From Bacteroidia bacterium (GTDB taxonomy: Bacteria; Bacteroidota; Bacteroidia; Chitinophagales; JAUHXS01): a stretch of 64,000 nucleotides of DNA. Position 1 is the stretch's first letter; the number at the start of each line of letters is the position of its first letter. The DNA lies in contig JAUHXS010000003.1 of NCBI GenBank assembly GCA_030426955.1, positions 248,001 to 312,000 of the forward strand, given 5' to 3'. This document shows positions 1 to 64,000 of this stretch, one piece after another. The notes beneath the pieces were generated by a model, which was not told where the DNA came from, ran no database searches, and worked only from the letters and a program-made list of their open reading frames with translations. A program made the position numbers and the translations under genes.

Positions 1-906
1 GGAGGGATTAGCTTTTATATATTGTTCTTATTATCTGTATCTGTTTTTCAATTGATCCCTGATATTCAAACAACAGCCATTGATAAACAATTAATTGGCC
101 TCATCATTGGGTCTACTCTAGGTTTTTTTATAGGTTTAGCTGATGATGCCTATAATACAAACCCATTTTTAAAATTCTTAGGTCAGTTTTTGTGTGCTAA
201 TGTGTTTGTTGCAACTGGTACGGTTATTGAGATATCACCTTTTATCTACTTTAACTATGTCTTTACTATATTTTGGGTAGTGGGCATTATGAACTCTATA
301 AACATGCTAGACAATATGGATGGCATTACAGCTAGCATCTCTATAACAATTCTTATAGCGGCATTACTTTTTACTTACCAAGGAAATATAGAAAACGCTT
401 ATTTCTTTATTATCCTTGGGGTAATAGCGGCATTATTTGGCTTTCTACGACACAATTGGTATCCATCAAAAATGTATATGGGCGATACTGGAAGTCAATT
501 TTTAGGTGCTTTCTTATCAGGGTTGAGCATAATCTTATTTTGGAAATATCGAGATCCTAGTGGTCCATGGTTTCAGGTAAAGCAGATGATTTTGCCATTG
601 ACCGTATTTAGTATCCCTGCAATAGATACCTTAACTGTAATAATAGCAAGAGCAAAAAGAGGACAGAGTCCATTCGTTGGGGGTAGAGATCATACAACAC
701 ATCATTTAGCATATCTAGGACTTCGTGATGACAAAGTAGTGATTCTCTTAAGCTTTATTTCTCTGGTATCTGTACTCATTGCATATAGCTTTCAATACTT
801 TTATAATAGTTGGAATTGGATTTATACTTTCATAGTAAGCACTTACCTACTTGTACTTTTTGTTGTTATCCAATTTTACTACAAGAGAGCAACTCTTAAT
901 AAATAG
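1..906 (+). CDS. MraY/WecA-family polyprenyl-phosphate sugar-1-phosphate transferase (5' partial)
   Basis: Integral membrane enzyme of glycosyltransferase family 4, which moves a sugar-1-phosphate from a UDP-sugar to undecaprenyl phosphate, the first step in making a lipid-linked glycan. The frame is open from base 1 and begins with the family GGI motif, so the true start lies outside the window; the TTG at 22 is not credible as a start. Seen in order: the acidic LADD pair, NMLDNMDG, the MGDTGS motif after FLRHNWYPSK, and a cytoplasmic GGRDHTTHHL loop, with about eight hydrophobic segments between them. The HTTHH loop and lack of MraY-specific features favour a WecA/O-antigen or exopolysaccharide initiator over MraY. 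Exact sugar unknown. Confidence 0.9.
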   Translation, partial: GGISFYILFLLSVSVFQLIPDIQTTAIDKQLIGLIIGSTLGFFIGLADDAYNTNPFLKFLGQFLCANVFVATGTVIEISPFIYFNYVFTIFWVVGIMNSINMLDNMDGITASISITILIAALLFTYQGNIENAYFFIILGVIAALFGFLRHNWYPSKMYMGDTGSQFLGAFLSGLSIILFWKYRDPSGPWFQVKQMILPLTVFSIPAIDTLTVIIARAKRGQSPFVGGRDHTTHHLAYLGLRDDKVVILLSFISLVSVLIAYSFQYFYNSWNWIYTFIVSTYLLVLFVVIQFYYKRATLNK

Positions 907-1017
907 AGTTCTAGCTAAGTAGACTATGTCCTTTAGCATTAAAGACCACTTTGTTGTATTGCTAGAAATACTATCAACTATGAACTATAAACTTGTAACT
1001 ATTATTATATTAGCAGA

Positions 1018-1920
1018 GTGTCCATAGTGTTGCAAAATATTACTAAGATATACGGCGAGCAAAAGGCTGTCGACAATGTTTCTTTTTCTATAGATAAAGG
1101 AGAAATTGTTGGCTTCTTAGGCCCAAATGGGGCAGGTAAGTCTACAACAATGAAAATAATTACTTGCTTTTTGCCTCCAACATCAGGAACAGGAATAATA
1201 TGTGGACATGATCTTGATCAAGAAAGTATTAAGGTCAGAGAAAAGATTGGATATCTTCCCGAGCATAATCCGTTGTATCTTGATATGTATGTGAAAGAAT
1301 ATCTGCATTTTGCAGCAGGGGTAGCGGGAATAAAAAACAATATCAAAAGCAGAGTTAAAAGTGCAGTGGAACGAGTTGGTCTGGAAAAAGAGCAAAAAAA
1401 GAAAATAGGAGCCTTGTCAAAAGGGTATCGGCAGAGGGTTGGGCTTGCACAAGCTATTATTCATGATCCAGAAGTATTAATATTAGATGAGCCGACATCG
1501 GGATTAGATCCCAATCAATTGGTAGAAATCAGGAACCTAATTAAGGAAGTTGGCAAAGATAAAACGGTGCTTATGTCAACTCATATCATGCAAGAAGTCC
1601 AGGCAATGTGTAATAGAACCATTATTATTAATAACGGACAAATCGTCGCAGATGACAATACGAATAACCTAAAAAGTAATGCAGCTGAGAAGTTTGTAAT
1701 AAAGGTAGAATTTGATAAATCAGTAGATGTTGAACAATTAAAAAGCTTAGGCAAAGTATATGATGTGCTAGAAATTGGTCAACATATCTATCAAATAACT
1801 GCCGAAAAAGATCTCAGAAAAGAAGTGTCTTCCTTTGCCAACAAGAATGCTTTAAATATCCTTACACTACAAAAAGAAGAACAAGGATTGGAAGATACGT
1901 TTAGGGATTTGACTAAATAG
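1018..1920 (+). CDS. gldA: GldA-like ABC transporter ATP-binding protein
   Basis: ATPase subunit of the Gld ABC transporter, needed for gliding in Flavobacterium. The protein has 300 residues with Walker A GPNGAGKST near residue 35, signature LSKGYRQRVGLAQ, Walker B VLILDEPTSGLDP and the H-loop STHIM. A C-terminal extension of about 80 residues is typical of GldA. The start is GTG; no in-frame ATG lies upstream. It is 3 bp from the permease gene that follows, so gldA-gldF-gldG read as one operon. The generic alternative is a DrrA/NatA-type ATPase, but the two downstream genes fix the assignment. Confidence 0.9.
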   Translation: MSIVLQNITKIYGEQKAVDNVSFSIDKGEIVGFLGPNGAGKSTTMKIITCFLPPTSGTGIICGHDLDQESIKVREKIGYLPEHNPLYLDMYVKEYLHFAAGVAGIKNNIKSRVKSAVERVGLEKEQKKKIGALSKGYRQRVGLAQAIIHDPEVLILDEPTSGLDPNQLVEIRNLIKEVGKDKTVLMSTHIMQEVQAMCNRTIIINNGQIVADDNTNNLKSNAAEKFVIKVEFDKSVDVEQLKSLGKVYDVLEIGQHIYQITAEKDLRKEVSSFANKNALNILTLQKEEQGLEDTFRDLTK

Positions 1921-1923
1921 GAC

Positions 1924-2655
1924 ATGATTAGTTTATTAAAAAAAGAAATCAATTCATTTTTTAGCTCAATAATGGGTTATATTATTTTGGTTGTTTTCCT
2001 TTTGTCCTCTGGTTTATTTATTTGGGTTTTTCCAGAAACAAGTGTTTTAGATTATGGCTACGCCAATTTAGATAGTCTATTCGGTATGGCACCTTGGTTA
2101 TTTATGTTCTTAATTCCTGCTGTTACGATGCGGTCTTTTTCAGATGAGTTTAAGTCAGGAACAATAGAACTTTTATATACAAGGCCTATTACCGACCTTC
2201 AAATAGTACTGGCAAAATATTTTGCAACTTTATTTCTAGTTGTTATTTCCTTGATTCCGACATTGCTGTATTATTATACGATTCATCAATTAAGTAATCC
2301 GATTGGTAATGTGGATCACGGAGCTATCTGGGGATCATATCTTGGATTAATAATGTTGGGTGGCACCTTTGTTTCTATAGGAGTCTTTTCATCATCATTG
2401 ACAGACAATCAAATTATTGCATTTATAATCAGTATGTTTTTATGCTTCTTTGTGTATTTAGGATTTGACTATTTAAGCAAATTAAGCCTTTTTGTTGGTG
2501 AGCTCGATAGTGTGATTTTATCATTAGGTATTGATGAACATTATAAATCTATTAGTAGGGGCGTTTTAGATAGTAGAGATGTAGTTTACTTCATTAGTGT
2601 CATTTTGTTGTTTATCCTATTTGCTAAAACGAGCTTAGAAAGTAGAAAATGGTAA
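1924..2655 (+). CDS. gldF: GldF-like ABC transporter permease
   Basis: Membrane permease of the Gld ABC transporter. The 243 residues hold six hydrophobic segments (about residues 15-35, 55-75, 95-125, 135-160, 165-190 and 220-238), with a conserved cytoplasmic stretch around RSFSDEFKSGTIELLYTRP, the ABC-2 permease coupling region. The ATG start sits 3 bp after gldA and the 3' end overlaps gldG by 7 bp, so translation is probably coupled. Length and topology match GldF of gliding Bacteroidota. Confidence 0.9.
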   Translation: MISLLKKEINSFFSSIMGYIILVVFLLSSGLFIWVFPETSVLDYGYANLDSLFGMAPWLFMFLIPAVTMRSFSDEFKSGTIELLYTRPITDLQIVLAKYFATLFLVVISLIPTLLYYYTIHQLSNPIGNVDHGAIWGSYLGLIMLGGTFVSIGVFSSSLTDNQIIAFIISMFLCFFVYLGFDYLSKLSLFVGELDSVILSLGIDEHYKSISRGVLDSRDVVYFISVILLFILFAKTSLESRKW

Positions 2656-4358
2656 ATCAGATCAAGTCTGGGAAGACGACGTCTATTTTTAGACTACTTA
2701 TTTTTGTAGCGATCATTTTCGTTGTAAACATCATCGCTTCAAAACTGCATAAAAGGCTTGACCTTACTACTGAAAAAAGATTTACACTATCGCAATCAAC
2801 TCAAGAACTTTTAAAAGAGTTGGATGATGTACTGTATATCAAAGTATACTTGGAAGGAGAAGGATTCCCTGCTGGATTTAAGAGACTTCAGGTCTCCACC
2901 TATGAGATGTTAGATGAGATGAAAAACATTGCCAGAAACAAATTGCAATTTGAATTTATTGATCCCGTTGCTAATGTTGACTCTGATTTGAAGCAAGAAG
3001 TTTACCTTGAACTACGTAAAAAAGGGCTTCAGCCAACAAACCTTAAGGTAGAAAAAGATGATAGCTATTCGGAGAAAATAATTTTCCCAGGAGCAATAAT
3101 CAGCTATAAGGGGCGTGAGACGCCAGTGTTGTTATTGCAAAATCAAATTAGCCTTGGACCAGAACAAGTATTAAATAATTCTATTTCGCTTTTGGAATAT
3201 ACCATTGCAAGTGCCATTAAAAAGGTAGCTCGATATAAAAAACCTAAGATTGCATTTATAAAAGGTCACGGTGAGCTAAATAATAATGAGGTATTTGACA
3301 TTACTAAAGAACTATTACAAAACTATGTAGTTGATACAATCAACCTTTCCAATATATTATACATACCTAAAGACTATTCCGCAATCATTGTCGCGAAGCC
3401 CAATAAGCCAGTAGGCGAAAAAGATAAATTCAAGTTAGATCAATACATCATGAATGGGGGCAATGTTCTTTGGCTGATAGAGACATTGAAGGCTGATATG
3501 AGGCTTATGGGAGAAAAGCAGGCATTTGTTACCCAAACATATGAAACAAATCTAGAAGATCAGCTTTTTAGATATGGTGTAAGAATTAATACAGACTTAG
3601 TTCAAGATTTTTACAGCATTCCAATACCATTAGTGGTTGGAAATATTGGCAATGCTCCGCAAACTCAAATGTATCCTTGGCCGTATTTTCCGATGGTGAC
3701 CCCCAAAGATGAACACCCTATCGTTAAAAACCTTGATGCGATGATGTTTCAATTTGCTAACTCGATAGATACGGTAAGGGTTAAAAATGTCAAAAAAACA
3801 ATTTTACTCACTAGTTCTGAATATAGTAAAGCCTTATTATATCCCGTTCGAGTACATTTAAGTATGTTGAAGTATAAACCAGATTTAACAAAGTATACAC
3901 AGAAAAATTTACCACTGGCAGTTTTGTTGGAGGGAGGATTTACATCCATATTCAAGAATAGGCTCACTCCGAAAACTTTACAAACAATTGATTCCATTGA
4001 TGAGATTGAGTTTAAAGAAAAAAGTTTGCCATCAAAGATGATTGTAGTTTCTGACGGAGATATTATGGCAAATGAATACGCACCTCAAAAAGGGCACTAT
4101 CCTTTAGGGTTCTATAGATATACACAGCAAGTATTTGATAATAAAAATTTCCTTTTAAATGCTATAGAGTATCTGGCTGACGATAACAATTTAATAGCAA
4201 TAAGAAATAGAGAAGTCAAACTGAGATTACTTGACAAGGTAAGAGTAAAAAAGGAAAAGCGTGAATGGCAACTGTTCAATACAGTATTACCAATAGCTAT
4301 CGTTCTTTTATCTGGATTGGTATTTATCTATTTGAGAAAAAGAAAATACGGCAAGTAG
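2649..4358 (+). CDS. gldG: GldG-like gliding ABC transporter substrate-binding-type protein
   Basis: Third component of the Gld ABC transporter. It is a 569-residue protein with one N-terminal membrane anchor (about residues 14-32), a long extracytoplasmic domain of the GldG/ABC_transp_aux type, and a C-terminal hydrophobic segment (about 545-562) followed by the basic tail RKRKYGK. The motif LDLTTEKRFTLSQST after the first anchor is a hallmark of GldG and related proteins. It overlaps gldF by 7 bp. Its role in gliding is known genetically; the transported substrate is not established. Confidence 0.9.
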   Translation: MVNQIKSGKTTSIFRLLIFVAIIFVVNIIASKLHKRLDLTTEKRFTLSQSTQELLKELDDVLYIKVYLEGEGFPAGFKRLQVSTYEMLDEMKNIARNKLQFEFIDPVANVDSDLKQEVYLELRKKGLQPTNLKVEKDDSYSEKIIFPGAIISYKGRETPVLLLQNQISLGPEQVLNNSISLLEYTIASAIKKVARYKKPKIAFIKGHGELNNNEVFDITKELLQNYVVDTINLSNILYIPKDYSAIIVAKPNKPVGEKDKFKLDQYIMNGGNVLWLIETLKADMRLMGEKQAFVTQTYETNLEDQLFRYGVRINTDLVQDFYSIPIPLVVGNIGNAPQTQMYPWPYFPMVTPKDEHPIVKNLDAMMFQFANSIDTVRVKNVKKTILLTSSEYSKALLYPVRVHLSMLKYKPDLTKYTQKNLPLAVLLEGGFTSIFKNRLTPKTLQTIDSIDEIEFKEKSLPSKMIVVSDGDIMANEYAPQKGHYPLGFYRYTQQVFDNKNFLLNAIEYLADDNNLIAIRNREVKLRLLDKVRVKKEKREWQLFNTVLPIAIVLLSGLVFIYLRKRKYGK

Positions 4359-4397
4359 GTTTTCGCTGACATATTCAGTTAGTATTTTTCAAATTCC

Positions 4398-4405
4398 TAC
4401 ATTTG
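4398..4405 (+). promoter_or_regulatory. Candidate Bacteroidota -7 promoter element (TACATTTG)
   Basis: Matches the TAnnTTTG consensus used by the primary sigma factor of Bacteroidota and lies 19 bp upstream of the thiolase ATG, giving a leader of roughly 10-15 nt. No clear -33 TTG is present, so support is only moderate. Confidence 0.35.
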
Positions 4406-4424
4406 TATTACTAAAACGAACATT

Positions 4425-5627
4425 ATGAACACAGCTTATGTAATTGATGCCATCAGAACTCCAATAGGGAGATACGCAGGTGCATTACAGACGATTAGAC
4501 CAGATGATCTAGCCGCTTTGGTGATTAAAGACTTAATGGAAAGAAATGTTTCAGTAGACCATGCTTTAATTGAAGATGTTATTTTGGGCTGTGCTAATCA
4601 AGCTGGAGAAGATAACAGAGATGTTGCCAGAATGGCATTATTACTAGCAGGTTTGCCAATTGAGGTAGGTGGCAACACGGTTAACAGATTATGTGCTTCA
4701 GGACTACAAGCAATAATGGATGCCTCAAGAGCCATTATGTGCAATGAAGGTATGTTTTACATTGCTGGTGGTGTAGAAAGTATGACAAGGGCACCATTTG
4801 TAATGGCAAAATCATCGACAGCCTTTAATCGAAAACCAGAAATATATGATACAACTATTGGTTGGAGATTTACAAATCCTAAATTAGCAAAAATGCATTA
4901 CCCCTTTGCGATGGGAGAGACAGCAGAAAATGTTGTAGAAAAATACAAACTAACTCGTGAAGAACAAGACGACTTTGCTTTTGGGTCACAACAGAAATAT
5001 CAAGCTGCTTTTAAAGCAGGAAGATTTAAAGATGAGATCATACCTGTAGAGATTCCGCAAAGAAAGGGGGCAATGGTAACAGTTGATACAGATGAACACC
5101 CTCGGCCAGATACACCAAGAGAAAAGCTAAGTCAACTTCGCCCTGCTTTTAGAGAAGGTGGAAGTGTGACAGCAGGAAACTCATCAGGAGTAAATGATGG
5201 TGCAGCTGCATTATTATTGGCATCACAGGAGGGAGTAGATAAATATAACCTTAAGCCAATGGCAAAAATTGTTTCCATGGCAGTAGCAGGAGTCACTCCA
5301 GATTGTATGGGTATCGGCCCAATTCCTGCAACACAAAAAGCACTTAAAAGAGCAGGGCTATCAGCTAATGATATGGACTTAATAGAGTTGAATGAGGCTT
5401 TTGCATCACAGTCTATTGTATGTATGAGAGAACTTGGATTAGATGAAACAAAAGTAAATGTGAATGGAGGATCTATCGCACTAGGACACCCTCTAGGAGC
5501 ATCAGGGGCACGAATATCTACGACGCTATTGCATGAGATGAAGAAAAGAGATGGAGTTAAGTACGGTCTGGCAACAATGTGTGTGGGAGTAGGTCAAGGA
5601 GCTGCGATCATTTACGAAAAGTGCTAA
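4425..5627 (+). CDS. pcaF: Thiolase, 3-oxoadipyl-CoA thiolase type (PcaF/PaaJ-like)
   Basis: Thiolase II family enzyme of 400 residues that cleaves a 3-oxoacyl-CoA with CoA. The acyl-accepting Cys is at about residue 90 ([10 protein letters not shown]), the catalytic His lies in [16 protein letters not shown], and the second Cys is in CVGVGQGAA. The insert [10 protein letters not shown] is characteristic of 3-oxoadipyl-CoA thiolases (PcaF/PaaJ) rather than acetoacetyl-CoA thiolases. No other ring-cleavage or phenylacetate genes are nearby, so the substrate rests on that motif alone; general fatty-acid thiolase activity is possible. Confidence 0.85.
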
Positions 5628-5656
5628 CCTTTTAGCTCCAGACTAAAAGCTATGCA

Positions 5657-6382
5657 ATGAATCTTACTGTTGACGTTGGGAATACTAAAACCAAAATAGC
5701 TGTTTTTGACCAACACCATCTTTTAAAGACAGATAGTTTTAAAACGCTTGATGTAGATCAGCTTAAAGCACTACTGGAGAAATATGAAATCAAAAGTAGC
5801 ATCCTCTCCGAGACAGGGGCTCCTTTGTCAAGACAAGCAATTGAATTTCTAGACAAGCAAACTCGCTATTATTATCTAAACGATCAACTCAAGTTACCAT
5901 TTGTAAATAATTACAAAACACCTCAAACTTTGGGAAAAGATAGAATTGCAGCAGTAGCGGGCTCAAGAAGCATTAGTGCTAAAACCAATACCTTAATAAT
6001 TGACGCTGGGACATGTATTACGTTTGACTTTATTGATGAACATAATCACTATTATGGAGGGGGGATCACTCCTGGAATTTCGATGAGATTAAAAGCCCTA
6101 AACAATTTTACAGATAAATTGCCGTTAGTAAAAAGAGAAAAATTTGAAACACTGATAGGTCAAAGTACAAAAGAAAGTATTCTATCAGGTGTGCAAAATG
6201 GAATAATAGCAGAAGTGAATGGAATGATTGATCGATACAAAAATGAATACAAAGACCTTAAAATATTGCTAACAGGAGGTGATGCAATTTTCTTTGAATC
6301 CAAACTTAAAAATGAGATATTTGCAATCCCCAATTTAATCCCTATTGGATTAAATGAAATCCTAAATTTGAATGCAATATAG
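5657..6382 (+). CDS. coaX: Type III pantothenate kinase
   Basis: Phosphorylates pantothenate in the first step of coenzyme A synthesis. The 241-residue protein has the ASKHA-fold phosphate-binding motif DVGNTKTK at the N terminus, the TLGKDRIAAVAG segment that binds pantothenate, and the catalytic DAGTCITFD followed by GGGITPGISMR. Length fits CoaX. It overlaps the following outer-membrane protein gene by 11 bp, which suggests cotranscription. Confidence 0.95.
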   Translation: MNLTVDVGNTKTKIAVFDQHHLLKTDSFKTLDVDQLKALLEKYEIKSSILSETGAPLSRQAIEFLDKQTRYYYLNDQLKLPFVNNYKTPQTLGKDRIAAVAGSRSISAKTNTLIIDAGTCITFDFIDEHNHYYGGGITPGISMRLKALNNFTDKLPLVKREKFETLIGQSTKESILSGVQNGIIAEVNGMIDRYKNEYKDLKILLTGGDAIFFESKLKNEIFAIPNLIPIGLNEILNLNAI

Positions 6383-7871
6383 ATTTTTTGCGCTTTTCTT
6401 ATTTTTAGCTATTAGCGTTCGCTCACAAGATAACAATCTGTTTTCTAAGCATGGACTTGGAGAACAAGAGTCTGAGTCATTTGCTATTAGCAATGCAATG
6501 GGAGGTCTAAAAAGTGCCTTTAGAGATAGGCATAATCTCAATATTGCTAACCCTGCATCTTACAGTGCGCTTGAGCTAACAACTTTAGAAATGGGTTTAC
6601 GAGGTATTTCTAGAACTTACACAACAGCTAGTCAAGAGCAGTTTTCTAGAGACGTTGAATTATCCTATCTAGCTATAGGACTTCCAATTGCAAAGTGGTG
6701 GGGAGGCAGTTTTGGTATTGTGCCAAAGACCAGAACATCCTATGACTTTACCTTTAAAGAGCATATTCCCAGTTTGGATACAGTAACTTATGTTAATAAA
6801 GGAACTGGAGGGACAAATAAACTCTTTGTTGGTAGTAGCTTTGATGTATTAACAATCGATAAAATAAGAGAGGACTCAGCTTTACAAACCATTAAGCAAA
6901 CATTATACAAAGTTGACACTGGTTACATTAGCCTGCCAGATAGCATTACGCAAAAGAAGCTAAAGGCAATGGACTATATGTATCAGGGAAAAAAAGTAGC
7001 CATCATTGATACTACCTATAAACGATATGGGTTGAGAACAAAAAACATTTATCATCAGCTATCTTTAGGCTTTAATGTGAGCTATCTCTTTGGAGAGATT
7101 ACAACCACAGATTTTACCTTTTTTAAAGACTCTACCACTTTTGCAACACCATTCAGTAATAGAAATACAGAAAATATATTACTAAGCGGAATAAATTGGG
7201 AGCTAGGCTTACAGTATACAACAAAATTGACAAACGAAATATCTTTAACCCTTGGCGGTAGTGGTAGGGTTTCGCAACCACTACAAACCAATGCTACATC
7301 TTTATGGGAAAGCTTCATTGGAATAACAGAAAACCCTCTTCCGAGTCAGATAAGAGATACTTCAGGACCGTTCATTACAAATGGAAATGCTATTTTGCCC
7401 AGTCAATTTCAAGTAGGATTTTACTTGTCTAAGCCAGATCACTGGAAGTTGGGTGGAGATTATCAATGGCAGAAATGGACAGAATTTAGGACACCAAGTG
7501 AAGAAAAAGATACAGCTTTTGTAGATAACTATCAGTTATCATTGGGAGGAGAGTTTATCCCAGATCAAGAGAAAAAGGGCTTAAAATCAATAGCTTATAG
7601 GGCTGGGCTAAAAATTGGGACAAACAGACTGATGCTTAATAAAAAGCAGCTAAATCAATTTGGCATGACTTTTGGATTTGGAATACCTAAAAGAGAAACA
7701 CTTATTGTCGATGGCAGAAAGAAGAGATATACGTTTTATCCTTTTAATGTAGCATTTGAGATTGGCACTATTGGCAACATTAATGATAATTTAATCAAGC
7801 AAAACTATTTTAAAACGACAATAGGGCTATCTTTGAACGACAAATGGTTTAATAAAAGAAAAATAGAATGA
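6372..7871 (+). CDS. Predicted outer-membrane beta-barrel protein
   Basis: A 499-residue protein with a Sec signal peptide (about residues 1-18, ending VRSQ). The mature part begins FSKHGLGE and shows an N-terminal region resembling OmpP1/FadL or PorV-like proteins (NIANPASYSALELTTLEMG), then repeated amphipathic beta strands rich in aromatic residues to the C terminus. The start lies inside coaX and the stop overlaps the next start (ATGA). A coaX / outer-membrane protein / TPR order is common in Bacteroidota. Transport substrate unknown. Confidence 0.75.
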   Translation: MQYRFFALFLFLAISVRSQDNNLFSKHGLGEQESESFAISNAMGGLKSAFRDRHNLNIANPASYSALELTTLEMGLRGISRTYTTASQEQFSRDVELSYLAIGLPIAKWWGGSFGIVPKTRTSYDFTFKEHIPSLDTVTYVNKGTGGTNKLFVGSSFDVLTIDKIREDSALQTIKQTLYKVDTGYISLPDSITQKKLKAMDYMYQGKKVAIIDTTYKRYGLRTKNIYHQLSLGFNVSYLFGEITTTDFTFFKDSTTFATPFSNRNTENILLSGINWELGLQYTTKLTNEISLTLGGSGRVSQPLQTNATSLWESFIGITENPLPSQIRDTSGPFITNGNAILPSQFQVGFYLSKPDHWKLGGDYQWQKWTEFRTPSEEKDTAFVDNYQLSLGGEFIPDQEKKGLKSIAYRAGLKIGTNRLMLNKKQLNQFGMTFGFGIPKRETLIVDGRKKRYTFYPFNVAFEIGTIGNINDNLIKQNYFKTTIGLSLNDKWFNKRKIE

Positions 7872-9205
7872 TGACCAAAGCAATAAATTACACGATGAAA
7901 ACACTTTTTACCGTATTAATTACCATTTTAACAGTAAACATATTTGCACAATGTGATAAATGGGGTGCCGATAGCACAATGGGAATGCAAGAGCTATCTA
8001 TTTATAAAGAGTTTTATAAACAAAAAAACTATAAAGATGCCTATTCACACTGGCAGTATGTTTTTAAGAATGCTCCAGGAGCAAGAAAGTTTACCTATGT
8101 GGATGGAGTGAAAATTTTAGAATATAAGATCAAGGCAACCAAAGATACCAAGAAAAGAGCTGCATTAATAGATACCTTGATGCTGCTGCATGATCAAAGA
8201 ATAAAGTGTTTTGGAGAAGAAGGGTATGTTTTAGGAAGAAAAGGTATAGAGATGGTTAAGTTTAAAGGAAGTGAAGTAGAGGAAGTTTATAATACGTTTG
8301 ATAAAGCGGTATCACTTACTCAGAATGAGACAGAATATTATGTATTAGAATATTACTTTAAGTATGTTGTAAAGGCATATGAGAAAAACTTGATCGATAA
8401 AAAGAAAGTGTTAGATATCTATCAGAATGTAACGAAGATAACTGATGCTAATTCATCAGGAAAAGGAGCAAGTAAGTATGCAGAAGTAGCGCAAAGGGTG
8501 GGAGATGATTTTATTGGTGCAAAGATTGTAGAGGATTGTGCACAAGCAAAAGAATTGTTTGAGGAGGGGTATAAAGCAAATCCAGATGACAAGGCAACAT
8601 TAACTCAAATGTTTGAAGTAATGAGAAGTGTTGGCTGTATCGATGATCCATTATTTATTGAAGTAACAGAAAAGCTGAATACCAAAGAGCCAAGTGCTAA
8701 AATGGCTTCATTCCTAGCAAAGGCAAAGGCCTCAAAAAATGAACTACAAGAAGCCATCAAATACTGTAATCAAGCAATAGAGCTAGAAACAGAAAACGAT
8801 AAAAAAGCGGAGTATTACCTTTTTATGGCAGAGATATATCAAAAATCTAACCAATACAGCGCAGCAAGAACAAATGCATACAAAGCAGCGGATTTAAAGT
8901 CAGGCTGGGGAGATCCGTATTTATTAATCGGAGATTTATATGCCTCAAGTGGTCCATTGTGCGGCCCTGGAACTGGCTTTAAAAGCCAAGTCGTTACATG
9001 GGTTGCTATAGATATGTACAACAAAGCAAAATCAGTAGATGCATCCGTTGCTTCAAAAGCAAGTAAGAAAATTGCTAACTATGCAAAGTATATGCCTACA
9101 AAGGAAGATATCTTCTTGAATATTCCAGATAAGAAAGAAGGAGATAGTTATGAAGTAGGTTGCTGGATAAGTCAATCTACTACCGTTCGTGCAAAAAAGA
9201 TGTAG
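7868..9205 (+). CDS. Secreted or periplasmic TPR-repeat protein
   Basis: Tetratricopeptide-repeat protein, probably a periplasmic scaffold. TPR-like helical pairs are clearest at about residues 225-360 (for example AKASKNELQEAIKYCNQAIE). The first ATG overlaps the upstream stop, giving 445 residues, but a better signal peptide starts at the ATG at 7895 (MKTLFTVLITILTVNIFAQ), giving 436; the later start is plausible. CDKWGAD directly follows the cleavage site. It belongs to the coaX operon. Specific function not recognised. Confidence 0.75.
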   Translation: MMTKAINYTMKTLFTVLITILTVNIFAQCDKWGADSTMGMQELSIYKEFYKQKNYKDAYSHWQYVFKNAPGARKFTYVDGVKILEYKIKATKDTKKRAALIDTLMLLHDQRIKCFGEEGYVLGRKGIEMVKFKGSEVEEVYNTFDKAVSLTQNETEYYVLEYYFKYVVKAYEKNLIDKKKVLDIYQNVTKITDANSSGKGASKYAEVAQRVGDDFIGAKIVEDCAQAKELFEEGYKANPDDKATLTQMFEVMRSVGCIDDPLFIEVTEKLNTKEPSAKMASFLAKAKASKNELQEAIKYCNQAIELETENDKKAEYYLFMAEIYQKSNQYSAARTNAYKAADLKSGWGDPYLLIGDLYASSGPLCGPGTGFKSQVVTWVAIDMYNKAKSVDASVASKASKKIANYAKYMPTKEDIFLNIPDKKEGDSYEVGCWISQSTTVRAKKM

Positions 9206-9341
9206 TTCTTAGGCATTTTTCACTTGCGTTTATTTAAGCCGTTGATTTTATTGGGGTTTAATTAGGAATATATGCGATATATATATTACCTTTATCTACT
9301 AAAACCTGAAACTTTTTTACGTGAATTACGTATATAAAACA

Positions 9342-12300
9342 ATGCGACTCAAATCAAATTTAAGCATCTTATCGCTTATAATAGGTGTTTTATTCTCATC
9401 AAACGTTTTAGCAACAGTAATCACCTCAGTTCAGAGTGGAGATTGGGAAGATGTCAATACATGGGATTGTGTATGCAATCCTGCAGGTAGCTCCTCGGAT
9501 CGTGATACCATAATTATTGATATTAATGATACTGTTACCGCACAAAGCGGTAACAAATACATGAGTCGATTTGAAATTAGAAGCGGTGCGTTATATGTAG
9601 CAAATGTCGCTAGTACTCATTGTTATGGAGATTATATAATTGATGGTCGTCATGAGGGAAGTAACACTTTAAGGCTTAGGGGGATGGGGACTTTAATTGG
9701 AGGTTCAGGTGAGATTGCAACGACCAGGAGGATACAAATAAGGGATGGAGATAAAGAAATACAGTCTTCAGCTGATATAACGAGAAGCGGTCCAAACGAT
9801 ATCTTAATCTTTAGTGGCATTACGGTAACTAATAAAGGTAAGTTTACGATCAATGATAATATTTCTGGATTAGCAACTAGTTCTACATGGATTAATGATG
9901 TTGACGCTAGTTTGGTGATTGCTGGAGATTTATTCCCTGGGGATGGGACATTTGTAGGGGACTCTTCAGGAAATACTGTCACGTATAATGGAGCCTTAAT
10001 TCAAAGTGGAGCGGATGGTGTTTATTACAATCTCTTGAGTAGTGGGACTAGCGTGAGTTTTAATAGTTCAGGAAATACAGTAAGAGTTAAAAACACTTTT
10101 AGCATAACGGCAGGAACGGTAACCTTTTCTGACATAAATGTAAATATAGAAGATACTTTTACCGTCAATGGTTCTGTGATTTTTGATAATGCATCTGGGG
10201 ATAAAAGCTTTGATGATATTGTGATAAATAGCTCGGGTAGTTGGTCGGCAAATACTATCAATGATACCTTTTTGATCAACGGATTTATCGACAACAATGG
10301 AGGTAGCTTTGTTGCGGGAAGCTCTTCAGCACCTGAAAATCAGTATATTTTAGAAGGAAGCTCAAAAACTATTTCAAGCAGTAGTTTATTAACATTTCAA
10401 AATGTCATAATCAGGGGGACATACACAAATAGTGATAGTATAGAAATTGAAGGTGTTTTAAATGGAGATGGTGGTTCTCTAACACAAGGGGTAAATAGTG
10501 TGCTAATGCTTGGAGATGATTTTATGGGAACGTTAACCACCGACTTTACTTCCAATGCAAATACCGTGATTTACAACGGGGCTTCAAACCAAAGTGCTAT
10601 AGAGGTATCGTATGACAATGTTGTTATCAATAGTACGGGAGGGGCTGTGAATTTTGACAACTCTGGAGCTACCTTTAGTACTAACAACTTAACCGTTACA
10701 CAAGGTACCGTTACCTTTAGTGATGTTAATGTGAACGTTTCTGGAACGACAAGTATTACTGGAATGATTGCAATCAATAGCGCTAGTGGAAATAGAAGCT
10801 TTAATGATATAAATATAAATACTGGTGGAGAATGGAATGTTTCGGTAGATGATTCTATTGAAATTACAGGTTCTGTAGATAATGATGGCGTATTTACTGC
10901 TAGCGCTACAAACGGAACTGCTAGTGATTATTTGTTTAGTGGTTCGGCAAAAATGCTTAGCGGAGATAGAAACATCTCAATTCCTAATGCAAGGATAACT
11001 GGTACATATACAAACAGTGACTCATTAGAGATAAGTAATATGTTTTCAGGAAGTGGAACATTAATCCAAGGGAGTAATTCAGTATTACAAATTGGTGGTG
11101 CCATATCTGGTCTTATAACTGATTTTTCAACTAATTTAAATACTGTGGCTTATAATGGAGCTAGCGATCAAGATATAACTAATACTGATTACTATCATCT
11201 TAATATCTCAGGAACTGGAATAAAAACCTTAACTAGTAACTTAAGTTTATTAGGTAGTATGGTCATCAATGGCAACTTGGATGTATCAGCTTCAAATAGA
11301 AATATAGATATCAAAGGTAATTGGATAAAGACATCGGGTTCATTTAATGAACGGTCTGCAACCGTTGATTTTTCAGGTGCTACACAAAGCATTGCATCAG
11401 ACACTTTTAATAATGTAACCATTAACAGCTCTGCAACCGTTGCCTTAGCGGGTAATATTGTCATTAATGGTACTCTAGAAATTGGAAGTGGGACATTAGA
11501 TGTGAGCGAAAGTAATTATAATATGGAAGTAAAAGGGGATTTCTATCAGGGAGATGGCTTTAATGCACGTCAAGGAAAAGTTACGCTTAATGGCGATTCC
11601 CAACAATTTACAGAAGAAGAAATAGTTTTTTATGATCTAGAAATTGACAATTTGAATGATGTAGAAGCAACCTTTGGATTAATATCTGTAGGCAATGTAT
11701 TAACGTTAACTAATGGTAATTTTGATGTCAGTATAAATGGGCTGCTACTGCTATCTACGGCTTCTGGAACGGCAATAGTAGATGCATCCGTTGGAGTAGG
11801 AACTATAAGTGGCGATGTTACTATGCAACAATACGTATCAGGGAGTATAGGATATAGATACTTTGGAGTGCCTGTTTCTGGGCAAACATTAGCTAATCAT
11901 ATGGATGACTATAATATGTATGGTTTTACAGGAGTACCAACTATGAATGATCCAACAGGTGCTAATGGATGGCAAAGTGTTTATACTTACGATGAAGACT
12001 CATTATTAGACTCTGAGGTGGGTTGGGTATCGGCTACCAATACAACAAATCCTATGTCGGTAGGTACTGGGTACTCAGCGTATATTTACGATACAGATTT
12101 GCCCACTACAGTTGATGTTACGGGCGAAGTGACCTTTAATAATCATGATTTTGGTGTAACCTATACCATGTCTGATTCTGGTATTAATCATGATGGATGG
12201 AATTTTATCGGGAATCCATATCCATCTGTCTTGGATTGGTCAAATGCTACTGGTTGGTCAAGGACGAATATGGATAGTGCGGTATATATTTATAGATCAG

Positions 12301-13415
12301 ATCTTGAACAATATGCAAGCTGGATAGATGGCGTAGCTACAAACGGAGGAAGTAACCTGATATCTCCATCGCAAGGATTCTTTGTAAAGGCAAATGCTGC
12401 GGCTCCTGCTTTAGAAGTAAACAGAAATGCCACAGGTAGCGCTCCAATTTCATTCTTAAAGGATGGAGAAATCATCTCGTCAATTTATCGGTTGAAGCTT
12501 TTAGACTTGAATCAAAACATGAAAGATGAGTTGGTAGTAAGAGTAAAAGAAGGTACAAAAGATGAATTTGAAGGAAGTGCAGATGCATATAAGCTACTAA
12601 ACGGAGAGGGACAACCTAACTTTTATTCTTACAGCAAAGATAATATGAGGTGTGCTATAAACACTTTTCCTAAAATAACTGGTCAGACAAGAGTACCCAT
12701 TCTATTATCAGTAACAGCAACCGCTAATTACAATATTGTAGGTGAGTTTACAGACATTGATGAAGAAGGCTGTGTTTTTCTAATCGATAAAAAGTTGGGA
12801 AAAACAATTGATATCCGAAATAACAGCTATTCTTTCGCTGCAAGTCCAGAAGATGACATTAATCGTTTTGAACTAAACTTCGGAACTACTGAGGCCAACC
12901 TTACAGCCACTGAGGAAACTTATACCATAACGAATGGCATTTCTGTAGAAGCCCAGTTTGAAAACAATTCTCTAGGAGCAGATGCCTATTTATGGGATTT
13001 TGGAGATGGAAGTATTGAGTACTCAAATAATGCAGAAGTCACACATGATTTCGAAGAAGAAGGAGTTTATACTGTTATGTTAGTTGCATTTAACTCTAAT
13101 TGTGGAACAACGGATACTTCTTATCAGACCGTTACAGTAAACAAAACAACTGTCGGAGTTGACCTTAGCGCAGAAAACGCATTTATTGTATATCCTAATC
13201 CTATAAAACAAGATTTGTTTATCGTCAATAAGATTAAGACCGAGGTAAATCAAGTTACTATTACAAATATTATGGGGCAAAAAGTATTGGAGCATAATAA
13301 TGCTTTCAATGGAAAAAAACTACAATTAGATGTATCTGAAGTTCCTTCAGGAATTTATAGCATTGAAGTACACACCGAAGATGGTACTTATCAATACAAG
13401 ATGACAAAAGAGTAA
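9342..13415 (+). CDS. Large surface protein with PKD domain and T9SS type A sorting domain
   Basis: Cell-surface or secreted protein of about 1357 residues. I chose the ATG at 9342 because it begins a clean signal peptide ending in VLA; a GTG at 9321 would add seven residues. N-terminal SGDWEDVNTWD resembles G8-type starts of beta-solenoid adhesins. Three related units of about 195 residues follow (units begin at 9972, 10560 and 11139). A region typical of T9SS cargos (WNFIGNPYPS, QGFFVKA) covers about 830-1040, a PKD domain (YLWDFGDGS) about 1200-1266, and a type A sorting domain beginning VYPNPIKQDL fills the last 80 residues. Exported by T9SS; ligand unknown. Confidence 0.85.
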   Translation: MRLKSNLSILSLIIGVLFSSNVLATVITSVQSGDWEDVNTWDCVCNPAGSSSDRDTIIIDINDTVTAQSGNKYMSRFEIRSGALYVANVASTHCYGDYIIDGRHEGSNTLRLRGMGTLIGGSGEIATTRRIQIRDGDKEIQSSADITRSGPNDILIFSGITVTNKGKFTINDNISGLATSSTWINDVDASLVIAGDLFPGDGTFVGDSSGNTVTYNGALIQSGADGVYYNLLSSGTSVSFNSSGNTVRVKNTFSITAGTVTFSDINVNIEDTFTVNGSVIFDNASGDKSFDDIVINSSGSWSANTINDTFLINGFIDNNGGSFVAGSSSAPENQYILEGSSKTISSSSLLTFQNVIIRGTYTNSDSIEIEGVLNGDGGSLTQGVNSVLMLGDDFMGTLTTDFTSNANTVIYNGASNQSAIEVSYDNVVINSTGGAVNFDNSGATFSTNNLTVTQGTVTFSDVNVNVSGTTSITGMIAINSASGNRSFNDININTGGEWNVSVDDSIEITGSVDNDGVFTASATNGTASDYLFSGSAKMLSGDRNISIPNARITGTYTNSDSLEISNMFSGSGTLIQGSNSVLQIGGAISGLITDFSTNLNTVAYNGASDQDITNTDYYHLNISGTGIKTLTSNLSLLGSMVINGNLDVSASNRNIDIKGNWIKTSGSFNERSATVDFSGATQSIASDTFNNVTINSSATVALAGNIVINGTLEIGSGTLDVSESNYNMEVKGDFYQGDGFNARQGKVTLNGDSQQFTEEEIVFYDLEIDNLNDVEATFGLISVGNVLTLTNGNFDVSINGLLLLSTASGTAIVDASVGVGTISGDVTMQQYVSGSIGYRYFGVPVSGQTLANHMDDYNMYGFTGVPTMNDPTGANGWQSVYTYDEDSLLDSEVGWVSATNTTNPMSVGTGYSAYIYDTDLPTTVDVTGEVTFNNHDFGVTYTMSDSGINHDGWNFIGNPYPSVLDWSNATGWSRTNMDSAVYIYRSDLEQYASWIDGVATNGGSNLISPSQGFFVKANAAAPALEVNRNATGSAPISFLKDGEIISSIYRLKLLDLNQNMKDELVVRVKEGTKDEFEGSADAYKLLNGEGQPNFYSYSKDNMRCAINTFPKITGQTRVPILLSVTATANYNIVGEFTDIDEEGCVFLIDKKLGKTIDIRNNSYSFAASPEDDINRFELNFGTTEANLTATEETYTITNGISVEAQFENNSLGADAYLWDFGDGSIEYSNNAEVTHDFEEEGVYTVMLVAFNSNCGTTDTSYQTVTVNKTTVGVDLSAENAFIVYPNPIKQDLFIVNKIKTEVNQVTITNIMGQKVLEHNNAFNGKKLQLDVSEVPSGIYSIEVHTEDGTYQYKMTKE
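9972..11720 (+). repeat. Three ~195-residue tandem repeats inside the T9SS cargo
   Basis: Units start at 9972, 10560 and 11139 (spacing 588 and 579 bp), each opening with NTV.YNGA. Units 1 and 2 share GTVTFSD.NVN and SG.[KR]SF[ND]DI; unit 3 has diverged and ends in a shorter sub-repeat (INGTLEIGSG/ INGNLDVS). The units look like beta-solenoid turns. Spacing is by direct inspection; the exact end of unit 3 is approximate. Confidence 0.7.
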
Positions 13416-13422
13416 TCTTTTT

Positions 13423-15429
13423 ATGTCATTTGTCAGTAGAAAACTTGTTAGCACCCTTTTTTATTTATTCTTAACGATATCAAGTGCTATTACGTATGCT
13501 AATAATGCGCGAGTTTTAGTTAGCAATATTTCACAAGAAGCAGTACAAATAAAGTGGTATAGCAATAGCCTTATATACCCTGAAGGAGTTAATATTTATA
13601 GAAATAGCGAAGGTACAGAAGAGTGGATTAAGCTTAACGCAACTCCAATCATAAAAGAGGATAAAACTGACCTAAGCGACTTTAAAAACGACTCAACAGC
13701 ATTTGCATTAGCAGAAATGGTTAATGTAACACCTAAGGAGAAACTTGAAGGATTCCTATTATTAAATGTTTTGGTGAAATCTTTTCAAAGTACAGATTTA
13801 TGTGATTTCCTTGGTATAAGCTATGTCGATAGTGACGTGCAAGTCGATCAGGAATATCGATATAAAATAACAGCTTTAGTAGGAACTACAGAAGAATCAT
13901 TAGCAATTTCGGATTATATCAAAGCCACCACGCCTCAAAAAATAAATCCACCAGATAGTATTACTGTTAGGACAGAAAAAGAAAAGGTCAATATATCATG
14001 GAAGCCCAATGATGGTCTGTTTTATGCTGTTGACGTGTATAGAAGATCTAAAGGAGAAAAAACCTTTAAAAAGGTTAATAATAATCCATTGATGGTTTCT
14101 AAATTTCCTAAACAAGATGGCTCTATGGGCTATCCTGACGTTTTTTACCAAGATTCAGATGTGGAACCTAAACAAGTTTATGACTATCAAATTATCGGAT
14201 TAGACTATTTTGGAGGCAAAAGTGAGCCTAGTAAAATATTTACAATAACTGTAGAAGACTATAACCCTCCTCCAAAGCCAAGAGTTAAGGAGGCGAGTGT
14301 AACGAATTTATCAATTGACCTTTCATGGGAAATAGAGGAAGATTCAGACATAGAAAAGTTTCAAATTATAGGTTCTACAAGTTCAATAGGTAAATACACA
14401 AAATTTAATAAAGAGGTTATTGGTAGAGAGAAAAGGAACTATCAATTGCAAGTTGATAAGCCCGCAGGTTATTATTTTAAGCTGGTAGCAGTTGACTCAT
14501 CTGGAAACAAAACAAGTTCAAATCCGAGATATGTTGAAGTGGCAGATATTATACCACCTAAAAAACCTTCTGATATTTACATTAAAAAAGATACAGGGAG
14601 ACTGACGCTTTTATGGGATCATAATTCCGAGCCAGACTTAAAAGGGTATTATGTGTATAGAGCAGCTGGCAGTAATTCTAGCGATTTTGTATTGCTAAAT
14701 GCTAGGCCTTTAAACTCAAGCAGCTTTATAGATCTACATCCAAAGAGAACACGAAATAGAATGAGATATAAAGTGGTAGCTGTTGATACTAATTATAACT
14801 ATAGTGAAGCATCAAATATAGCAACAGTTGATATGATTGACATGATTTCTCCAGAAAAGCCTGTAATTAAAAGGGTTTTGCAAAATGACAAAGCAGTAGA
14901 AATTGAGTGGGTGCAAAATGTAGAAACTGATTTGATGCAGTACTGGTGCATTAAGTCCGTTAAAGAAGAAGGTATCTTTGTTAGATTAGAGGAGATAAAA
15001 ATTTCTGCTGAGGAAAAATCATTTATTGACCTAAAGATTGTTCCAGATGCTGTGTATCAATATGTTTTGATAGCAGAGGATGGTTCAGCAAATAGATCAT
15101 TGCCTTCTACTCCTTTTGAGATTGAAATTGTTGCGACTGAGCAAGTTTTGTTAGAACTTGATAATGTCAAAGCGAAGTATAAAAGACAGAGCAAAACGGT
15201 TGTTATAAATTGGGAAGAACCTAAAAATCAAATATTGGGCGTAAAAGTTTTTAAAAAATCGAGAGATCAAGAGGTGTTCTATCCAATTTCTGATCTTCTA
15301 CAAAGTGAGGACTATTTTGTAGATAAAACTGTCAGTGGTCCTGAAGATACATTAACATATGAAGTAAGAGCATATAGTGATCAAGGAGATATTTATCGGT
15401 CACAACTATTGGAAGTGAAGGTGAAATAA
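13423..15429 (+). CDS. Secreted fibronectin type III repeat protein
   Basis: A 668-residue protein with an N-terminal signal peptide (about residues 1-26, ending TYAN) and about five fibronectin type III modules from residue 30 to the end. Repeating signs are [VI].[VI].W before each strand C, PEGVNIYR or DLKGYYVYRA loops, and Y.Y.[VI].A.D near each module end. There is no T9SS sorting domain, so it probably stays in the periplasm or on the outer membrane by another route. It starts 7 bp after the large T9SS cargo and probably shares its transcript, which suggests a partner role in display or assembly of that protein. Confidence 0.75.
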   Translation: MSFVSRKLVSTLFYLFLTISSAITYANNARVLVSNISQEAVQIKWYSNSLIYPEGVNIYRNSEGTEEWIKLNATPIIKEDKTDLSDFKNDSTAFALAEMVNVTPKEKLEGFLLLNVLVKSFQSTDLCDFLGISYVDSDVQVDQEYRYKITALVGTTEESLAISDYIKATTPQKINPPDSITVRTEKEKVNISWKPNDGLFYAVDVYRRSKGEKTFKKVNNNPLMVSKFPKQDGSMGYPDVFYQDSDVEPKQVYDYQIIGLDYFGGKSEPSKIFTITVEDYNPPPKPRVKEASVTNLSIDLSWEIEEDSDIEKFQIIGSTSSIGKYTKFNKEVIGREKRNYQLQVDKPAGYYFKLVAVDSSGNKTSSNPRYVEVADIIPPKKPSDIYIKKDTGRLTLLWDHNSEPDLKGYYVYRAAGSNSSDFVLLNARPLNSSSFIDLHPKRTRNRMRYKVVAVDTNYNYSEASNIATVDMIDMISPEKPVIKRVLQNDKAVEIEWVQNVETDLMQYWCIKSVKEEGIFVRLEEIKISAEEKSFIDLKIVPDAVYQYVLIAEDGSANRSLPSTPFEIEIVATEQVLLELDNVKAKYKRQSKTVVINWEEPKNQILGVKVFKKSRDQEVFYPISDLLQSEDYFVDKTVSGPEDTLTYEVRAYSDQGDIYRSQLLEVKVK

Positions 15430-15457
15430 TCACAATAAATATCCTTTTCTTTGCCTT

Positions 15458-16351
15458 ATGTCTTCACAAGCTTGGGTTTATCTCGGATTATTCTTAGCCA
15501 ATTTAATATATGCGGGCAATTACACGATTGCTAAAGAGGTAATGCCTGAATATTTGCAACCTTTTGGCTTTATCTTATTAAGAGTAATTGTGGCTTGTGT
15601 CATGTTTTGGTTGACGAGCCTATTTTTTCAAAAGGAAAAAGTTGAGAGGAGGGACTTATTAAAGCTAGCTCTGTGTGCAGTTTTTGGTGTGACGATCAAC
15701 CAGTTGGCATTCTTTTCAGGTTTGGCATTGACCGTTCCGATAAATGCCTCCATTATTATGGTGACAACACCAATTTTAGTTTTGATTATTTCCATGTTGT
15801 GTTTAATTGAAAAGCTTACAATTTTCAAAGGCATAGGTATTTTGTTAGGTGCTTCTGGAGCCACTTTTTTGGTACTGCGAGGTGGTGGTCCACAGATGAG
15901 TGCAGATACCTTCTGGGGAGATATCTTGATATTGGTCAATGCAATTTCATATGGGATATATTTAGTTCTAGCAAAACCATTGATGAAAAAATATCATGCA
16001 TTAACGATTGTAAAATGGATATTCCTTTTCGGAGCTATTTACATTTTGCCTTTTGGATATAGAGATTTGTTAGTTGTAGAGTGGAATGAGCTTTCATGGC
16101 AGATATGGTCGTGCATAGCATACGTGATTATTGGAACATCTTTTATTGCCTATTTGCTAAATACCATGGCATTGAAATATGTAAATGCATCTGTTGTAGG
16201 AGCTTTTATATATCTACAGCCATTTTTGGCAGCTATTATTGCCATATCTTTTGGAAAAGATCATTTGGATAGCACAAAAATTATTGCAGCTATATTGATA
16301 TTTTCTGGTGTCTTTTTGGTGTCATATAGCAGAAAAGTAAATGCTAATTAA
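15458..16351 (+). CDS. EamA/DMT-family transporter
   Basis: Inner-membrane transporter of the drug/metabolite superfamily, 297 residues with ten predicted transmembrane helices in two EamA repeats (residues about 5-140 and 150-290). Typical marks are ANLIYAGNYTIAKEVMP in helix 1, ITPILVLIISM-like segments in helix 4 and Y.LVLAKPLMKKY at the second repeat. Substrate unknown. It overlaps the next gene by 11 bp. Confidence 0.85.
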   Translation: MSSQAWVYLGLFLANLIYAGNYTIAKEVMPEYLQPFGFILLRVIVACVMFWLTSLFFQKEKVERRDLLKLALCAVFGVTINQLAFFSGLALTVPINASIIMVTTPILVLIISMLCLIEKLTIFKGIGILLGASGATFLVLRGGGPQMSADTFWGDILILVNAISYGIYLVLAKPLMKKYHALTIVKWIFLFGAIYILPFGYRDLLVVEWNELSWQIWSCIAYVIIGTSFIAYLLNTMALKYVNASVVGAFIYLQPFLAAIIAISFGKDHLDSTKIIAAILIFSGVFLVSYSRKVNAN

Positions 16352-16844
16352 TAAAAAAAGACATATTGTATTTGGGGTTATTATATTAATTCTTGGACTC
16401 AGCTTTTGCATAAATCCTAAGGCAACTTGGCAAGCACCACAAAATATTTTAGGAAATGCATATGCTTCAATTATAGAAGCAAGGGTTTTATCAGAATATA
16501 ATTATGATGATGTTATAATTTATGAAACAGATCGTGCTTACTTAGGGTTTACATTAGGAGAACATATCTTTTTAGGGAAACAGGCATCTTTTAATGGAAA
16601 TATTTACACGCATGAATTTGGGCACGTTGTGCAAAGTCGATCTTGGGGTTGGCTTTACTTACCTATCATTGCGATTCCAAGCTTTGTTACTTCAGCCTTT
16701 TCTGAAAAGGGATTTCATAACAGAACATGGTATGAGAGAGATGCAAGTCAAAAGGGACCTGAATATTTAAAAAAGCTTGATCCGGAATATGTCCCAATCG
16801 GCGGATGGAGAAGATATGAGTGGTTATTTGATCAGAAGTTGTAA
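16341..16844 (+). CDS. Small membrane protein with HEFGH zinc-metallopeptidase-like motif
   Basis: A 167-residue protein with a hydrophobic N-terminal segment (about 9-24) and a second at about 104-122. Residues 91-95 are HEFGH, an HExxH zinc site, in the context YTHEFGHVVQSRSWGWLYLP. A conserved-looking acidic residue follows in WYERDAS (about 130-136), resembling the Tyr-Glu-x-x-Ala stretch near such sites in toxin and YD-repeat proteins that share the HE[FY]GH.[IV]QS motif. It overlaps the DMT gene by 11 bp. Whether it is an active peptidase is not known. Confidence 0.65.
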   Translation: MLINKKRHIVFGVIILILGLSFCINPKATWQAPQNILGNAYASIIEARVLSEYNYDDVIIYETDRAYLGFTLGEHIFLGKQASFNGNIYTHEFGHVVQSRSWGWLYLPIIAIPSFVTSAFSEKGFHNRTWYERDASQKGPEYLKKLDPEYVPIGGWRRYEWLFDQKL

Positions 16845-16880
16845 TAGTTCATGAATAGGCTTCAAAAAATTCTTCTCCAG

Positions 16881-16920
16881 CTCCCCTCCTTATTGGCAGG
16901 AATGGAATAAGGGGTGGTAA
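16881..16920. repeat. GC-rich intergenic element between convergent genes (CCCCTCCTT...GGGGTGGT)
   Basis: The 109-bp gap between converging genes holds CCCCTCCTT, a 15-20 bp spacer and AAGGGGTGGT, then an A-rich run. The same two ends occur at 39273-39300, where they form a perfect hairpin. It may be a bidirectional terminator or a copy of a dispersed element. The stem here is less perfect. Confidence 0.45.
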
Positions 16921-16952
16921 AAAGTAATTTTTAGAAATGTCTGTAAGTTTAG

Positions 16953-19109
16953 TTAAACACGAAATCCAATAACTAAAACATCATCAATCTGTTCATAATC
17001 CTGTTTCCAATTATTGTAAAAATTCAAGAGCTTTTCTTCTTGTTGACTGAGACTTTCAGATTTAATGTCAACTAGCAATTGCTTAAATCGTTTTGTCATC
17101 ATTTTTTTCCCTTTTTCTCCTCCAAATTGATCTGCATATCCATCGGAGTGAATATAAATCGTGTCTTTAGAAGTTATTTTTACTTGATGTGTATCAAATT
17201 TCTGCTCGTCCTCAGTATGACCTGCTATTCCCTTTTTAGTGGCTCTTATTTCTTCTACTTCTGAGCCGTTTTCTTTTACAATCCATAGTGGTCTGTTTGC
17301 TCCTGCATATTCAATAGTATTATCAGTTTTGTTAATGCTGCAAAATGCAATATCCATACCGTCTTTGGTCGATTCTATGTCCATAGTTTGTTGTAATGAC
17401 TTTTTGATTGCTTTATTGGTATACTGCAAAATTTCTCCAGGGTGTTGATGAAAGTTAATTGCCTCTTTAAGCTTTTCAATACTTAAAACGCTCATGAAAG
17501 CTCCTGGAATACCATGTCCAGTGCAGTCTGCTGCAGCGATATAAATATGATTATCCGTTTCATGATAAAAATAAAAGTCACCACTGACAATGTCTTTGGG
17601 CTGGTATACAATCAAGTTCTGATAAATCCCTTTGTTAATTTCCTTTCTGCTTTTCATCAAAGCTTTTTGAATCCTTAGAGTATAGTTGATACTGTCTGTA
17701 ATCTCTTTATTCTTTGTATCTAGCTCCTCGTTGATTTGTTTCTTTTCTAAAAACTGTTGATAGACCCAGTAGCTAAAACCAATCGTAAGCAGTAGCATAC
17801 CACATGCAAAGTATATAATTAGTTGTCTTTTTTTAACTTTTGTTTGATAGATTAGCTCTCTTTTTTCTTGTTCAGCGATGATAAGTTCTTGTTGTCTGTC
17901 AAACTCATATTGCATCTCACGTTGGGTAACTAATTTTATATTCTCCTCGTTTTGAAGGCTATCCCTGTACAGGATATATTTTTTAAAATATCCTAACGAC
18001 TCGTTATACTTGCCTTGAGCTTCCTTTAAAGTTGATAAATATTGATAACTATACTGAATATCCTTTTTACTATTAATTTCTTTCGAAACTTTTAATGCTC
18101 GTTTTAGATAGTTCGTTGCTTCATCATATTGTTGGAGTGAAGTGCAAACGTTGCCTAGGTTGGTTAGCGTTTGTGCAATTCCTTCTTGATCTCCAATGCT
18201 TTCTCGTATGTTTAAAGATTCTTTTAATGTAGTTTCTGCTTTTACATAGTCTGCGCTATTAATGTAAGCTAGCGCTATATTGTTCAAAGCTAGTGCAGTA
18301 TGAGTCTTATCTCCAGTTTTTTTGTAAATGAGTAGTGCCTTTTGATAGAAAACAATACTTTTGGCATAATCTCCTTCCTGTAAGCAAGCGGTGCCGATAT
18401 TGTTATAAACATTGGCTACTCCTGATTGGTTATTATCCGATTTATAAAGCTTTAATGCTAGATTGTAATTACGTAAAGCATCTTTGTTTTCATCTTGTTC
18501 GTTGTATATTTTGCCAATATTATTATAAGCATTGGCTTTCCCAGTTTTATCTCCCAACGCTTCGTAGGTTTTAAGAGCATTGAAAAATGGTTCTAGAGCC
18601 GTCATATAATTACCCTGTCTATAATGAGTAAACCCTATATTATTATAGACCATGCCTAGCCTATGTCTATGATTTAACCTTTCATAAATAGCTTGTGCTT
18701 TATATAGGTAATAAAGAGAGGAATCAAATATGCCTTGGTATAAAAAAGATGTACCAATGTTATTATACGAATCTCCTGTGCCTAATGTATCACTTATTTG
18801 AAGTCTAGTGCGAAGGGCTTTTTTGTGAAAGCTCCGAGCTACAATATATTCATTTTCGTTATGATACAGGTTGCCAATAGTATTGTAACAACGTCCTATA
18901 GCTTTTTGATAATCTCCTTTATTTGGAAGTGTTTGATAGGCTGAAATAGCCTTTTGTAAATTGGACTTTGCCAAAGAAATTTCTTGTTTGTTAATCTGTT
19001 CATTAGCTAATTCAAATAGGGAATCAGCATCTAAACTTTTAGCATAAATAGATATAAAGCTTAAAAACATTAGAGAAGTGAACAGACAAATACGTATAAA
19101 TCTTAGCAT
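16953..19109 (-). CDS. TPR-transmembrane-SpoIIE (PP2C-type) serine phosphatase
   Basis: Signalling phosphatase of 718 residues. It has a signal peptide or N-terminal anchor (about 1-23), eight to nine TPR units of 40 residues (about 28-395) carrying [VA]YNNIG..Y...G.Y, a transmembrane helix (about 432-453), a short coiled coil, and a C-terminal SpoIIE/PP2C domain (about 510-718) with AAADCTGHGIPGAFMS, DGMDIAFC and SDGYADQFGG. The TPRs lie in the periplasm and the phosphatase in the cytosol. Such enzymes usually dephosphorylate an anti-sigma antagonist or SiaC-type protein; a siaC gene lies 12 kb away. It follows the nuclease-like gene by 62 bp on the same strand. Confidence 0.9.
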   Translation of the reverse strand: MLRFIRICLFTSLMFLSFISIYAKSLDADSLFELANEQINKQEISLAKSNLQKAISAYQTLPNKGDYQKAIGRCYNTIGNLYHNENEYIVARSFHKKALRTRLQISDTLGTGDSYNNIGTSFLYQGIFDSSLYYLYKAQAIYERLNHRHRLGMVYNNIGFTHYRQGNYMTALEPFFNALKTYEALGDKTGKANAYNNIGKIYNEQDENKDALRNYNLALKLYKSDNNQSGVANVYNNIGTACLQEGDYAKSIVFYQKALLIYKKTGDKTHTALALNNIALAYINSADYVKAETTLKESLNIRESIGDQEGIAQTLTNLGNVCTSLQQYDEATNYLKRALKVSKEINSKKDIQYSYQYLSTLKEAQGKYNESLGYFKKYILYRDSLQNEENIKLVTQREMQYEFDRQQELIIAEQEKRELIYQTKVKKRQLIIYFACGMLLLTIGFSYWVYQQFLEKKQINEELDTKNKEITDSINYTLRIQKALMKSRKEINKGIYQNLIVYQPKDIVSGDFYFYHETDNHIYIAAADCTGHGIPGAFMSVLSIEKLKEAINFHQHPGEILQYTNKAIKKSLQQTMDIESTKDGMDIAFCSINKTDNTIEYAGANRPLWIVKENGSEVEEIRATKKGIAGHTEDEQKFDTHQVKITSKDTIYIHSDGYADQFGGEKGKKMMTKRFKQLLVDIKSESLSQQEEKLLNFYNNWKQDYEQIDDVLVIGFRV

Positions 19110-19171
19110 CTTGAGATTAAAGATAATGATTGTTGAGATTGTAATCCTCTCGTGATAATAGTTTCTTTTGT

Positions 19172-19744
19172 TTACTTGCGAAAAAGATCAATGGCAATCA
19201 AGCGCTCCAAAGAATCTACAGAAATACTTCTTGTCTGGTTTTTTTTGAGATCGATTATAAACGCTGAGCTTTTCATATCTGGTTTTAGAGTAGCTTTATA
19301 AAGAAGCTGTTTTTTTTCGTCATTATAGATTCCAGATATGATGTATAGCTCCTTTGCATCAATAGCAGAATCTTTTACTGCATTTTCTAATTCTAGCCAA
19401 TTCTTTTTTATGGTATCATTTACGAGAATTAAATTACATTGCTCTAATGTAGCTATCAAAGCTTCTTTTGACCATCTAAAATCAGCAGAAGGAGCTAATT
19501 GTATAGTATTATTAGGCACTTGTTTATTGGTATTAAAATAACCCATGGTTTCTTTTCTAGTAAGCTGATAAGACACCCATTGATTAGATGAGTCTATGAT
19601 ACATCGGGCAAACCCTTCATATTTGTGTAGCTTTCCATTGCAATCAGGAGCACCAGTGAAATAAGCTTGATTAATGGTGCTATACAGAATAACTGTAATG
19701 ATAATAGGAATTAAAAAAAGTAGTAGTAATAACTTTCCTCTCAT
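19172..19744 (-). CDS. Membrane-anchored protein resembling an inactive NUC1 (DNA/RNA non-specific endonuclease)
   Basis: A 190-residue protein with one N-terminal membrane helix (about 5-25) and an extracytoplasmic domain. The order WVSYQLT, LAPSADFRWSKEAL, NWLELENAVKD, LYIISGIYND matches the fold landmarks of NUC1 nucleases (vsY.L, DRGHLAPAAD..WS, W..LE..V, iyvvtG). The catalytic DRGH directly before LAP is NTIQ here, and the metal-binding Asn before the W..LE helix is also missing, so nuclease activity is unlikely. Family resemblance is by eye, not by a profile search. It is probably cotranscribed with the phosphatase downstream. Confidence 0.55.
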   Translation of the reverse strand: MRGKLLLLLFLIPIIITVILYSTINQAYFTGAPDCNGKLHKYEGFARCIIDSSNQWVSYQLTRKETMGYFNTNKQVPNNTIQLAPSADFRWSKEALIATLEQCNLILVNDTIKKNWLELENAVKDSAIDAKELYIISGIYNDEKKQLLYKATLKPDMKSSAFIIDLKKNQTRSISVDSLERLIAIDLFRK

Positions 19745-19880
19745 AATAGCTCGTATAAAATACTGTACAAAAATGTTAAAAAGCTGTTAGAAACCTTGAT
19801 ATTATTAACAAAATGTTCAAAAACCAATTTCATTTTGTAATTTTAATTAGCAATCTTGTAGTTATTATAACAGTATAGCA

Positions 19881-20042
19881 ATGAACAAGTCAATTATACA
19901 ATATGCTAAAATGCGAGCTGAGCAAATCAGAAAAGAACAATTAAAGGTTCAAAGCTTGAGTTCAAGTTTTTTAAACGATGAATCCTTAAGTAGTGCTTTA
20001 GATAGCATTCTTTCTGCTGCAAATAAGCTGAAAAAGGCATAA
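19881..20042 (+). CDS. Small hypothetical protein (53 residues)
   Basis: A 53-codon ORF with ATG start and TAA stop in the gap before parC, beginning MNKSIIQYAKMRAEQ and ending ANKLKKA. It is hydrophilic and predicted helical, with basic N- and C-terminal parts around a Ser-rich middle. It is 27 bp from the parC ATG and could be its operon leader gene. Coding status is inferred from its length in a short gap, start position and sensible composition. No function recognised. Confidence 0.45.
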   Translation: MNKSIIQYAKMRAEQIRKEQLKVQSLSSSFLNDESLSSALDSILSAANKLKKA

Positions 20043-20069
20043 GTATATCAAATTTTTTCCGATCGGTTG

Positions 20070-22904
20070 ATGGAAGAGCAAGATAATTCAGGTTTAGAAG
20101 AAAATCAATCACCTAAAGAGACCAGCAACAACATTCATGCCATTCCTGTCTCTGGAATGTTTGAAAACTGGTTTTTAGACTACGCTTCGTATGTTATTTT
20201 AGAGAGAGCTGTTCCAGCTATAAATGACGGGTTAAAACCAGTTCAAAGAAGGGCTCTGCACTCCATGAAAGAGCTGGATGATGGTCGTTTTAATAAGGTT
20301 GCAAATGTCATTGGACATACGATGCAGTATCACCCCCATGGTGATGCAGCTATTGGAGACGCTATTGTTAACCTAGGTCAGAAAGATTTATTAATTGAAA
20401 CTCAGGGTAACTGGGGGGATGTAAGAACAGGAGATAGCGCGGCCGCGCCAAGATATATTGAAGCGAGATTATCCAAATTTGCATTAGAAGTAGCTTTCAA
20501 TCCTGATACAACAGAATGGCAGGTTTCCTACGATGGGAGGAAGAAAGAGCCAGTTACCTTACCGATGAAATTTCCTATGTTATTGGCACAGGGCGTAGAG
20601 GGTATTGCCGTAGGACTTTCTACTAAAATTATGCCGCATAACTTTATTGAACTATGTAAAGGCTCTATTTCGGTTTTAAAAGAAAAGTCAACCAAACTAC
20701 TGCCAGATTTTCCAACAGGTGGACTAGCAGATTTTAGTGATTATAACAGAGGTGAAAGAGGTGGGAAAATAAGAGTACGATCAAAGATAGAGGTAGTTGA
20801 CAAGAAGACTTTGGCGATTAAGTCTGTGCCTTATGGGACTACTACTACTGGTCTGATAGATAGTATTGTAAAAGCAAATGACAATGGCAAGATCAAGATT
20901 AAGCAAGTTGTTGATAATACGGCTAAAGACGTCGAGATATTTGTCCATATAGCACCTGGTATCTCTCCTGATGTGACATTGGATGCACTTTATGCTTTTA
21001 CAGATTGTGAGGTATCAATTTCTCCTAATACCTGTGTGATTGTAGATGAGAAGCCAGCATTTATGAATGTTGATGAAGTGCTCAAAATATCTACAGAAAA
21101 GACAAAAACTCTATTAAAAAGAGAGCTTGAAATTAAAAAAGCAGCACTTGAAGAGAAATGGCATTTTTCGTCATTGGAAAAGATTTTTATTGAGAACAGG
21201 ATTTATAGAGATATAGAGGAATGTGAAACCTGGGAGGCCGTTATAGAGGCTATCGATAAAGGGCTAGAGCCCCACAAGAAAAAACTTAAACGAGAAGTCA
21301 CACAAGAGGATATTGTTAGGCTTACAGAAATAAAAATCAAGCGAATTTCAAAATACGATTCCTTTAAAGCAGATGAATACATCAAAGATTTAGAAGAAAA
21401 AATTGCTGAAGTAGAGCATCACTTGAAACACTTGACAGAATTTGCAATAGCGTATTTTGAGAAATTAATAGAAAAATATGGGAAGGGTCGTGAGCGGAAG
21501 ACAGAAATAGCAACCTTTGAGACAATAAAGGCGAGTAGGGTTGCTGTATCCAATAGAAAATTATATGTTAATAGAAGAGAAGGCTTTATTGGCTATGGGC
21601 TGAAAAAAGACGAGTATGTATGTGATTGCTCGGATCTTGACTTGATTATAGCTTTTAGAAGAGATGGTAAGTTTATGGTTTCCAAAGTATCTGATAAGTC
21701 ATTCTTTGGAAAAGATATTATTCATGTAGCTGTATGGAAGAAGGGAGATGATCGTATGGTGTATAATATGATTTATGCCGATCCTAAAATGGGTAAATCA
21801 TTTGCGAAAAGATTTTCTGTTACATCAATAACGCGAGACAAAGAATATGACCTGACAACTGGAAATCCTGAAACCAAAGTGGTTTACTTTACAGCAAATC
21901 CGAATAGTGAATCAGAGGTTGTAGGTGTTACGCTTTCTCCAAGCTCAAAGGCCAAAAAGAAACAATTCGAGTACGACTTTGGGGAATTAGCAATTAAAGG
22001 AAGAGGATCTCGGGGAAATGTTATTTCCAAATATGCAATTTCAAAAGTTACAAGGAAAGAACTTGGAGAGTCTACCATCGGAGGAAGGGATATTTGGATT
22101 GATAAAACAGTAGGGAGGTTAAATACCGAGGAAAGAGGAGACTATCTAGGTAGCTTCGATACAGATGATCAAATCTTATGTATTTACAAAGATGGTTCTT
22201 ATGATTTGACAGAAGCTGACTTGGTAAATCATTACAACGTTGAGGAAATAGAAATTATCGAAAAGTTTAATCCTGAGGGGGTAATATCAGCATTATACTT
22301 AGATGGAAAGTTAAAGAAGTACTTCATTAAGCGTTTTCAAGTGGAGACGAAGACCACTGGCGAGCAATTTGTCTTTATATCAGAAGAATCTGGGTCTAAG
22401 CTTTTAAAGGTATCTACTGCAAAATATCCGATTCTGAACTTTGAGTACAATACAAAGGCGGGTGGAGATAAAAAGTCAGATGAAATTGATATGGTTGATT
22501 TTATTGACGTAAAAGGGTGGAAGGCCATGGGTAATAGACTCAAATACCATACCATGAGCAAAGTCACTTTGAGCGAAGTTGAGAAGGAAGTTGCAGGGGA
22601 GGATGGGTCGACAGGTACGTCAAACGAAGAGTCCAATGAAAAAGATCAGCCAGATCTTTTAAATAAAGATACCAAAGGAAAAGAGGAAAGCAGCAAGACT
22701 GAACGTGTATCTAAGAAAGATGATGAAGAATTAGAAGAAGACACGCCATCTAAAGAGGACTTAGAATTTGAGGCTCAGGTTAAAAAAGAGCTTGAAGAAG
22801 AAAAGAAACAAGAAAGTGAAAACACTTTAGAGTGGACGGCAGATGAAAAAGTACCTGATACAAAAGATAAACCTAAAGGAGAGCAACAACTTGGGTTGTT
22901 TTAA
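20070..22904 (+). CDS. parC: DNA topoisomerase IV subunit A
   Basis: Breakage-reunion subunit of topoisomerase IV, which unlinks daughter chromosomes. The ATG at 20070 is preferred to a TTG one codon upstream. The catalytic tyrosine is about residue 129 in AAPRYIEARLS, and the DNA-gate motif HPHGDAAIGDAIV lies at about 88-100. A beta-pinwheel C-terminal domain runs from about 490 to 830, then an acidic, lysine-rich tail of about 100 residues ends QQLGLF. Total length is 944 residues against about 750 for E. coli ParC. The Ser that anchors quinolones in many ParC proteins is Ala here. parE is not in the window. Confidence 0.93.
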   Translation: MEEQDNSGLEENQSPKETSNNIHAIPVSGMFENWFLDYASYVILERAVPAINDGLKPVQRRALHSMKELDDGRFNKVANVIGHTMQYHPHGDAAIGDAIVNLGQKDLLIETQGNWGDVRTGDSAAAPRYIEARLSKFALEVAFNPDTTEWQVSYDGRKKEPVTLPMKFPMLLAQGVEGIAVGLSTKIMPHNFIELCKGSISVLKEKSTKLLPDFPTGGLADFSDYNRGERGGKIRVRSKIEVVDKKTLAIKSVPYGTTTTGLIDSIVKANDNGKIKIKQVVDNTAKDVEIFVHIAPGISPDVTLDALYAFTDCEVSISPNTCVIVDEKPAFMNVDEVLKISTEKTKTLLKRELEIKKAALEEKWHFSSLEKIFIENRIYRDIEECETWEAVIEAIDKGLEPHKKKLKREVTQEDIVRLTEIKIKRISKYDSFKADEYIKDLEEKIAEVEHHLKHLTEFAIAYFEKLIEKYGKGRERKTEIATFETIKASRVAVSNRKLYVNRREGFIGYGLKKDEYVCDCSDLDLIIAFRRDGKFMVSKVSDKSFFGKDIIHVAVWKKGDDRMVYNMIYADPKMGKSFAKRFSVTSITRDKEYDLTTGNPETKVVYFTANPNSESEVVGVTLSPSSKAKKKQFEYDFGELAIKGRGSRGNVISKYAISKVTRKELGESTIGGRDIWIDKTVGRLNTEERGDYLGSFDTDDQILCIYKDGSYDLTEADLVNHYNVEEIEIIEKFNPEGVISALYLDGKLKKYFIKRFQVETKTTGEQFVFISEESGSKLLKVSTAKYPILNFEYNTKAGGDKKSDEIDMVDFIDVKGWKAMGNRLKYHTMSKVTLSEVEKEVAGEDGSTGTSNEESNEKDQPDLLNKDTKGKEESSKTERVSKKDDEELEEDTPSKEDLEFEAQVKKELEEEKKQESENTLEWTADEKVPDTKDKPKGEQQLGLF

Positions 22905-22945
22905 AATGCATTTTCTAAGCAGCATTCTGCTATGGGATTTCGTGG

Positions 22946-23257
22946 CTAAGCAAAGTGTTTTTTTATTTCTTTAAATAATCTTTTCTGATCTTGACGGCTA
23001 TCAAAAATTGTGATCACTAAAATTTCATCAGTTTTTACTAAGTAATAAGCTGAGTTCTGTTTGCTAATTACGAGCTTCCTAATATCTGGTCTGATCTTAC
23101 TTTGGGGGAATACTAGGGGCGATTTTTTAATTAAAGTGAGTTTCTTATTAAGTCTTTTGAGAAACTTTTCTCTACTGGCTTCTGACCAGTTAGAGTCAAT
23201 ATAGTCTAGGATTAACTCAAGCTTATATGATGCTAGTCTAGATAACTTTACTTTCAT
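22946..23257 (-). CDS. RelE/ParE-family toxin
   Basis: Toxin of a type II toxin-antitoxin pair, about 103 residues from the ATG at 23257 (MKVKLSRLASYKLELI), which overlaps the antitoxin stop as ATGA. The helical start with LILDYID, the basic KR.N.K segment and the C-terminal ITIFDSRQDQKRL fit ParE toxins. ParE proteins act on gyrase and RelE on ribosome-bound mRNA; sequence alone favours the ParE-like branch but does not settle the target. It sits between parC and citrate synthase and is translationally coupled to its antitoxin. Confidence 0.8.
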   Translation of the reverse strand: MKVKLSRLASYKLELILDYIDSNWSEASREKFLKRLNKKLTLIKKSPLVFPQSKIRPDIRKLVISKQNSAYYLVKTDEILVITIFDSRQDQKRLFKEIKKHFA

Positions 23258-23472
23258 GAAACTCTTTTGAGAATGTCTTCCCAATCTTCTGTTTGACCAT
23301 TCTCAATTTGCTTAATACCAAAGTCTATCTCCTCTTTCTCAGCTTCTGTAAGCTCTAACCAAAAGTCCTCATTTTTGCTTAAGAGAGTTTCTCTCAATTT
23401 ATTGATCAGAGCTTCATTCTCGATACCCAATATTGCTTTGATTAACTCTATTTTTGATGATTGAATATCCAT
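23254..23472 (-). CDS. Antitoxin of ParE-type toxin-antitoxin pair
   Basis: A 72-residue acidic protein upstream of the toxin and overlapping it by 4 bp. It opens MDIQSSKIELIKAIL and carries DFWLELTEAEKEEIDFGIKQIENGQTED-like C-terminal text, the pattern (D.W.EL...E...I..G...I..G) of short antitoxins paired with ParE/RelE toxins in Bacteroidota. It probably neutralises the toxin by direct binding and autoregulates the operon. Confidence 0.75.
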   Translation of the reverse strand: MDIQSSKIELIKAILGIENEALINKLRETLLSKNEDFWLELTEAEKEEIDFGIKQIENGQTEDWEDILKRVS

Positions 23473-23487
23473 ATCTCTGTTTTGTAA

Positions 23488-24819
23488 TTAATCCGTAAAA
23501 GCCGTTTCTCCTTTTTGCTCGTCAATAAAATTCTTAATCCAAGTAGATGTAGTTGATTTAGGTCGTTCAATAGGAAGACCTAATAATCTATCCCAGCAAA
23601 GGGATGCCAAGACGCCTAGTGCTCTAGAAACACCGAACAGCACTGTATAGAAATCATATTCCTTTAGACCATAGTGTAATAGTAATGCTCCAGAGTGTGC
23701 ATCGACATTTGGCCAAGGGTTTTTAACTTTTCCAGTAGCTTCTAAAATATCTGGAACCACATCATAAATATCCCATACAATATTTACCAACTCATCATCC
23801 GGCATATGCTCTTTAGCAAATTCCATTTGAGCGGTATATCGAGGATCTGTCTGCCTCAATACAGCATGACCATAGCCAGGTACTACTTTTCCAGCTGCAA
23901 GAGTTTCTCTTACATACTGTGCAATTTGCTCTTTGGTTGGTTTGCCTCCACCTAACTCTTCTTTCATAGAAAGAATCCAACGAATTACCTCTTGATTAGC
24001 CAAGCCATGTAATGGTCCTGCCAACCCATTCATTCCAGCTGCAAAAGATAGGTAAGGATCGCTTAGTGCTGAACCCACCAAGTGAGTTGTGTGGGCAGAT
24101 ACGTTGCCTCCTTCATGATCTGCATGAATGGTCATGTACAACCTCATTAATGCTTGAAATCCGTCATCATCAAACCCCATCATGTGAGCAAAGTTGGCTG
24201 CCCAATCTAAATCATTATTAGGTTCAATCTGTTGATTATTTCTATATTTTCTGTTGTAGATGTATGCTGCAATTCTAGGAAGCTTAGCAATTAAGTTCAT
24301 CACATCTTCATACATATATTCCCAAAGCTCTTTTTTATTTACTCCATCTCTGTAAGCCTTTGCAAAAACAGAGCTTCCCTGCATTGCCATTACGCCAATG
24401 CTAAACTGAGTCATTGGGTGAGTGTCCACATCTAGAGCGTCTAATGCCTTAAATACGCTATTTGAAATTTCTGCTCTTTTTCTCCACTCATCACTAATAA
24501 ACTTTACATCTTCTTCAGTAGGAAGCTCACCAACAAGCATAAGGTAAAATAGTCCTTCAGGAAGTGGTTCTGTCCCACCTGGAGCTTTAGGTAGCTTTTC
24601 TTTTAATTCAGGAATTGGATATCCTCTAAATCGAATGCCTCTTTCTGGGTCTAAGCTAGATGTTTCTGTTACTAATGCTCGTACACCTCTCATTCCTCCA
24701 TAAGCTTGGGCAATTGAAACCTTTCCAATAGTTAAATCCCCATGATCTTTGATAAATCCCCTTACTTTTTCTGCCATTGGCATGGCTTTCTCTGCAAACC
24801 TTTCTTTTAGTGTACTCAT
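23488..24819 (-). CDS. gltA: Citrate synthase, eukaryotic-type
   Basis: Condenses oxaloacetate and acetyl-CoA to citrate, the entry step of the TCA cycle. The 443-residue protein shows the catalytic His in GPLHGLANQEV, the second His in PGYGHAVLRQTDPR and the Asp in NVDAHSGALLLHYGL. Overall sequence (GLFYLMLVGELPT, RGYPIPEL) is closer to the mitochondrial/eukaryotic dimeric form than to E. coli type II GltA. The start is ATG, 32 nt after the predicted transcription start. It stands alone on the minus strand beside the toxin-antitoxin genes. Confidence 0.95.
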   Translation of the reverse strand: MSTLKERFAEKAMPMAEKVRGFIKDHGDLTIGKVSIAQAYGGMRGVRALVTETSSLDPERGIRFRGYPIPELKEKLPKAPGGTEPLPEGLFYLMLVGELPTEEDVKFISDEWRKRAEISNSVFKALDALDVDTHPMTQFSIGVMAMQGSSVFAKAYRDGVNKKELWEYMYEDVMNLIAKLPRIAAYIYNRKYRNNQQIEPNNDLDWAANFAHMMGFDDDGFQALMRLYMTIHADHEGGNVSAHTTHLVGSALSDPYLSFAAGMNGLAGPLHGLANQEVIRWILSMKEELGGGKPTKEQIAQYVRETLAAGKVVPGYGHAVLRQTDPRYTAQMEFAKEHMPDDELVNIVWDIYDVVPDILEATGKVKNPWPNVDAHSGALLLHYGLKEYDFYTVLFGVSRALGVLASLCWDRLLGLPIERPKSTTSTWIKNFIDEQKGETAFTD

Positions 24820-24857
24820 TAGACTTTATAAATTTTAAAACGTTAATCGCGGAAGTC

Positions 24858-24865
24858 CAAATATA
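24858..24865 (-). promoter_or_regulatory. Candidate -7 promoter element (TATATTTG) of citrate synthase
   Basis: A perfect TAnnTTTG match on the minus strand, 38 bp upstream of the citrate synthase ATG. A TTG lies 14 bp further upstream, shorter than the usual 17-20 bp spacing, so the -33 box is uncertain. Confidence 0.4.
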
Positions 24866-24918
24866 CTGAAAAGAAAAATCAATAAAAAGGACTCAAAAAT
24901 TAAATATTGATTAAAGCT

Positions 24919-27375
24919 TTACTTAACTAAAGCAAAATTTCCTCTAATATGATCTTCTGAGTCCTTACCAAGAAGCTTTACAACTCCTTCATATACATAA
25001 ATATCCTCAATTACTGGTTCACTTTTGAAGTATCCTTGCCATTTGGCATCTTTCTCGTTAGAAGTGAATAATAAATTTCCCCAGTAGTCATATATATTTA
25101 AGTAAGCATATTCGATATTCGTACCAATAATTCCAAAATCATCATTGAGTCCGTCACCATTAGGGCTAAATACATTAGGTATAAAGTAATAAGAGCATCC
25201 AGCATCCAATTCTACATGAAGTGTATCTGTTACAATGCACTGGTTGCTATCTTCATAGGAGACTAAATATGAGCCTTCTTGATTAGGAACTATTGCTGAT
25301 AATGAGGTATCTGTTCCTACAAATTGAATGTTAACAACTTGAAAAGTGCCAACTATATCTGTTAAGCTTACCGTATCATTAGGACATATTACATTTATAT
25401 GACTAGAGGAAATGTTGATTTTGTCAATTGCAATACTATTTGAGTTATTGAACGTATCACATTCGTCGAACTGAGCATATATTGAATTTAATGATTCGTT
25501 AATGTAAACAAAAAGACTATCCGTATCTACCACCTTTAGTAAAATTCTTGGGATAATAATACAAGTATCAGAAATGATACTTTGATTTATTATGGTATCC
25601 AATATGTTGACCCCATTCTTGCTTTTAGAGCCTAGATAAAATGACAATGAGAAGCTAGGAGATATATTTACGTTTTCTGTATTATTACATATTTCTAAGT
25701 CGATTTGAAGATCATTACAATTTCCTGTGTCATTTAGGCTGATAATATTAACTGTTGCGTCTGCAATACTGCTATAGCACTTTACCATACCATTTTGGTC
25801 ATATAAAGAGGATTGTTGTATAAAAGCATCTTGATTGACCAAGGATGGATTGGCATGCATTTGTTGCTGTGTGGGGATACTGAGATCATCATTAATATTC
25901 ACATTAAAATAATTATATTGATTCCATACAGTTCTAGTTGGTGGCCAGTTATTTAATGTAGATTTAAATGCCATAACAATTGCAGTGTCTCCTTTCTCCT
26001 TTACACTAATAATGTTGGCATGAGCATCACCATTAACATCTGCGATAACAGGATTTGCCATTAATGTCCCATTGGGACAGTAAATAGATGATAAAATATC
26101 GCCATTACTAGCATTTAATATTTTTAAAGAATCAGAACCTCTGTAAACTACCTCACATATACCATCACAATCAAAATCAAAGGCAGAAGGACTACAATAA
26201 GGACTATTCTCTATAATGGGCTTTTCCCAGGCTATAAGAAAACTATCTTGAATCGGATCATAATCTAGTAGAACCATTTGATAACTTGCAGGCGGGCCTG
26301 AAGATACTGTTGCAGATAAAACAATTTCTATTTCAGGGTCTGTATCAAAGTTAGCTAAGACAGGATGACTATATGTTACCCCACCAGGGCTTACATAAAC
26401 ATTGCCAATCAAGTTACCCGTTCTTGGATCCCAACAATACATCTTGTCGTTGCTTGTTGCAGGGACAATAGCCTGATTAACAACTATATCTAATAATCCA
26501 TCATTGTTAATATCTGCTATACTGGTAGAGCCTGTATCTCTTCCGATTGGTGCTGTTGATCTTACATTTATAGCATTGTTATCTATATCAATACCATAAA
26601 CTGTATTGCCATAAACAAGTTCTAACCCATCGCATTCTGGGCAGGTAGCACTGCTATCTAATACATCTACGGCAACTGATGCAGAGAAAATACTTGTAAA
26701 ACCAAAATGCTTAGAAGAGTTGATAATTCTTCCAGTTCTTGCATTTAATATATTTCTTCCTCCATATATTTCCACAGTATCATCATCATTGAAATTTGCG
26801 AGGTTGCATGGGATTCCAAGCCCGCCAGGAAGGGTGTCACTTCGCCACTTGAGTGTTCCGTCATGTTCATAGCAATATGCAAATAACCCTGCACCAAATA
26901 AAACCTCACCAAATCTATCATCATCTACATCACCAATTGCTAATTGATTGATATTTTGCCCAAAACTAGACCCTATTGCGAATTTATTTTCAATGTTCCC
27001 AGTTGATCCATTGATAATGACAATACTATCATACACTGGAAAAATAACCTCTGGAACTCCATCTTGATCTATATCCCCAGTTATAGTAACACGGTAAGGC
27101 ACTCCAGTTAAGTTTTTTTCATCAACAACACATGACCATAAGACTTCTAGGGGATACGTGGTATTATTGGGTTTGATGCAGGATGTATCACTATCTATAC
27201 TATAGTAAAATTGATTGCATTGATTGTTGTCCTTGCAATCAGGATCATAGCAATCAATTAATCCATCGTTATCATCATCTATGCCATTATTGCATATTTC
27301 TTGTGCTGAAGCCCAGCTAAATATTATTGGTAATGTCAAGCTAAGTAGCAGTTTTTTATAAGCGTATTCAAACAT
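24919..27375 (-). CDS. FG-GAP repeat surface protein with T9SS type B sorting domain
   Basis: Secreted protein of 818 residues. A signal peptide (about 1-24, ending SAQ) is followed by ICNNGIDDDNDGLIDCYDP, a calcium-binding-type Asp-rich motif. Residues about 60-480 contain FG-GAP/VCBS-like propeller repeats (DIDQDGVPEV, DVDDDRFGEV, DINNDGLLDI, DVNGDAHANI). A CARDB-like segment precedes the C-terminal CHU_C domain, which begins FIPNVFSPNGDGLNDDF and ends GNFALVK. Export by T9SS is inferred from that domain. It is a paralogue of the broken gene at 45777-47997 with the same order of parts. Confidence 0.9.
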   Translation of the reverse strand: MFEYAYKKLLLSLTLPIIFSWASAQEICNNGIDDDNDGLIDCYDPDCKDNNQCNQFYYSIDSDTSCIKPNNTTYPLEVLWSCVVDEKNLTGVPYRVTITGDIDQDGVPEVIFPVYDSIVIINGSTGNIENKFAIGSSFGQNINQLAIGDVDDDRFGEVLFGAGLFAYCYEHDGTLKWRSDTLPGGLGIPCNLANFNDDDTVEIYGGRNILNARTGRIINSSKHFGFTSIFSASVAVDVLDSSATCPECDGLELVYGNTVYGIDIDNNAINVRSTAPIGRDTGSTSIADINNDGLLDIVVNQAIVPATSNDKMYCWDPRTGNLIGNVYVSPGGVTYSHPVLANFDTDPEIEIVLSATVSSGPPASYQMVLLDYDPIQDSFLIAWEKPIIENSPYCSPSAFDFDCDGICEVVYRGSDSLKILNASNGDILSSIYCPNGTLMANPVIADVNGDAHANIISVKEKGDTAIVMAFKSTLNNWPPTRTVWNQYNYFNVNINDDLSIPTQQQMHANPSLVNQDAFIQQSSLYDQNGMVKCYSSIADATVNIISLNDTGNCNDLQIDLEICNNTENVNISPSFSLSFYLGSKSKNGVNILDTIINQSIISDTCIIIPRILLKVVDTDSLFVYINESLNSIYAQFDECDTFNNSNSIAIDKINISSSHINVICPNDTVSLTDIVGTFQVVNIQFVGTDTSLSAIVPNQEGSYLVSYEDSNQCIVTDTLHVELDAGCSYYFIPNVFSPNGDGLNDDFGIIGTNIEYAYLNIYDYWGNLLFTSNEKDAKWQGYFKSEPVIEDIYVYEGVVKLLGKDSEDHIRGNFALVK

Positions 27376-27548
27376 ATATTACTAATTATAGCTATTAACT
27401 AATAGATGGCTAAAAAAGAAAAAATCATAAATTACATTTCAAGTCCCATTTTTAAATAGTAATTATTTGGTTTTTAGGTGTTTGAAAAAATAAATAAGTA
27501 GGTCATTTCTTAATCAAACAGAGTTATTCAATAAGCCTTATATTTGAA

Positions 27549-28319
27549 ATGATGTTGATAGACACGCATACCCATTTATTTTCTGAGCAATTTGACGATG
27601 ATAGAGATAATGTTATCTCTAGAGCGCTAGATTTAGGAATAACAAAGTTCTTATTACCTAATATTGATCTCAAGACTATTGATGCTATGCATAATTTAGT
27701 CAATCAATATCCTGAAAGTTGTTTTCCTATGATGGGCTTGCATCCATGTTCAGTTAAAGAAACGTATAAAAATGACCTTGATGTTATTGAGAGTCACCTT
27801 TTCAGCAACCAGTATGTTGCTGTAGGAGAAATTGGATTGGATTATCATTGGGATACTACTTTTGCGAAAGAACAGAAAGAAGTTTTTGTTCAGCATATTG
27901 AGTGGGCAAAGCAAATGGAGCTTCCAGTGGCGATTCATTGTCGAGAAAGTATGCAGGATATCCTAGAAATTCTAGGTAGGCGAAGTGATGATAAGTTAAA
28001 TGGATTGCTTCATTGTTTCTCTGGGAATATTGAAGAAGCTAAACAGCTTATTGATTTAGGCTTTTATTTGGGTATAGGAGGGGTTATCACTTTTAAAAAT
28101 TCTGGCTTAGACAAAGTGATTGAACAGGTAGACCTAAAACACCTAGTATTAGAGACAGACAGTCCATATTTAGCCCCAACTCCTTTTCGCGGGAAACGCA
28201 ATGAAAGTGCATATCTAATAAATGTTGCAGAGAAATTGTCGGAAATAAAGAATGTTTCTATAGAAGAGACTGCTCGTATAACAAGTGAAAATGCTCAAAA
28301 ACTATTTAATTTTAATTGA
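27549..28319 (+). CDS. tatD: TatD-family metal-dependent hydrolase
   Basis: Metal-dependent deoxyribonuclease family with a TIM-barrel fold, 256 residues. Metal-binding motifs are present in order: DTHTHLF near the N terminus, GEIGLDYHWD, HCRES, LHCFSGN and ETDSPYLAPTPFRG. ATG codons occur at 27549 and 27552; either is possible. Function in DNA repair or RNA turnover is known for the family but not assignable here. It converges on the response regulator with a 6-bp gap. Confidence 0.9.
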   Translation: MMLIDTHTHLFSEQFDDDRDNVISRALDLGITKFLLPNIDLKTIDAMHNLVNQYPESCFPMMGLHPCSVKETYKNDLDVIESHLFSNQYVAVGEIGLDYHWDTTFAKEQKEVFVQHIEWAKQMELPVAIHCRESMQDILEILGRRSDDKLNGLLHCFSGNIEEAKQLIDLGFYLGIGGVITFKNSGLDKVIEQVDLKHLVLETDSPYLAPTPFRGKRNESAYLINVAEKLSEIKNVSIEETARITSENAQKLFNFN

Positions 28320-28325
28320 GCGAAG

Positions 28326-29021
28326 CTAATTTTTCTCCAAAAACTTAAATCCTTTTCCGTGCACACTCATGATTTCGATACTAGGGTCTTCCTTAAGGTA
28401 CTTTCTTAATTTTGTGATGAATACATCCATACTTCTTGCGGTAAAGTAGTCGTCATTACCCCAAATCTCTTTTAATGCGTAGTCTCTTTCTAGCACTCCA
28501 TCTTTATTTAGCACTAAGAGTCTAAGAAGTTCTGACTCTTTGGAGGTAAGCTTTTTGGTGTTGCCTTCGATCGTCAGCGTTTGTAATTGAGTATCAAAAT
28601 TATATTTACCAATGGTAAACTTTGTTTTTTTATTATCAGCCGCTTCTGGCTTTACCCTTCTTAGGACGGCATTTATGCGAAGCAATAATTCTTCCATGCT
28701 GAAAGGTTTGGTCAGATAGTCATCGGCACCAATTGTAAAGCCTTCAATCTTATCTTCCTTCATAGACTTAGCAGTAATAAAGATAATAGGGATTTCCTCA
28801 TTAATTTGTCGAATTTCCTTGGCAAGGGTAAAACCATCTTTCTGTGGCATCATTACATCCAACAAGCAAATGTCAAACGATCCAGAGCTAATCGCGTTCG
28901 AACCTTCGTTCCCATCAACGCAAAGTGTTACCTCAAATCCTTTTAATTCAAGATATTCATTCAAAATTGACCCTAGATTCGGATCATCCTCGGCTAAAAG
29001 TATTTTGGTTTTATTGGGCAT
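28326..29021 (-). CDS. OmpR-family response regulator (RprY-like)
   Basis: DNA-binding response regulator of 231 residues. The receiver domain (1-120) has the acidic pair EDD (11-13), phospho-acceptor Asp55 in LLDVMMP and Lys105 in TKPF. A winged-helix output domain follows (about 135-228; LTSKESELLRLL, YFTARSMDVFITKLRKYL). The gene overlaps its histidine kinase by 11 bp. The FTARSMDVFITKLRKYL pattern is that of RprY and its relatives in Bacteroidota. Regulated genes unknown. Confidence 0.93.
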   Translation of the reverse strand: MPNKTKILLAEDDPNLGSILNEYLELKGFEVTLCVDGNEGSNAISSGSFDICLLDVMMPQKDGFTLAKEIRQINEEIPIIFITAKSMKEDKIEGFTIGADDYLTKPFSMEELLLRINAVLRRVKPEAADNKKTKFTIGKYNFDTQLQTLTIEGNTKKLTSKESELLRLLVLNKDGVLERDYALKEIWGNDDYFTARSMDVFITKLRKYLKEDPSIEIMSVHGKGFKFLEKN

Positions 29022-30651
29022 TGCTATTTGTATTTAAGAAAATTGTAAAAGTAGTTCCTTTTCCTAGTTCACTCTTGACAGAAATTTTTCCTTCATGCAT
29101 ATCCAATATTTTTTTGACATAGCTTAAGCCTAAGCCAAATCCTTTAACATTATGAATATTACCAGTAGGTAGTCTATAAAATTTTTCAAATATTCGTTGT
29201 TGGGTCTGCTTATTCATTCCTATTCCATTATCGCTAACTGCAATGATTAGCTTATTTAATTTATTTTCTGAAGTTACGCTTATCAAAGGCTTATCTCTGG
29301 CGTACTTATTTGCATTATCTAATAGATTATAAACTAGGTTTTTTAGATGAATAGCGTCTCCTTTTACTAAATCATTGGATGCTTTAAAGTTTGTTTTTAC
29401 GTTTCCAGACTTTGCCTCTACTTGGAGCCTGATCTTGCTAATGGCGTCATTTAATATTGAATGCATACTTACTTCTGACATATCAAGCTTAAAGCTTCCT
29501 TTGTCTAATTGGGCTATTTGTAAAACCCTTTGCACTTGCTGGTTTAGTCTTTCATTTTCTTCTTTAATGACGTTGACAAAACGACTGTGCTTTTCTTCAT
29601 GGCTAACAATGCTTGGCTCAGATAAAGCTTCGGAGGCTAGCGTGATTGTAGAAATAGGAGTCTTAAGCTCATGAGTCATATTATTAATAAAATCTGTTTT
29701 CATTTCTGAAAGCTTCTTTTGTTTTAAGATGGTAGAAATGGCGTAATAAAAACTACCTATTATTAAGAGTAAAAATAGAATAGAGGAGATCATGATCTTA
29801 AACATATTGGTAAAAAGATAGTTGGTCTGATTAGGAAAGTCTAACAATAGATAACTGGTGTTAGGTGATAAATCATTAGGAAATAGTTCTATAGAAAAAC
29901 TTTTGTTGAGTATGTAGTTAGCATTTTGCATTTCTTCTTTAAAAACATAATTTCCGCCTTTAGGAATGTACATTCCTTTATTTAATATATATAGAGAGAA
30001 AGCATACTCTGTGTGAATACCCTGGCTTTTTAATGTTTTACTAATAATACTGTCTAATACGGTTGGAGAAATTCTTCGTTTGATTGGTCTAGATAAGTTG
30101 AGTAGCTTATTTACAATATCTTCTATAAAGTCTACTTTGCTAAAAAACTGATTGAGCTTCCTTTGTTCAGCTAATGTGTAATCTTCATTGACCTCAAGTG
30201 GAATATAATCTTCTGATTGACTTCTATTAATAGCATTATTAGGAGCCGTCTTAGATTTTACAGATATCTCATAATCTGTATAACTGGAGGAGTCTTCAAT
30301 CTGTAATGAGCTATTTTTGATAGAGTAGTCTTTATTTAACTCAAAAAGCTCACTATTTAGGGTAGATGAATCAGAGAATACTTGATAGTTGAATCGGATT
30401 TTTCCATTCTTATTTTTGATGAAGAGATTTTGCTTTTTGTAATTGCTATTTATATTAGAAGAAATTGCATTATACGCCTCTTCATATTCAATTCTTTTTA
30501 CAATATGACTGAGTGCCGAGTTAACATTTTGATTGAATTGTTCCGCCTTTAGTTCAAAAGCATTTTTAGTCCAATATATTTGAATGGCAATGAGACCCAG
30601 TAGCGCAATGGAAGCCAAAATAACAATTAACCACAGGAGTTTCTTGCTCAT
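29011..30651 (-). CDS. Sensor histidine kinase (RprX-like)
   Basis: Membrane histidine kinase of 546 residues. Helices at about 5-25 and 283-305 flank a periplasmic sensor of about 255 residues. The HisKA domain has MTHELKTPISTI with the phospho-His. The ATPase domain shows the N box (HLKNLVYNLLDNANKY), G1 (VSDNGIGM), F box (EKFYRLPTG) and G2 (GFGLGLSYV). It precedes the response regulator and overlaps it. Signal unknown. Confidence 0.93.
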   Translation of the reverse strand: MSKKLLWLIVILASIALLGLIAIQIYWTKNAFELKAEQFNQNVNSALSHIVKRIEYEEAYNAISSNINSNYKKQNLFIKNKNGKIRFNYQVFSDSSTLNSELFELNKDYSIKNSSLQIEDSSSYTDYEISVKSKTAPNNAINRSQSEDYIPLEVNEDYTLAEQRKLNQFFSKVDFIEDIVNKLLNLSRPIKRRISPTVLDSIISKTLKSQGIHTEYAFSLYILNKGMYIPKGGNYVFKEEMQNANYILNKSFSIELFPNDLSPNTSYLLLDFPNQTNYLFTNMFKIMISSILFLLLIIGSFYYAISTILKQKKLSEMKTDFINNMTHELKTPISTITLASEALSEPSIVSHEEKHSRFVNVIKEENERLNQQVQRVLQIAQLDKGSFKLDMSEVSMHSILNDAISKIRLQVEAKSGNVKTNFKASNDLVKGDAIHLKNLVYNLLDNANKYARDKPLISVTSENKLNKLIIAVSDNGIGMNKQTQQRIFEKFYRLPTGNIHNVKGFGLGLSYVKKILDMHEGKISVKSELGKGTTFTIFLNTNSNAQ

Positions 30652-30747
30652 GAAAGAGTTGATTACATGGCAATATAGAAAAATTATGGAAGCCTACTGA
30701 ATGCTTAACATAAATTAACTTTTCAATAAAAGAATAGATAAACTTGC

Positions 30748-31122
30748 CTAGTAAGACTTTAAATCAAAAGGAACTTCTACTAATTCAGCATACTCTTCAC
30801 CAGCTTCTTCCATGTCCTCATCATCCTCTTCAAAATGCCAAGTGACCTTTACATCACCTCCATTGCTATTGATACCATCAATTTTTAATAGAATATCTAA
30901 AATTACCTTGGAAGAGGCTGTGTTAAAGTATTCAAGCTTAAAATTAAAATTAGAACCTGCCTTAGGAGCCTTACCAAACTCATCTAACCAATCCATAATT
31001 GGTTGATAAAACTGAGCTGCATCTTCAGGGATAGAGATGCCAGAAAATTCATAGCTGCCTGCATCAGCATCTAAAACAATTTTTGGAGTATCGTCGGTGG
31101 GTTCTAAGTTTATTTTTTCCAT
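30748..31122 (-). CDS. siaC: SiaC-family regulatory phosphoprotein
   Basis: Small DUF1987 protein of 124 residues, the phosphorylated switch protein of the Sia partner-switching system. In Pseudomonas SiaC is phosphorylated by SiaB, dephosphorylated by the PP2C enzyme SiaA, and the unphosphorylated form activates a diguanylate cyclase. The motif LEYFNTASSKVILDIL is present, and Thr at about residue 68 matches the phosphosite as I recall it for Pseudomonas. Its neighbour is siaB (37 bp apart, same strand). No diguanylate cyclase is in the window, so its output here is unknown. Confidence 0.85.
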   Translation of the reverse strand: MEKINLEPTDDTPKIVLDADAGSYEFSGISIPEDAAQFYQPIMDWLDEFGKAPKAGSNFNFKLEYFNTASSKVILDILLKIDGINSNGGDVKVTWHFEEDDEDMEEAGEEYAELVEVPFDLKSY

Positions 31123-31159
31123 ACTTTATTCTAGGTATTTTTCAATAATTAAATATAAT

Positions 31160-31732
31160 TTAATTTCTTGGAATTCTTACTTGAAATGAAAAAAATGCCA
31201 AGTCATTTTCTTCTACTTGAAAGTCGTAGATTAACTCTTTCCCTGACTTTCGGGCTATGTCTACAAAGCCCAGTCCAGCACCTCCTTTCTCTGAAAGAGA
31301 ACCGTTTAGCCTAATTTCTTTGTACAGCGCCTTTAAGCCATCTTTATCCAGTGAATTTACTTTGTCAAGCTTTTCTTTGAGGTTTTCAATCTCTTTCGCC
31401 TGCATTGGATTTCCAGTAGTAATGACATATTCATTATCAACTCGCCCTAGCATAAAAATGGCTGAACTGGTAGAATCGTTAAAAGCATTTTCATCAGAGT
31501 GTTTTGCAATGTTTTGTAGGCACTCTACCATGATGTTAAAAACCTTCTTCTTTACGGTATTTTCTTCATTTTCTGATTCCATGTTTTTTTTGGTCATGGC
31601 CAGTACGGTATTGGCAATATCTTGATTGATTTCTCCTTCGTAAACCAACATCAAATCCTGATCACACATTTCTTTATGAAATTCATAAACAAATTGCATA
31701 TCAGTTTGCTCTATATTGGTTTTATTGCTCAT
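31160..31732 (-). CDS. siaB: SiaB-family protein kinase (DUF6272)
   Basis: A 190-residue GHKL-like kinase relative. The N-box-like FNIMVECLQNIAKHSDE (about 85-101) and a Gly-rich SEKGGAGLGFVDIARKSG (about 147-164) give the SpoIIAB-type ATP fold. It should phosphorylate SiaC, whose gene lies just downstream on the same strand. The cognate phosphatase gene is not adjacent; the TPR-SpoIIE protein at 16953-19109 is the nearest candidate. Confidence 0.85.
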   Translation of the reverse strand: MSNKTNIEQTDMQFVYEFHKEMCDQDLMLVYEGEINQDIANTVLAMTKKNMESENEENTVKKKVFNIMVECLQNIAKHSDENAFNDSTSSAIFMLGRVDNEYVITTGNPMQAKEIENLKEKLDKVNSLDKDGLKALYKEIRLNGSLSEKGGAGLGFVDIARKSGKELIYDFQVEENDLAFFSFQVRIPRN

Positions 31733-31818
31733 TGCTGTACAACGAAGTTGTCAATTACATTGTTAAATTAACCATAAAAGTCTGGAATTCATAAAAGTGA
31801 TCCCGTTTTAATCTGTAA

Positions 31819-32388
31819 CTACTTTTCAGCCTCTTCTCCAATACTATTTTCCTCTTCTTGCTGAATATCTTTTAGCTTAGGTAAATCATTAATAGAGTTG
31901 ATTCCAAAATGATCCATGAATTGAGGACTAGTTGCATAGATTAAAGGTTTTCCTGGAGAGTCGCTACGTCCTGCTATCACAACCAGTTCTTTCTCAAGTA
32001 ACTTTTGCATGGTATAGTCACAATTTACACCTCTTATCTTTTCTACTTCAGCCTTGGTAATGGGTTGTTTGTAAGCAACAATTGCCAGGCATTCCATTGC
32101 CGCTCTAGAAAGCTTCTTGTTTGCCTTTTGCTTTGAGAAAATAGATATAACTTGATGATAGGTGGGCTTTGTCATAAACTGATATCCACCACCTGACTGT
32201 TTGATTTCAAAAACAAAAGAATTGTCTGCATACTTTTGACTAATTTGCTCTAGTGCCTGAGTGATATTAAACTCAAGAATATCTGCTTCTAAGATGATGT
32301 CCAAACAACGCTTTATTTCTTGAATGTTAATGGGCTCTTCAGATGCGAAAATCAATGCCTCAATATTTTTTGTAAGGTTGCTATCCAT
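31819..32388 (-). CDS. scpB: Segregation and condensation protein B
   Basis: Winged-helix kleisin partner of SMC, 189 residues. It contains the ScpB signature MECLAIVAYKQPITKAEVEKIRG and the ending KPLIYATSPQFMDHFGI. It works with ScpA (gene at 49408-50139) in chromosome condensation. Here scpB is not beside scpA. Its ATG overlaps the stop of the upstream hydrolase by 1 bp. Confidence 0.93.
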   Translation of the reverse strand: MDSNLTKNIEALIFASEEPINIQEIKRCLDIILEADILEFNITQALEQISQKYADNSFVFEIKQSGGGYQFMTKPTYHQVISIFSKQKANKKLSRAAMECLAIVAYKQPITKAEVEKIRGVNCDYTMQKLLEKELVVIAGRSDSPGKPLIYATSPQFMDHFGINSINDLPKLKDIQQEEENSIGEEAEK

Positions 32389-33026
32389 TATGCCACAAAG
32401 GGATTATTTGCCTTTTCAAAACCAATATTGGTTTCGGGTCCATGACCAGGGTGAATAACGGTATCGTCATCTAAGGGAAACAATTTGGTTTTGATGCTTT
32501 GAATTAGAGTATTGTGATCACCACCAGGAAGGTCCGTCCTTCCAATACTTTGAAGAAATAGTACATCTCCTCCAATGAGAAACTTTTGATCTTTATTATG
32601 AAAGCAAATACTACCTGGCGAATGGCCAGGAGTAAACAAGACATCAAGTATAGAATTTCCAAAGGAGAAAACGTCTCCACCCTCAAGAAAAGAGCTGGGT
32701 TGAGGAGAAGGTGCTAACGCAACACCGTACATTGAAGCAGACATGGGTGCACTTTCAAGAACAGGTAAATCAGCCTTGTGAATTATAAGTTCTAGATTAT
32801 ACTTAGACATGATAAAACTGTTACCAAAAATATGGTCGAGATGGCAATGTGTATTAAGAAGCTTAACAGGATTTAAATCATTTTGTTCAATAAATTGAAC
32901 CAATTGATTTTGTTCATTTGTGTCATAACATCCAGGGTCGATAATGATACACTCTTTTGTTTCGTCATGAAGAAGGTAGGTGTTTTCTTGAAAGGGATTG
33001 AAAGTAAATGTCTCAATTTGGATCAT
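32388..33026 (-). CDS. MBL-fold hydrolase (glyoxalase II-like)
   Basis: Metallo-beta-lactamase-fold hydrolase of 212 residues. The metal site reads NTHCHLDHIFGN, then a GHSPGSICF His, LIGGDVLF Asp and IHPGHGPET His. It resembles glyoxalase II and persulfide dioxygenase-type proteins, and substrate is not assignable. It is coupled to scpB (1 bp overlap) and diverges from the large protein at 33130. Confidence 0.88.
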   Translation of the reverse strand: MIQIETFTFNPFQENTYLLHDETKECIIIDPGCYDTNEQNQLVQFIEQNDLNPVKLLNTHCHLDHIFGNSFIMSKYNLELIIHKADLPVLESAPMSASMYGVALAPSPQPSSFLEGGDVFSFGNSILDVLFTPGHSPGSICFHNKDQKFLIGGDVLFLQSIGRTDLPGGDHNTLIQSIKTKLFPLDDDTVIHPGHGPETNIGFEKANNPFVA

Positions 33027-33129
33027 TTAAGCTTAAAATGTTGGTTATTATTAATAAATCTTGCGAATTTTATATAAAGTTAACAGATTTATCGTTATAT
33101 AGTAACAAGTCCATGTCTGCTAAAAGTTT

Positions 33130-36100
33130 ATGAGAGGCCTCGGTTTATATGCCATATTATTTTTGCTTTGTATAAGAGTTGTTTTTTCGCAAGGTACTCA
33201 ACAGTATTTTGGCAAAAACAGAATACAGTATCATAATTTTGAATGGTCATTTTACAAGTCAGATAACTTTGTGACCTACTTTTATTTAGGAGGGCAGGAG
33301 ATTGAAAAGTACGTCGTACAGCAAGCAGAGAAAGATCTAGCACTTATTGAGAAAAAGGTGGAGTTTAGAAGTTCCAATAAAATCGAAATTCTTGTTTTCA
33401 ACGATATATCTGATCTAAGACAAAGTAATATTGGTATAGGTTTTGAGTCTTACAATACAGGGGGATTGACAAAAATTGTGGGGAACCGAATTTTCGTCTA
33501 TTTTGACGGCGACCATGATCACCTCAAGACTCAAATAAGGCAAGGCATAGCCCAAGTGCTCATTAACGATATGATGTATGGGGGAAATATACAAGAGGTT
33601 GTTCAAAATGCAGTTCTCTTGTCATTACCAGCTTGGTTTATGGAGGGAATTGTATCATATATGGCAGAAGATTGGAGTTTTGATTTAGACAATCAATTAA
33701 GGGATGGGATATTATCGGGAAAGTTTGAGAAAGTTAATAAGCTAAACGGCCGTGATTCGAGGGTTGTTGGACATTCACTATCAAGGTATATTGTAGAAAA
33801 ATATGGCAAGTCTGCTCTACCCAGCCTATTGTACTTAACACGTTTGAACAGAAATTTAGAAAGTGGATTTGCTTTTGTACTTGGTGGAACAGTCAATAAG
33901 GTACTAGATGATTGGTACAATTTTTATTACAATAAATATAAAGCATCGGAAGAGGAGAAGGTCGTTCCTGGAGAAAAGCTCAGATTAGATATCAGAACTA
34001 AAAAACACAAAATATATTCTCAGTTGTCATTAAGTGCAGATACCAATTATGTTGCTCTCAAACAAGATGATATTGGCAGATACAAAATAAAAGTTTATGA
34101 TAGGAAAGAGGACAAAATTCATAGGATTGAGAAAGGCGGATATAAAACTATTACACAACAAGTGGATAAAAACTATCCAATCTTAGAATGGCACCCTACA
34201 GAGAACAAACTAGCCATTCTATATGAGAAAAGAGATCAAATAAAGCTCCTCATGTATAATTTTGATGAAGAGAAAAAGAAAGATAGGAAAGCGGAAACTT
34301 ATGATATCAATAAATTTCAAAGGATATCGAGCATGGAATTTGTTAATGAAGATAAAATCGTCATCTCGGCGATTAATAGAGGCGTTTCTGATATTTATAC
34401 GTATCATATTCCATCTAGCAAAGTTGAAAAGTTAACCAATGATTACTATGATGATAGGGATCCTACCTTTTTTGAGGATAATGAAGGTAGAAAAGGAATA
34501 TTGTTCGTTTCTAACAGAACGAGTGATACTTTAACCTCTGAAAAACTAGACACAACGCTACCCGAGGACAATTTTGATATATATTATTATGATTATAACA
34601 GTAAATCAAAAGTATTAACTAAGATAACCAATACGGCTATTATAGATGAGGTTGCCCCTCAGCAATATGGCAAGGATCAGTTCTCTTATCTGAGCAATGT
34701 AAATGGTATTCAAAACAGGGTTGTAGCACATTTAGAGACAATATTTTCACATAATAACTACTATTATTACTTTCCAGATACTACTATTCTCAATCCTGAA
34801 GTTGACTTGGAGTCTTTACAGTTGATTGTTGGAGATTCAATTGATTCTTCAAAAGTCGAAGCGATATATAAAGATACAGCAGTAACATATCCGACGACAA
34901 ATTACGCCACCTCTATCTTAGAAGAGGAAATCCTACCTAATCAGAATAAGATTGTCCAAAATATATTGTATGGTGGAAAGTCAAAGTTCTATTTGATAGA
35001 TAAGCCGAATAATGTTGGGGAGTGGACAACTCCTGAACTAACACCATCCTTGTACTTTAAGGAAAGACAAGCAGCTTACGATAAGACCATACATCGAGAA
35101 AAAATATTGAACAAAAAATCAGATTCACAAAAAGAAGAGAGTACCAATGAACAGGATACTGGTACTATTGAGAAAGGTGTGATTTTACCACATTATTTTC
35201 AAAGTGATTTTACATATCCAAATAACAATGTTGAAATGTCTGCAAATCAGTCTGGCAATGACGGAGCAGGGGACGATAATACTAATTCAGAAAATAATAA
35301 CACAGAAAACCCAGAGGACAGAGTGTTTGAATCGACCAAAGTATTGCCATATAGGCTGCGATTTGCAAGCACTGAAGTTACTGCGCAACTAGACAATACA
35401 ATTATATTTGGAAGATACCAGCCTTTTACTGGAGGTCCCGTTTTTCAGAGCCCTGGGTTGAATCCCTTGATTCAAGTTGGTGTGAACGATATCCTTGAAG
35501 ATTACAAGTTAGTAGGAGGTTTTCGTGTAGCAACAAACTTAAGTGGTGCAGAATATTTTGGATCTGTAGAAAACTTAAAGCACAGAATTGATAGAAAGTT
35601 AGTTTACTATAGATCAACCTCAAGTGCAATAGATGAGTTTGGATTTGGGGCAAAAAAAAGGTCAAATTATACCCAGTTAGGGTTAACTTATCCATTTGAT
35701 GTTTTAAGAAGCTTAAGAGGATATGTGGCTCATCGGAATGACCGTATTATAACCTTGGCTAGTGATGAGCAAACATTAAATTTTCCTGATAATGATGAGC
35801 ATTGGAGCTTTGTGCGAATGGAGTATGTTTTGGATAATACAATTGATCCATTTCTCAACCTGCATAATGGCGTAAAATATAAGGTATATGCAGAGTATCA
35901 CAAACAGTGGAACGTTGTGAAGTCTCAATTTACAGTGCTAGGTTTTGACTTTAGGTGGTATCAAAGGATTGACAGAAAACTGATATGGGCCAATAGAATA
36001 TCTGGTGCGACATCATTTGGCACTAAGCAGATGGTCTACTATTTAGGAGGCGTGGATAATTGGATGGGGGTGAAATTTGATGATCAAAATGCTACGGATA

Positions 36101-36537
36101 CGGCTCAAGACTATGCTTTTCAGACACTAGCAACTAACATGAGAGGGTTTATTCAGAATGCCAGAAATGGCAACAGTAACGTGGTAATCAATAGTGAAAT
36201 TCGGTGTCCTATTTTTACTTATTTGTTTAATAAGCCTATTAAGTCTGAATTTTTAAGAGTATTCCAAATAGCGTTATTCGGTGACGTTGGCGCAGCATGG
36301 ACAGGACCAAGTCCATTTGACCAAGAAAACCCGTTTAACTCAGATGTTATTGGTGGACCGCCTAAACCTATTACGATACGAGTGGATTACTTCCAAAACC
36401 CTGTTATTGGTGGTTTTGGTTTTGGTGCTCGAAGTATGCTATTTGGATATTTTATCCGAGCAGATGTGGCTTGGGGAGTAGATAATAGTGTGATTCAAAA
36501 GCCAGTTTTTTATCTTTCTATGTCATTAGACTTTTAG
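33130..36537 (+). CDS. Secreted pseudopeptidase, TolB-like propeller and outer-membrane barrel protein
   Basis: A 1135-residue protein with a signal peptide (1-20). An N-terminal gluzincin-like domain follows: residues 166-173 are LPAWFMEG, the usual third-ligand region, but the expected HExxH is QGIAQ at 138-142, so it appears catalytically dead. Residues about 290-560 hold TolB/WD40-like repeats (DKIVISAINRGVSDIYTY, GILFVSNRTSD). An acidic Asn-rich linker (about 660-735) leads to a region of beta-strand character (about 745-1135) ending YLSMSLDF, with aromatic C-terminal Phe typical of outer-membrane barrels. Function unknown; similar large proteins occur in Bacteroidota. Confidence 0.75.
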   Translation: MRGLGLYAILFLLCIRVVFSQGTQQYFGKNRIQYHNFEWSFYKSDNFVTYFYLGGQEIEKYVVQQAEKDLALIEKKVEFRSSNKIEILVFNDISDLRQSNIGIGFESYNTGGLTKIVGNRIFVYFDGDHDHLKTQIRQGIAQVLINDMMYGGNIQEVVQNAVLLSLPAWFMEGIVSYMAEDWSFDLDNQLRDGILSGKFEKVNKLNGRDSRVVGHSLSRYIVEKYGKSALPSLLYLTRLNRNLESGFAFVLGGTVNKVLDDWYNFYYNKYKASEEEKVVPGEKLRLDIRTKKHKIYSQLSLSADTNYVALKQDDIGRYKIKVYDRKEDKIHRIEKGGYKTITQQVDKNYPILEWHPTENKLAILYEKRDQIKLLMYNFDEEKKKDRKAETYDINKFQRISSMEFVNEDKIVISAINRGVSDIYTYHIPSSKVEKLTNDYYDDRDPTFFEDNEGRKGILFVSNRTSDTLTSEKLDTTLPEDNFDIYYYDYNSKSKVLTKITNTAIIDEVAPQQYGKDQFSYLSNVNGIQNRVVAHLETIFSHNNYYYYFPDTTILNPEVDLESLQLIVGDSIDSSKVEAIYKDTAVTYPTTNYATSILEEEILPNQNKIVQNILYGGKSKFYLIDKPNNVGEWTTPELTPSLYFKERQAAYDKTIHREKILNKKSDSQKEESTNEQDTGTIEKGVILPHYFQSDFTYPNNNVEMSANQSGNDGAGDDNTNSENNNTENPEDRVFESTKVLPYRLRFASTEVTAQLDNTIIFGRYQPFTGGPVFQSPGLNPLIQVGVNDILEDYKLVGGFRVATNLSGAEYFGSVENLKHRIDRKLVYYRSTSSAIDEFGFGAKKRSNYTQLGLTYPFDVLRSLRGYVAHRNDRIITLASDEQTLNFPDNDEHWSFVRMEYVLDNTIDPFLNLHNGVKYKVYAEYHKQWNVVKSQFTVLGFDFRWYQRIDRKLIWANRISGATSFGTKQMVYYLGGVDNWMGVKFDDQNATDTAQDYAFQTLATNMRGFIQNARNGNSNVVINSEIRCPIFTYLFNKPIKSEFLRVFQIALFGDVGAAWTGPSPFDQENPFNSDVIGGPPKPITIRVDYFQNPVIGGFGFGARSMLFGYFIRADVAWGVDNSVIQKPVFYLSMSLDF

Positions 36538-36633
36538 AAGGACAATACTAGACACTTCTCTATTTTATAGCGGGCGATTCTTTTATTGAAATCTTTAACC
36601 TTCCAATCTTACAACCTTCTAATTCATATACTC

Positions 36634-36641
36634 TATCTTTG
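36634..36641 (+). promoter_or_regulatory. Candidate -7 promoter element (TATCTTTG) of lysA
   Basis: A TAnnTTTG match 18 bp upstream of the lysA ATG, implying a leader of about 10-12 nt. No -33 TTG is visible at normal spacing. Confidence 0.35.
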
Positions 36642-36658
36642 CAATGAAACAATGAATC

Positions 36659-37891
36659 ATGATGAGCAATTCAGCACCTTATTCGATACAGAGAGTTAAT
36701 CCGATAGAGCTTTGCAAAAAATACGATAGTCCACTTTATGTTTATGATGCGGACAAAATAGCTTATCAGTATGAAAAGCTTACTAGTGCTTTTGATGTCA
36801 AAACGCTAAAGATCAAATATGCATGCAAGGCATTAACCAACTTGAGCATCTTAAAATATATCCACAAGCTAGGCGCAGACATAGATACCGTTTCTATTCA
36901 GGAGATTCAGTTGGCTATGAAATCTGGTATTGCACCTAAAAATATTTTTTATACCCCCAATGGGGTTTCATTTGATGAAATGCAACAAGCAATAGAATTG
37001 GGAGTTTTTGTAAATGTTGACAATATTTCAACACTCGAGAAGCTGGGTGAAAAGTACGGATCATCTATACCAGTTTGCTTAAGAATTAATCCACATATTT
37101 TGGCAGGTGGAAACCTGAAAATATCTACAGGTCATATCAACGCAAAGTTTGGTATATCCATTCACCAAATGAATGAGGTACTGGATATTGTCAATAAGTA
37201 TGGAATAGACGTACAGGCGCTTCAGCAACACACTGGCTCAGATTTGCTAGATGCTGATGTGTTCTTAAAAGTGGCCGAGATTCTATTTGATACGGCTAAG
37301 AAGTTCAAAAACTTAAAAGCACTTGACTTCGGCGGAGGCTTTAAAGTCCCTTATAAAGAGGGGGACATCACAACAAATCTAGATGATTTAGGACCAAAAA
37401 TCTCAAATCGATTTAACGCTTTCTGTGAGGAATATGGCAAAGAACTGGAGCTTTGGTTTGAACCAGGTAAGTTTTTAGTAAGTGAATCTGGTTATTTATT
37501 AGCAAGCGTGAATGTCGTAAAGCCAACACCTACAACAACCTTCATTCAATTGGATACTGGGCTAAATCATTTGATTCGCCCAATGTTTTATGATGCCTAT
37601 CATCACATCACTAATATTTCTAACCCAAATGCTGAAAAGAAGATATACTCTGTTGTTGGATATATTTGTGAAACGGATACATTTGCTTGGGAACGACCTG
37701 TAGAGGAAATAAGAGAAGGAGATATATTGGCTTTTCACAATGCGGGAGCCTATGCTATTATGATGGCGTCTAACTATAATTCCAGACCTAGGCCGGCGGA
37801 GGTGCTAATTTATGAAGGCAAAGACTACTTAATAAGAGAACGAGAGACGTTAGAGGATTTGATGAAAGGTCAAACTATCGTAGATTTTTGA
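36659..37891 (+). CDS. lysA: Diaminopimelate decarboxylase
   Basis: PLP enzyme for the last step of lysine synthesis, meso-DAP to lysine, 410 residues. The Schiff-base Lys is in KYACKALTN (about residue 57). LDFGGGFKVPY binds PLP phosphate, WFEPGKFLV and CETDTFA (catalytic Cys) come later in order, and NAGAYA is near the end. The usual HxHIGS reads QQHTGSD here. ATGs at 36659 and 36662 cannot be separated. Its stop overlaps the hemN start as TTGA, so the two are likely cotranscribed. Confidence 0.95.
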   Translation: MMSNSAPYSIQRVNPIELCKKYDSPLYVYDADKIAYQYEKLTSAFDVKTLKIKYACKALTNLSILKYIHKLGADIDTVSIQEIQLAMKSGIAPKNIFYTPNGVSFDEMQQAIELGVFVNVDNISTLEKLGEKYGSSIPVCLRINPHILAGGNLKISTGHINAKFGISIHQMNEVLDIVNKYGIDVQALQQHTGSDLLDADVFLKVAEILFDTAKKFKNLKALDFGGGFKVPYKEGDITTNLDDLGPKISNRFNAFCEEYGKELELWFEPGKFLVSESGYLLASVNVVKPTPTTTFIQLDTGLNHLIRPMFYDAYHHITNISNPNAEKKIYSVVGYICETDTFAWERPVEEIREGDILAFHNAGAYAIMMASNYNSRPRPAEVLIYEGKDYLIRERETLEDLMKGQTIVDF

Positions 37892-39249
37892 AAAGTTTAA
37901 TCCAAAAATATAATATTCCCGGACCGAGATATACTTCTTACCCCACTGTTCCATACTGGAATGAGGAAGGAATAACCAAGGGTGATTGGATCGAATCTGT
38001 CAAACAGTCTTTCGATGAAAGCAATTCAGAAGAGGGGATTAGCCTTTACATCCATCTCCCTTTTTGTGAAAACTTATGTACGTTTTGTGGATGTCATAAA
38101 AGAATTACCAAACAGCATTCTGTTGAGACACCTTACTTAGAAAGTGTTCTAAAAGAGTGGAATTTGTATCTAAACATTTTGGAAGATACTCCCAAGATCA
38201 AAGAAATACACTTAGGCGGCGGAACTCCGACTTTCTTTAGTCCGGAGAACTTAAAAAAACTATTGAATGAGATTCTTAACAAAGCAATATTATTTGATGA
38301 GTACGAATTGAGTTTTGAAGGACATCCTAACAACACGACTAAAGAACATTTGCAAACCTTATATGATATTGGTTTTAGAAGAAACAGCTTTGGAGTGCAG
38401 GATTATGACCCGACTGTACAAAAAGTGATCAATCGATTACAACCATTTGAAAATGTAAAAAGGGTAACGGAGTTGTCTAGAGAAATTGGCTATACCTCCG
38501 TAAGTCATGATTTGGTATTTGGATTACCAAAGCAAACACTTGATAATGTAAAGGATACGATTGAAAAAACTAGACAACTAAAACCAGATCGAATTGCATA
38601 TTATAGTTATGCTCACGTTCCATGGATTAAAGGTGTTGGACAAAGGGGTTTTGATGAATCAGACTTACCAAAGGATGAGGAGAAAAGAGAATTATATGAG
38701 GTAGGCAAACAGTTGTTCTCAGAAATCGGATACCACGAGATTGGCATGGATCATTTTGCTTTACCTCATGACTCTATGTATAAGGCAATGCAAAACAAAA
38801 CGCTTCATAGAAACTTCATGGGCTACACTTCCGGCAAAACCAAGTTAATGATAGGGCTGGGAATGAGCTCAATTAGCGATAGTTGGTATGCTTTTGCTCA
38901 AAACAATAAGTCAGTAGATGAATATCAGGATATAGTTGAACAGGGAGAAATTCCAATTTTTAGAGGGCACTTATTGACCTATAAAGATCTTATCATCAGA
39001 AAGCATATTTTGAATATCATGTGTCATATGGAAACATCATGGCAAGATCAAAATTTACAGTTTGAAGAATTAGGTGAAACATTAGATAGGTTGAGTGAAA
39101 TGCAGAATGATGGATTGGTTGAAATTACTGAAAATGGTCTAACTGTTCCTGAACATGCACGTCCTTTTGTAAGAAATGTATGTATGGCCTTTGATTTGAG
39201 ATTGATTGAAAAAAAGTCTTCAACACGTATCTTTTCGATGACGGTTTAG
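37888..39249 (+). CDS. hemN: Oxygen-independent coproporphyrinogen III dehydrogenase
   Basis: Radical-SAM enzyme that converts coproporphyrinogen III to protoporphyrinogen IX in heme synthesis, 453 residues. The 4Fe-4S cluster Cys are at 60, 64 and 67 (CENLCTFC), followed by GCHKR, then LGGGTPTF, GVQDYDP and YSYAHVPW typical of HemN. The start is TTG overlapping the lysA stop; MKSLIQKYNIPGPRYTSYPT is a standard HemN opening, which supports it. hemJ and hemH follow within 2 kb. Confidence 0.95.
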   Translation: MKSLIQKYNIPGPRYTSYPTVPYWNEEGITKGDWIESVKQSFDESNSEEGISLYIHLPFCENLCTFCGCHKRITKQHSVETPYLESVLKEWNLYLNILEDTPKIKEIHLGGGTPTFFSPENLKKLLNEILNKAILFDEYELSFEGHPNNTTKEHLQTLYDIGFRRNSFGVQDYDPTVQKVINRLQPFENVKRVTELSREIGYTSVSHDLVFGLPKQTLDNVKDTIEKTRQLKPDRIAYYSYAHVPWIKGVGQRGFDESDLPKDEEKRELYEVGKQLFSEIGYHEIGMDHFALPHDSMYKAMQNKTLHRNFMGYTSGKTKLMIGLGMSSISDSWYAFAQNNKSVDEYQDIVEQGEIPIFRGHLLTYKDLIIRKHILNIMCHMETSWQDQNLQFEELGETLDRLSEMQNDGLVEITENGLTVPEHARPFVRNVCMAFDLRLIEKKSSTRIFSMTV

Positions 39250-39272
39250 TTATAAAAAGCTAAACAATTATT

Positions 39273-39300
39273 CCCCTCCTTGAGGAGGGGGTAGGGGTGG
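39273..39300. repeat. GC-rich hairpin element between convergent genes hemN and hemJ
   Basis: Perfect 7-bp stem CCCCTCC / GGAGGGG around a TTGA loop (39273-39290), then GTAGGGGTGGTTT. In a 68-bp gap of low-GC DNA it stands out. A related sequence is at 16881-16920. It is probably a bidirectional terminator or a member of a dispersed family. Confidence 0.6.
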
Positions 39301-39316
39301 TTTCTAAAAATTAGAA

Positions 39317-39859
39317 TTAAGATAGCTTCCCACTCCTAACCTTCCTGTAAATCCGAACAGCCAACATCAAAATCACAGAAAATAAAACCAAACCAACAAC
39401 TCCCCAGATCCAATCGAACGAATTCTTCAAAACAACTAGAAAGACGATAGAAACTAAAATAATAGTGGCTACTTCATTGAATATTCTAAGCTGATTAGAG
39501 CTTAAGCTCTTCTTATCCTTCTGAATCTTCTTGAAAATTGTATGCGTATAAAATTGATAGATGTAAAGAACAAATACAAAGCTCAATTTAATGTGCATCC
39601 AGCCTTGGCTTAACCATGCCATGTTTTGGCTAAGTAACCAAGAGGCAAATATTAGCGTGAGTGCTGCAGACGGCCAAGTAATACCATACCAAAGTCTCTT
39701 TTCCATAATTTTAAACTGAGAGGTCAAGATTGACTTTTCTGGATCGGCCTTTTCTAGCGCTTCTGTATGATAAATGAAAAGCCTGATGATATAAAATAGC
39801 CCACTAAACCATGTCACGATAAGGATAATATGAAGTGCTTTGAGCGTATTATAATCCAT
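39317..39859 (-). CDS. hemJ: HemJ-type protoporphyrinogen oxidase
   Basis: Integral membrane protein of 180 residues that oxidises protoporphyrinogen IX to protoporphyrin IX in bacteria lacking HemG and HemY. Five hydrophobic segments are seen, with the conserved His residues in LKALHIILIVTWFSGLFY and the W.H.KLSFV region (residues about 85-100). Placement beside hemN and hemH strongly supports the role. It diverges from hemH across 57 bp. Confidence 0.92.
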   Translation of the reverse strand: MDYNTLKALHIILIVTWFSGLFYIIRLFIYHTEALEKADPEKSILTSQFKIMEKRLWYGITWPSAALTLIFASWLLSQNMAWLSQGWMHIKLSFVFVLYIYQFYTHTIFKKIQKDKKSLSSNQLRIFNEVATIILVSIVFLVVLKNSFDWIWGVVGLVLFSVILMLAVRIYRKVRSGKLS

Positions 39860-39898
39860 TTGGTATCGTAAAAGTACGAAGAACAGGTAAATCTTTAT

Positions 39899-39906
39899 TA
39901 GGTTTG
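39899..39906 (+). promoter_or_regulatory. Candidate -7 promoter element (TAGGTTTG) of hemH
   Basis: A TAnnTTTG match 10 bp upstream of the hemH ATG at 39916. A start site 6-7 bp downstream would make the mRNA nearly leaderless. No -33 box is visible. Confidence 0.3.
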
Positions 39907-39915
39907 TGTCTGAAA

Positions 39916-40938
39916 ATGGAAGTAGCCAAAAAGACGGGAGTTTTATTAGTTAATCTCGGGACACCAGATTCTCCAGGTACAGGGGATGTAAGGAGATATC
40001 TGAGTGAATTTTTAAATGATCCAAGAGTTATTGATATTCCTTGGCTTGCAAGAAAATTGCTCGTAAATCTAATTATTGTTCCTTTTCGAGCTCCTAAGTC
40101 TGCCAAAGTGTATAAAGAACTCTGGACAGAGCGAGGATCCCCATTACTTTATCATACTGAGGATTTAACAGAAAAACTACAACAGAAGTTTTCCCAACAA
40201 GCAAATGTATTCTTTGCCATGCGATATGGCAATCCATCATTGGAAAGGGTTCTAAGTGAAATGCAAAAAGAAAACTTTGATAAAATTATTATACTCCCAC
40301 TATACCCTCAATATACATCTTCCACGACAGGTTCTGTCATTGAAAAGGTATTTAAAATCATCAGCAAATGGTGGGTAATACCTGAGTTAGAATTTGTAGG
40401 TCAGCTTTACGATCGACCTGACTTTATTGATTGTATTGTCGAAAATGCTAAACAGTTTGACTTATCAAGTTACGATCATGTTGTTTTTAGCTATCATGGA
40501 TTGCCAGATCGGCAGGTAGATAAAGTATATACTGATCGAAGACCTTGTAATGATCATAACTGCGAAAATGAGATTACAGAAGATAATAAATTTTGCTATA
40601 AAGCAACCTGCTATGAAACCACTCGTCTTATAGTGGGAAAACTTGGTTTAAAAGAAGAACAATATACGGTAGCATTCCAGTCTAGATTAGACAAGAAATG
40701 GCTCACACCATTTTCAGATAAAGTAATTGAGGAACGAGCCCAAAAAGGCGATAAAAAGTTGCTGTTCTTCAGTCCAGCATTTGTTGCAGATTGTTTGGAA
40801 ACAACGATTGAGATTGGTGAAGAATACAGGGAGTTGTTTTTAGCAAAGGGTGGAAAAAAATTGGACTTTGTGCCAAGTTTGAATAGTAATGAAAATTGGG
40901 TAGATACTTTGTATAAGTTACTTGAGGAAAAAGTATAG
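39916..40938 (+). CDS. hemH: Ferrochelatase
   Basis: Inserts ferrous iron into protoporphyrin IX, the last step of heme b synthesis. From the ATG at 39916 the protein has 340 residues, beginning MEVAKKTGVLLVNLGTP. The active-site His is in FSYHGLP, and FQSRLDKKWL and SPAFVADCLETTIEI come later, with the terminal catalytic Glu region conserved. A TTG at 39904 would add four residues and is less likely. Confidence 0.95.
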   Translation: MEVAKKTGVLLVNLGTPDSPGTGDVRRYLSEFLNDPRVIDIPWLARKLLVNLIIVPFRAPKSAKVYKELWTERGSPLLYHTEDLTEKLQQKFSQQANVFFAMRYGNPSLERVLSEMQKENFDKIIILPLYPQYTSSTTGSVIEKVFKIISKWWVIPELEFVGQLYDRPDFIDCIVENAKQFDLSSYDHVVFSYHGLPDRQVDKVYTDRRPCNDHNCENEITEDNKFCYKATCYETTRLIVGKLGLKEEQYTVAFQSRLDKKWLTPFSDKVIEERAQKGDKKLLFFSPAFVADCLETTIEIGEEYRELFLAKGGKKLDFVPSLNSNENWVDTLYKLLEEKV

Positions 40939-41026
40939 TAAAAATTCTAAAACTTCAGGCAATAAGCAATTAGTCATTTCAAACCTATCTTATTTGATAG
41001 AGCGTTCAGAAGATTTTGAATTTGTT

Positions 41027-41965
41027 TTATGTACTTGACTTTATTAAGTACATTTTATAAACTAAAGCACCAAATGCTATACTACTTGAAAGAAGGACTA
41101 GGGTTGGAACATCTCCGATGTTATCAATATCTGTTTGAATAAAATCATTTTGATACAAATAAGTCATTAAAACTTGTAGTCCATTAAAAACGAGATGAGC
41201 AATAATAGGTACCCAAATAGAACCACTCCAGTAGAAAAAATAACCAAACAAAACGCCCAGTGCCATTCTTGGGAAAAACCCATAGAATTGTAAGTGCATG
41301 GCACTGAACAAAATGGCAGTAGCCCAAATGGCAATATGTACATTTTTAGTTATGTCTTTGAACAATTGTTGGATTACCCCTCTAAACAAAAGTTCTTCCC
41401 CAATAGCTGGGAGAATTCCAATCATCAACAAATTGACCATTAAGTCCTGTATTTGAGGCATTTCCATAAAAGCTTCTAATATCACCTCAGCAGCTTTTTC
41501 CTTTTCTATCATCCACTGTTCTAATCCTGCCAGAAAATCAGGAAGAGCAATGCTTTCATTCCATTCAACCAAAACCGTTATTGCAGGGCTTAACGCAAAT
41601 AAACTAGCTATGCCAAGCAAAATAAATATAGGCTTAGGGCTCATATCCATTTTTAAATATCGATTAGGGTTGCCTTTTCTTAACCAAGCAAATATATAGG
41701 CAGATACAATGAAAAGTCCTATCGAGCTAGAGATTTGGAAAACTTTTAGTGCATTTATATTGGAAGCCTCATTGATAGACATCATATCTACTAAGTTGAC
41801 TTCAGAAAACAAGCCCATTACTAGGATAATGGCTACGCCTGAAAAAATCAAGGCACTCATACCACAAATAGCAGTTAAGATAATTAGCTGAACAATTGGA
41901 TGCATTTCGTCGATCAAACCTGCCTTTTGGCTTGTCATAACGTGATTTTTAGTAAATTTAGGCAT
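41027..41965 (-). CDS. CPBP-family intramembrane metalloprotease
   Basis: Membrane protein of about 312 residues from the ATG at 41965 (or 303 from 41938). The ABI/CPBP motifs are present: GEELLFRGVIQQLF, ATAILFSAMHLQFYGF, and HLVFNGLQVL. Eight or so hydrophobic segments surround them. Family members are Rce1-related or are immunity-type proteases; the target is unknown. A longer reading to 42163 overlaps dusB and is rejected. A hairpin (ATGTACTT/AAGTACAT) overlaps its 3' end. Confidence 0.85.
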   Translation of the reverse strand: MPKFTKNHVMTSQKAGLIDEMHPIVQLIILTAICGMSALIFSGVAIILVMGLFSEVNLVDMMSINEASNINALKVFQISSSIGLFIVSAYIFAWLRKGNPNRYLKMDMSPKPIFILLGIASLFALSPAITVLVEWNESIALPDFLAGLEQWMIEKEKAAEVILEAFMEMPQIQDLMVNLLMIGILPAIGEELLFRGVIQQLFKDITKNVHIAIWATAILFSAMHLQFYGFFPRMALGVLFGYFFYWSGSIWVPIIAHLVFNGLQVLMTYLYQNDFIQTDIDNIGDVPTLVLLSSSIAFGALVYKMYLIKSST

Positions 41966-41978
41966 TATTGCCACAAAC

Positions 41979-42974
41979 TTGGTAAAAATTGACAACATAG
42001 AACTAGGGGAGTTTCCTTTGCTCCTTGCACCAATGGAAGACGTTAGCGATCCTCCGTTTAGGGCTTTGTGTAAGCAAAACGGTGCTGACATGATGTACAC
42101 TGAGTTTATTTCTTCAGAGGGTCTGATTAGAGATGCTGCTAAAAGTGTCAAAAAACTAGACATTTATGAAGAAGAACGACCTATTGGGATTCAAATCTTC
42201 GGTAGCAACCTAGAGAGCATGAAGCGATCTGCAGAAATTGTGGAAGCCTCAAATCCCAACTTATTAGATATCAATTATGGATGTCCCGTGAAAAAGGTGG
42301 TTTGCAAAGATGCGGGAGCAGGAATTTTAAGGGATATTCCTAGAATGGTAAGATTAACCGATACTATCGTAAAGTCTACTAAACTACCCGTTACCGTAAA
42401 AACAAGATTGGGTTGGGATGATAATTCAAAATATATCGTAGAAGTAGCTGAGCGACTCCAAGATGTCGGCATTAAGGCAATTTCTATTCATGGTCGAACT
42501 AGATCTCAAATGTACAAGGGAGAGGCAGACTGGACTTTAATAAGAGAAGTCAAAGAAAATCCAAGAATGCATATTCCGGTTTTTGGGAATGGTGATGTCA
42601 GCTCTCCTCAAAAAGCCAAGTATATGAAAGATACTTATGGGGTGGACGGCATCATGATCGGACGAGCTTCCATTGGTCATCCCTGGATATTCAATGAAAT
42701 TAAGCATTATCTAAAAACAGGTGAGGAGTTACCTCCTCCTACCATTGAGGAAAAAATTAAAACTTGTAGACAACATTTGTTGAAATCTATTGAATGGAAA
42801 GGAGAACGTTTGGGCATATTAGAGATGCGAAGACATTACGGAAACTATTTGAGAGGGTTGCATAGCATAAAATCTTATCGTCAAAAGTTGGTTACCTCTC
42901 TAGACATTGAAGAGATTGAGGGGTTCTTTGAAGAAATCATAAGCACTTATGTGTTAGAAAAAGAAGCTTTTTAG
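41979..42974 (+). CDS. dusB: tRNA-dihydrouridine synthase (DusB family)
   Basis: FMN-dependent reductase of tRNA uridines to dihydrouridine, 331 residues. The opening MVKIDNIELGEFPLLLAPME, catalytic Cys in INYGCPVKKVVCKDAGAG, ISIHGRTRSQMY, and FGNGDVSSP are standard. It starts with TTG at 41979, 13 bp from the divergent ATG at 41965; the typical N-terminal sequence supports the start. Confidence 0.94.
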   Translation: MVKIDNIELGEFPLLLAPMEDVSDPPFRALCKQNGADMMYTEFISSEGLIRDAAKSVKKLDIYEEERPIGIQIFGSNLESMKRSAEIVEASNPNLLDINYGCPVKKVVCKDAGAGILRDIPRMVRLTDTIVKSTKLPVTVKTRLGWDDNSKYIVEVAERLQDVGIKAISIHGRTRSQMYKGEADWTLIREVKENPRMHIPVFGNGDVSSPQKAKYMKDTYGVDGIMIGRASIGHPWIFNEIKHYLKTGEELPPPTIEEKIKTCRQHLLKSIEWKGERLGILEMRRHYGNYLRGLHSIKSYRQKLVTSLDIEEIEGFFEEIISTYVLEKEAF

Positions 42975-43003
42975 CAAACCATGCCAAAACTGTTAAACGT
43001 CAT

Positions 43004-43849
43004 TTAAGAAGTTTTTAAAAACTCACAACTCTTGGCAATAACCATTTTCATGTCATCTGGTAATTGATCATCAGAATACGGATGCGACGCTCCAAAAACA
43101 TGATTAGCATTTTCAATTAAAATGAGTCCTGAGTTTCGAATTGATTTATTTATATGTAAAGCGCTTTCATAGTTTACTGCCATATCATCTGTTCCATGGA
43201 TAATCAGGCTAGGGATCGTAATATTTTTTGAACTTTCCACAATATTTAGCTTGCCATTACCATGATAATCTTGATATAAGGAAAAGTTCAAAGGCATCTC
43301 TTGCTTTGTTCTACCATTCATAACATAGGTCACTCCTTTTTCTTGCCATTCTTCCACAAATTGGTCATCCCAGTTTACTCCAAAATCACTAACAGCGGCC
43401 CAGGTAATAAGCTTTTTGATGCGGGTATCTTCTGATGTTTTTACTAAAGCAATACCTCCTCCTCGGCTGTGCCCGATTAAAGAGATATCCTTTCGATTTA
43501 TTTCATCATCGGGTATCGCATCTTGCTTTTGAAATGTCCAGTTGATGACATCCTCTAAGTCTTGCAGTTCTTGTGAAAATGTATTTTGTCCAAAAGCTTC
43601 CAAGTTATCAAACTCTGCAGGGTTTTCGATAGTTGTTCCGTTAAGAGAGAAATTAAATTTTACAAAAACAAATCCTTTTTCGGCAAAGCATTTTGCTACC
43701 AAGTCCCAGGCACCCCAATCCTTAAAGCCTTTAAATCCATGAATAAATATAACAACTGGCTTTGCAATACCAGTTGCCTCGTAAAAACAATCTAATAAAA
43801 TATTACGTTTAGATTTTCTCTCTAAAATGAAGTTTTTGATGATTTCCAT
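43004..43849 (-). CDS. Alpha/beta hydrolase
   Basis: Serine hydrolase of 281 residues. It contains the oxyanion-side FIHGFKGFKDWG, the nucleophile elbow GHSRGGG, an Asp after IIHGTDD and a His in ENANHVFGASHPY. The family includes acyl peptidases and feruloyl-esterase-like enzymes. It converges with dusB over 29 bp. Substrate unknown. Confidence 0.85.
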   Translation of the reverse strand: MEIIKNFILERKSKRNILLDCFYEATGIAKPVVIFIHGFKGFKDWGAWDLVAKCFAEKGFVFVKFNFSLNGTTIENPAEFDNLEAFGQNTFSQELQDLEDVINWTFQKQDAIPDDEINRKDISLIGHSRGGGIALVKTSEDTRIKKLITWAAVSDFGVNWDDQFVEEWQEKGVTYVMNGRTKQEMPLNFSLYQDYHGNGKLNIVESSKNITIPSLIIHGTDDMAVNYESALHINKSIRNSGLILIENANHVFGASHPYSDDQLPDDMKMVIAKSCEFLKTS

Positions 43850-43903
43850 GACGCTTTAAATTACTCAATTTTTAGTACCTTTCGCATCTCAAAAGAAACG
43901 ATT

Positions 43904-44881
43904 GTGTCAAGTGTGCTGAATCAAATAAAAGCTCCTATCAAGGAAGAACTAAAACTCTTTGAGAATAAGTTTAGAGACTCTGTGAAAAGCAGGGTGCCTT
44001 TACTAGACAGAATCATGCACTACATTGTTAAGCGGAAGGGCAAGCAGATGCGTCCTATGTTTGTTTTCCTTTCTGCAAAACTGGTTCAGGAAAATTCAAC
44101 TGAAAAAACTTACCGTGCAGCTGCACTTATAGAGTTGTTGCATACTGCAACCCTTGTGCATGATGATGTAGTAGACGACTCCTATATGAGAAGAGGTTTT
44201 TTCTCAGTTAATGCACTTTGGAAGAATAAGATTGCAGTCTTGGTAGGAGATTATCTTTTATCCAAAGGACTATTGCTTTCTCTCGACAATGACGATTTTG
44301 AATTGCTTAAAATTGTATCTAATGCCGTTAGAGAGATGAGCGAAGGAGAATTACTACAAATAGAAAAGGCTAGGAGACTTGATATTAAAGAAGATATCTA
44401 CTATGACATTATTCGTCAGAAAACAGCATCCTTAATTGCCTCTGCTTGCTCTTGTGGAGTTGCCTCTGTAACAGATAATAAAGATCAGATTGAAAAAATG
44501 AAAAAATGCGGAGAACAAATCGGTATGGCTTTTCAGATAAAAGATGATTTGTTTGATTTTGGAGATGCCGATATAGGCAAACCAAGAGGTATTGACATTC
44601 AAGAAAAAAAGATGACACTGCCTTTAATTTATGCACTAAATAATGCTGAAAAAAAAGACAAAAAAAGAATCATAAACATTGTGAAAAATCACAATAAGGA
44701 TAAAAAACGCGTTACGGAGGTGGTTGATTATGTGCTTCAAAGTGGGGGCATTGAATATGCAACAAAAGTGATGCACCAATATAAAGATAGTGCGATATCT
44801 ATCTTGAATGAGTTTGAAGACTCTCCTGCAAAAGAAGGATTGAAGTCAATGATCGATTATACGATCAATCGAAAAAAGTAG
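43904..44881 (+). CDS. Polyprenyl diphosphate synthase (all-trans)
   Basis: Head-to-tail prenyltransferase, 325 residues, with the first Asp-rich motif HDDVVDDSYMRR and second FQIKDDLFDFGD. Pocket residues upstream of the first motif are small (HTATLV), which suits a long-chain product such as the octaprenyl side chain of menaquinone. The start is GTG. It is followed 2 bp later by a DMT transporter gene. Chain length cannot be read off. Confidence 0.93.
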   Translation: MSSVLNQIKAPIKEELKLFENKFRDSVKSRVPLLDRIMHYIVKRKGKQMRPMFVFLSAKLVQENSTEKTYRAAALIELLHTATLVHDDVVDDSYMRRGFFSVNALWKNKIAVLVGDYLLSKGLLLSLDNDDFELLKIVSNAVREMSEGELLQIEKARRLDIKEDIYYDIIRQKTASLIASACSCGVASVTDNKDQIEKMKKCGEQIGMAFQIKDDLFDFGDADIGKPRGIDIQEKKMTLPLIYALNNAEKKDKKRIINIVKNHNKDKKRVTEVVDYVLQSGGIEYATKVMHQYKDSAISILNEFEDSPAKEGLKSMIDYTINRKK

Positions 44882-44883
44882 TC

Positions 44884-45765
44884 GTGAAACCTTCAGGAGA
44901 TAAGAATTTATTATTTCTTCATTTTATTGTTTTCATTTGGGGATTCACGGCAATATTAGGCAAGCTCATCAGTATCCCAGCTGTTGAGCTTACTTGGTAT
45001 CGTATGCTTATTGCTGCTCTAAGTCTCTTGGGGATCTCCCTATTTAAAAGGAAAACATTTCAGATAAATGCTAAAAAGACTTGGTCTATTATACTTGTAG
45101 GCTTTATTGTAGCATTGCACTGGATTAGCTTTTTTCAAGCTATCAAAATATCCAACATTTCTATCGCGCTGGTTTGTTTTTCCAGTTGCGCATTATTTAC
45201 AGCTATTATTGAGCCCCTATTTTTTAAAAAGCAATTATCTATAGTTGAAATTATTTTAGGTCTTTTTTCAATCATAGGAATATATATCATTTTCCAATTT
45301 GAGTATCAATACTTCTGGGGAATATTATTTGCTTTGCTATCTGCTCTGCTAGCATCTGTCTTTTCTGTGTTCAATAAGAAATTTATAGATGAAGGTCAAA
45401 ATTCATTAGTCATTAGCACTATTGAGATGTTTAGTGGTGTTGCTGGGATATCTCTTTATTTATTATATAAGTCGCAAGTCGGAGCAATTAATATGAATAT
45501 CAGCTTTGCTGATCTTGTTTATCTCCTTGCATTAGGGATTATCTGCACTGCCTTTGCTTTTTGGGCATCAGTAAAAATAATGGAAACGCTTTCTGCTTAT
45601 ATCATATCTCTGACAGTAAATCTAGAGCCTATCTATGGAATCATCTTGGCCTTTATGATCTTTGGCGAAGATGAAAAGATGACCTCCGGGTTTTACTTAG
45701 GAGCCATGATTGTCATGCTGGCTGTTTTTTCTTATCCTATATTGAAAAGAAAGATCATTCCGTGA
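44884..45765 (+). CDS. EamA/DMT-family transporter
   Basis: Ten-helix inner-membrane transporter, 293 residues, with two EamA repeats (about 8-138, 148-288). Helix 1 carries FIVFIWGFTAILGKLI and the second half has NLEPIYGIILAFMIFGED. It starts with GTG 2 bp after the prenyl synthase gene, so they are probably cotranscribed. Substrate unknown. Confidence 0.85.
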   Translation: MKPSGDKNLLFLHFIVFIWGFTAILGKLISIPAVELTWYRMLIAALSLLGISLFKRKTFQINAKKTWSIILVGFIVALHWISFFQAIKISNISIALVCFSSCALFTAIIEPLFFKKQLSIVEIILGLFSIIGIYIIFQFEYQYFWGILFALLSALLASVFSVFNKKFIDEGQNSLVISTIEMFSGVAGISLYLLYKSQVGAINMNISFADLVYLLALGIICTAFAFWASVKIMETLSAYIISLTVNLEPIYGIILAFMIFGEDEKMTSGFYLGAMIVMLAVFSYPILKRKIIP

Positions 45766-45776
45766 ACTAGCACCCT

Positions 45777-47997
45777 TTAGTTTATCAGTGTAATATTACC
45801 TCTCATGCTTTTATATATACTGTTTTCAGAAGTTGTCTTTAGGTAATAAGTATATACTCCTTTTCTTAATGTTTTTCCTTTATATTTACCATCCCAAGTG
45901 ACTTCTTGAAGCAGAGGGTCGTTTTGATACACCAATTTACCTGTTCTATCAAAAATTAAAAACTGTATGTCTTTACTAAAAATATGTTTGATAATCAGTC
46001 GATCATTCATGCCATCTCCATCTGGACTAAATGAGTTGGGAATAAATATCGGCAAGCAGTTTTCGTAGTTTGAAGGAATAACATTCGCAATATCATATAT
46101 ATCTGTATTGTTCTCTAAAAGGCACTCTAATCCATTTTCATTGGATGGAATGCTTGCAAAATTACTACCATCATCATTTACACTAAAAATCAATGTGCCA
46201 TTTTGATTAGCGATGTTATAATTTAAGGTTATACACTCATCAGGCTGAATGGTAGTCTCTGTTGTTCCAGTTATTTCTATTTTTGAATTTAAGGAATCTT
46301 TTAGATACAAGACGTATTTTATATCAGGCGAAAGCATTGCATCACCTACATTGCATATGCTCATTGCAACTTGAATTATTGTAGAGTCGCAATTGGCAGC
46401 AAAAACAGTATCTATTTTGGCAGCAATATCTAAAGTGGCTCGACAAGAGACAAAGGCACTATTTGTTCTTCCTGATTGTATAAACAATTGTGAGGATAAA
46501 GAATTAACGTCTTCTTGCTGATAGCAAGGAACAGTTAAATCATCATTTACTTGGTTTGCTAAATAGTTAAACTGATTATAAACAGATCTAGCACTTTTCC
46601 AAGATAAATCAGTAGATTTTACTAGAGTCAGCCCCTCATCACAACCTACTAATATATTTGCTTGCCCGTCACCATTGATATCTGCAATTATAGGTATCTC
46701 CTCGCCTGTAAAAGAATTACAGGTCAATGTATTAGATAATACTTCTCCTGTCTTAGCATTAACAATACTTAAAAAACCATTTCCACCTCTATGTATTAAT
46801 TCAAGTTTTCCATCACAATTAAGATCAAACAAGGAGGCATGTACTCCTGCAGAATTGGCATCTGTTAAAGTGCTATTTTTCCAAAGGGTGGAAAAGTCTT
46901 TATTAAAAACAAAAAAAAGTATCTCTTCCTTGGATGCCTATTTCCATTTCGCCATTGCCATTATAGTCAGCAACAACTGGCTGATGGTATCCTAAGTTGT
47001 TATTCATATATACTGAACTTATTATTTTTTCTAGTCTAGGATTCCAAACATATAATGCTCTGCTATCTCCTGGGCCTGGCGCATCTGCATTCATGAAAAT
47101 GTCTGCTTGACCGTCATTATCATAATCTCCCAATGATGCTTTGTCCCATAACATAGTATCATCTAGAGCACTTGCTAGTGTTGTTTGGCCAGAGCTTATG
47201 TCAACTGCAAATACTTTCTTACCGTTAATGATCTCATGTCCTTCACAATGCTCACAAAAGTTATCTGGAAGTATGTCATAAGCGAAAGTGAAGTACTGTC
47301 TATTAGGATATACGTCTAATTCTAGGTTAATGTTAATTAAGGGGCTGCCATTACTTACATCATATATTGTTCCTCCAACTAAAAGCTCTGGAGTTCCATT
47401 ATAATCAAAATCTACAATGCTTGGCTTTGCAGGATTTGTAGTTTGATAGGAGGAGTCTATCCATGATATACTTAAGTCATGTTCTAGCCTGTATACATAA
47501 ATTTTAAAAGTGGCAGGAGGTGGAAGCAAGGATATCGTTTTACGTTGTTGCACAAATATTTCTGCTGTACCGTCCTGATCAACATCAGCAATGGCGATTA
47601 AACCACTAATGCCAGAAAGACTATTTTCAAGAGTCCCTGTTTGACCATTGATGATGTATATAGTGTTTGACAGAGATACTACAATTTCGACAATACCATC
47701 ATTGTCGATATCTCCAACTGTTAAAAGAGATGTTGCTGACAATCCAGAATAAGTCCATAATGTATCTGTTAAAAACGGATCTTCATTGTTACAAGGAGTC
47801 AGCTCTGTGGCTTCTAGAGAGCCAATAAAAAAATTAGGACAAGATGAATTAGAATTGCAGTCGCTATCATAACAGTCTATAAAGCCGTCGTTGTCGTCAT
47901 CAATGCAATTATCACATATTTCTTGAGATAGACAAATCTTATATATTAGCAACACCGCTATTGTCATCCCCATTAAACTCATTTGTTTCATGGACAT
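45777..47997 (-). pseudogene. Frameshifted FG-GAP surface protein with T9SS type B sorting domain
   Basis: One gene split by a frameshift. The 5' part (46903-47997) encodes a signal peptide, the EICDNCIDDDNDGFIDCYD motif and FG-GAP repeats, and ends GRDTFFCF then stop. The 3' part (an open frame containing FDLNCDGKLEL to the CHU_C domain, ending GNITLIN at 45777) continues in another frame. Removing one base from the A8 run at 46911-46918 joins them as one 739-residue protein, reading FFVFNKDFSTLWKN across the join. It is paralogous to 24919-27375. The cause may be a sequencing error, a phase-variable slip site or recent decay; DNA alone cannot say which. Confidence 0.88.
46911..46918. repeat. 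A8 (T8 on the coding strand) homopolymer at the frameshift
   Basis: Eight A on the plus strand, T8 in the minus-strand gene. Seven would restore the T9SS cargo frame. Confidence 0.9.
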
Positions 47998-48130
47998 AAA
48001 TTACAATAGTCAGAAGATCCTTACTATGATATAATAAACAAAAAGTGTGATGTACATTTTGGGTATAATCTTTAAAAAAGCATATGTTTTCAAGGCAAAA
48101 TATGTTAAGAGCAAGATCATTATGTAATGT

Positions 48131-49189
48131 TCAGCCAGCATTTTCAGGAAATTTCTTCCCATATATCCTTCGAATCCATCTAGGTAGGACTATGACCCCA
48201 AGAATTAAATAAGGGTAATAGCTCAATAAGCGCCAGAGTAGTGCCATTGGTGCTGCATAAGCTACTGGTATATATCCGTTTAAAAATTCTGTAAAAGCAA
48301 ACTCTGCAGTGCCACTTCCTCCAGGAGTTGGTGTTACCAACATTAAAATCCAAACAACTACCTGGCGAGCATAAATGATAAACTGATCTTGAAACTTTAC
48401 TGTTGTAAATGCTAAGATCAAGCAGTTGACTTGTAAAAACCTTGCGGACCATGACAACACTGTAGCTCCAAAATTTTTAGCCCAAAAGAGCTTCGTTTCT
48501 CCTCTAAATTTTGTAGAAGCAGTAATAATATCATCTCCCATTTCAACGGCATCATTATACCATTTTCTCAAAAATCTTACTGAAAAAAGTTTAACTATTA
48601 AAAACTTAAATCCTCTAGGATTGATCAGCAGACCATAGGCAAGTAGCAATGTATAAGCTAGTAAAATACTATAGCCAATAAGGGCAAAGTAAAAGTAGGC
48701 ACTATCGGTAGCAGGTCCATCATTAGGGAATATATTGTTTAATCCTGCTAATAAAAAACCGATTGGTGCAATCAGCATAAAAAATAATTCATCTAAAAAA
48801 CCTGTAAGTAGGACGATAGAAGTTGTCTTGCCTGGGCTGACCCCTTCCTTTATCAATAAAAAAATAGCAAACGCTGCTCCTCCAACTATAGAAGGTGTAG
48901 CAGCAGATGCAAACTCCCATAATAAGATAAAAATAAAACTCTGCCAGAGGTCCAACTTCCAATCTGTCAGTAGCCTAATTCGATACATATAAGCAATATG
49001 CCTGACCGCCCCCATGCCTACTGCCATTAATAACCAAAGGTTTGAAGTCCAAGTCCATTCTAATGTCTTTAAGGACTCTTTGTCAAAATCTTTAATGATG
49101 AGGTAAATGATAAAACCTAAGCCAATTAAAATAGGCCATATGATTCTCTTGAGTGTAAATTGTGATAGTACTTTAGGTTGATCGGTCAT
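48131..49189 (-). CDS. UPF0104/flippase-like integral membrane protein
   Basis: Membrane protein of 352 residues from the ATG at 49189 (MTDQPKVLSQF); a longer start at 49246 adds an unlikely N terminus. About eight hydrophobic helices match the lysylphosphatidylglycerol-synthase transmembrane (YbhN/AglD) family, with LWEFASAATPSIVGGAA and VTPTPGGSGTAEFAF as the usual conserved Pro/Gly loops. It could be a lipid flippase. A second member of this family is at 51966-52886. Confidence 0.83.
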   Translation of the reverse strand: MTDQPKVLSQFTLKRIIWPILIGLGFIIYLIIKDFDKESLKTLEWTWTSNLWLLMAVGMGAVRHIAYMYRIRLLTDWKLDLWQSFIFILLWEFASAATPSIVGGAAFAIFLLIKEGVSPGKTTSIVLLTGFLDELFFMLIAPIGFLLAGLNNIFPNDGPATDSAYFYFALIGYSILLAYTLLLAYGLLINPRGFKFLIVKLFSVRFLRKWYNDAVEMGDDIITASTKFRGETKLFWAKNFGATVLSWSARFLQVNCLILAFTTVKFQDQFIIYARQVVVWILMLVTPTPGGSGTAEFAFTEFLNGYIPVAYAAPMALLWRLLSYYPYLILGVIVLPRWIRRIYGKKFPENAG

Positions 49190-49211
49190 TATTGGTTTAA
49201 AGTTACAAGTT

Positions 49212-49339
49212 CTAGTTGGGAGTAGAAAGTTAGGAGTTAGAAGCATGAAGTCGAGAGCAAGAAGATGGAAGCTTTATACATTGTCGCTATCTACTAACCT
49301 CTAGTTTCTCACGCCTATTTTCACGTTTCTACTCTCTAG
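49212..49339. repeat. Imperfect inverted repeat in intergenic region
   Basis: Two arms (about 49212-49242 and 49297-49339) share CTAG..GAGTAGAAA, GT, TAGG.GT.AGAA in opposite orientation, with about 55 bp between. The 218-bp gap is otherwise without genes. Such AGTAGAAA-rich sequence is often found between Bacteroidota genes; whether it has a role is unknown. Confidence 0.35.
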
Positions 49340-49407
49340 TTTTAAAAATTTGTGCATATTGTTCCTCTATCCTAACTCCTCGTCCCTAATAACTAGCATG
49401 AAATATA

Positions 49408-50139
49408 TCAAACCGCTCTTACCCAAAAGTTGTTCATTCCGATCCCAGTTTTTATAGAAAAAACTTTTAATTGAATCAATTCTAACAAGGCAAGAAAAGT
49501 AAAAATGGCGTGCACTCGATCTTGAAGTTCCTCAAAAATTTTTTCAAAAGCAGTTTCTTTTCCCTTTTTTATTTTAGTCTTTAGGAACTCCTTTTGTCCT
49601 TTGATAGTATACGGATATCGGATTACTTTATGCTCTACTTTCTTATTTCGCTCCTCCATTTTTGTAATGGCTCGTTGAAAGACATTCATTAAGTTAAATA
49701 AGTTAAGATCCATTAATTCCATCTCGGTAGAATATTCCTGAGTAATTGCGAGCAAGTCATTTTGAATATTACCTCTCTTTTGCTGAAGCGCTCTAGTCTG
49801 TTCCAACTGTTCCAAATCCTTTAAAACGGCTTTAAAACGCTTATATTCTAAAAGTTGTTGGACTAACTCCTCTCGGGGGTCAATTTCTTTACCTTCTTCA
49901 TCTAACTCTTTTCTAGGTAATAAAGTTTTTGCTTTGACACGCATTAAGGTAGAAGCAACAAGTATGAATTCACTAGCCAGCTCTATATTGAGCGTTTGCA
50001 TTTCATGAACATAGGCTAAAAAATCTTGAGTGATTTTTGAAATAGGAATGTCATATATGTCTAGCTCATCTCTTTCTATAAAAAAAAGCAAAAGGTCAAA
50101 AGGACCTTCAAACTGAGGTAGTTTAATTGCGTAACCCAA
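49408..50139 (-). CDS. scpA: Segregation and condensation protein A
   Basis: Kleisin subunit of the SMC-ScpAB complex, 243 residues. It begins with the family text LPQFEGPFDLLLFFIERDELDIYDIPI and ends with a winged-helix segment (FTFLALLELIQLKVFSI). The start is TTG at 50139. It is 21 bp after gcvT and shares the minus-strand run that begins at 53855. Its partner scpB is about 17 kb away. Confidence 0.94.
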   Translation of the reverse strand: MGYAIKLPQFEGPFDLLLFFIERDELDIYDIPISKITQDFLAYVHEMQTLNIELASEFILVASTLMRVKAKTLLPRKELDEEGKEIDPREELVQQLLEYKRFKAVLKDLEQLEQTRALQQKRGNIQNDLLAITQEYSTEMELMDLNLFNLMNVFQRAITKMEERNKKVEHKVIRYPYTIKGQKEFLKTKIKKGKETAFEKIFEELQDRVHAIFTFLALLELIQLKVFSIKTGIGMNNFWVRAV

Positions 50140-50160
50140 ATGAAAAAAGTTGAAATCTAG

Positions 50161-51246
50161 CTATCCCTTGTAAAAAGGTGGTTTAACCACTTTTGCTTTT
50201 AGCTGTTTATTCCTAACAGAGATATTGATTTCAGTTCCCTCTCCAGCATAACCTTTCTCTACATATCCCATACCAACGGCCTTCCCAATGGATGGCCCTT
50301 GAGTTCCAGAAGTCACACGACCAATTGAAACTCCTCCTTCATTAACTATTTCATAATCATGCCTTGGAATTCCCTTGTCAATCATCTCAAATCCTACCAA
50401 TTTTTTACTTATTCCTGCTTCTTTTTGCTTAACGAAATAGTCTTTATTTATAAAATCATCAGATTGCAGCTTTGTAATCCATCCCAAACCAGCTTCAAGC
50501 GGTGAAGTGGTATCATCAATATCATTACCATATAAACAGAAGCCCATTTCCAACCTCAACGTATCTCTAGCTCCAAGACCAATAGGTTGAATGCCAAACT
50601 CAGCACCTGCTTCAAAAACCTTGTTCCAGATTTCATCTGCATGCTTGTTATCGAAATAAATTTCAAACCCACCAGAACCAGTATATCCTGTTGCGGAAAC
50701 AACAACCTTATCACAACCTGCAAAAATGCCTTTTCGAAAAGTATAGAACTTGATTTCATCCAAGTTTAAGTCCGTTAATTTTTGCAAGGTTGCAACTGCT
50801 TTAGGGCCTTGCACAGCTAATAATGTAGTTTGATCAGAGATGTTAATCATTTCCACGTTATCTGTATTGTGCTGTTGAATCCAGTTCCAATCTTTTTCAA
50901 TGTTTGATGCATTGACTACTAACATATACTCATTCTCGCCCATCATATAGACTAATAAATCATCCACAATACCACCTTTATCATTGGGAAGACATGAATA
51001 TTGAGCTTTGTTGGCTTCTAATTTTGATACGTCATTACTAGTCACTTTTTGGACTAATTCAAAAGCTCCTGGGCCACGAACAATAAATTCTCCCATATGA
51101 GAAACGTCAAAAACACCAACGCCCTCTCTTACTAATTTGTGTTCTTCATTAATGCTGGAGTATACGATTGGCATATTGTATCCAGCAAATTCTGCCATCT
51201 TGGCTCCTAGCTCTACATGTTTTTTTGTTAGCGCGGTTTCTTTCAT
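50161..51246 (-). CDS. gcvT: Glycine cleavage system aminomethyltransferase (T protein)
   Basis: Transfers the methylene group from the H-protein-bound intermediate to tetrahydrofolate. The 361-residue protein has [28 protein letters not shown], the folate-site region in [12 protein letters not shown] and [19 protein letters not shown], all standard. It sits between a methyltransferase gene (6 bp) and scpA (21 bp). The H and P protein genes are not in the window. Confidence 0.95.
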
Positions 51247-51252
51247 AATATT

Positions 51253-51969
51253 TTAACTTAAGCTACCTACATAATGTAGGCAATTATCAATAATAGTGCA
51301 TTGAGCATTTTCTATGCCCATCGTAAGCATTAATTGTTCGGGTTCTCCGAAAAAGTTCAAGTGGTAGTCAGCGGTATACTTAAAAAAACGTTGTTTAGGT
51401 ACAACGACAATAATCCTCTTTTTTGCCACTCTCTTAAGCTCTATAACTGCCTTGTTAAGATTTTTTACATGCTCTAATGTATGTAAACAAAGTAGTGTAT
51501 CAAACTCATTATCCTTGTATGGTATGTTTTCTACATTAGCTACACCTAGTGTTATACCTAATTTTTCTACATCAAATTTTTTCTTAACTTCTTCCAAGTT
51601 CCCTTGTGCTAAATCTGTGGCAGTTACCTTATAGCCCTTTTTAGCGCACATAACAGATATATCACCATTCCCGCAACCCACTTCCATAACACTTTCACCA
51701 ATTAAATTATCTAAAACAAATGCCTCTGATTTTCGAGTCATGTCGGTAGATCTCATGGGTACAATTGCTTCATAAGCTGCGGCAAACTCTTCCTCAGTCA
51801 TTTTCCAAGCCTTGCGTTTAAAGTCTACATCCATTTTGCTATTCCAAAGTGAAACAATTGGTTTGTAGAAAAGACGACTATCCCTTATAAATAGGGGTAA
51901 AAAATTATCTAATAGATAGCCTATCGTTTTCGTAAGCTTTGAAGTAAACACTTTGTTTTTCACGCTCAT
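51253..51969 (-). CDS. Class I SAM-dependent methyltransferase
   Basis: Methyltransferase of 238 residues with the SAM motif VMEVGCGNGDISV, acidic end of strand 2 in KVTATDLAQG, and the motif IV region FDTLLCLHTLEHV. An N-terminal stretch of about 60 residues precedes the fold. Its start overlaps the upstream flippase-like gene by 4 bp, so it belongs to the glycolipid run. Substrate unknown; a sugar or lipid intermediate is a guess from context. Confidence 0.85.
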   Translation of the reverse strand: MSVKNKVFTSKLTKTIGYLLDNFLPLFIRDSRLFYKPIVSLWNSKMDVDFKRKAWKMTEEEFAAAYEAIVPMRSTDMTRKSEAFVLDNLIGESVMEVGCGNGDISVMCAKKGYKVTATDLAQGNLEEVKKKFDVEKLGITLGVANVENIPYKDNEFDTLLCLHTLEHVKNLNKAVIELKRVAKKRIIVVVPKQRFFKYTADYHLNFFGEPEQLMLTMGIENAQCTIIDNCLHYVGSLS

Positions 51970-52886
51970 TGCTTAGGTTTTAACTGGGTTTTTGTAAGTA
52001 ATATAGATATCCCCATTATTCCTGGAACAATAATCATAAAAAACCTATAAATTAATGCACCCATAAATACCTTCTCTTGCAAAGATATTTTATTATTTCC
52101 AAATAAATAGATAAGCAGTGCCTCATCTGTTCCAATCCCATTTAAAGTAAATGGGAAAAGCCTTCCAAGAGTGATGATAGGACTTTTAATTAAGATTTCA
52201 GTAAAAGGGGCATTGACTTTAACTATTGAAAATGCCAAATACATTGCTAAATAGGTCAATATCCATGCAAATACAGATAGTGTTAAAGATTTTAAATTAA
52301 CATGAAGAGGAACCTTGATATTTAGTAATAATTCCCAATCTATTTTATTCTTGAAAATAGATAAGAATCTTTTTACGTACTTCAATTTATATAATACATT
52401 CAGATTATTAACAATTAAAAATGGCAGAAGGCTGAGAAAAATAACTAACAAATATTCAGGATTTCTATCAGAAATAAGAGAGAAAAATGCCAATATGGAA
52501 AGACTACTAATAGCAATTATTTTGTCATATATACTTGCCCACAGTATACGTTCTTTGATGCCTGACCATTTGTATGCGAAATAACTTTTAGCAATATCTC
52601 CTGAACCTGCTGGCATGAAAAGATTTAGGGTGCTACCAACTAATAATAACTTAAAGGAATCAGTTTGAGTTATTTTCTGGGTGCTATTAAAGTTCATTAA
52701 ATATTGCCACCTTATTGACCTCATGAGAAGAGACAGGATGACCAGTAGTATAATTAACGAGACATTGACCCAAGTAAAATCATATTCTAGATTAAAGTTG
52801 ACTCCTTTAAGTTGATATACTATAATACCAATTACGAATAAGCTTACGACTATTTGTATTGTAAAAAGCCGCCTTTTCCCACTCAA
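51966..52886 (-). CDS. UPF0104/flippase-like integral membrane protein
   Basis: Membrane protein of 306 residues with about eight helices, the same family as 48131-49189 (loop LFMPAGSGDIAKSYFAY and FTLNGIGTDEALLIY). The start is TTG at 52886, directly after the stop of the glycosyltransferase, and no in-frame ATG occurs for about 60 codons. It is placed between a polyprenol-phosphate glycosyltransferase and a methyltransferase, so a role in moving a lipid-linked sugar across the membrane is plausible. Confidence 0.82.
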   Translation of the reverse strand: MSGKRRLFTIQIVVSLFVIGIIVYQLKGVNFNLEYDFTWVNVSLIILLVILSLLMRSIRWQYLMNFNSTQKITQTDSFKLLLVGSTLNLFMPAGSGDIAKSYFAYKWSGIKERILWASIYDKIIAISSLSILAFFSLISDRNPEYLLVIFLSLLPFLIVNNLNVLYKLKYVKRFLSIFKNKIDWELLLNIKVPLHVNLKSLTLSVFAWILTYLAMYLAFSIVKVNAPFTEILIKSPIITLGRLFPFTLNGIGTDEALLIYLFGNNKISLQEKVFMGALIYRFFMIIVPGIMGISILLTKTQLKPKQ

Positions 52887-53855
52887 CTATTTATGACTTT
52901 TAATATGACTTTGAAGCTTAAATAGCTCTTTCTTAAGAATGTTGTTTTGAATTCCAATAAATCCAGTTCCCAACATTTGGAAGCCAAATAAGAAAAGTAT
53001 GATGACCACATTAGGTGATGCGATTCTAGCTATAAATGTCTCAGCAAATTCATTGTCTCCACTAAATCTTGAATATATTAGAATAAGAGCTGTAACAAAT
53101 CCAACTAACATTAAGAAAAAGCCTAGAAATCCAAATAGTAAAAATGGCTTTTCATGTATTAAATACATAAGGTGGGAAAGAGAAGTAGACTTAAACTTAA
53201 ACTTTGATTTCCCTACTGCTCTTTTTGTAAGCGTACCAGGTATTTCTTTGATTTTAAACCCCTGAGCGAGTAATTTAGATATGATTTCTAGATGAATTTC
53301 TTTATCATCTGACTCTAGCACCAGGCTCTTTATAGCATTATTTCTGTATGCCCTTACAACGCATGTAGAAGTGTACAACTTTTTTGAAAAAACATGTCTG
53401 TACATCAAGTTGCCCATTTTAGAGATGAACAAACGAAAAGGGGGTACGCCTATTGCTTTTCCTCCTGGCATGTAAACAGAGACAAATACAGCATCAGTGA
53501 TTTCATCATTGTCTAAAGTTTCTATCATAGCTGTTATATGACTAGCATCATAAGACAAGTCAAAATCAACAGAAATAATATAGTCTCCCTTAGCATAATC
53601 AAATCCAGTTCTTAGTGCTTTGCCTCTACCTTGATTGATATTATAGCTTGTGACATGAAGGGTGTCATTTTTATCCGCCAATGCTTTTGCAACTTGAAGC
53701 GTATTATCTGTGCTACCATCGTTTACAAAAATGATTTCATATTCAACATCCTTTATCTTGCTTAGCTCATTAGTTATCTTTTCAAAAGTTGAGTTTATAT
53801 TCAGCTCTTCATTATACATTGGAGCTACTATGGATATCATTTTTTTAGTATTCAT
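52887..53855 (-). CDS. Family 2 glycosyltransferase, polyprenol-phosphate glycosyltransferase-like
   Basis: GT2 enzyme of 322 residues, like dolichol-phosphate mannosyltransferase, ArnC or GtrB. It shows SIVAPMYNEELNI, FVNDGSTDNT, SVDFDLSYD and two C-terminal helices (about 232-258 and 272-298). It probably loads a sugar on undecaprenyl phosphate as donor for a GT39-type enzyme such as the one encoded divergently at 53889. Start ATG. Confidence 0.88.
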   Translation of the reverse strand: MNTKKMISIVAPMYNEELNINSTFEKITNELSKIKDVEYEIIFVNDGSTDNTLQVAKALADKNDTLHVTSYNINQGRGKALRTGFDYAKGDYIISVDFDLSYDASHITAMIETLDNDEITDAVFVSVYMPGGKAIGVPPFRLFISKMGNLMYRHVFSKKLYTSTCVVRAYRNNAIKSLVLESDDKEIHLEIISKLLAQGFKIKEIPGTLTKRAVGKSKFKFKSTSLSHLMYLIHEKPFLLFGFLGFFLMLVGFVTALILIYSRFSGDNEFAETFIARIASPNVVIILFLFGFQMLGTGFIGIQNNILKKELFKLQSHIKSHK

Positions 53856-53888
53856 TCAAGTGATAATTGATTTTTAATTGATACCTTT

Positions 53889-55928
53889 ATGTTTACTGAC
53901 TATTTACGCAAGATTATGCCTACAAAGCTTTTGTCACAAGATAGCGATTTTTTTAATAAGACTTTCTTCTCTAAAAAGGCATTTACATTGGTTTTGCTCT
54001 TTACAATCGTAGGGTTTATTCTGCGGATTTACAGGTTAAGTTTTTTAAGTCTTTGGGTTGATGAATATGTATATACAAGAATACTACAAAATGTCTTAGA
54101 AGGCAGTGGCAATATAGGCTCCAACAAACATGGATTAATTTATATGCTTATTGCGTTACCATTTGTTAAGATTTGGGGAATGAGCGAGTTTTGGCTGAGG
54201 CTGCCAGCAGTTATTTTTGGAGCTGGATGTATTCCTCTGATATACTTACTGGGCAAGCGACTTTTTAACAAAACAATAGGTCTACTGTCTGCTTTTTTAG
54301 GTATGATTTCTCTATACAGTATTTATTGGTCAAGAGTTGTTAGAAACTATAGTAGTTTCGAGTTTTTTTACTTGTTACTGATATTAGCCTTTTTATATGC
54401 TTACGAATATCAATCTGATAAAAAGGATACCTTTTGGAATAAGCACAAACTAAATAAGAAGTTCTTAATACTTTTCCCTATCGCTTTAGGAGTGTCAATC
54501 TTGAATCATCAGCTTTCTGTTTTCTTTCTGTTTTCATTATTGGCGTATAGTTCGATCATGTTTGTTGTGAATTTTCTTACTAAAAAGTTTCCGATTTTAA
54601 AAAATAAATACTCAATTATTGCTATTCCCGGGCTTATATTTTTTATTCTTCTTCTAACTCCTTTTGCTTTGGAAAATGTTATTCGTCCTTTCTTTTTGAT
54701 TATTTTACCTGAGAAAGCGGTAAACTTTATCATTCCTAACTGGGAAAGAATTTTAGGATTTATTGAAGACCCTGAGAAGCGCTTTTTTGTATTTGATGTT
54801 TATTTTAATGTATTGACATATGACTTTACTATCCTGCATTATCTTGGGTTTTTAGGATTAATATCTGCTTTTTTGTTTAACAGAAAAGCAGTTGCCTTTT
54901 TCTTTGCATTTTTTGTTTTTCCCTTTTTACTAATGAGTTTTATATTTAGAGAGCCCTATTTACCAAGATATCTTATTTACATATACCCAATATTTATAAT
55001 AGCCATAGCCGTTGGAATAATGTCCATTGTTAAGGGAATTGTTCATTTTCTTCCTAATAAAAACAATTCTGGTTTTATTCCTAATATCCTGACGCTATTG
55101 GTATTTATTGTGACATACTTTCTATCACCGCATAAAGAGGTTATGGCGATGATAAAAACAGAGCAACATGGTAGGATTATCCCCAAAGAGCTCAGCAATT
55201 GGTCTTTTACGGACTGGAAACAGCCATTGGCTTTTGTAAAAAAGCATATCCGACCCTCGGATAAAATTATATCTACGGTATCGGTAGCACCAAGTTATTA
55301 TCTAAATAGAGATGATGTCATACATTTTAGGCAGAGAAAATATGATACTAAGAAAAAGCAATACGTGCCTATGGATGATTGTAAGGAGGGACAAGAATGT
55401 GCTTATTCAGTAAATGGTTTTATGAATATTGTCAAATCAAACAAAAGAGGGTGGTTAATAGCAGACTACTATTTTGACAATGTCATGACAGATCCAAGAG
55501 CAAAAGACTTTGCAATAAAAAACTTGGATTATTATTTTAATTTAAGTGTGGATGGTTCGGTAAAAGTTTTTAGCTGGGATCATGATATTCCAAGAAAGCA
55601 CCGAAATACTGTTTTAATTGAACTGGGTAAAGGTGCTAAAATGGCATCTAATGAAATGAACTTTAGTATCTCTAATTTGCAAGATGTACAAAACCCACAA
55701 CTCAGAATTGAGTCTGAAGGTATTGATGGAAAGGATGAGGCCTTTGCTATTATAAATAAAAAACATCAAGTACTCATTCCACCTAATGATGCACTTGGCA
55801 GGAGCTATAGCGTTACTCCAATTGATAAAAGTTGGTTAAAGCAGGGGCAAAATACGCTCCAATTTGGGTATAATCAAAAAACTAAGGATTTCTTCAAGGG
55901 GTATGTTATTTATAATATAAGTCTCTAA
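53889..55928 (+). CDS. Family 39 (ArnT/PMT-like) glycosyltransferase
   Basis: Integral membrane transferase of 679 residues, using polyprenol-phosphate sugars. The catalytic acidic pair is in SLWVDEYVY (about Asp58-Glu59) after the first helix, then about ten further helices to residue 420 and a soluble extracytoplasmic domain to the end. Its donor may come from the neighbouring GT2 gene. It is 3 bp from the LpxD-like gene, so a lipid A modification is possible; protein or glycan acceptors are equally open. Confidence 0.87.
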   Translation: MFTDYLRKIMPTKLLSQDSDFFNKTFFSKKAFTLVLLFTIVGFILRIYRLSFLSLWVDEYVYTRILQNVLEGSGNIGSNKHGLIYMLIALPFVKIWGMSEFWLRLPAVIFGAGCIPLIYLLGKRLFNKTIGLLSAFLGMISLYSIYWSRVVRNYSSFEFFYLLLILAFLYAYEYQSDKKDTFWNKHKLNKKFLILFPIALGVSILNHQLSVFFLFSLLAYSSIMFVVNFLTKKFPILKNKYSIIAIPGLIFFILLLTPFALENVIRPFFLIILPEKAVNFIIPNWERILGFIEDPEKRFFVFDVYFNVLTYDFTILHYLGFLGLISAFLFNRKAVAFFFAFFVFPFLLMSFIFREPYLPRYLIYIYPIFIIAIAVGIMSIVKGIVHFLPNKNNSGFIPNILTLLVFIVTYFLSPHKEVMAMIKTEQHGRIIPKELSNWSFTDWKQPLAFVKKHIRPSDKIISTVSVAPSYYLNRDDVIHFRQRKYDTKKKQYVPMDDCKEGQECAYSVNGFMNIVKSNKRGWLIADYYFDNVMTDPRAKDFAIKNLDYYFNLSVDGSVKVFSWDHDIPRKHRNTVLIELGKGAKMASNEMNFSISNLQDVQNPQLRIESEGIDGKDEAFAIINKKHQVLIPPNDALGRSYSVTPIDKSWLKQGQNTLQFGYNQKTKDFFKGYVIYNISL

Positions 55929-55931
55929 ATA

Positions 55932-56867
55932 ATGCAATTTGACCACTCTCTTTCTTGGGATGACTTAAAAGCAATATTACCTTCAGCAAAAATTATTAGC
56001 GAAGGTGTTGTTATTACAGGTATCAATGAAATCCATAAAGTTCAAAGAGGAGATATTACCTTTGTAGATAACTCCAAATACTACAAACGAGCCTTAAATT
56101 CAGCTGCATCAGTTATCATAATAGATCAAGCTGTTGAGTGCCCTGAGGGGAAAGCACTTATTGTATCAGACGATCCGTTTCGGGACTATAATAAGATTGT
56201 CAATCACTTTAGAAAGTTTGAACCTACAAATAAAGCGATAAATTCCGATCAAATAGGAGATGGAACTATTATACAACCAGGAGTATTTATTGGTCATCAC
56301 GTTAAAATTGGCAAAAACTGCTTAATCCATGCCAATGTAGTCATATATGATCATGCAGAGATTGGAGACAATGTTATCATTCATGCTAATGCAGTTATTG
56401 GGGGAGAGGCATTTTACTATAAAAGAAGACCTCAAGGCTACGATAAGCTTTTGTCCTGTGGTAAAGTTGTAATACATGATAATGTTGAAATAGGTGCTGC
56501 AACAACCATAGATAAAGGCGTTTCAGGAGATACTATTATCGGAGAGGGTACTAAAATTGATAATAAAGTCCATATCGGTCATGGTGCTGTAATCGGAAAG
56601 AATTGCCTGTTTGCAGCACAAGTTGGAATTGGAGGTAAGGCGATTATTGAAGATGATGTTATTCTTTGGGGGCAAGTTGGCGTTTCAAAGGACTTGACAA
56701 TAGGAAAAGGAGCAGTAGTTTTAGGTCAGTCCGGAGTTGGGAAATCAATTCCAGGCAATATAACTTATATGGGTTCTCCAGTTGATGAAGCACGTAAGAA
56801 ATTCAAAGAAATGGCGATGATTCGCAATCTTCCTAAAGAGATCGAATTTTTAAAATCTCCTGCATAG
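55932..56867 (+). CDS. lpxD: LpxD-like UDP-3-O-acylglucosamine N-acyltransferase
   Basis: N-acyltransferase of lipid A synthesis, 311 residues. An N-terminal uridine-binding domain (about 1-100) includes GINEIHKVQRGDITFVDN. The left-handed beta helix (about 105-275) is made of hexapeptides (IGDGTIIQPGVFIG, IGKNCLIHANVVIY). The catalytic His aligns with VHIGHGAVIG. It is in an operon with a GT39 enzyme. Bacteroidota often hold a second LpxD paralogue elsewhere, so this copy may act on another acyl acceptor. Confidence 0.85.
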   Translation: MQFDHSLSWDDLKAILPSAKIISEGVVITGINEIHKVQRGDITFVDNSKYYKRALNSAASVIIIDQAVECPEGKALIVSDDPFRDYNKIVNHFRKFEPTNKAINSDQIGDGTIIQPGVFIGHHVKIGKNCLIHANVVIYDHAEIGDNVIIHANAVIGGEAFYYKRRPQGYDKLLSCGKVVIHDNVEIGAATTIDKGVSGDTIIGEGTKIDNKVHIGHGAVIGKNCLFAAQVGIGGKAIIEDDVILWGQVGVSKDLTIGKGAVVLGQSGVGKSIPGNITYMGSPVDEARKKFKEMAMIRNLPKEIEFLKSPA

Positions 56868-56949
56868 TGCGCTTTATCTCTTTAGAATACTAATTTCTCT
56901 TTAAAATAGACATTGAATTATTCTTGCAATAGTTGTATATTATATAAAT

Positions 56950-58827
56950 ATGAAGAATAGTCTATTTATAGCTTTAACAATTACCACAGTGTATTGTGTT
57001 AATGCTCAGTTCACAGATTTGTGGACAACGCGATACAGTGGTTCCAATACTTCTACTGATCAAATTAATGATATGATTGTTGATCATTTAGGGAATGTCT
57101 ACGTGACTGGGAGGTCTTCGGAAGACTTTGGAGATGATGCCACTACTATCAAATATGATAAAGATGGAAATGAGCTCTGGCGCGATTCCTTTAATGATAC
57201 ATTGTCCAATAGTACTGATGAAGGAAATAAGATCTTATTAGATGAATCAATGAATGTTTATGTAATTGGTTATAGTTATGGATTTGCTACTCACAATCAG
57301 TATTTGACAATCAAATATAATAATGATGGGGAAAGACAATGGGTGAGACTATTTAACCCTCCTTCATCCTATGGCTCTTCAAGTAAAGCATTATATGCTG
57401 ATTTTGATACGCTTGGCAACTTATTTGTTGGAGGAGATTACTACAATATAGATAGCAATAGTAACGATGTTTTTATTATCAAGTATAATCCGAATGGAGA
57501 TTCTTTAACTTCACTAAACTATGCGGGTAACGCCAATGGAGCAGATAGAATCCATGGATTAAAAACAAGCGAGGACGGGTATCCTCACTTGTTAGTGGAA
57601 ACGACTAACGCTTCTTTAAATACAGATATTTTCTTGGTCAAATTGAATGCTGATTTAGGTGGTTTTGCCTGGAGGAAAACAATCGATGGACCAGCAAATG
57701 ACAACGATGTTCCACTTGACATTCAATTTGGAGATTCTAATAATGTATATGTAGGGGGAACGATGGTCAATAGTTCCTTTAATGAAGATGCTATTTTGAT
57801 AAAATATTCTGGTGCTAATGGAGACACTTTATGGACCAGAATTTATAATAATGATTCTAATAGCAATGATAGAAAGGTTAGTATTGCTGTTGATGCTAGT
57901 GAAAGTATTTATGTTTTAGGGGAAAGTCAAGTTATGTTTTCTAACTATACTTATTTTCTCAGAAAGTATTCAAAAGAGGGTAGTTTGATTTGGAATAAAA
58001 TATTTAATAATATACATTTCTCAGGAGGTGGACCACCAACATCCCCACAAATTGCTGTAGATATAGAGGATAACATATTTGTTGCTTTTAAAAGCGACTC
58101 TAGTGTTAATCAGGGATCTGACATACACTTAGAAAAAATAGATGGAGCTAATGGTAATTCATTATGGGCTACGGATGTTAATGGCATTCCCAATATGATG
58201 GATCCAAGTGACTTGGCTAATGTGATAAAGACGGACGCTAATGGTGCTTTATACGTCGGAGGATATGCTCAAGGATTTTCAGCGACCAAGGATTATCTTA
58301 CTATGAAATTCTGTGTAAAACCTCTGATTAACTTCAACTTTGAAATAAACCTAGATACAGTATCATTTACAGATTCTTCATTCTTTTCTAGCGACTATGA
58401 ATGGGACTTCGGAGATGGCGGTACATCAGATGAAACTTCACCTATGCACATTTATCTAGATACTGGAACATATCAAGTTTGCTTGACTCTTTCAAATACC
58501 TGTGAAGAGAAAAGTATTTGCAAAACAGTAATAGTAGACAGTATTACCGAAGTGCCAGATGATACAACATCTTTTGGTGCTTACGAAAAGCAGCAAATCT
58601 TTATTAGCCCCAATCCTGCTACTGATAAGCTAAAAGTAGAGACTAGTTATAATAGTGGATCTTTGATTATAGGTACAAATATTTATGGACAAGAAGTCTT
58701 TTTGAAAAGGTTTGCAGGTAATACGGAAATAAATATTGAAGCACTTCCCAAAGGTATATATACCTTAACCTTAACTCCGACAGATAGTTATCTAAAAAGC
58801 TGGAGTAAGCAATTTATAAAGCGATAA
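56950..58827 (+). CDS. Repeat/PKD surface protein with T9SS type A sorting domain
   Basis: Secreted protein of 625 residues. A signal peptide (about 1-19, ending VNAQ) is followed by propeller-like SBBP/delta-60 repeats (about 20-455) with LGNVYVTG, TIKYDKDGNELW and FGDSNNVYVGG. A PKD domain is at about 460-530 (YEWDFGDGG), and a type A sorting domain ends the protein, starting FISPNPATDKL. The stop is directly abutted by the stop of the convergent gene. Confidence 0.88.
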   Translation: MKNSLFIALTITTVYCVNAQFTDLWTTRYSGSNTSTDQINDMIVDHLGNVYVTGRSSEDFGDDATTIKYDKDGNELWRDSFNDTLSNSTDEGNKILLDESMNVYVIGYSYGFATHNQYLTIKYNNDGERQWVRLFNPPSSYGSSSKALYADFDTLGNLFVGGDYYNIDSNSNDVFIIKYNPNGDSLTSLNYAGNANGADRIHGLKTSEDGYPHLLVETTNASLNTDIFLVKLNADLGGFAWRKTIDGPANDNDVPLDIQFGDSNNVYVGGTMVNSSFNEDAILIKYSGANGDTLWTRIYNNDSNSNDRKVSIAVDASESIYVLGESQVMFSNYTYFLRKYSKEGSLIWNKIFNNIHFSGGGPPTSPQIAVDIEDNIFVAFKSDSSVNQGSDIHLEKIDGANGNSLWATDVNGIPNMMDPSDLANVIKTDANGALYVGGYAQGFSATKDYLTMKFCVKPLINFNFEINLDTVSFTDSSFFSSDYEWDFGDGGTSDETSPMHIYLDTGTYQVCLTLSNTCEEKSICKTVIVDSITEVPDDTTSFGAYEKQQIFISPNPATDKLKVETSYNSGSLIIGTNIYGQEVFLKRFAGNTEINIEALPKGIYTLTLTPTDSYLKSWSKQFIKR

Positions 58828-61035
58828 TTACCTTATTAGCGTAAATGTTCCTGTTTTGAAGATGTTTTCACCAGTTGCTGTTAGAGCTGTAAACGTGTAT
58901 ACATAGACATTATCTTCAACAGGTTTGCCCCTGTAAGTCCCATCCCAAGACAAGCTAGATTTAGATTGAAATAACTTTTCTCCATAGCGGTTATTAATAG
59001 TAAGTTCATACTCAGTAGCTCCTTGAAGTAGTACATTAAAAGTATTGTTTTGAGTCCCTTTGCTAGGAGAAAATGCATTGGGAATAAATAGACCACTACA
59101 CGGCAAGATAGTAATGGTGTCCGAATATTGACAGTTGTTTTGGCTGTCTGATATAGCGACATGATATTTTCCAGGTTGTGTAATTGTCAAGTTTGATGCA
59201 TTAGAGCCATCAGACCACATATATTTGAGAGAATCTCCCCAAGGAATTGACAATATAATGTTTTCATTTTCACAAATGATGGTATCGTTTATCCCTGTCG
59301 TTGTGTTAGTCAACATTTGATTTAGATCAATAACATAGGGACTTGCTTTAATGACAATAGTATCTAAAAAAGTATCCGAAATACAATAGTTAGAAACAAT
59401 TAAGGAAGTAATATAAGTTCCTGTATCTGTGTATACATGATATGGACTGATAGACATAGAGCTACTATCTCCATTACCATCTCCAAAATTCCAAACATAT
59501 CTGTCAATATAATCGCCAAATGATTGATCCATAAAAGAAACTGAGTCATAAATGCAATAATACTGACTTTCAAATTGTGCAGTTACTTGAAGCTTAGATG
59601 ATATGCCACAGGAGGTTGCCACTGTTGTATCTCTCATAACAACTACCCATGGATCAAGGTAAGCAAATCCCCCAGGACTTATGGCATCAATAGTTGGAAC
59701 TGTTTTGTCTCCTAAACTACTAGAATCAGACTTACTGTGCCCAACCATAATATAATTATACCCATTAGCAGAAATATCCATTGCCGTTAACCAATCACTT
59801 TGGCTTCCAGCAGATGCTGCGCCAATGGTTTTATCCCAAACAAAAGCACCTGTGTTTTTATCTAGCTCTACTAGCCAATAACTTGCAAAGTTACTAGGAG
59901 GATTATTTTCAGTCTTTTCCCCGCTTGCAGTTGGTGACTCCGTTCTTGCTGCTACTAAATATCCATCACAAGACTCCACAACACTATATCCATAATCAGT
60001 TTGATCTCCACCTAATGTCTGATCCCAAATAATATTGAGATTTTCATCTAGCTTCACAACCCAAACGTCGCTAAAACCATATATGCTATCACTAATATCT
60101 CCTGAATCACTCGTATTAGTATGCCCTACTAGTAAGTAATTTTCATCACTGGTTTTTATTATTTCTTCAACATCTTCTCCCCTATATCCGCCAATTACTT
60201 TGCTTTGAACAATATTTCCATTATTTCCGTCAATTTCCAGTAGCCAGATATCCAAAAAGCCAAAAGTTGTATCAACATCGCCATCTTGAGTTCCAGTAAC
60301 ACCAGCAATTATTAAATTGCCATCATTCGTTTCAAGAAGAGCTCGCGCTTCATCAGCACCAGAGCTGCCATATGTTTTTGTCCATACGGTATCGCCAGCA
60401 TTATTAAGTTTTACAACCCAGTAATCAGATGTTCCAATAGACTTGATGCCATGAACATACCCTCCATCTGCTCCAGATCGAGCAAACCCTGTAACGGCAT
60501 ATCCTCCATCTCGAGTTTGCACAACATCATATGCCCATTCAATGAGTAACCCTCCCATTGCTCTTTCCCATTCCATATTACCATCAGCATCTATTTTGAA
60601 TACCCAGAAGTCATCTCCGTTGTTTCCCGATTGAACCTGACCATCGTCTGAGTTGCTAAAACCTGCTACAATGAATCCTCCATCACAGGTTTGTCGTATT
60701 CTATAGCCTATTTCGTTCTGAGTTCCTCCATAAGTTCTTGTCCACAGGGTATCACCGATATCATTAATTCTAATAACATATACATCATTATCAGCGCTTG
60801 GGCTACCACCATTGCCTTTATGACTATGAACAAATACATCATTGGAATGTGTCAACCCAACTATGGCATAGCCACTGTCTCTAGTTGCAATAACATCGTA
60901 AGGTCTCTCATCAAAAGACCCTCCGTAAGACTCTTGCCATTCTATAAAACCTGTGAATTGTGACCAAGATTGTAAACTCAAAAAAAAGATAGCAAAGACG
61001 AGATATAATTCTTTGAAAGATATAAGCTTCTTCAT
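58828..61035 (-). CDS. Propeller/PKD surface protein with T9SS type B sorting domain
   Basis: Secreted protein of 735 residues. Signal peptide (1-25, ending WSQ), then about seven repeats of 55-65 residues (about 30-470) with W..[TS][YI]GG and [TD].DGG[YF].[VI].G, suggesting a beta-propeller. A PKD domain follows (YVWNFGDGNGD), another Ig-like segment (ILSIPWGDSLKYMWSDGS), then CHU_C beginning FIPNAFSPSKGTQNNTF and ending GTFTLIR. Export by T9SS. Confidence 0.9.
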   Translation of the reverse strand: MKKLISFKELYLVFAIFFLSLQSWSQFTGFIEWQESYGGSFDERPYDVIATRDSGYAIVGLTHSNDVFVHSHKGNGGSPSADNDVYVIRINDIGDTLWTRTYGGTQNEIGYRIRQTCDGGFIVAGFSNSDDGQVQSGNNGDDFWVFKIDADGNMEWERAMGGLLIEWAYDVVQTRDGGYAVTGFARSGADGGYVHGIKSIGTSDYWVVKLNNAGDTVWTKTYGSSGADEARALLETNDGNLIIAGVTGTQDGDVDTTFGFLDIWLLEIDGNNGNIVQSKVIGGYRGEDVEEIIKTSDENYLLVGHTNTSDSGDISDSIYGFSDVWVVKLDENLNIIWDQTLGGDQTDYGYSVVESCDGYLVAARTESPTASGEKTENNPPSNFASYWLVELDKNTGAFVWDKTIGAASAGSQSDWLTAMDISANGYNYIMVGHSKSDSSSLGDKTVPTIDAISPGGFAYLDPWVVVMRDTTVATSCGISSKLQVTAQFESQYYCIYDSVSFMDQSFGDYIDRYVWNFGDGNGDSSSMSISPYHVYTDTGTYITSLIVSNYCISDTFLDTIVIKASPYVIDLNQMLTNTTTGINDTIICENENIILSIPWGDSLKYMWSDGSNASNLTITQPGKYHVAISDSQNNCQYSDTITILPCSGLFIPNAFSPSKGTQNNTFNVLLQGATEYELTINNRYGEKLFQSKSSLSWDGTYRGKPVEDNVYVYTFTALTATGENIFKTGTFTLIR

Positions 61036-61105
61036 TATGACATAATATATCTTATTTTGTATCCTAAAACAAGCTGTTTTCTTTACAAAATTAGTATTCT
61101 AATTA

Positions 61106-61663
61106 TTATTGCTTCCATTTTATATTGCAGCCAATACTTGGTTTCTGGTTTTCAGAGACTGGGTTTCCTGCTAGTATTCTATCGAGAGCAGTTCTTATAT
61201 CTTTTCCTGTAACAGGCCTTCCACTATTGGGTCTTGAATCATCTAGCTGACCTCTATAAACACATATTAAATTTTGATCAAAAATGCTAAAATCTGGTGT
61301 ACAGGCAGCATCATAGGCTTTTGCAATGGATTGACTTTCATCATATAGATAAGGAAATGGAAATTTATTTTCATTGCCGAAGCTTTTCATCTTATCAGGA
61401 GCATCGTCCGGATACTTTTCAATATCGTTGCTACTAATAGCAACAAATCCAATTCCTTTAGGCATATAGTCATTTGCTAATTTGACTAACTCATCTTTCA
61501 CATGAATGACATATGGACAATGATTACAAATAAACATAATAACGGTTGCATGCTTGCCTTTAACATTGTGAATGGATATATTTCTTCCAGATAACGTATC
61601 TGGTAAATTAAATTGAGGTGCATCAAATCCTAGTGCAATTTGTGTTGTTTCTGTAGCGGCCAT
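61106..61663 (-). CDS. Thioredoxin-fold redoxin family protein
   Basis: AhpC/TSA-type thioredoxin-fold protein of 185 residues with FICNHCPYVIHVK, a CxxC-type active site with extra flanking Cys absent, and FAISSND and DFSIFD later. The N[HT]CP[YF] form is that of peroxiredoxin-like proteins often annotated as thioredoxin family. No signal peptide is seen, so it is probably cytosolic. Partner unknown. Confidence 0.85.
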   Translation of the reverse strand: MAATETTQIALGFDAPQFNLPDTLSGRNISIHNVKGKHATVIMFICNHCPYVIHVKDELVKLANDYMPKGIGFVAISSNDIEKYPDDAPDKMKSFGNENKFPFPYLYDESQSIAKAYDAACTPDFSIFDQNLICVYRGQLDDSRPNSGRPVTGKDIRTALDRILAGNPVSENQKPSIGCNIKWKQ

Positions 61664-61842
61664 ATTTCTTTGTTAGATTTAGATATGTATTACTTCTTGT
61701 ACTAAGTTACAATTCTGATCCGACTTAATTAGATAGTATTTAATTTATAACACTATGAAATTACAATACTTATCCATATTCAAGATTATTAGAAAGATAC
61801 AGAAATTAAGAAAATATTTGGAGAGGAGTTTTTCGTTGTGAG

Positions 61843-61871
61843 ATTGGGTATCGCAAATTGCGACATCCAAT
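61843..61871. promoter_or_regulatory. 29-bp imperfect palindrome upstream of the acyloxyacyl hydrolase gene
   Basis: Two 14-nt arms around a single A, ATTGGGTATCGCAA and its near complement, match at 12 of 14 positions, with a perfect core TCGCAA-A-TTGCGA. A one-base centre does not suit a hairpin and suits a dimeric regulator operator. It ends 36 bp before the ATG of the downstream gene. Confidence 0.4.
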
Positions 61872-61906
61872 TGAAAAGAAGTATTTTTACACAACTATAA
61901 AAGTCC

Positions 61907-63082
61907 ATGTGCCGTCGACTATATATATGCTTTACACTGTTACTTTTCTTTTTTAGTATTGCTTTTGGAGACACAACATCTAATATTGTTATTAGTGGGG
62001 AAGGATATTATGGAAAAGTGATTAATAATATTACAGACCTTGTCAGTTTAGAAACTAAAAATATCTCTATTGCAGAACTTAATTTTTCAAAACAAACTCA
62101 GGGGAGGGCCTATTGGCATCAATATTATTTTTATCCCAAAGTAGGAGTTTCTTGCTTGGCTGGGTATTTACAACAAAATGCTCTTGGTAATGTTTACTCG
62201 ATTTTTCCAACTTTCTCTTTGCAAAATCATCAAAAAAGACCATGGCAATTTTATATCAAGGGGGGGCTGGGTTTAGCTTATTTCTCTAACTTTTATCATA
62301 GAACCTCAAACAACGAAAATCTATTTATCGGTTCTAGTATTACAGCACATGCAAACTTAAAACTTGGAATCTCAAAACAGGTAAGTTCAAAAGTGAAGAT
62401 AAATGCTTTTGGAAGTGCATTGCACTTTTCAAATGGTCATGTGCAAGTTCCAAACTATGGCATAAATGTCGTATCCGCTGGGATTGGCTTGGAGTATAGT
62501 TTTGCTCCATACAAAAAGCAAAGTTTTACTATAGAAGATACTGTAAGTAATATTGAAAGTAAATGGTTGAAAAATGCTCGTTTGGCAATTGGGATTCATG
62601 AATTGGCTGGAACTCATACTGCGATAGGCGGTACAAAGTACCCAATCTATGCGGGTTCTTTTTATTTATCAAAGCAGTATAGACCTGTCAGTATTTTTCA
62701 TGTGGGGATGCACTACAATTATTACGTTAGCTATTATGATTTTATCATTCATGGAGAAATATTAGATGATAAACCAGTGTTAAATGCCAGTAACGTGATT
62801 TTATTTGCAGGTCAAGAATATCTTTTTGGTAAGTTTAGTTTTGTCTTACAAGGAGGAATAAATGTATTTAGTCCGTTTAATACAAAACTCCGAAAACTCG
62901 GGAATAGTCCAGGAAATATTAAAAAATTCTTGGGTTATGCAATAAGTAATAAGTTGGGGATTCAATATTATCTTAAGCCACCAGATAAGTCAACCAAAAA
63001 CAATCTATTTATGGGGATGTATATAAAAGCTAATTTTGGACAAGCAGATTTTATTGAATACGGTCTTGGATATGTGTTTTAA
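61907..63082 (+). CDS. Acyloxyacyl hydrolase (PagL-like outer-membrane lipid A deacylase)
   Basis: Predicted outer-membrane protein of 391 residues with a signal peptide (about 1-21). The barrel-like sequence contains ALHFSNGHVQVPNYGINVV, matching the PagL catalytic His-Ser region (H.SN......PN.G.N). PagL-type enzymes remove an acyl chain from lipid A. This protein is about twice the length of Pseudomonas PagL, with extra strands at the C terminus. It converges with the next gene over 10 bp. Confidence 0.75.
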   Translation: MCRRLYICFTLLLFFFSIAFGDTTSNIVISGEGYYGKVINNITDLVSLETKNISIAELNFSKQTQGRAYWHQYYFYPKVGVSCLAGYLQQNALGNVYSIFPTFSLQNHQKRPWQFYIKGGLGLAYFSNFYHRTSNNENLFIGSSITAHANLKLGISKQVSSKVKINAFGSALHFSNGHVQVPNYGINVVSAGIGLEYSFAPYKKQSFTIEDTVSNIESKWLKNARLAIGIHELAGTHTAIGGTKYPIYAGSFYLSKQYRPVSIFHVGMHYNYYVSYYDFIIHGEILDDKPVLNASNVILFAGQEYLFGKFSFVLQGGINVFSPFNTKLRKLGNSPGNIKKFLGYAISNKLGIQYYLKPPDKSTKNNLFMGMYIKANFGQADFIEYGLGYVF

Positions 63083-63092
63083 CAAGTTCGAT

Positions 63093-64000
63093 TCATAGTT
63101 CCAGAGTATAAATATACCCCCTCGCATCACCTATGAATGTTTGTTCGTCATGAATAGCAATAGAGACGAGATGTTCTTCACTAAAACCTTTGATGGTGTT
63201 CCATGTGTTTCCAGCATCCTTTGATACAATGAGTTTACCATTATTTCCGACTACGTAATACTGCGTATCATTTAAACTGGCTGTAGCATTAAAATGTTGC
63301 CGATTACCTAAAAGTCCATTTCGCTTGATTAAGGCTTCCCAGCTATCTCCTTTATCAATGCTCATATACACTCCGCCATCATATCCACTTATTAAATAAC
63401 TATTTATACTCGTTTCTGTAAAACCCGTGAAGAAATCGCCTTTAATATCCAAAAACTGATAAGTCTCTCCATGATCTGAAGAAGTCATTAACAAGCCATT
63501 TCCACCTACTATTAATTCACCAGAAAGACTTTGTCTTATAAAAGCGAGTTCATTGTCATACTCCTTGAAATCCCATGATACACCGTAGTTTGTTGTTTTG
63601 CCGATCATACCCGAATTGAAATTCTGCCCTCCGACAATGAATCCTAACGAATCATTTAAAAAAAGGACAGATTTTAGGTTATACCAACGATTACTATCGA
63701 TTAATCCAGCAAAACCATAAGTCCTTTCCCAAGTATCTCCACCGTTAATCGTTTTGAGTACCAAGTACCAGTCACCACAAGCAAAACCTACAGAGTCATT
63801 CAAAAAATAAAGGTCATAGATGGAACCTCCTTCTTCATGAATTAGATCCCACGACTGACCATTATCATTAGTTTTGTAAATCTCTCCCCTTTCAAATCTT
63901 CTTCCGGCAACTAAAAAACCATTTTTATTAGGAGTGAAGAAAATGTCATTAATCCTAGAATTTTTAGAAGAAACCTGTTGTGCTTGCACAGCGACTTCAA
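63093..64000 (-). CDS. BNR/YCF48-like repeat protein (5' partial)
   Basis: Extracytoplasmic propeller-type protein with several [GN]..WE / Asp-box-like units, for example TNDNGQSWDLI, TINGGDTWERTYG, TSDHGETYQF and SKDAGNTWNTI. These match BNR/YCF48 (photosystem assembly-like) domains. The frame continues upstream beyond base 64000, reading EVAVQAQQVSSKNS, which is the end of a signal peptide. So the start is outside the window; a GTG at 63989 is not a real start. No T9SS domain is present at its C terminus. Confidence 0.8.
   Translation of the reverse strand, partial: EVAVQAQQVSSKNSRINDIFFTPNKNGFLVAGRRFERGEIYKTNDNGQSWDLIHEEGGSIYDLYFLNDSVGFACGDWYLVLKTINGGDTWERTYGFAGLIDSNRWYNLKSVLFLNDSLGFIVGGQNFNSGMIGKTTNYGVSWDFKEYDNELAFIRQSLSGELIVGGNGLLMTSSDHGETYQFLDIKGDFFTGFTETSINSYLISGYDGGVYMSIDKGDSWEALIKRNGLLGNRQHFNATASLNDTQYYVVGNNGKLIVSKDAGNTWNTIKGFSEEHLVSIAIHDEQTFIGDARGYIYTLEL

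Follow-up and report, generated by a model that had tools for sequence, protein, structure and literature searches.

A predicted membrane-anchored NUC1 pseudo-nuclease encoded beside a TPR/SpoIIE phosphatase gene in a Bacteroidia bacterium

The window analysed here, a stretch of 64,000 nucleotides from a Bacteroidia bacterium, contains a 190-codon open reading frame (ORF) at the position given in the initial annotation, and we place it on the minus strand (Table 1). A NUC1 match is the only Pfam domain in the 190-aa product. Its N-terminus reaches a hydropathy maximum of 2.72 at residues 6-24, and residues 2-24 form a helix in the AlphaFold2 model; judging by hydropathy, the domain behind this putative anchor would face the periplasm. 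The next gene on the same strand starts 62 bases downstream, with no terminator-like site found between the two, and encodes a phosphatase with a signal-like N-terminus, TPR repeats, one transmembrane segment (about residues 430-449) and a SpoIIE/PP2C domain; the orientation and adjacency of the two genes fit an operon. On the upstream side the plus strand carries a 53-codon ORF (19881-20042), which is without a Pfam match and lies immediately upstream of the gene for a topoisomerase IV/gyrase A-type subunit.

Table 1. Features of the putative pseudo-nuclease gene and the neighbouring phosphatase gene, in positions of the window
Feature	Position	Strand	Basis or remark
Putative membrane-anchored pseudo-nuclease, 190 aa, whole ORF	19172..19744	minus	ORF list, PF01223, clean profile, codon usage
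Predicted N-terminal membrane anchor or uncleaved signal, residues 2-24	19673..19741	minus	hydropathy, helix in model
Degenerate NUC1 domain, residues 36-190	19175..19639	minus	VIA-align to EndoG/EXOG over these residues, Z about 16
DRGH site, reading NTIQ, residues 79-82	19499..19510	minus	alignments
LAPSADFRWS retained, residues 83-92	19469..19498	minus	same letters in many relatives with intact DRGH
Lys113 in the metal-binding Asn column	19406..19408	minus	alignment
TPR/SpoIIE phosphatase gene, 718 aa	16953..19109	minus	Pfam TPR and SpoIIE, hydropathy; functional link unproven

Judged from its sequence, the 190-aa protein is a descendant of the NUC1 (Endonuclease_NS) family. The Pfam profile PF01223 (Endonuclease_NS) matches it at 24.6 bits as compared to a gathering cut-off of 23, a narrow pass (E 2.2e-05), and on genome reading frames the same profile scores 22.6 bits for the stretch alone and 23.7 with its neighbours. 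A clean NUC1 profile, made from 146 Bacteroidota NUC1 domains with the query excluded, gives 50.2 bits in an alignment spanning residues 83-189, whereas none of 1000 shuffled copies exceeds 5.8 bits. With phmmer the only PDB sequences matched, and weakly (E 0.012), were the nuclease entries 2o3b and 1zm8 (Anabaena NucA); searches of NCBIfam, PHROGs and PADLOC returned noise-level matches only. The motifs follow one another as W56VSYQL, L83APSADFRWS, W116LELE and I135ISG, the same order as in NUC1 nucleases, and this alignment together with the significant matches to both profiles agrees with the initial annotation, which had recognized the order vsY, LAP.AD..WS, W..LE, ..vvtG in the sequence. 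In its own genome (completeness 97.4%) the protein is the sole match to PF01223.

The predicted structure points the same way. Built with 54 relatives, the AlphaFold2 model has a pLDDT of 84.7 and a pTM of 0.78, and Foldseek ranks human EXOG first for it. When superposed by VIA-align, the model resembles EndoG CPS-6 (Z 17.6, rmsd 2.7, 167 residues), NucA (Z 16.1) and Serratia nuclease (Z 15.3), and the autotaxin nuclease-like domain is matched with Z 14.1. The single-sequence prediction, made without an alignment, fails (pLDDT 43.3, pTM 0.29), and thus the NUC1 (EndoG/Serratia) fold of this protein is a prediction resting on its homologues, which keep the active-site motif.

The mechanistic roles of the NUC1 active-site residues come from work on Serratia nuclease and EndA. 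In our alignments the columns of D-R-G-H are occupied by N79-T80-I81-Q82, the very replacement that had been read from the letters, with Gln82 in the column of the catalytic His. The reported loss of the metal Asn likewise stands, as Lys113 occupies the column of the Asn that binds the metal in the Serratia enzyme. Lys124 replaces the Arg that follows the W..LE motif, the R.NDF motif has lost its Arg, and two deletions, both preserving the reading frame, have removed a segment ahead of the DRGH site and the one containing G.N.VS.P. Kept are LAPSADFRWS, Asn104, W..LE and the C-terminal SVDSLE helix, and Asp88 and Glu120 of the NUC1 family are also present.

DRGH is described as a typical signature of the NUC1 family in an excerpt of PMC6384898. 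Among the 156 distinct related ORFs pooled from all fetched loci, every one of the 155 that cover the site has RGH or KGH (the 156th, a fragment, starts at a contig end), so the loss of the motif is unusual and unique among the ORFs examined; in the metal-site region, an Asn lies 2-5 residues ahead of a Trp in 153 of the 155. That the protein would be catalytically dead is, on these replacements, well supported, and the same can be said of its initial description as a membrane-anchored dead nuclease of the NUC1 family, for which profile, alignment and modelled fold all speak. The net charge of the domain is +3 as compared to a median of -7 in 146 relatives, a positive charge that hints faintly at nucleic-acid or phosphate binding.

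The gene itself appears intact. Its codon score is 0.156 in frame, whereas none of the five other frames exceeds 0.078; 66 gene pieces of the same length span 0.098-0.260, which includes the in-frame value, and a synonymous-only codon score is also ordinary; such normal codon usage speaks against a long-decayed pseudogene. An orthologue was not found: besides its own gene, the matches at E<=0.001 are larger NUC1 ORFs, aligned mainly from residue 82 onward. With the host's own genome included, matches occurred in 7 of 59 genomes of relatives, 50 of 396 of the order, 34 of 395 of the class and 7 of 395 of the phylum, in samples that overlap; part of the matched ORFs were fetched, and those fetched were checked for RGH/KGH. 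None of the matches listed comes from another genome of the host's own family. Single-protein scans of genome contigs and viral contigs found no orthologue, alignment scans provided 80 genome loci (the best 80 of 252 relatives) and 8 viral loci, and a further search, with A3, listed 194 of 396 genomes as having a NUC1 match, with 30 loci fetched, 28 of them besides the host's own copy and a locus designated L029. In the tree the end branch of the pseudo-nuclease is very long (3.51 as compared to a median of 0.16), which also fits relaxed constraint. Its placement beside L029, with 96% SH-aLRT, was set aside, as the program flags long branches meeting.

Taken together, these observations lead us to consider it probable that the gene encodes a lineage-specific, periplasm-facing NUC1 pseudoenzyme that has been retained for binding or as a scaffold. 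Its ancestor would have been a Bacteroidota NUC1 nuclease from which the catalytic His, the active-site Arg and the metal Asn disappeared, together with two internal segments; the fold's core would have been preserved, along with LAPSADFRWS and the SVDSLE helix at the C-terminus. The N-terminal helix would hold the protein in the inner membrane with its domain in the periplasm, and the likeliest non-cutting role may be that of a binder or scaffold for nucleic acid, a nucleotide or a protein partner; we infer both this binding role and selection for a non-catalytic role. Since the genome holds no other NUC1 match, the protein is unlikely to serve as a subunit that partners an active NUC1 paralogue. 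Orphan status, the long end branch and the alignment-dependent fold count against the pseudoenzyme reading.

A second reading is that of a decaying relic, a nuclease that died recently and whose frame is still open for want of time, and the lost catalytic residues, the internal deletions, the very long end branch and the missing orthologue are all compatible with it. We nevertheless regard a relic as unlikely, as 190 codons are open despite the divergence, the deletions keep the frame, codon usage is typical of the genes of the window, and the core and the C-terminal motif remain in register. It is highly improbable that the protein is still an enzyme whose active site has migrated or is of a different kind; Asn104, Glu120 and Asp88 of the family would be available to it, but the His and the metal Asn have given way to Gln82 and Lys113, the Arg after LE to Lys124, and the R.NDF Arg is gone. 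Errors are possible in a multi-contig assembly, and an assembly or frameshift artefact could in principle conceal an intact motif, yet this is scarcely credible here: RGH or KGH is absent from every frame of the minus strand in the region, so that no intact motif is hidden by a frameshift, and the open frame has normal codon usage.

Alternatively, the pseudo-nuclease might be the periplasmic sensor or ligand binder of the adjacent phosphatase, its signal passing through the TPR part in the periplasm and on to the PP2C domain in the cytoplasm. Such a role would suit the common strand, the short gap and the lack of a terminator-like site described above, and by its hydropathy the TPR part would lie in the periplasm, as would the pseudo-nuclease domain. 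We think it quite unlikely all the same, given that the host's own genome holds 16 SpoIIE matches (the phosphatase neighbour included) and that a SpoIIE-like ORF lies near NUC1 in 2 of the 146 fetched loci, one convergent and one about 3 kb off, neither operon-like; many of these loci have flanks of only ~1.5 kb, from which more distant neighbours would escape. Conversely, 11 other phosphatase-family loci, chosen among the matches to the phosphatase (seven from genome G009, two from G006 and two from the host's own genome), had no neighbouring ORF with a hit to the NUC1 profile at E<=10, and G009, of the same order, has 49 phosphatase matches and no pseudo-nuclease match. The pair is therefore not a recurring system in our sample, and of the coupling proposed at the outset the adjacency holds and the recurrence does not, no second example having been found; a lineage-specific link is possible. 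A sensor coupled to the phosphatase is unproven and not the reading we favour, and we are more doubtful still of its specific form, a periplasmic receptor that would detect nucleotides or nucleic acid outside the cell and pass the signal to the membrane-spanning TPR/PP2C phosphatase encoded next to it.

With the Bacteroidota NUC1 or DNA/RNA non-specific endonucleases (PF01223) the protein has in common the profile, the modelled fold, LAPSADFRWS, W..LE and SVDSLE, but it is much shorter than their open frames, mostly of 400-440 aa or about 300 aa, and is without DRGH, the metal Asn, the later Arg and two segments, one ahead of DRGH and one around G.N.VS.P. Dead NUC1 domains are documented from the animal ENPP proteins, and the nuclease-like domain of ENPP1-3, autotaxin included, resembles the 190-aa protein in having a NUC1-type fold without the catalytic residues, as far as excerpts of PMC5030157 and PMC6826961 describe it: the former states that the ENPP domain structurally resembles non-specific endonucleases and is probably inactive, its catalytic residues not being conserved, and the latter terms the autotaxin domain inactive. 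The ENPP domain is C-terminal to a phosphodiesterase and packed on it (in NPP3 with a large interface to the catalytic domain, according to an excerpt of PMC6052110), whereas the pseudo-nuclease would be stand-alone, membrane-anchored and bacterial. The ENPP1-3 domains are the nearest known dead NUC1 domains, and we do not claim one shared dead ancestor. Fungal Dis3/RNase II pseudonucleases, in the part of PMC8097288 available, offer the example of a dead nuclease kept as an RNA-binding protein; that family is unrelated to NUC1 and serves as an analogy only.

Within the open-licence literature we found neither a bacterial NUC1/DRGH pseudo-nuclease nor a report of a Bacteroidetes TPR/SpoIIE phosphatase. 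A free-standing, membrane-anchored dead NUC1 protein in a bacterium, as the sole NUC1 match of its genome, would show that binding alone can be enough for this nuclease fold to be retained, but as long as neither relatives nor a phenotype turn up, an isolated case with no orthologue is a curiosity.

We also note several features of the phosphatase family and of other genes of the window. The phosphatase family is apparently expanded in G009, where several copies lie close together on one contig, and a phosphatase paralogue in the host's own genome (L200, G000:C11:359593-361595, minus strand) appears split into two open frames of 698 and 77 aa, through either a frameshift or disruption of the copy. 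Elsewhere in the window, the plus strand at 16341-16844 encodes a 167-aa protein with a hydrophobic N-terminus and an HEFGH motif, which matches eCIS_core below the threshold (19.5 bits as compared to a cut-off of 22). A ParE-family toxin-like ORF lies at 22946-23284 on the minus strand (PF05016, 28.1 bits as compared to a cut-off of 23), and the gene adjoining it presumably encodes a protein resembling citrate synthase.
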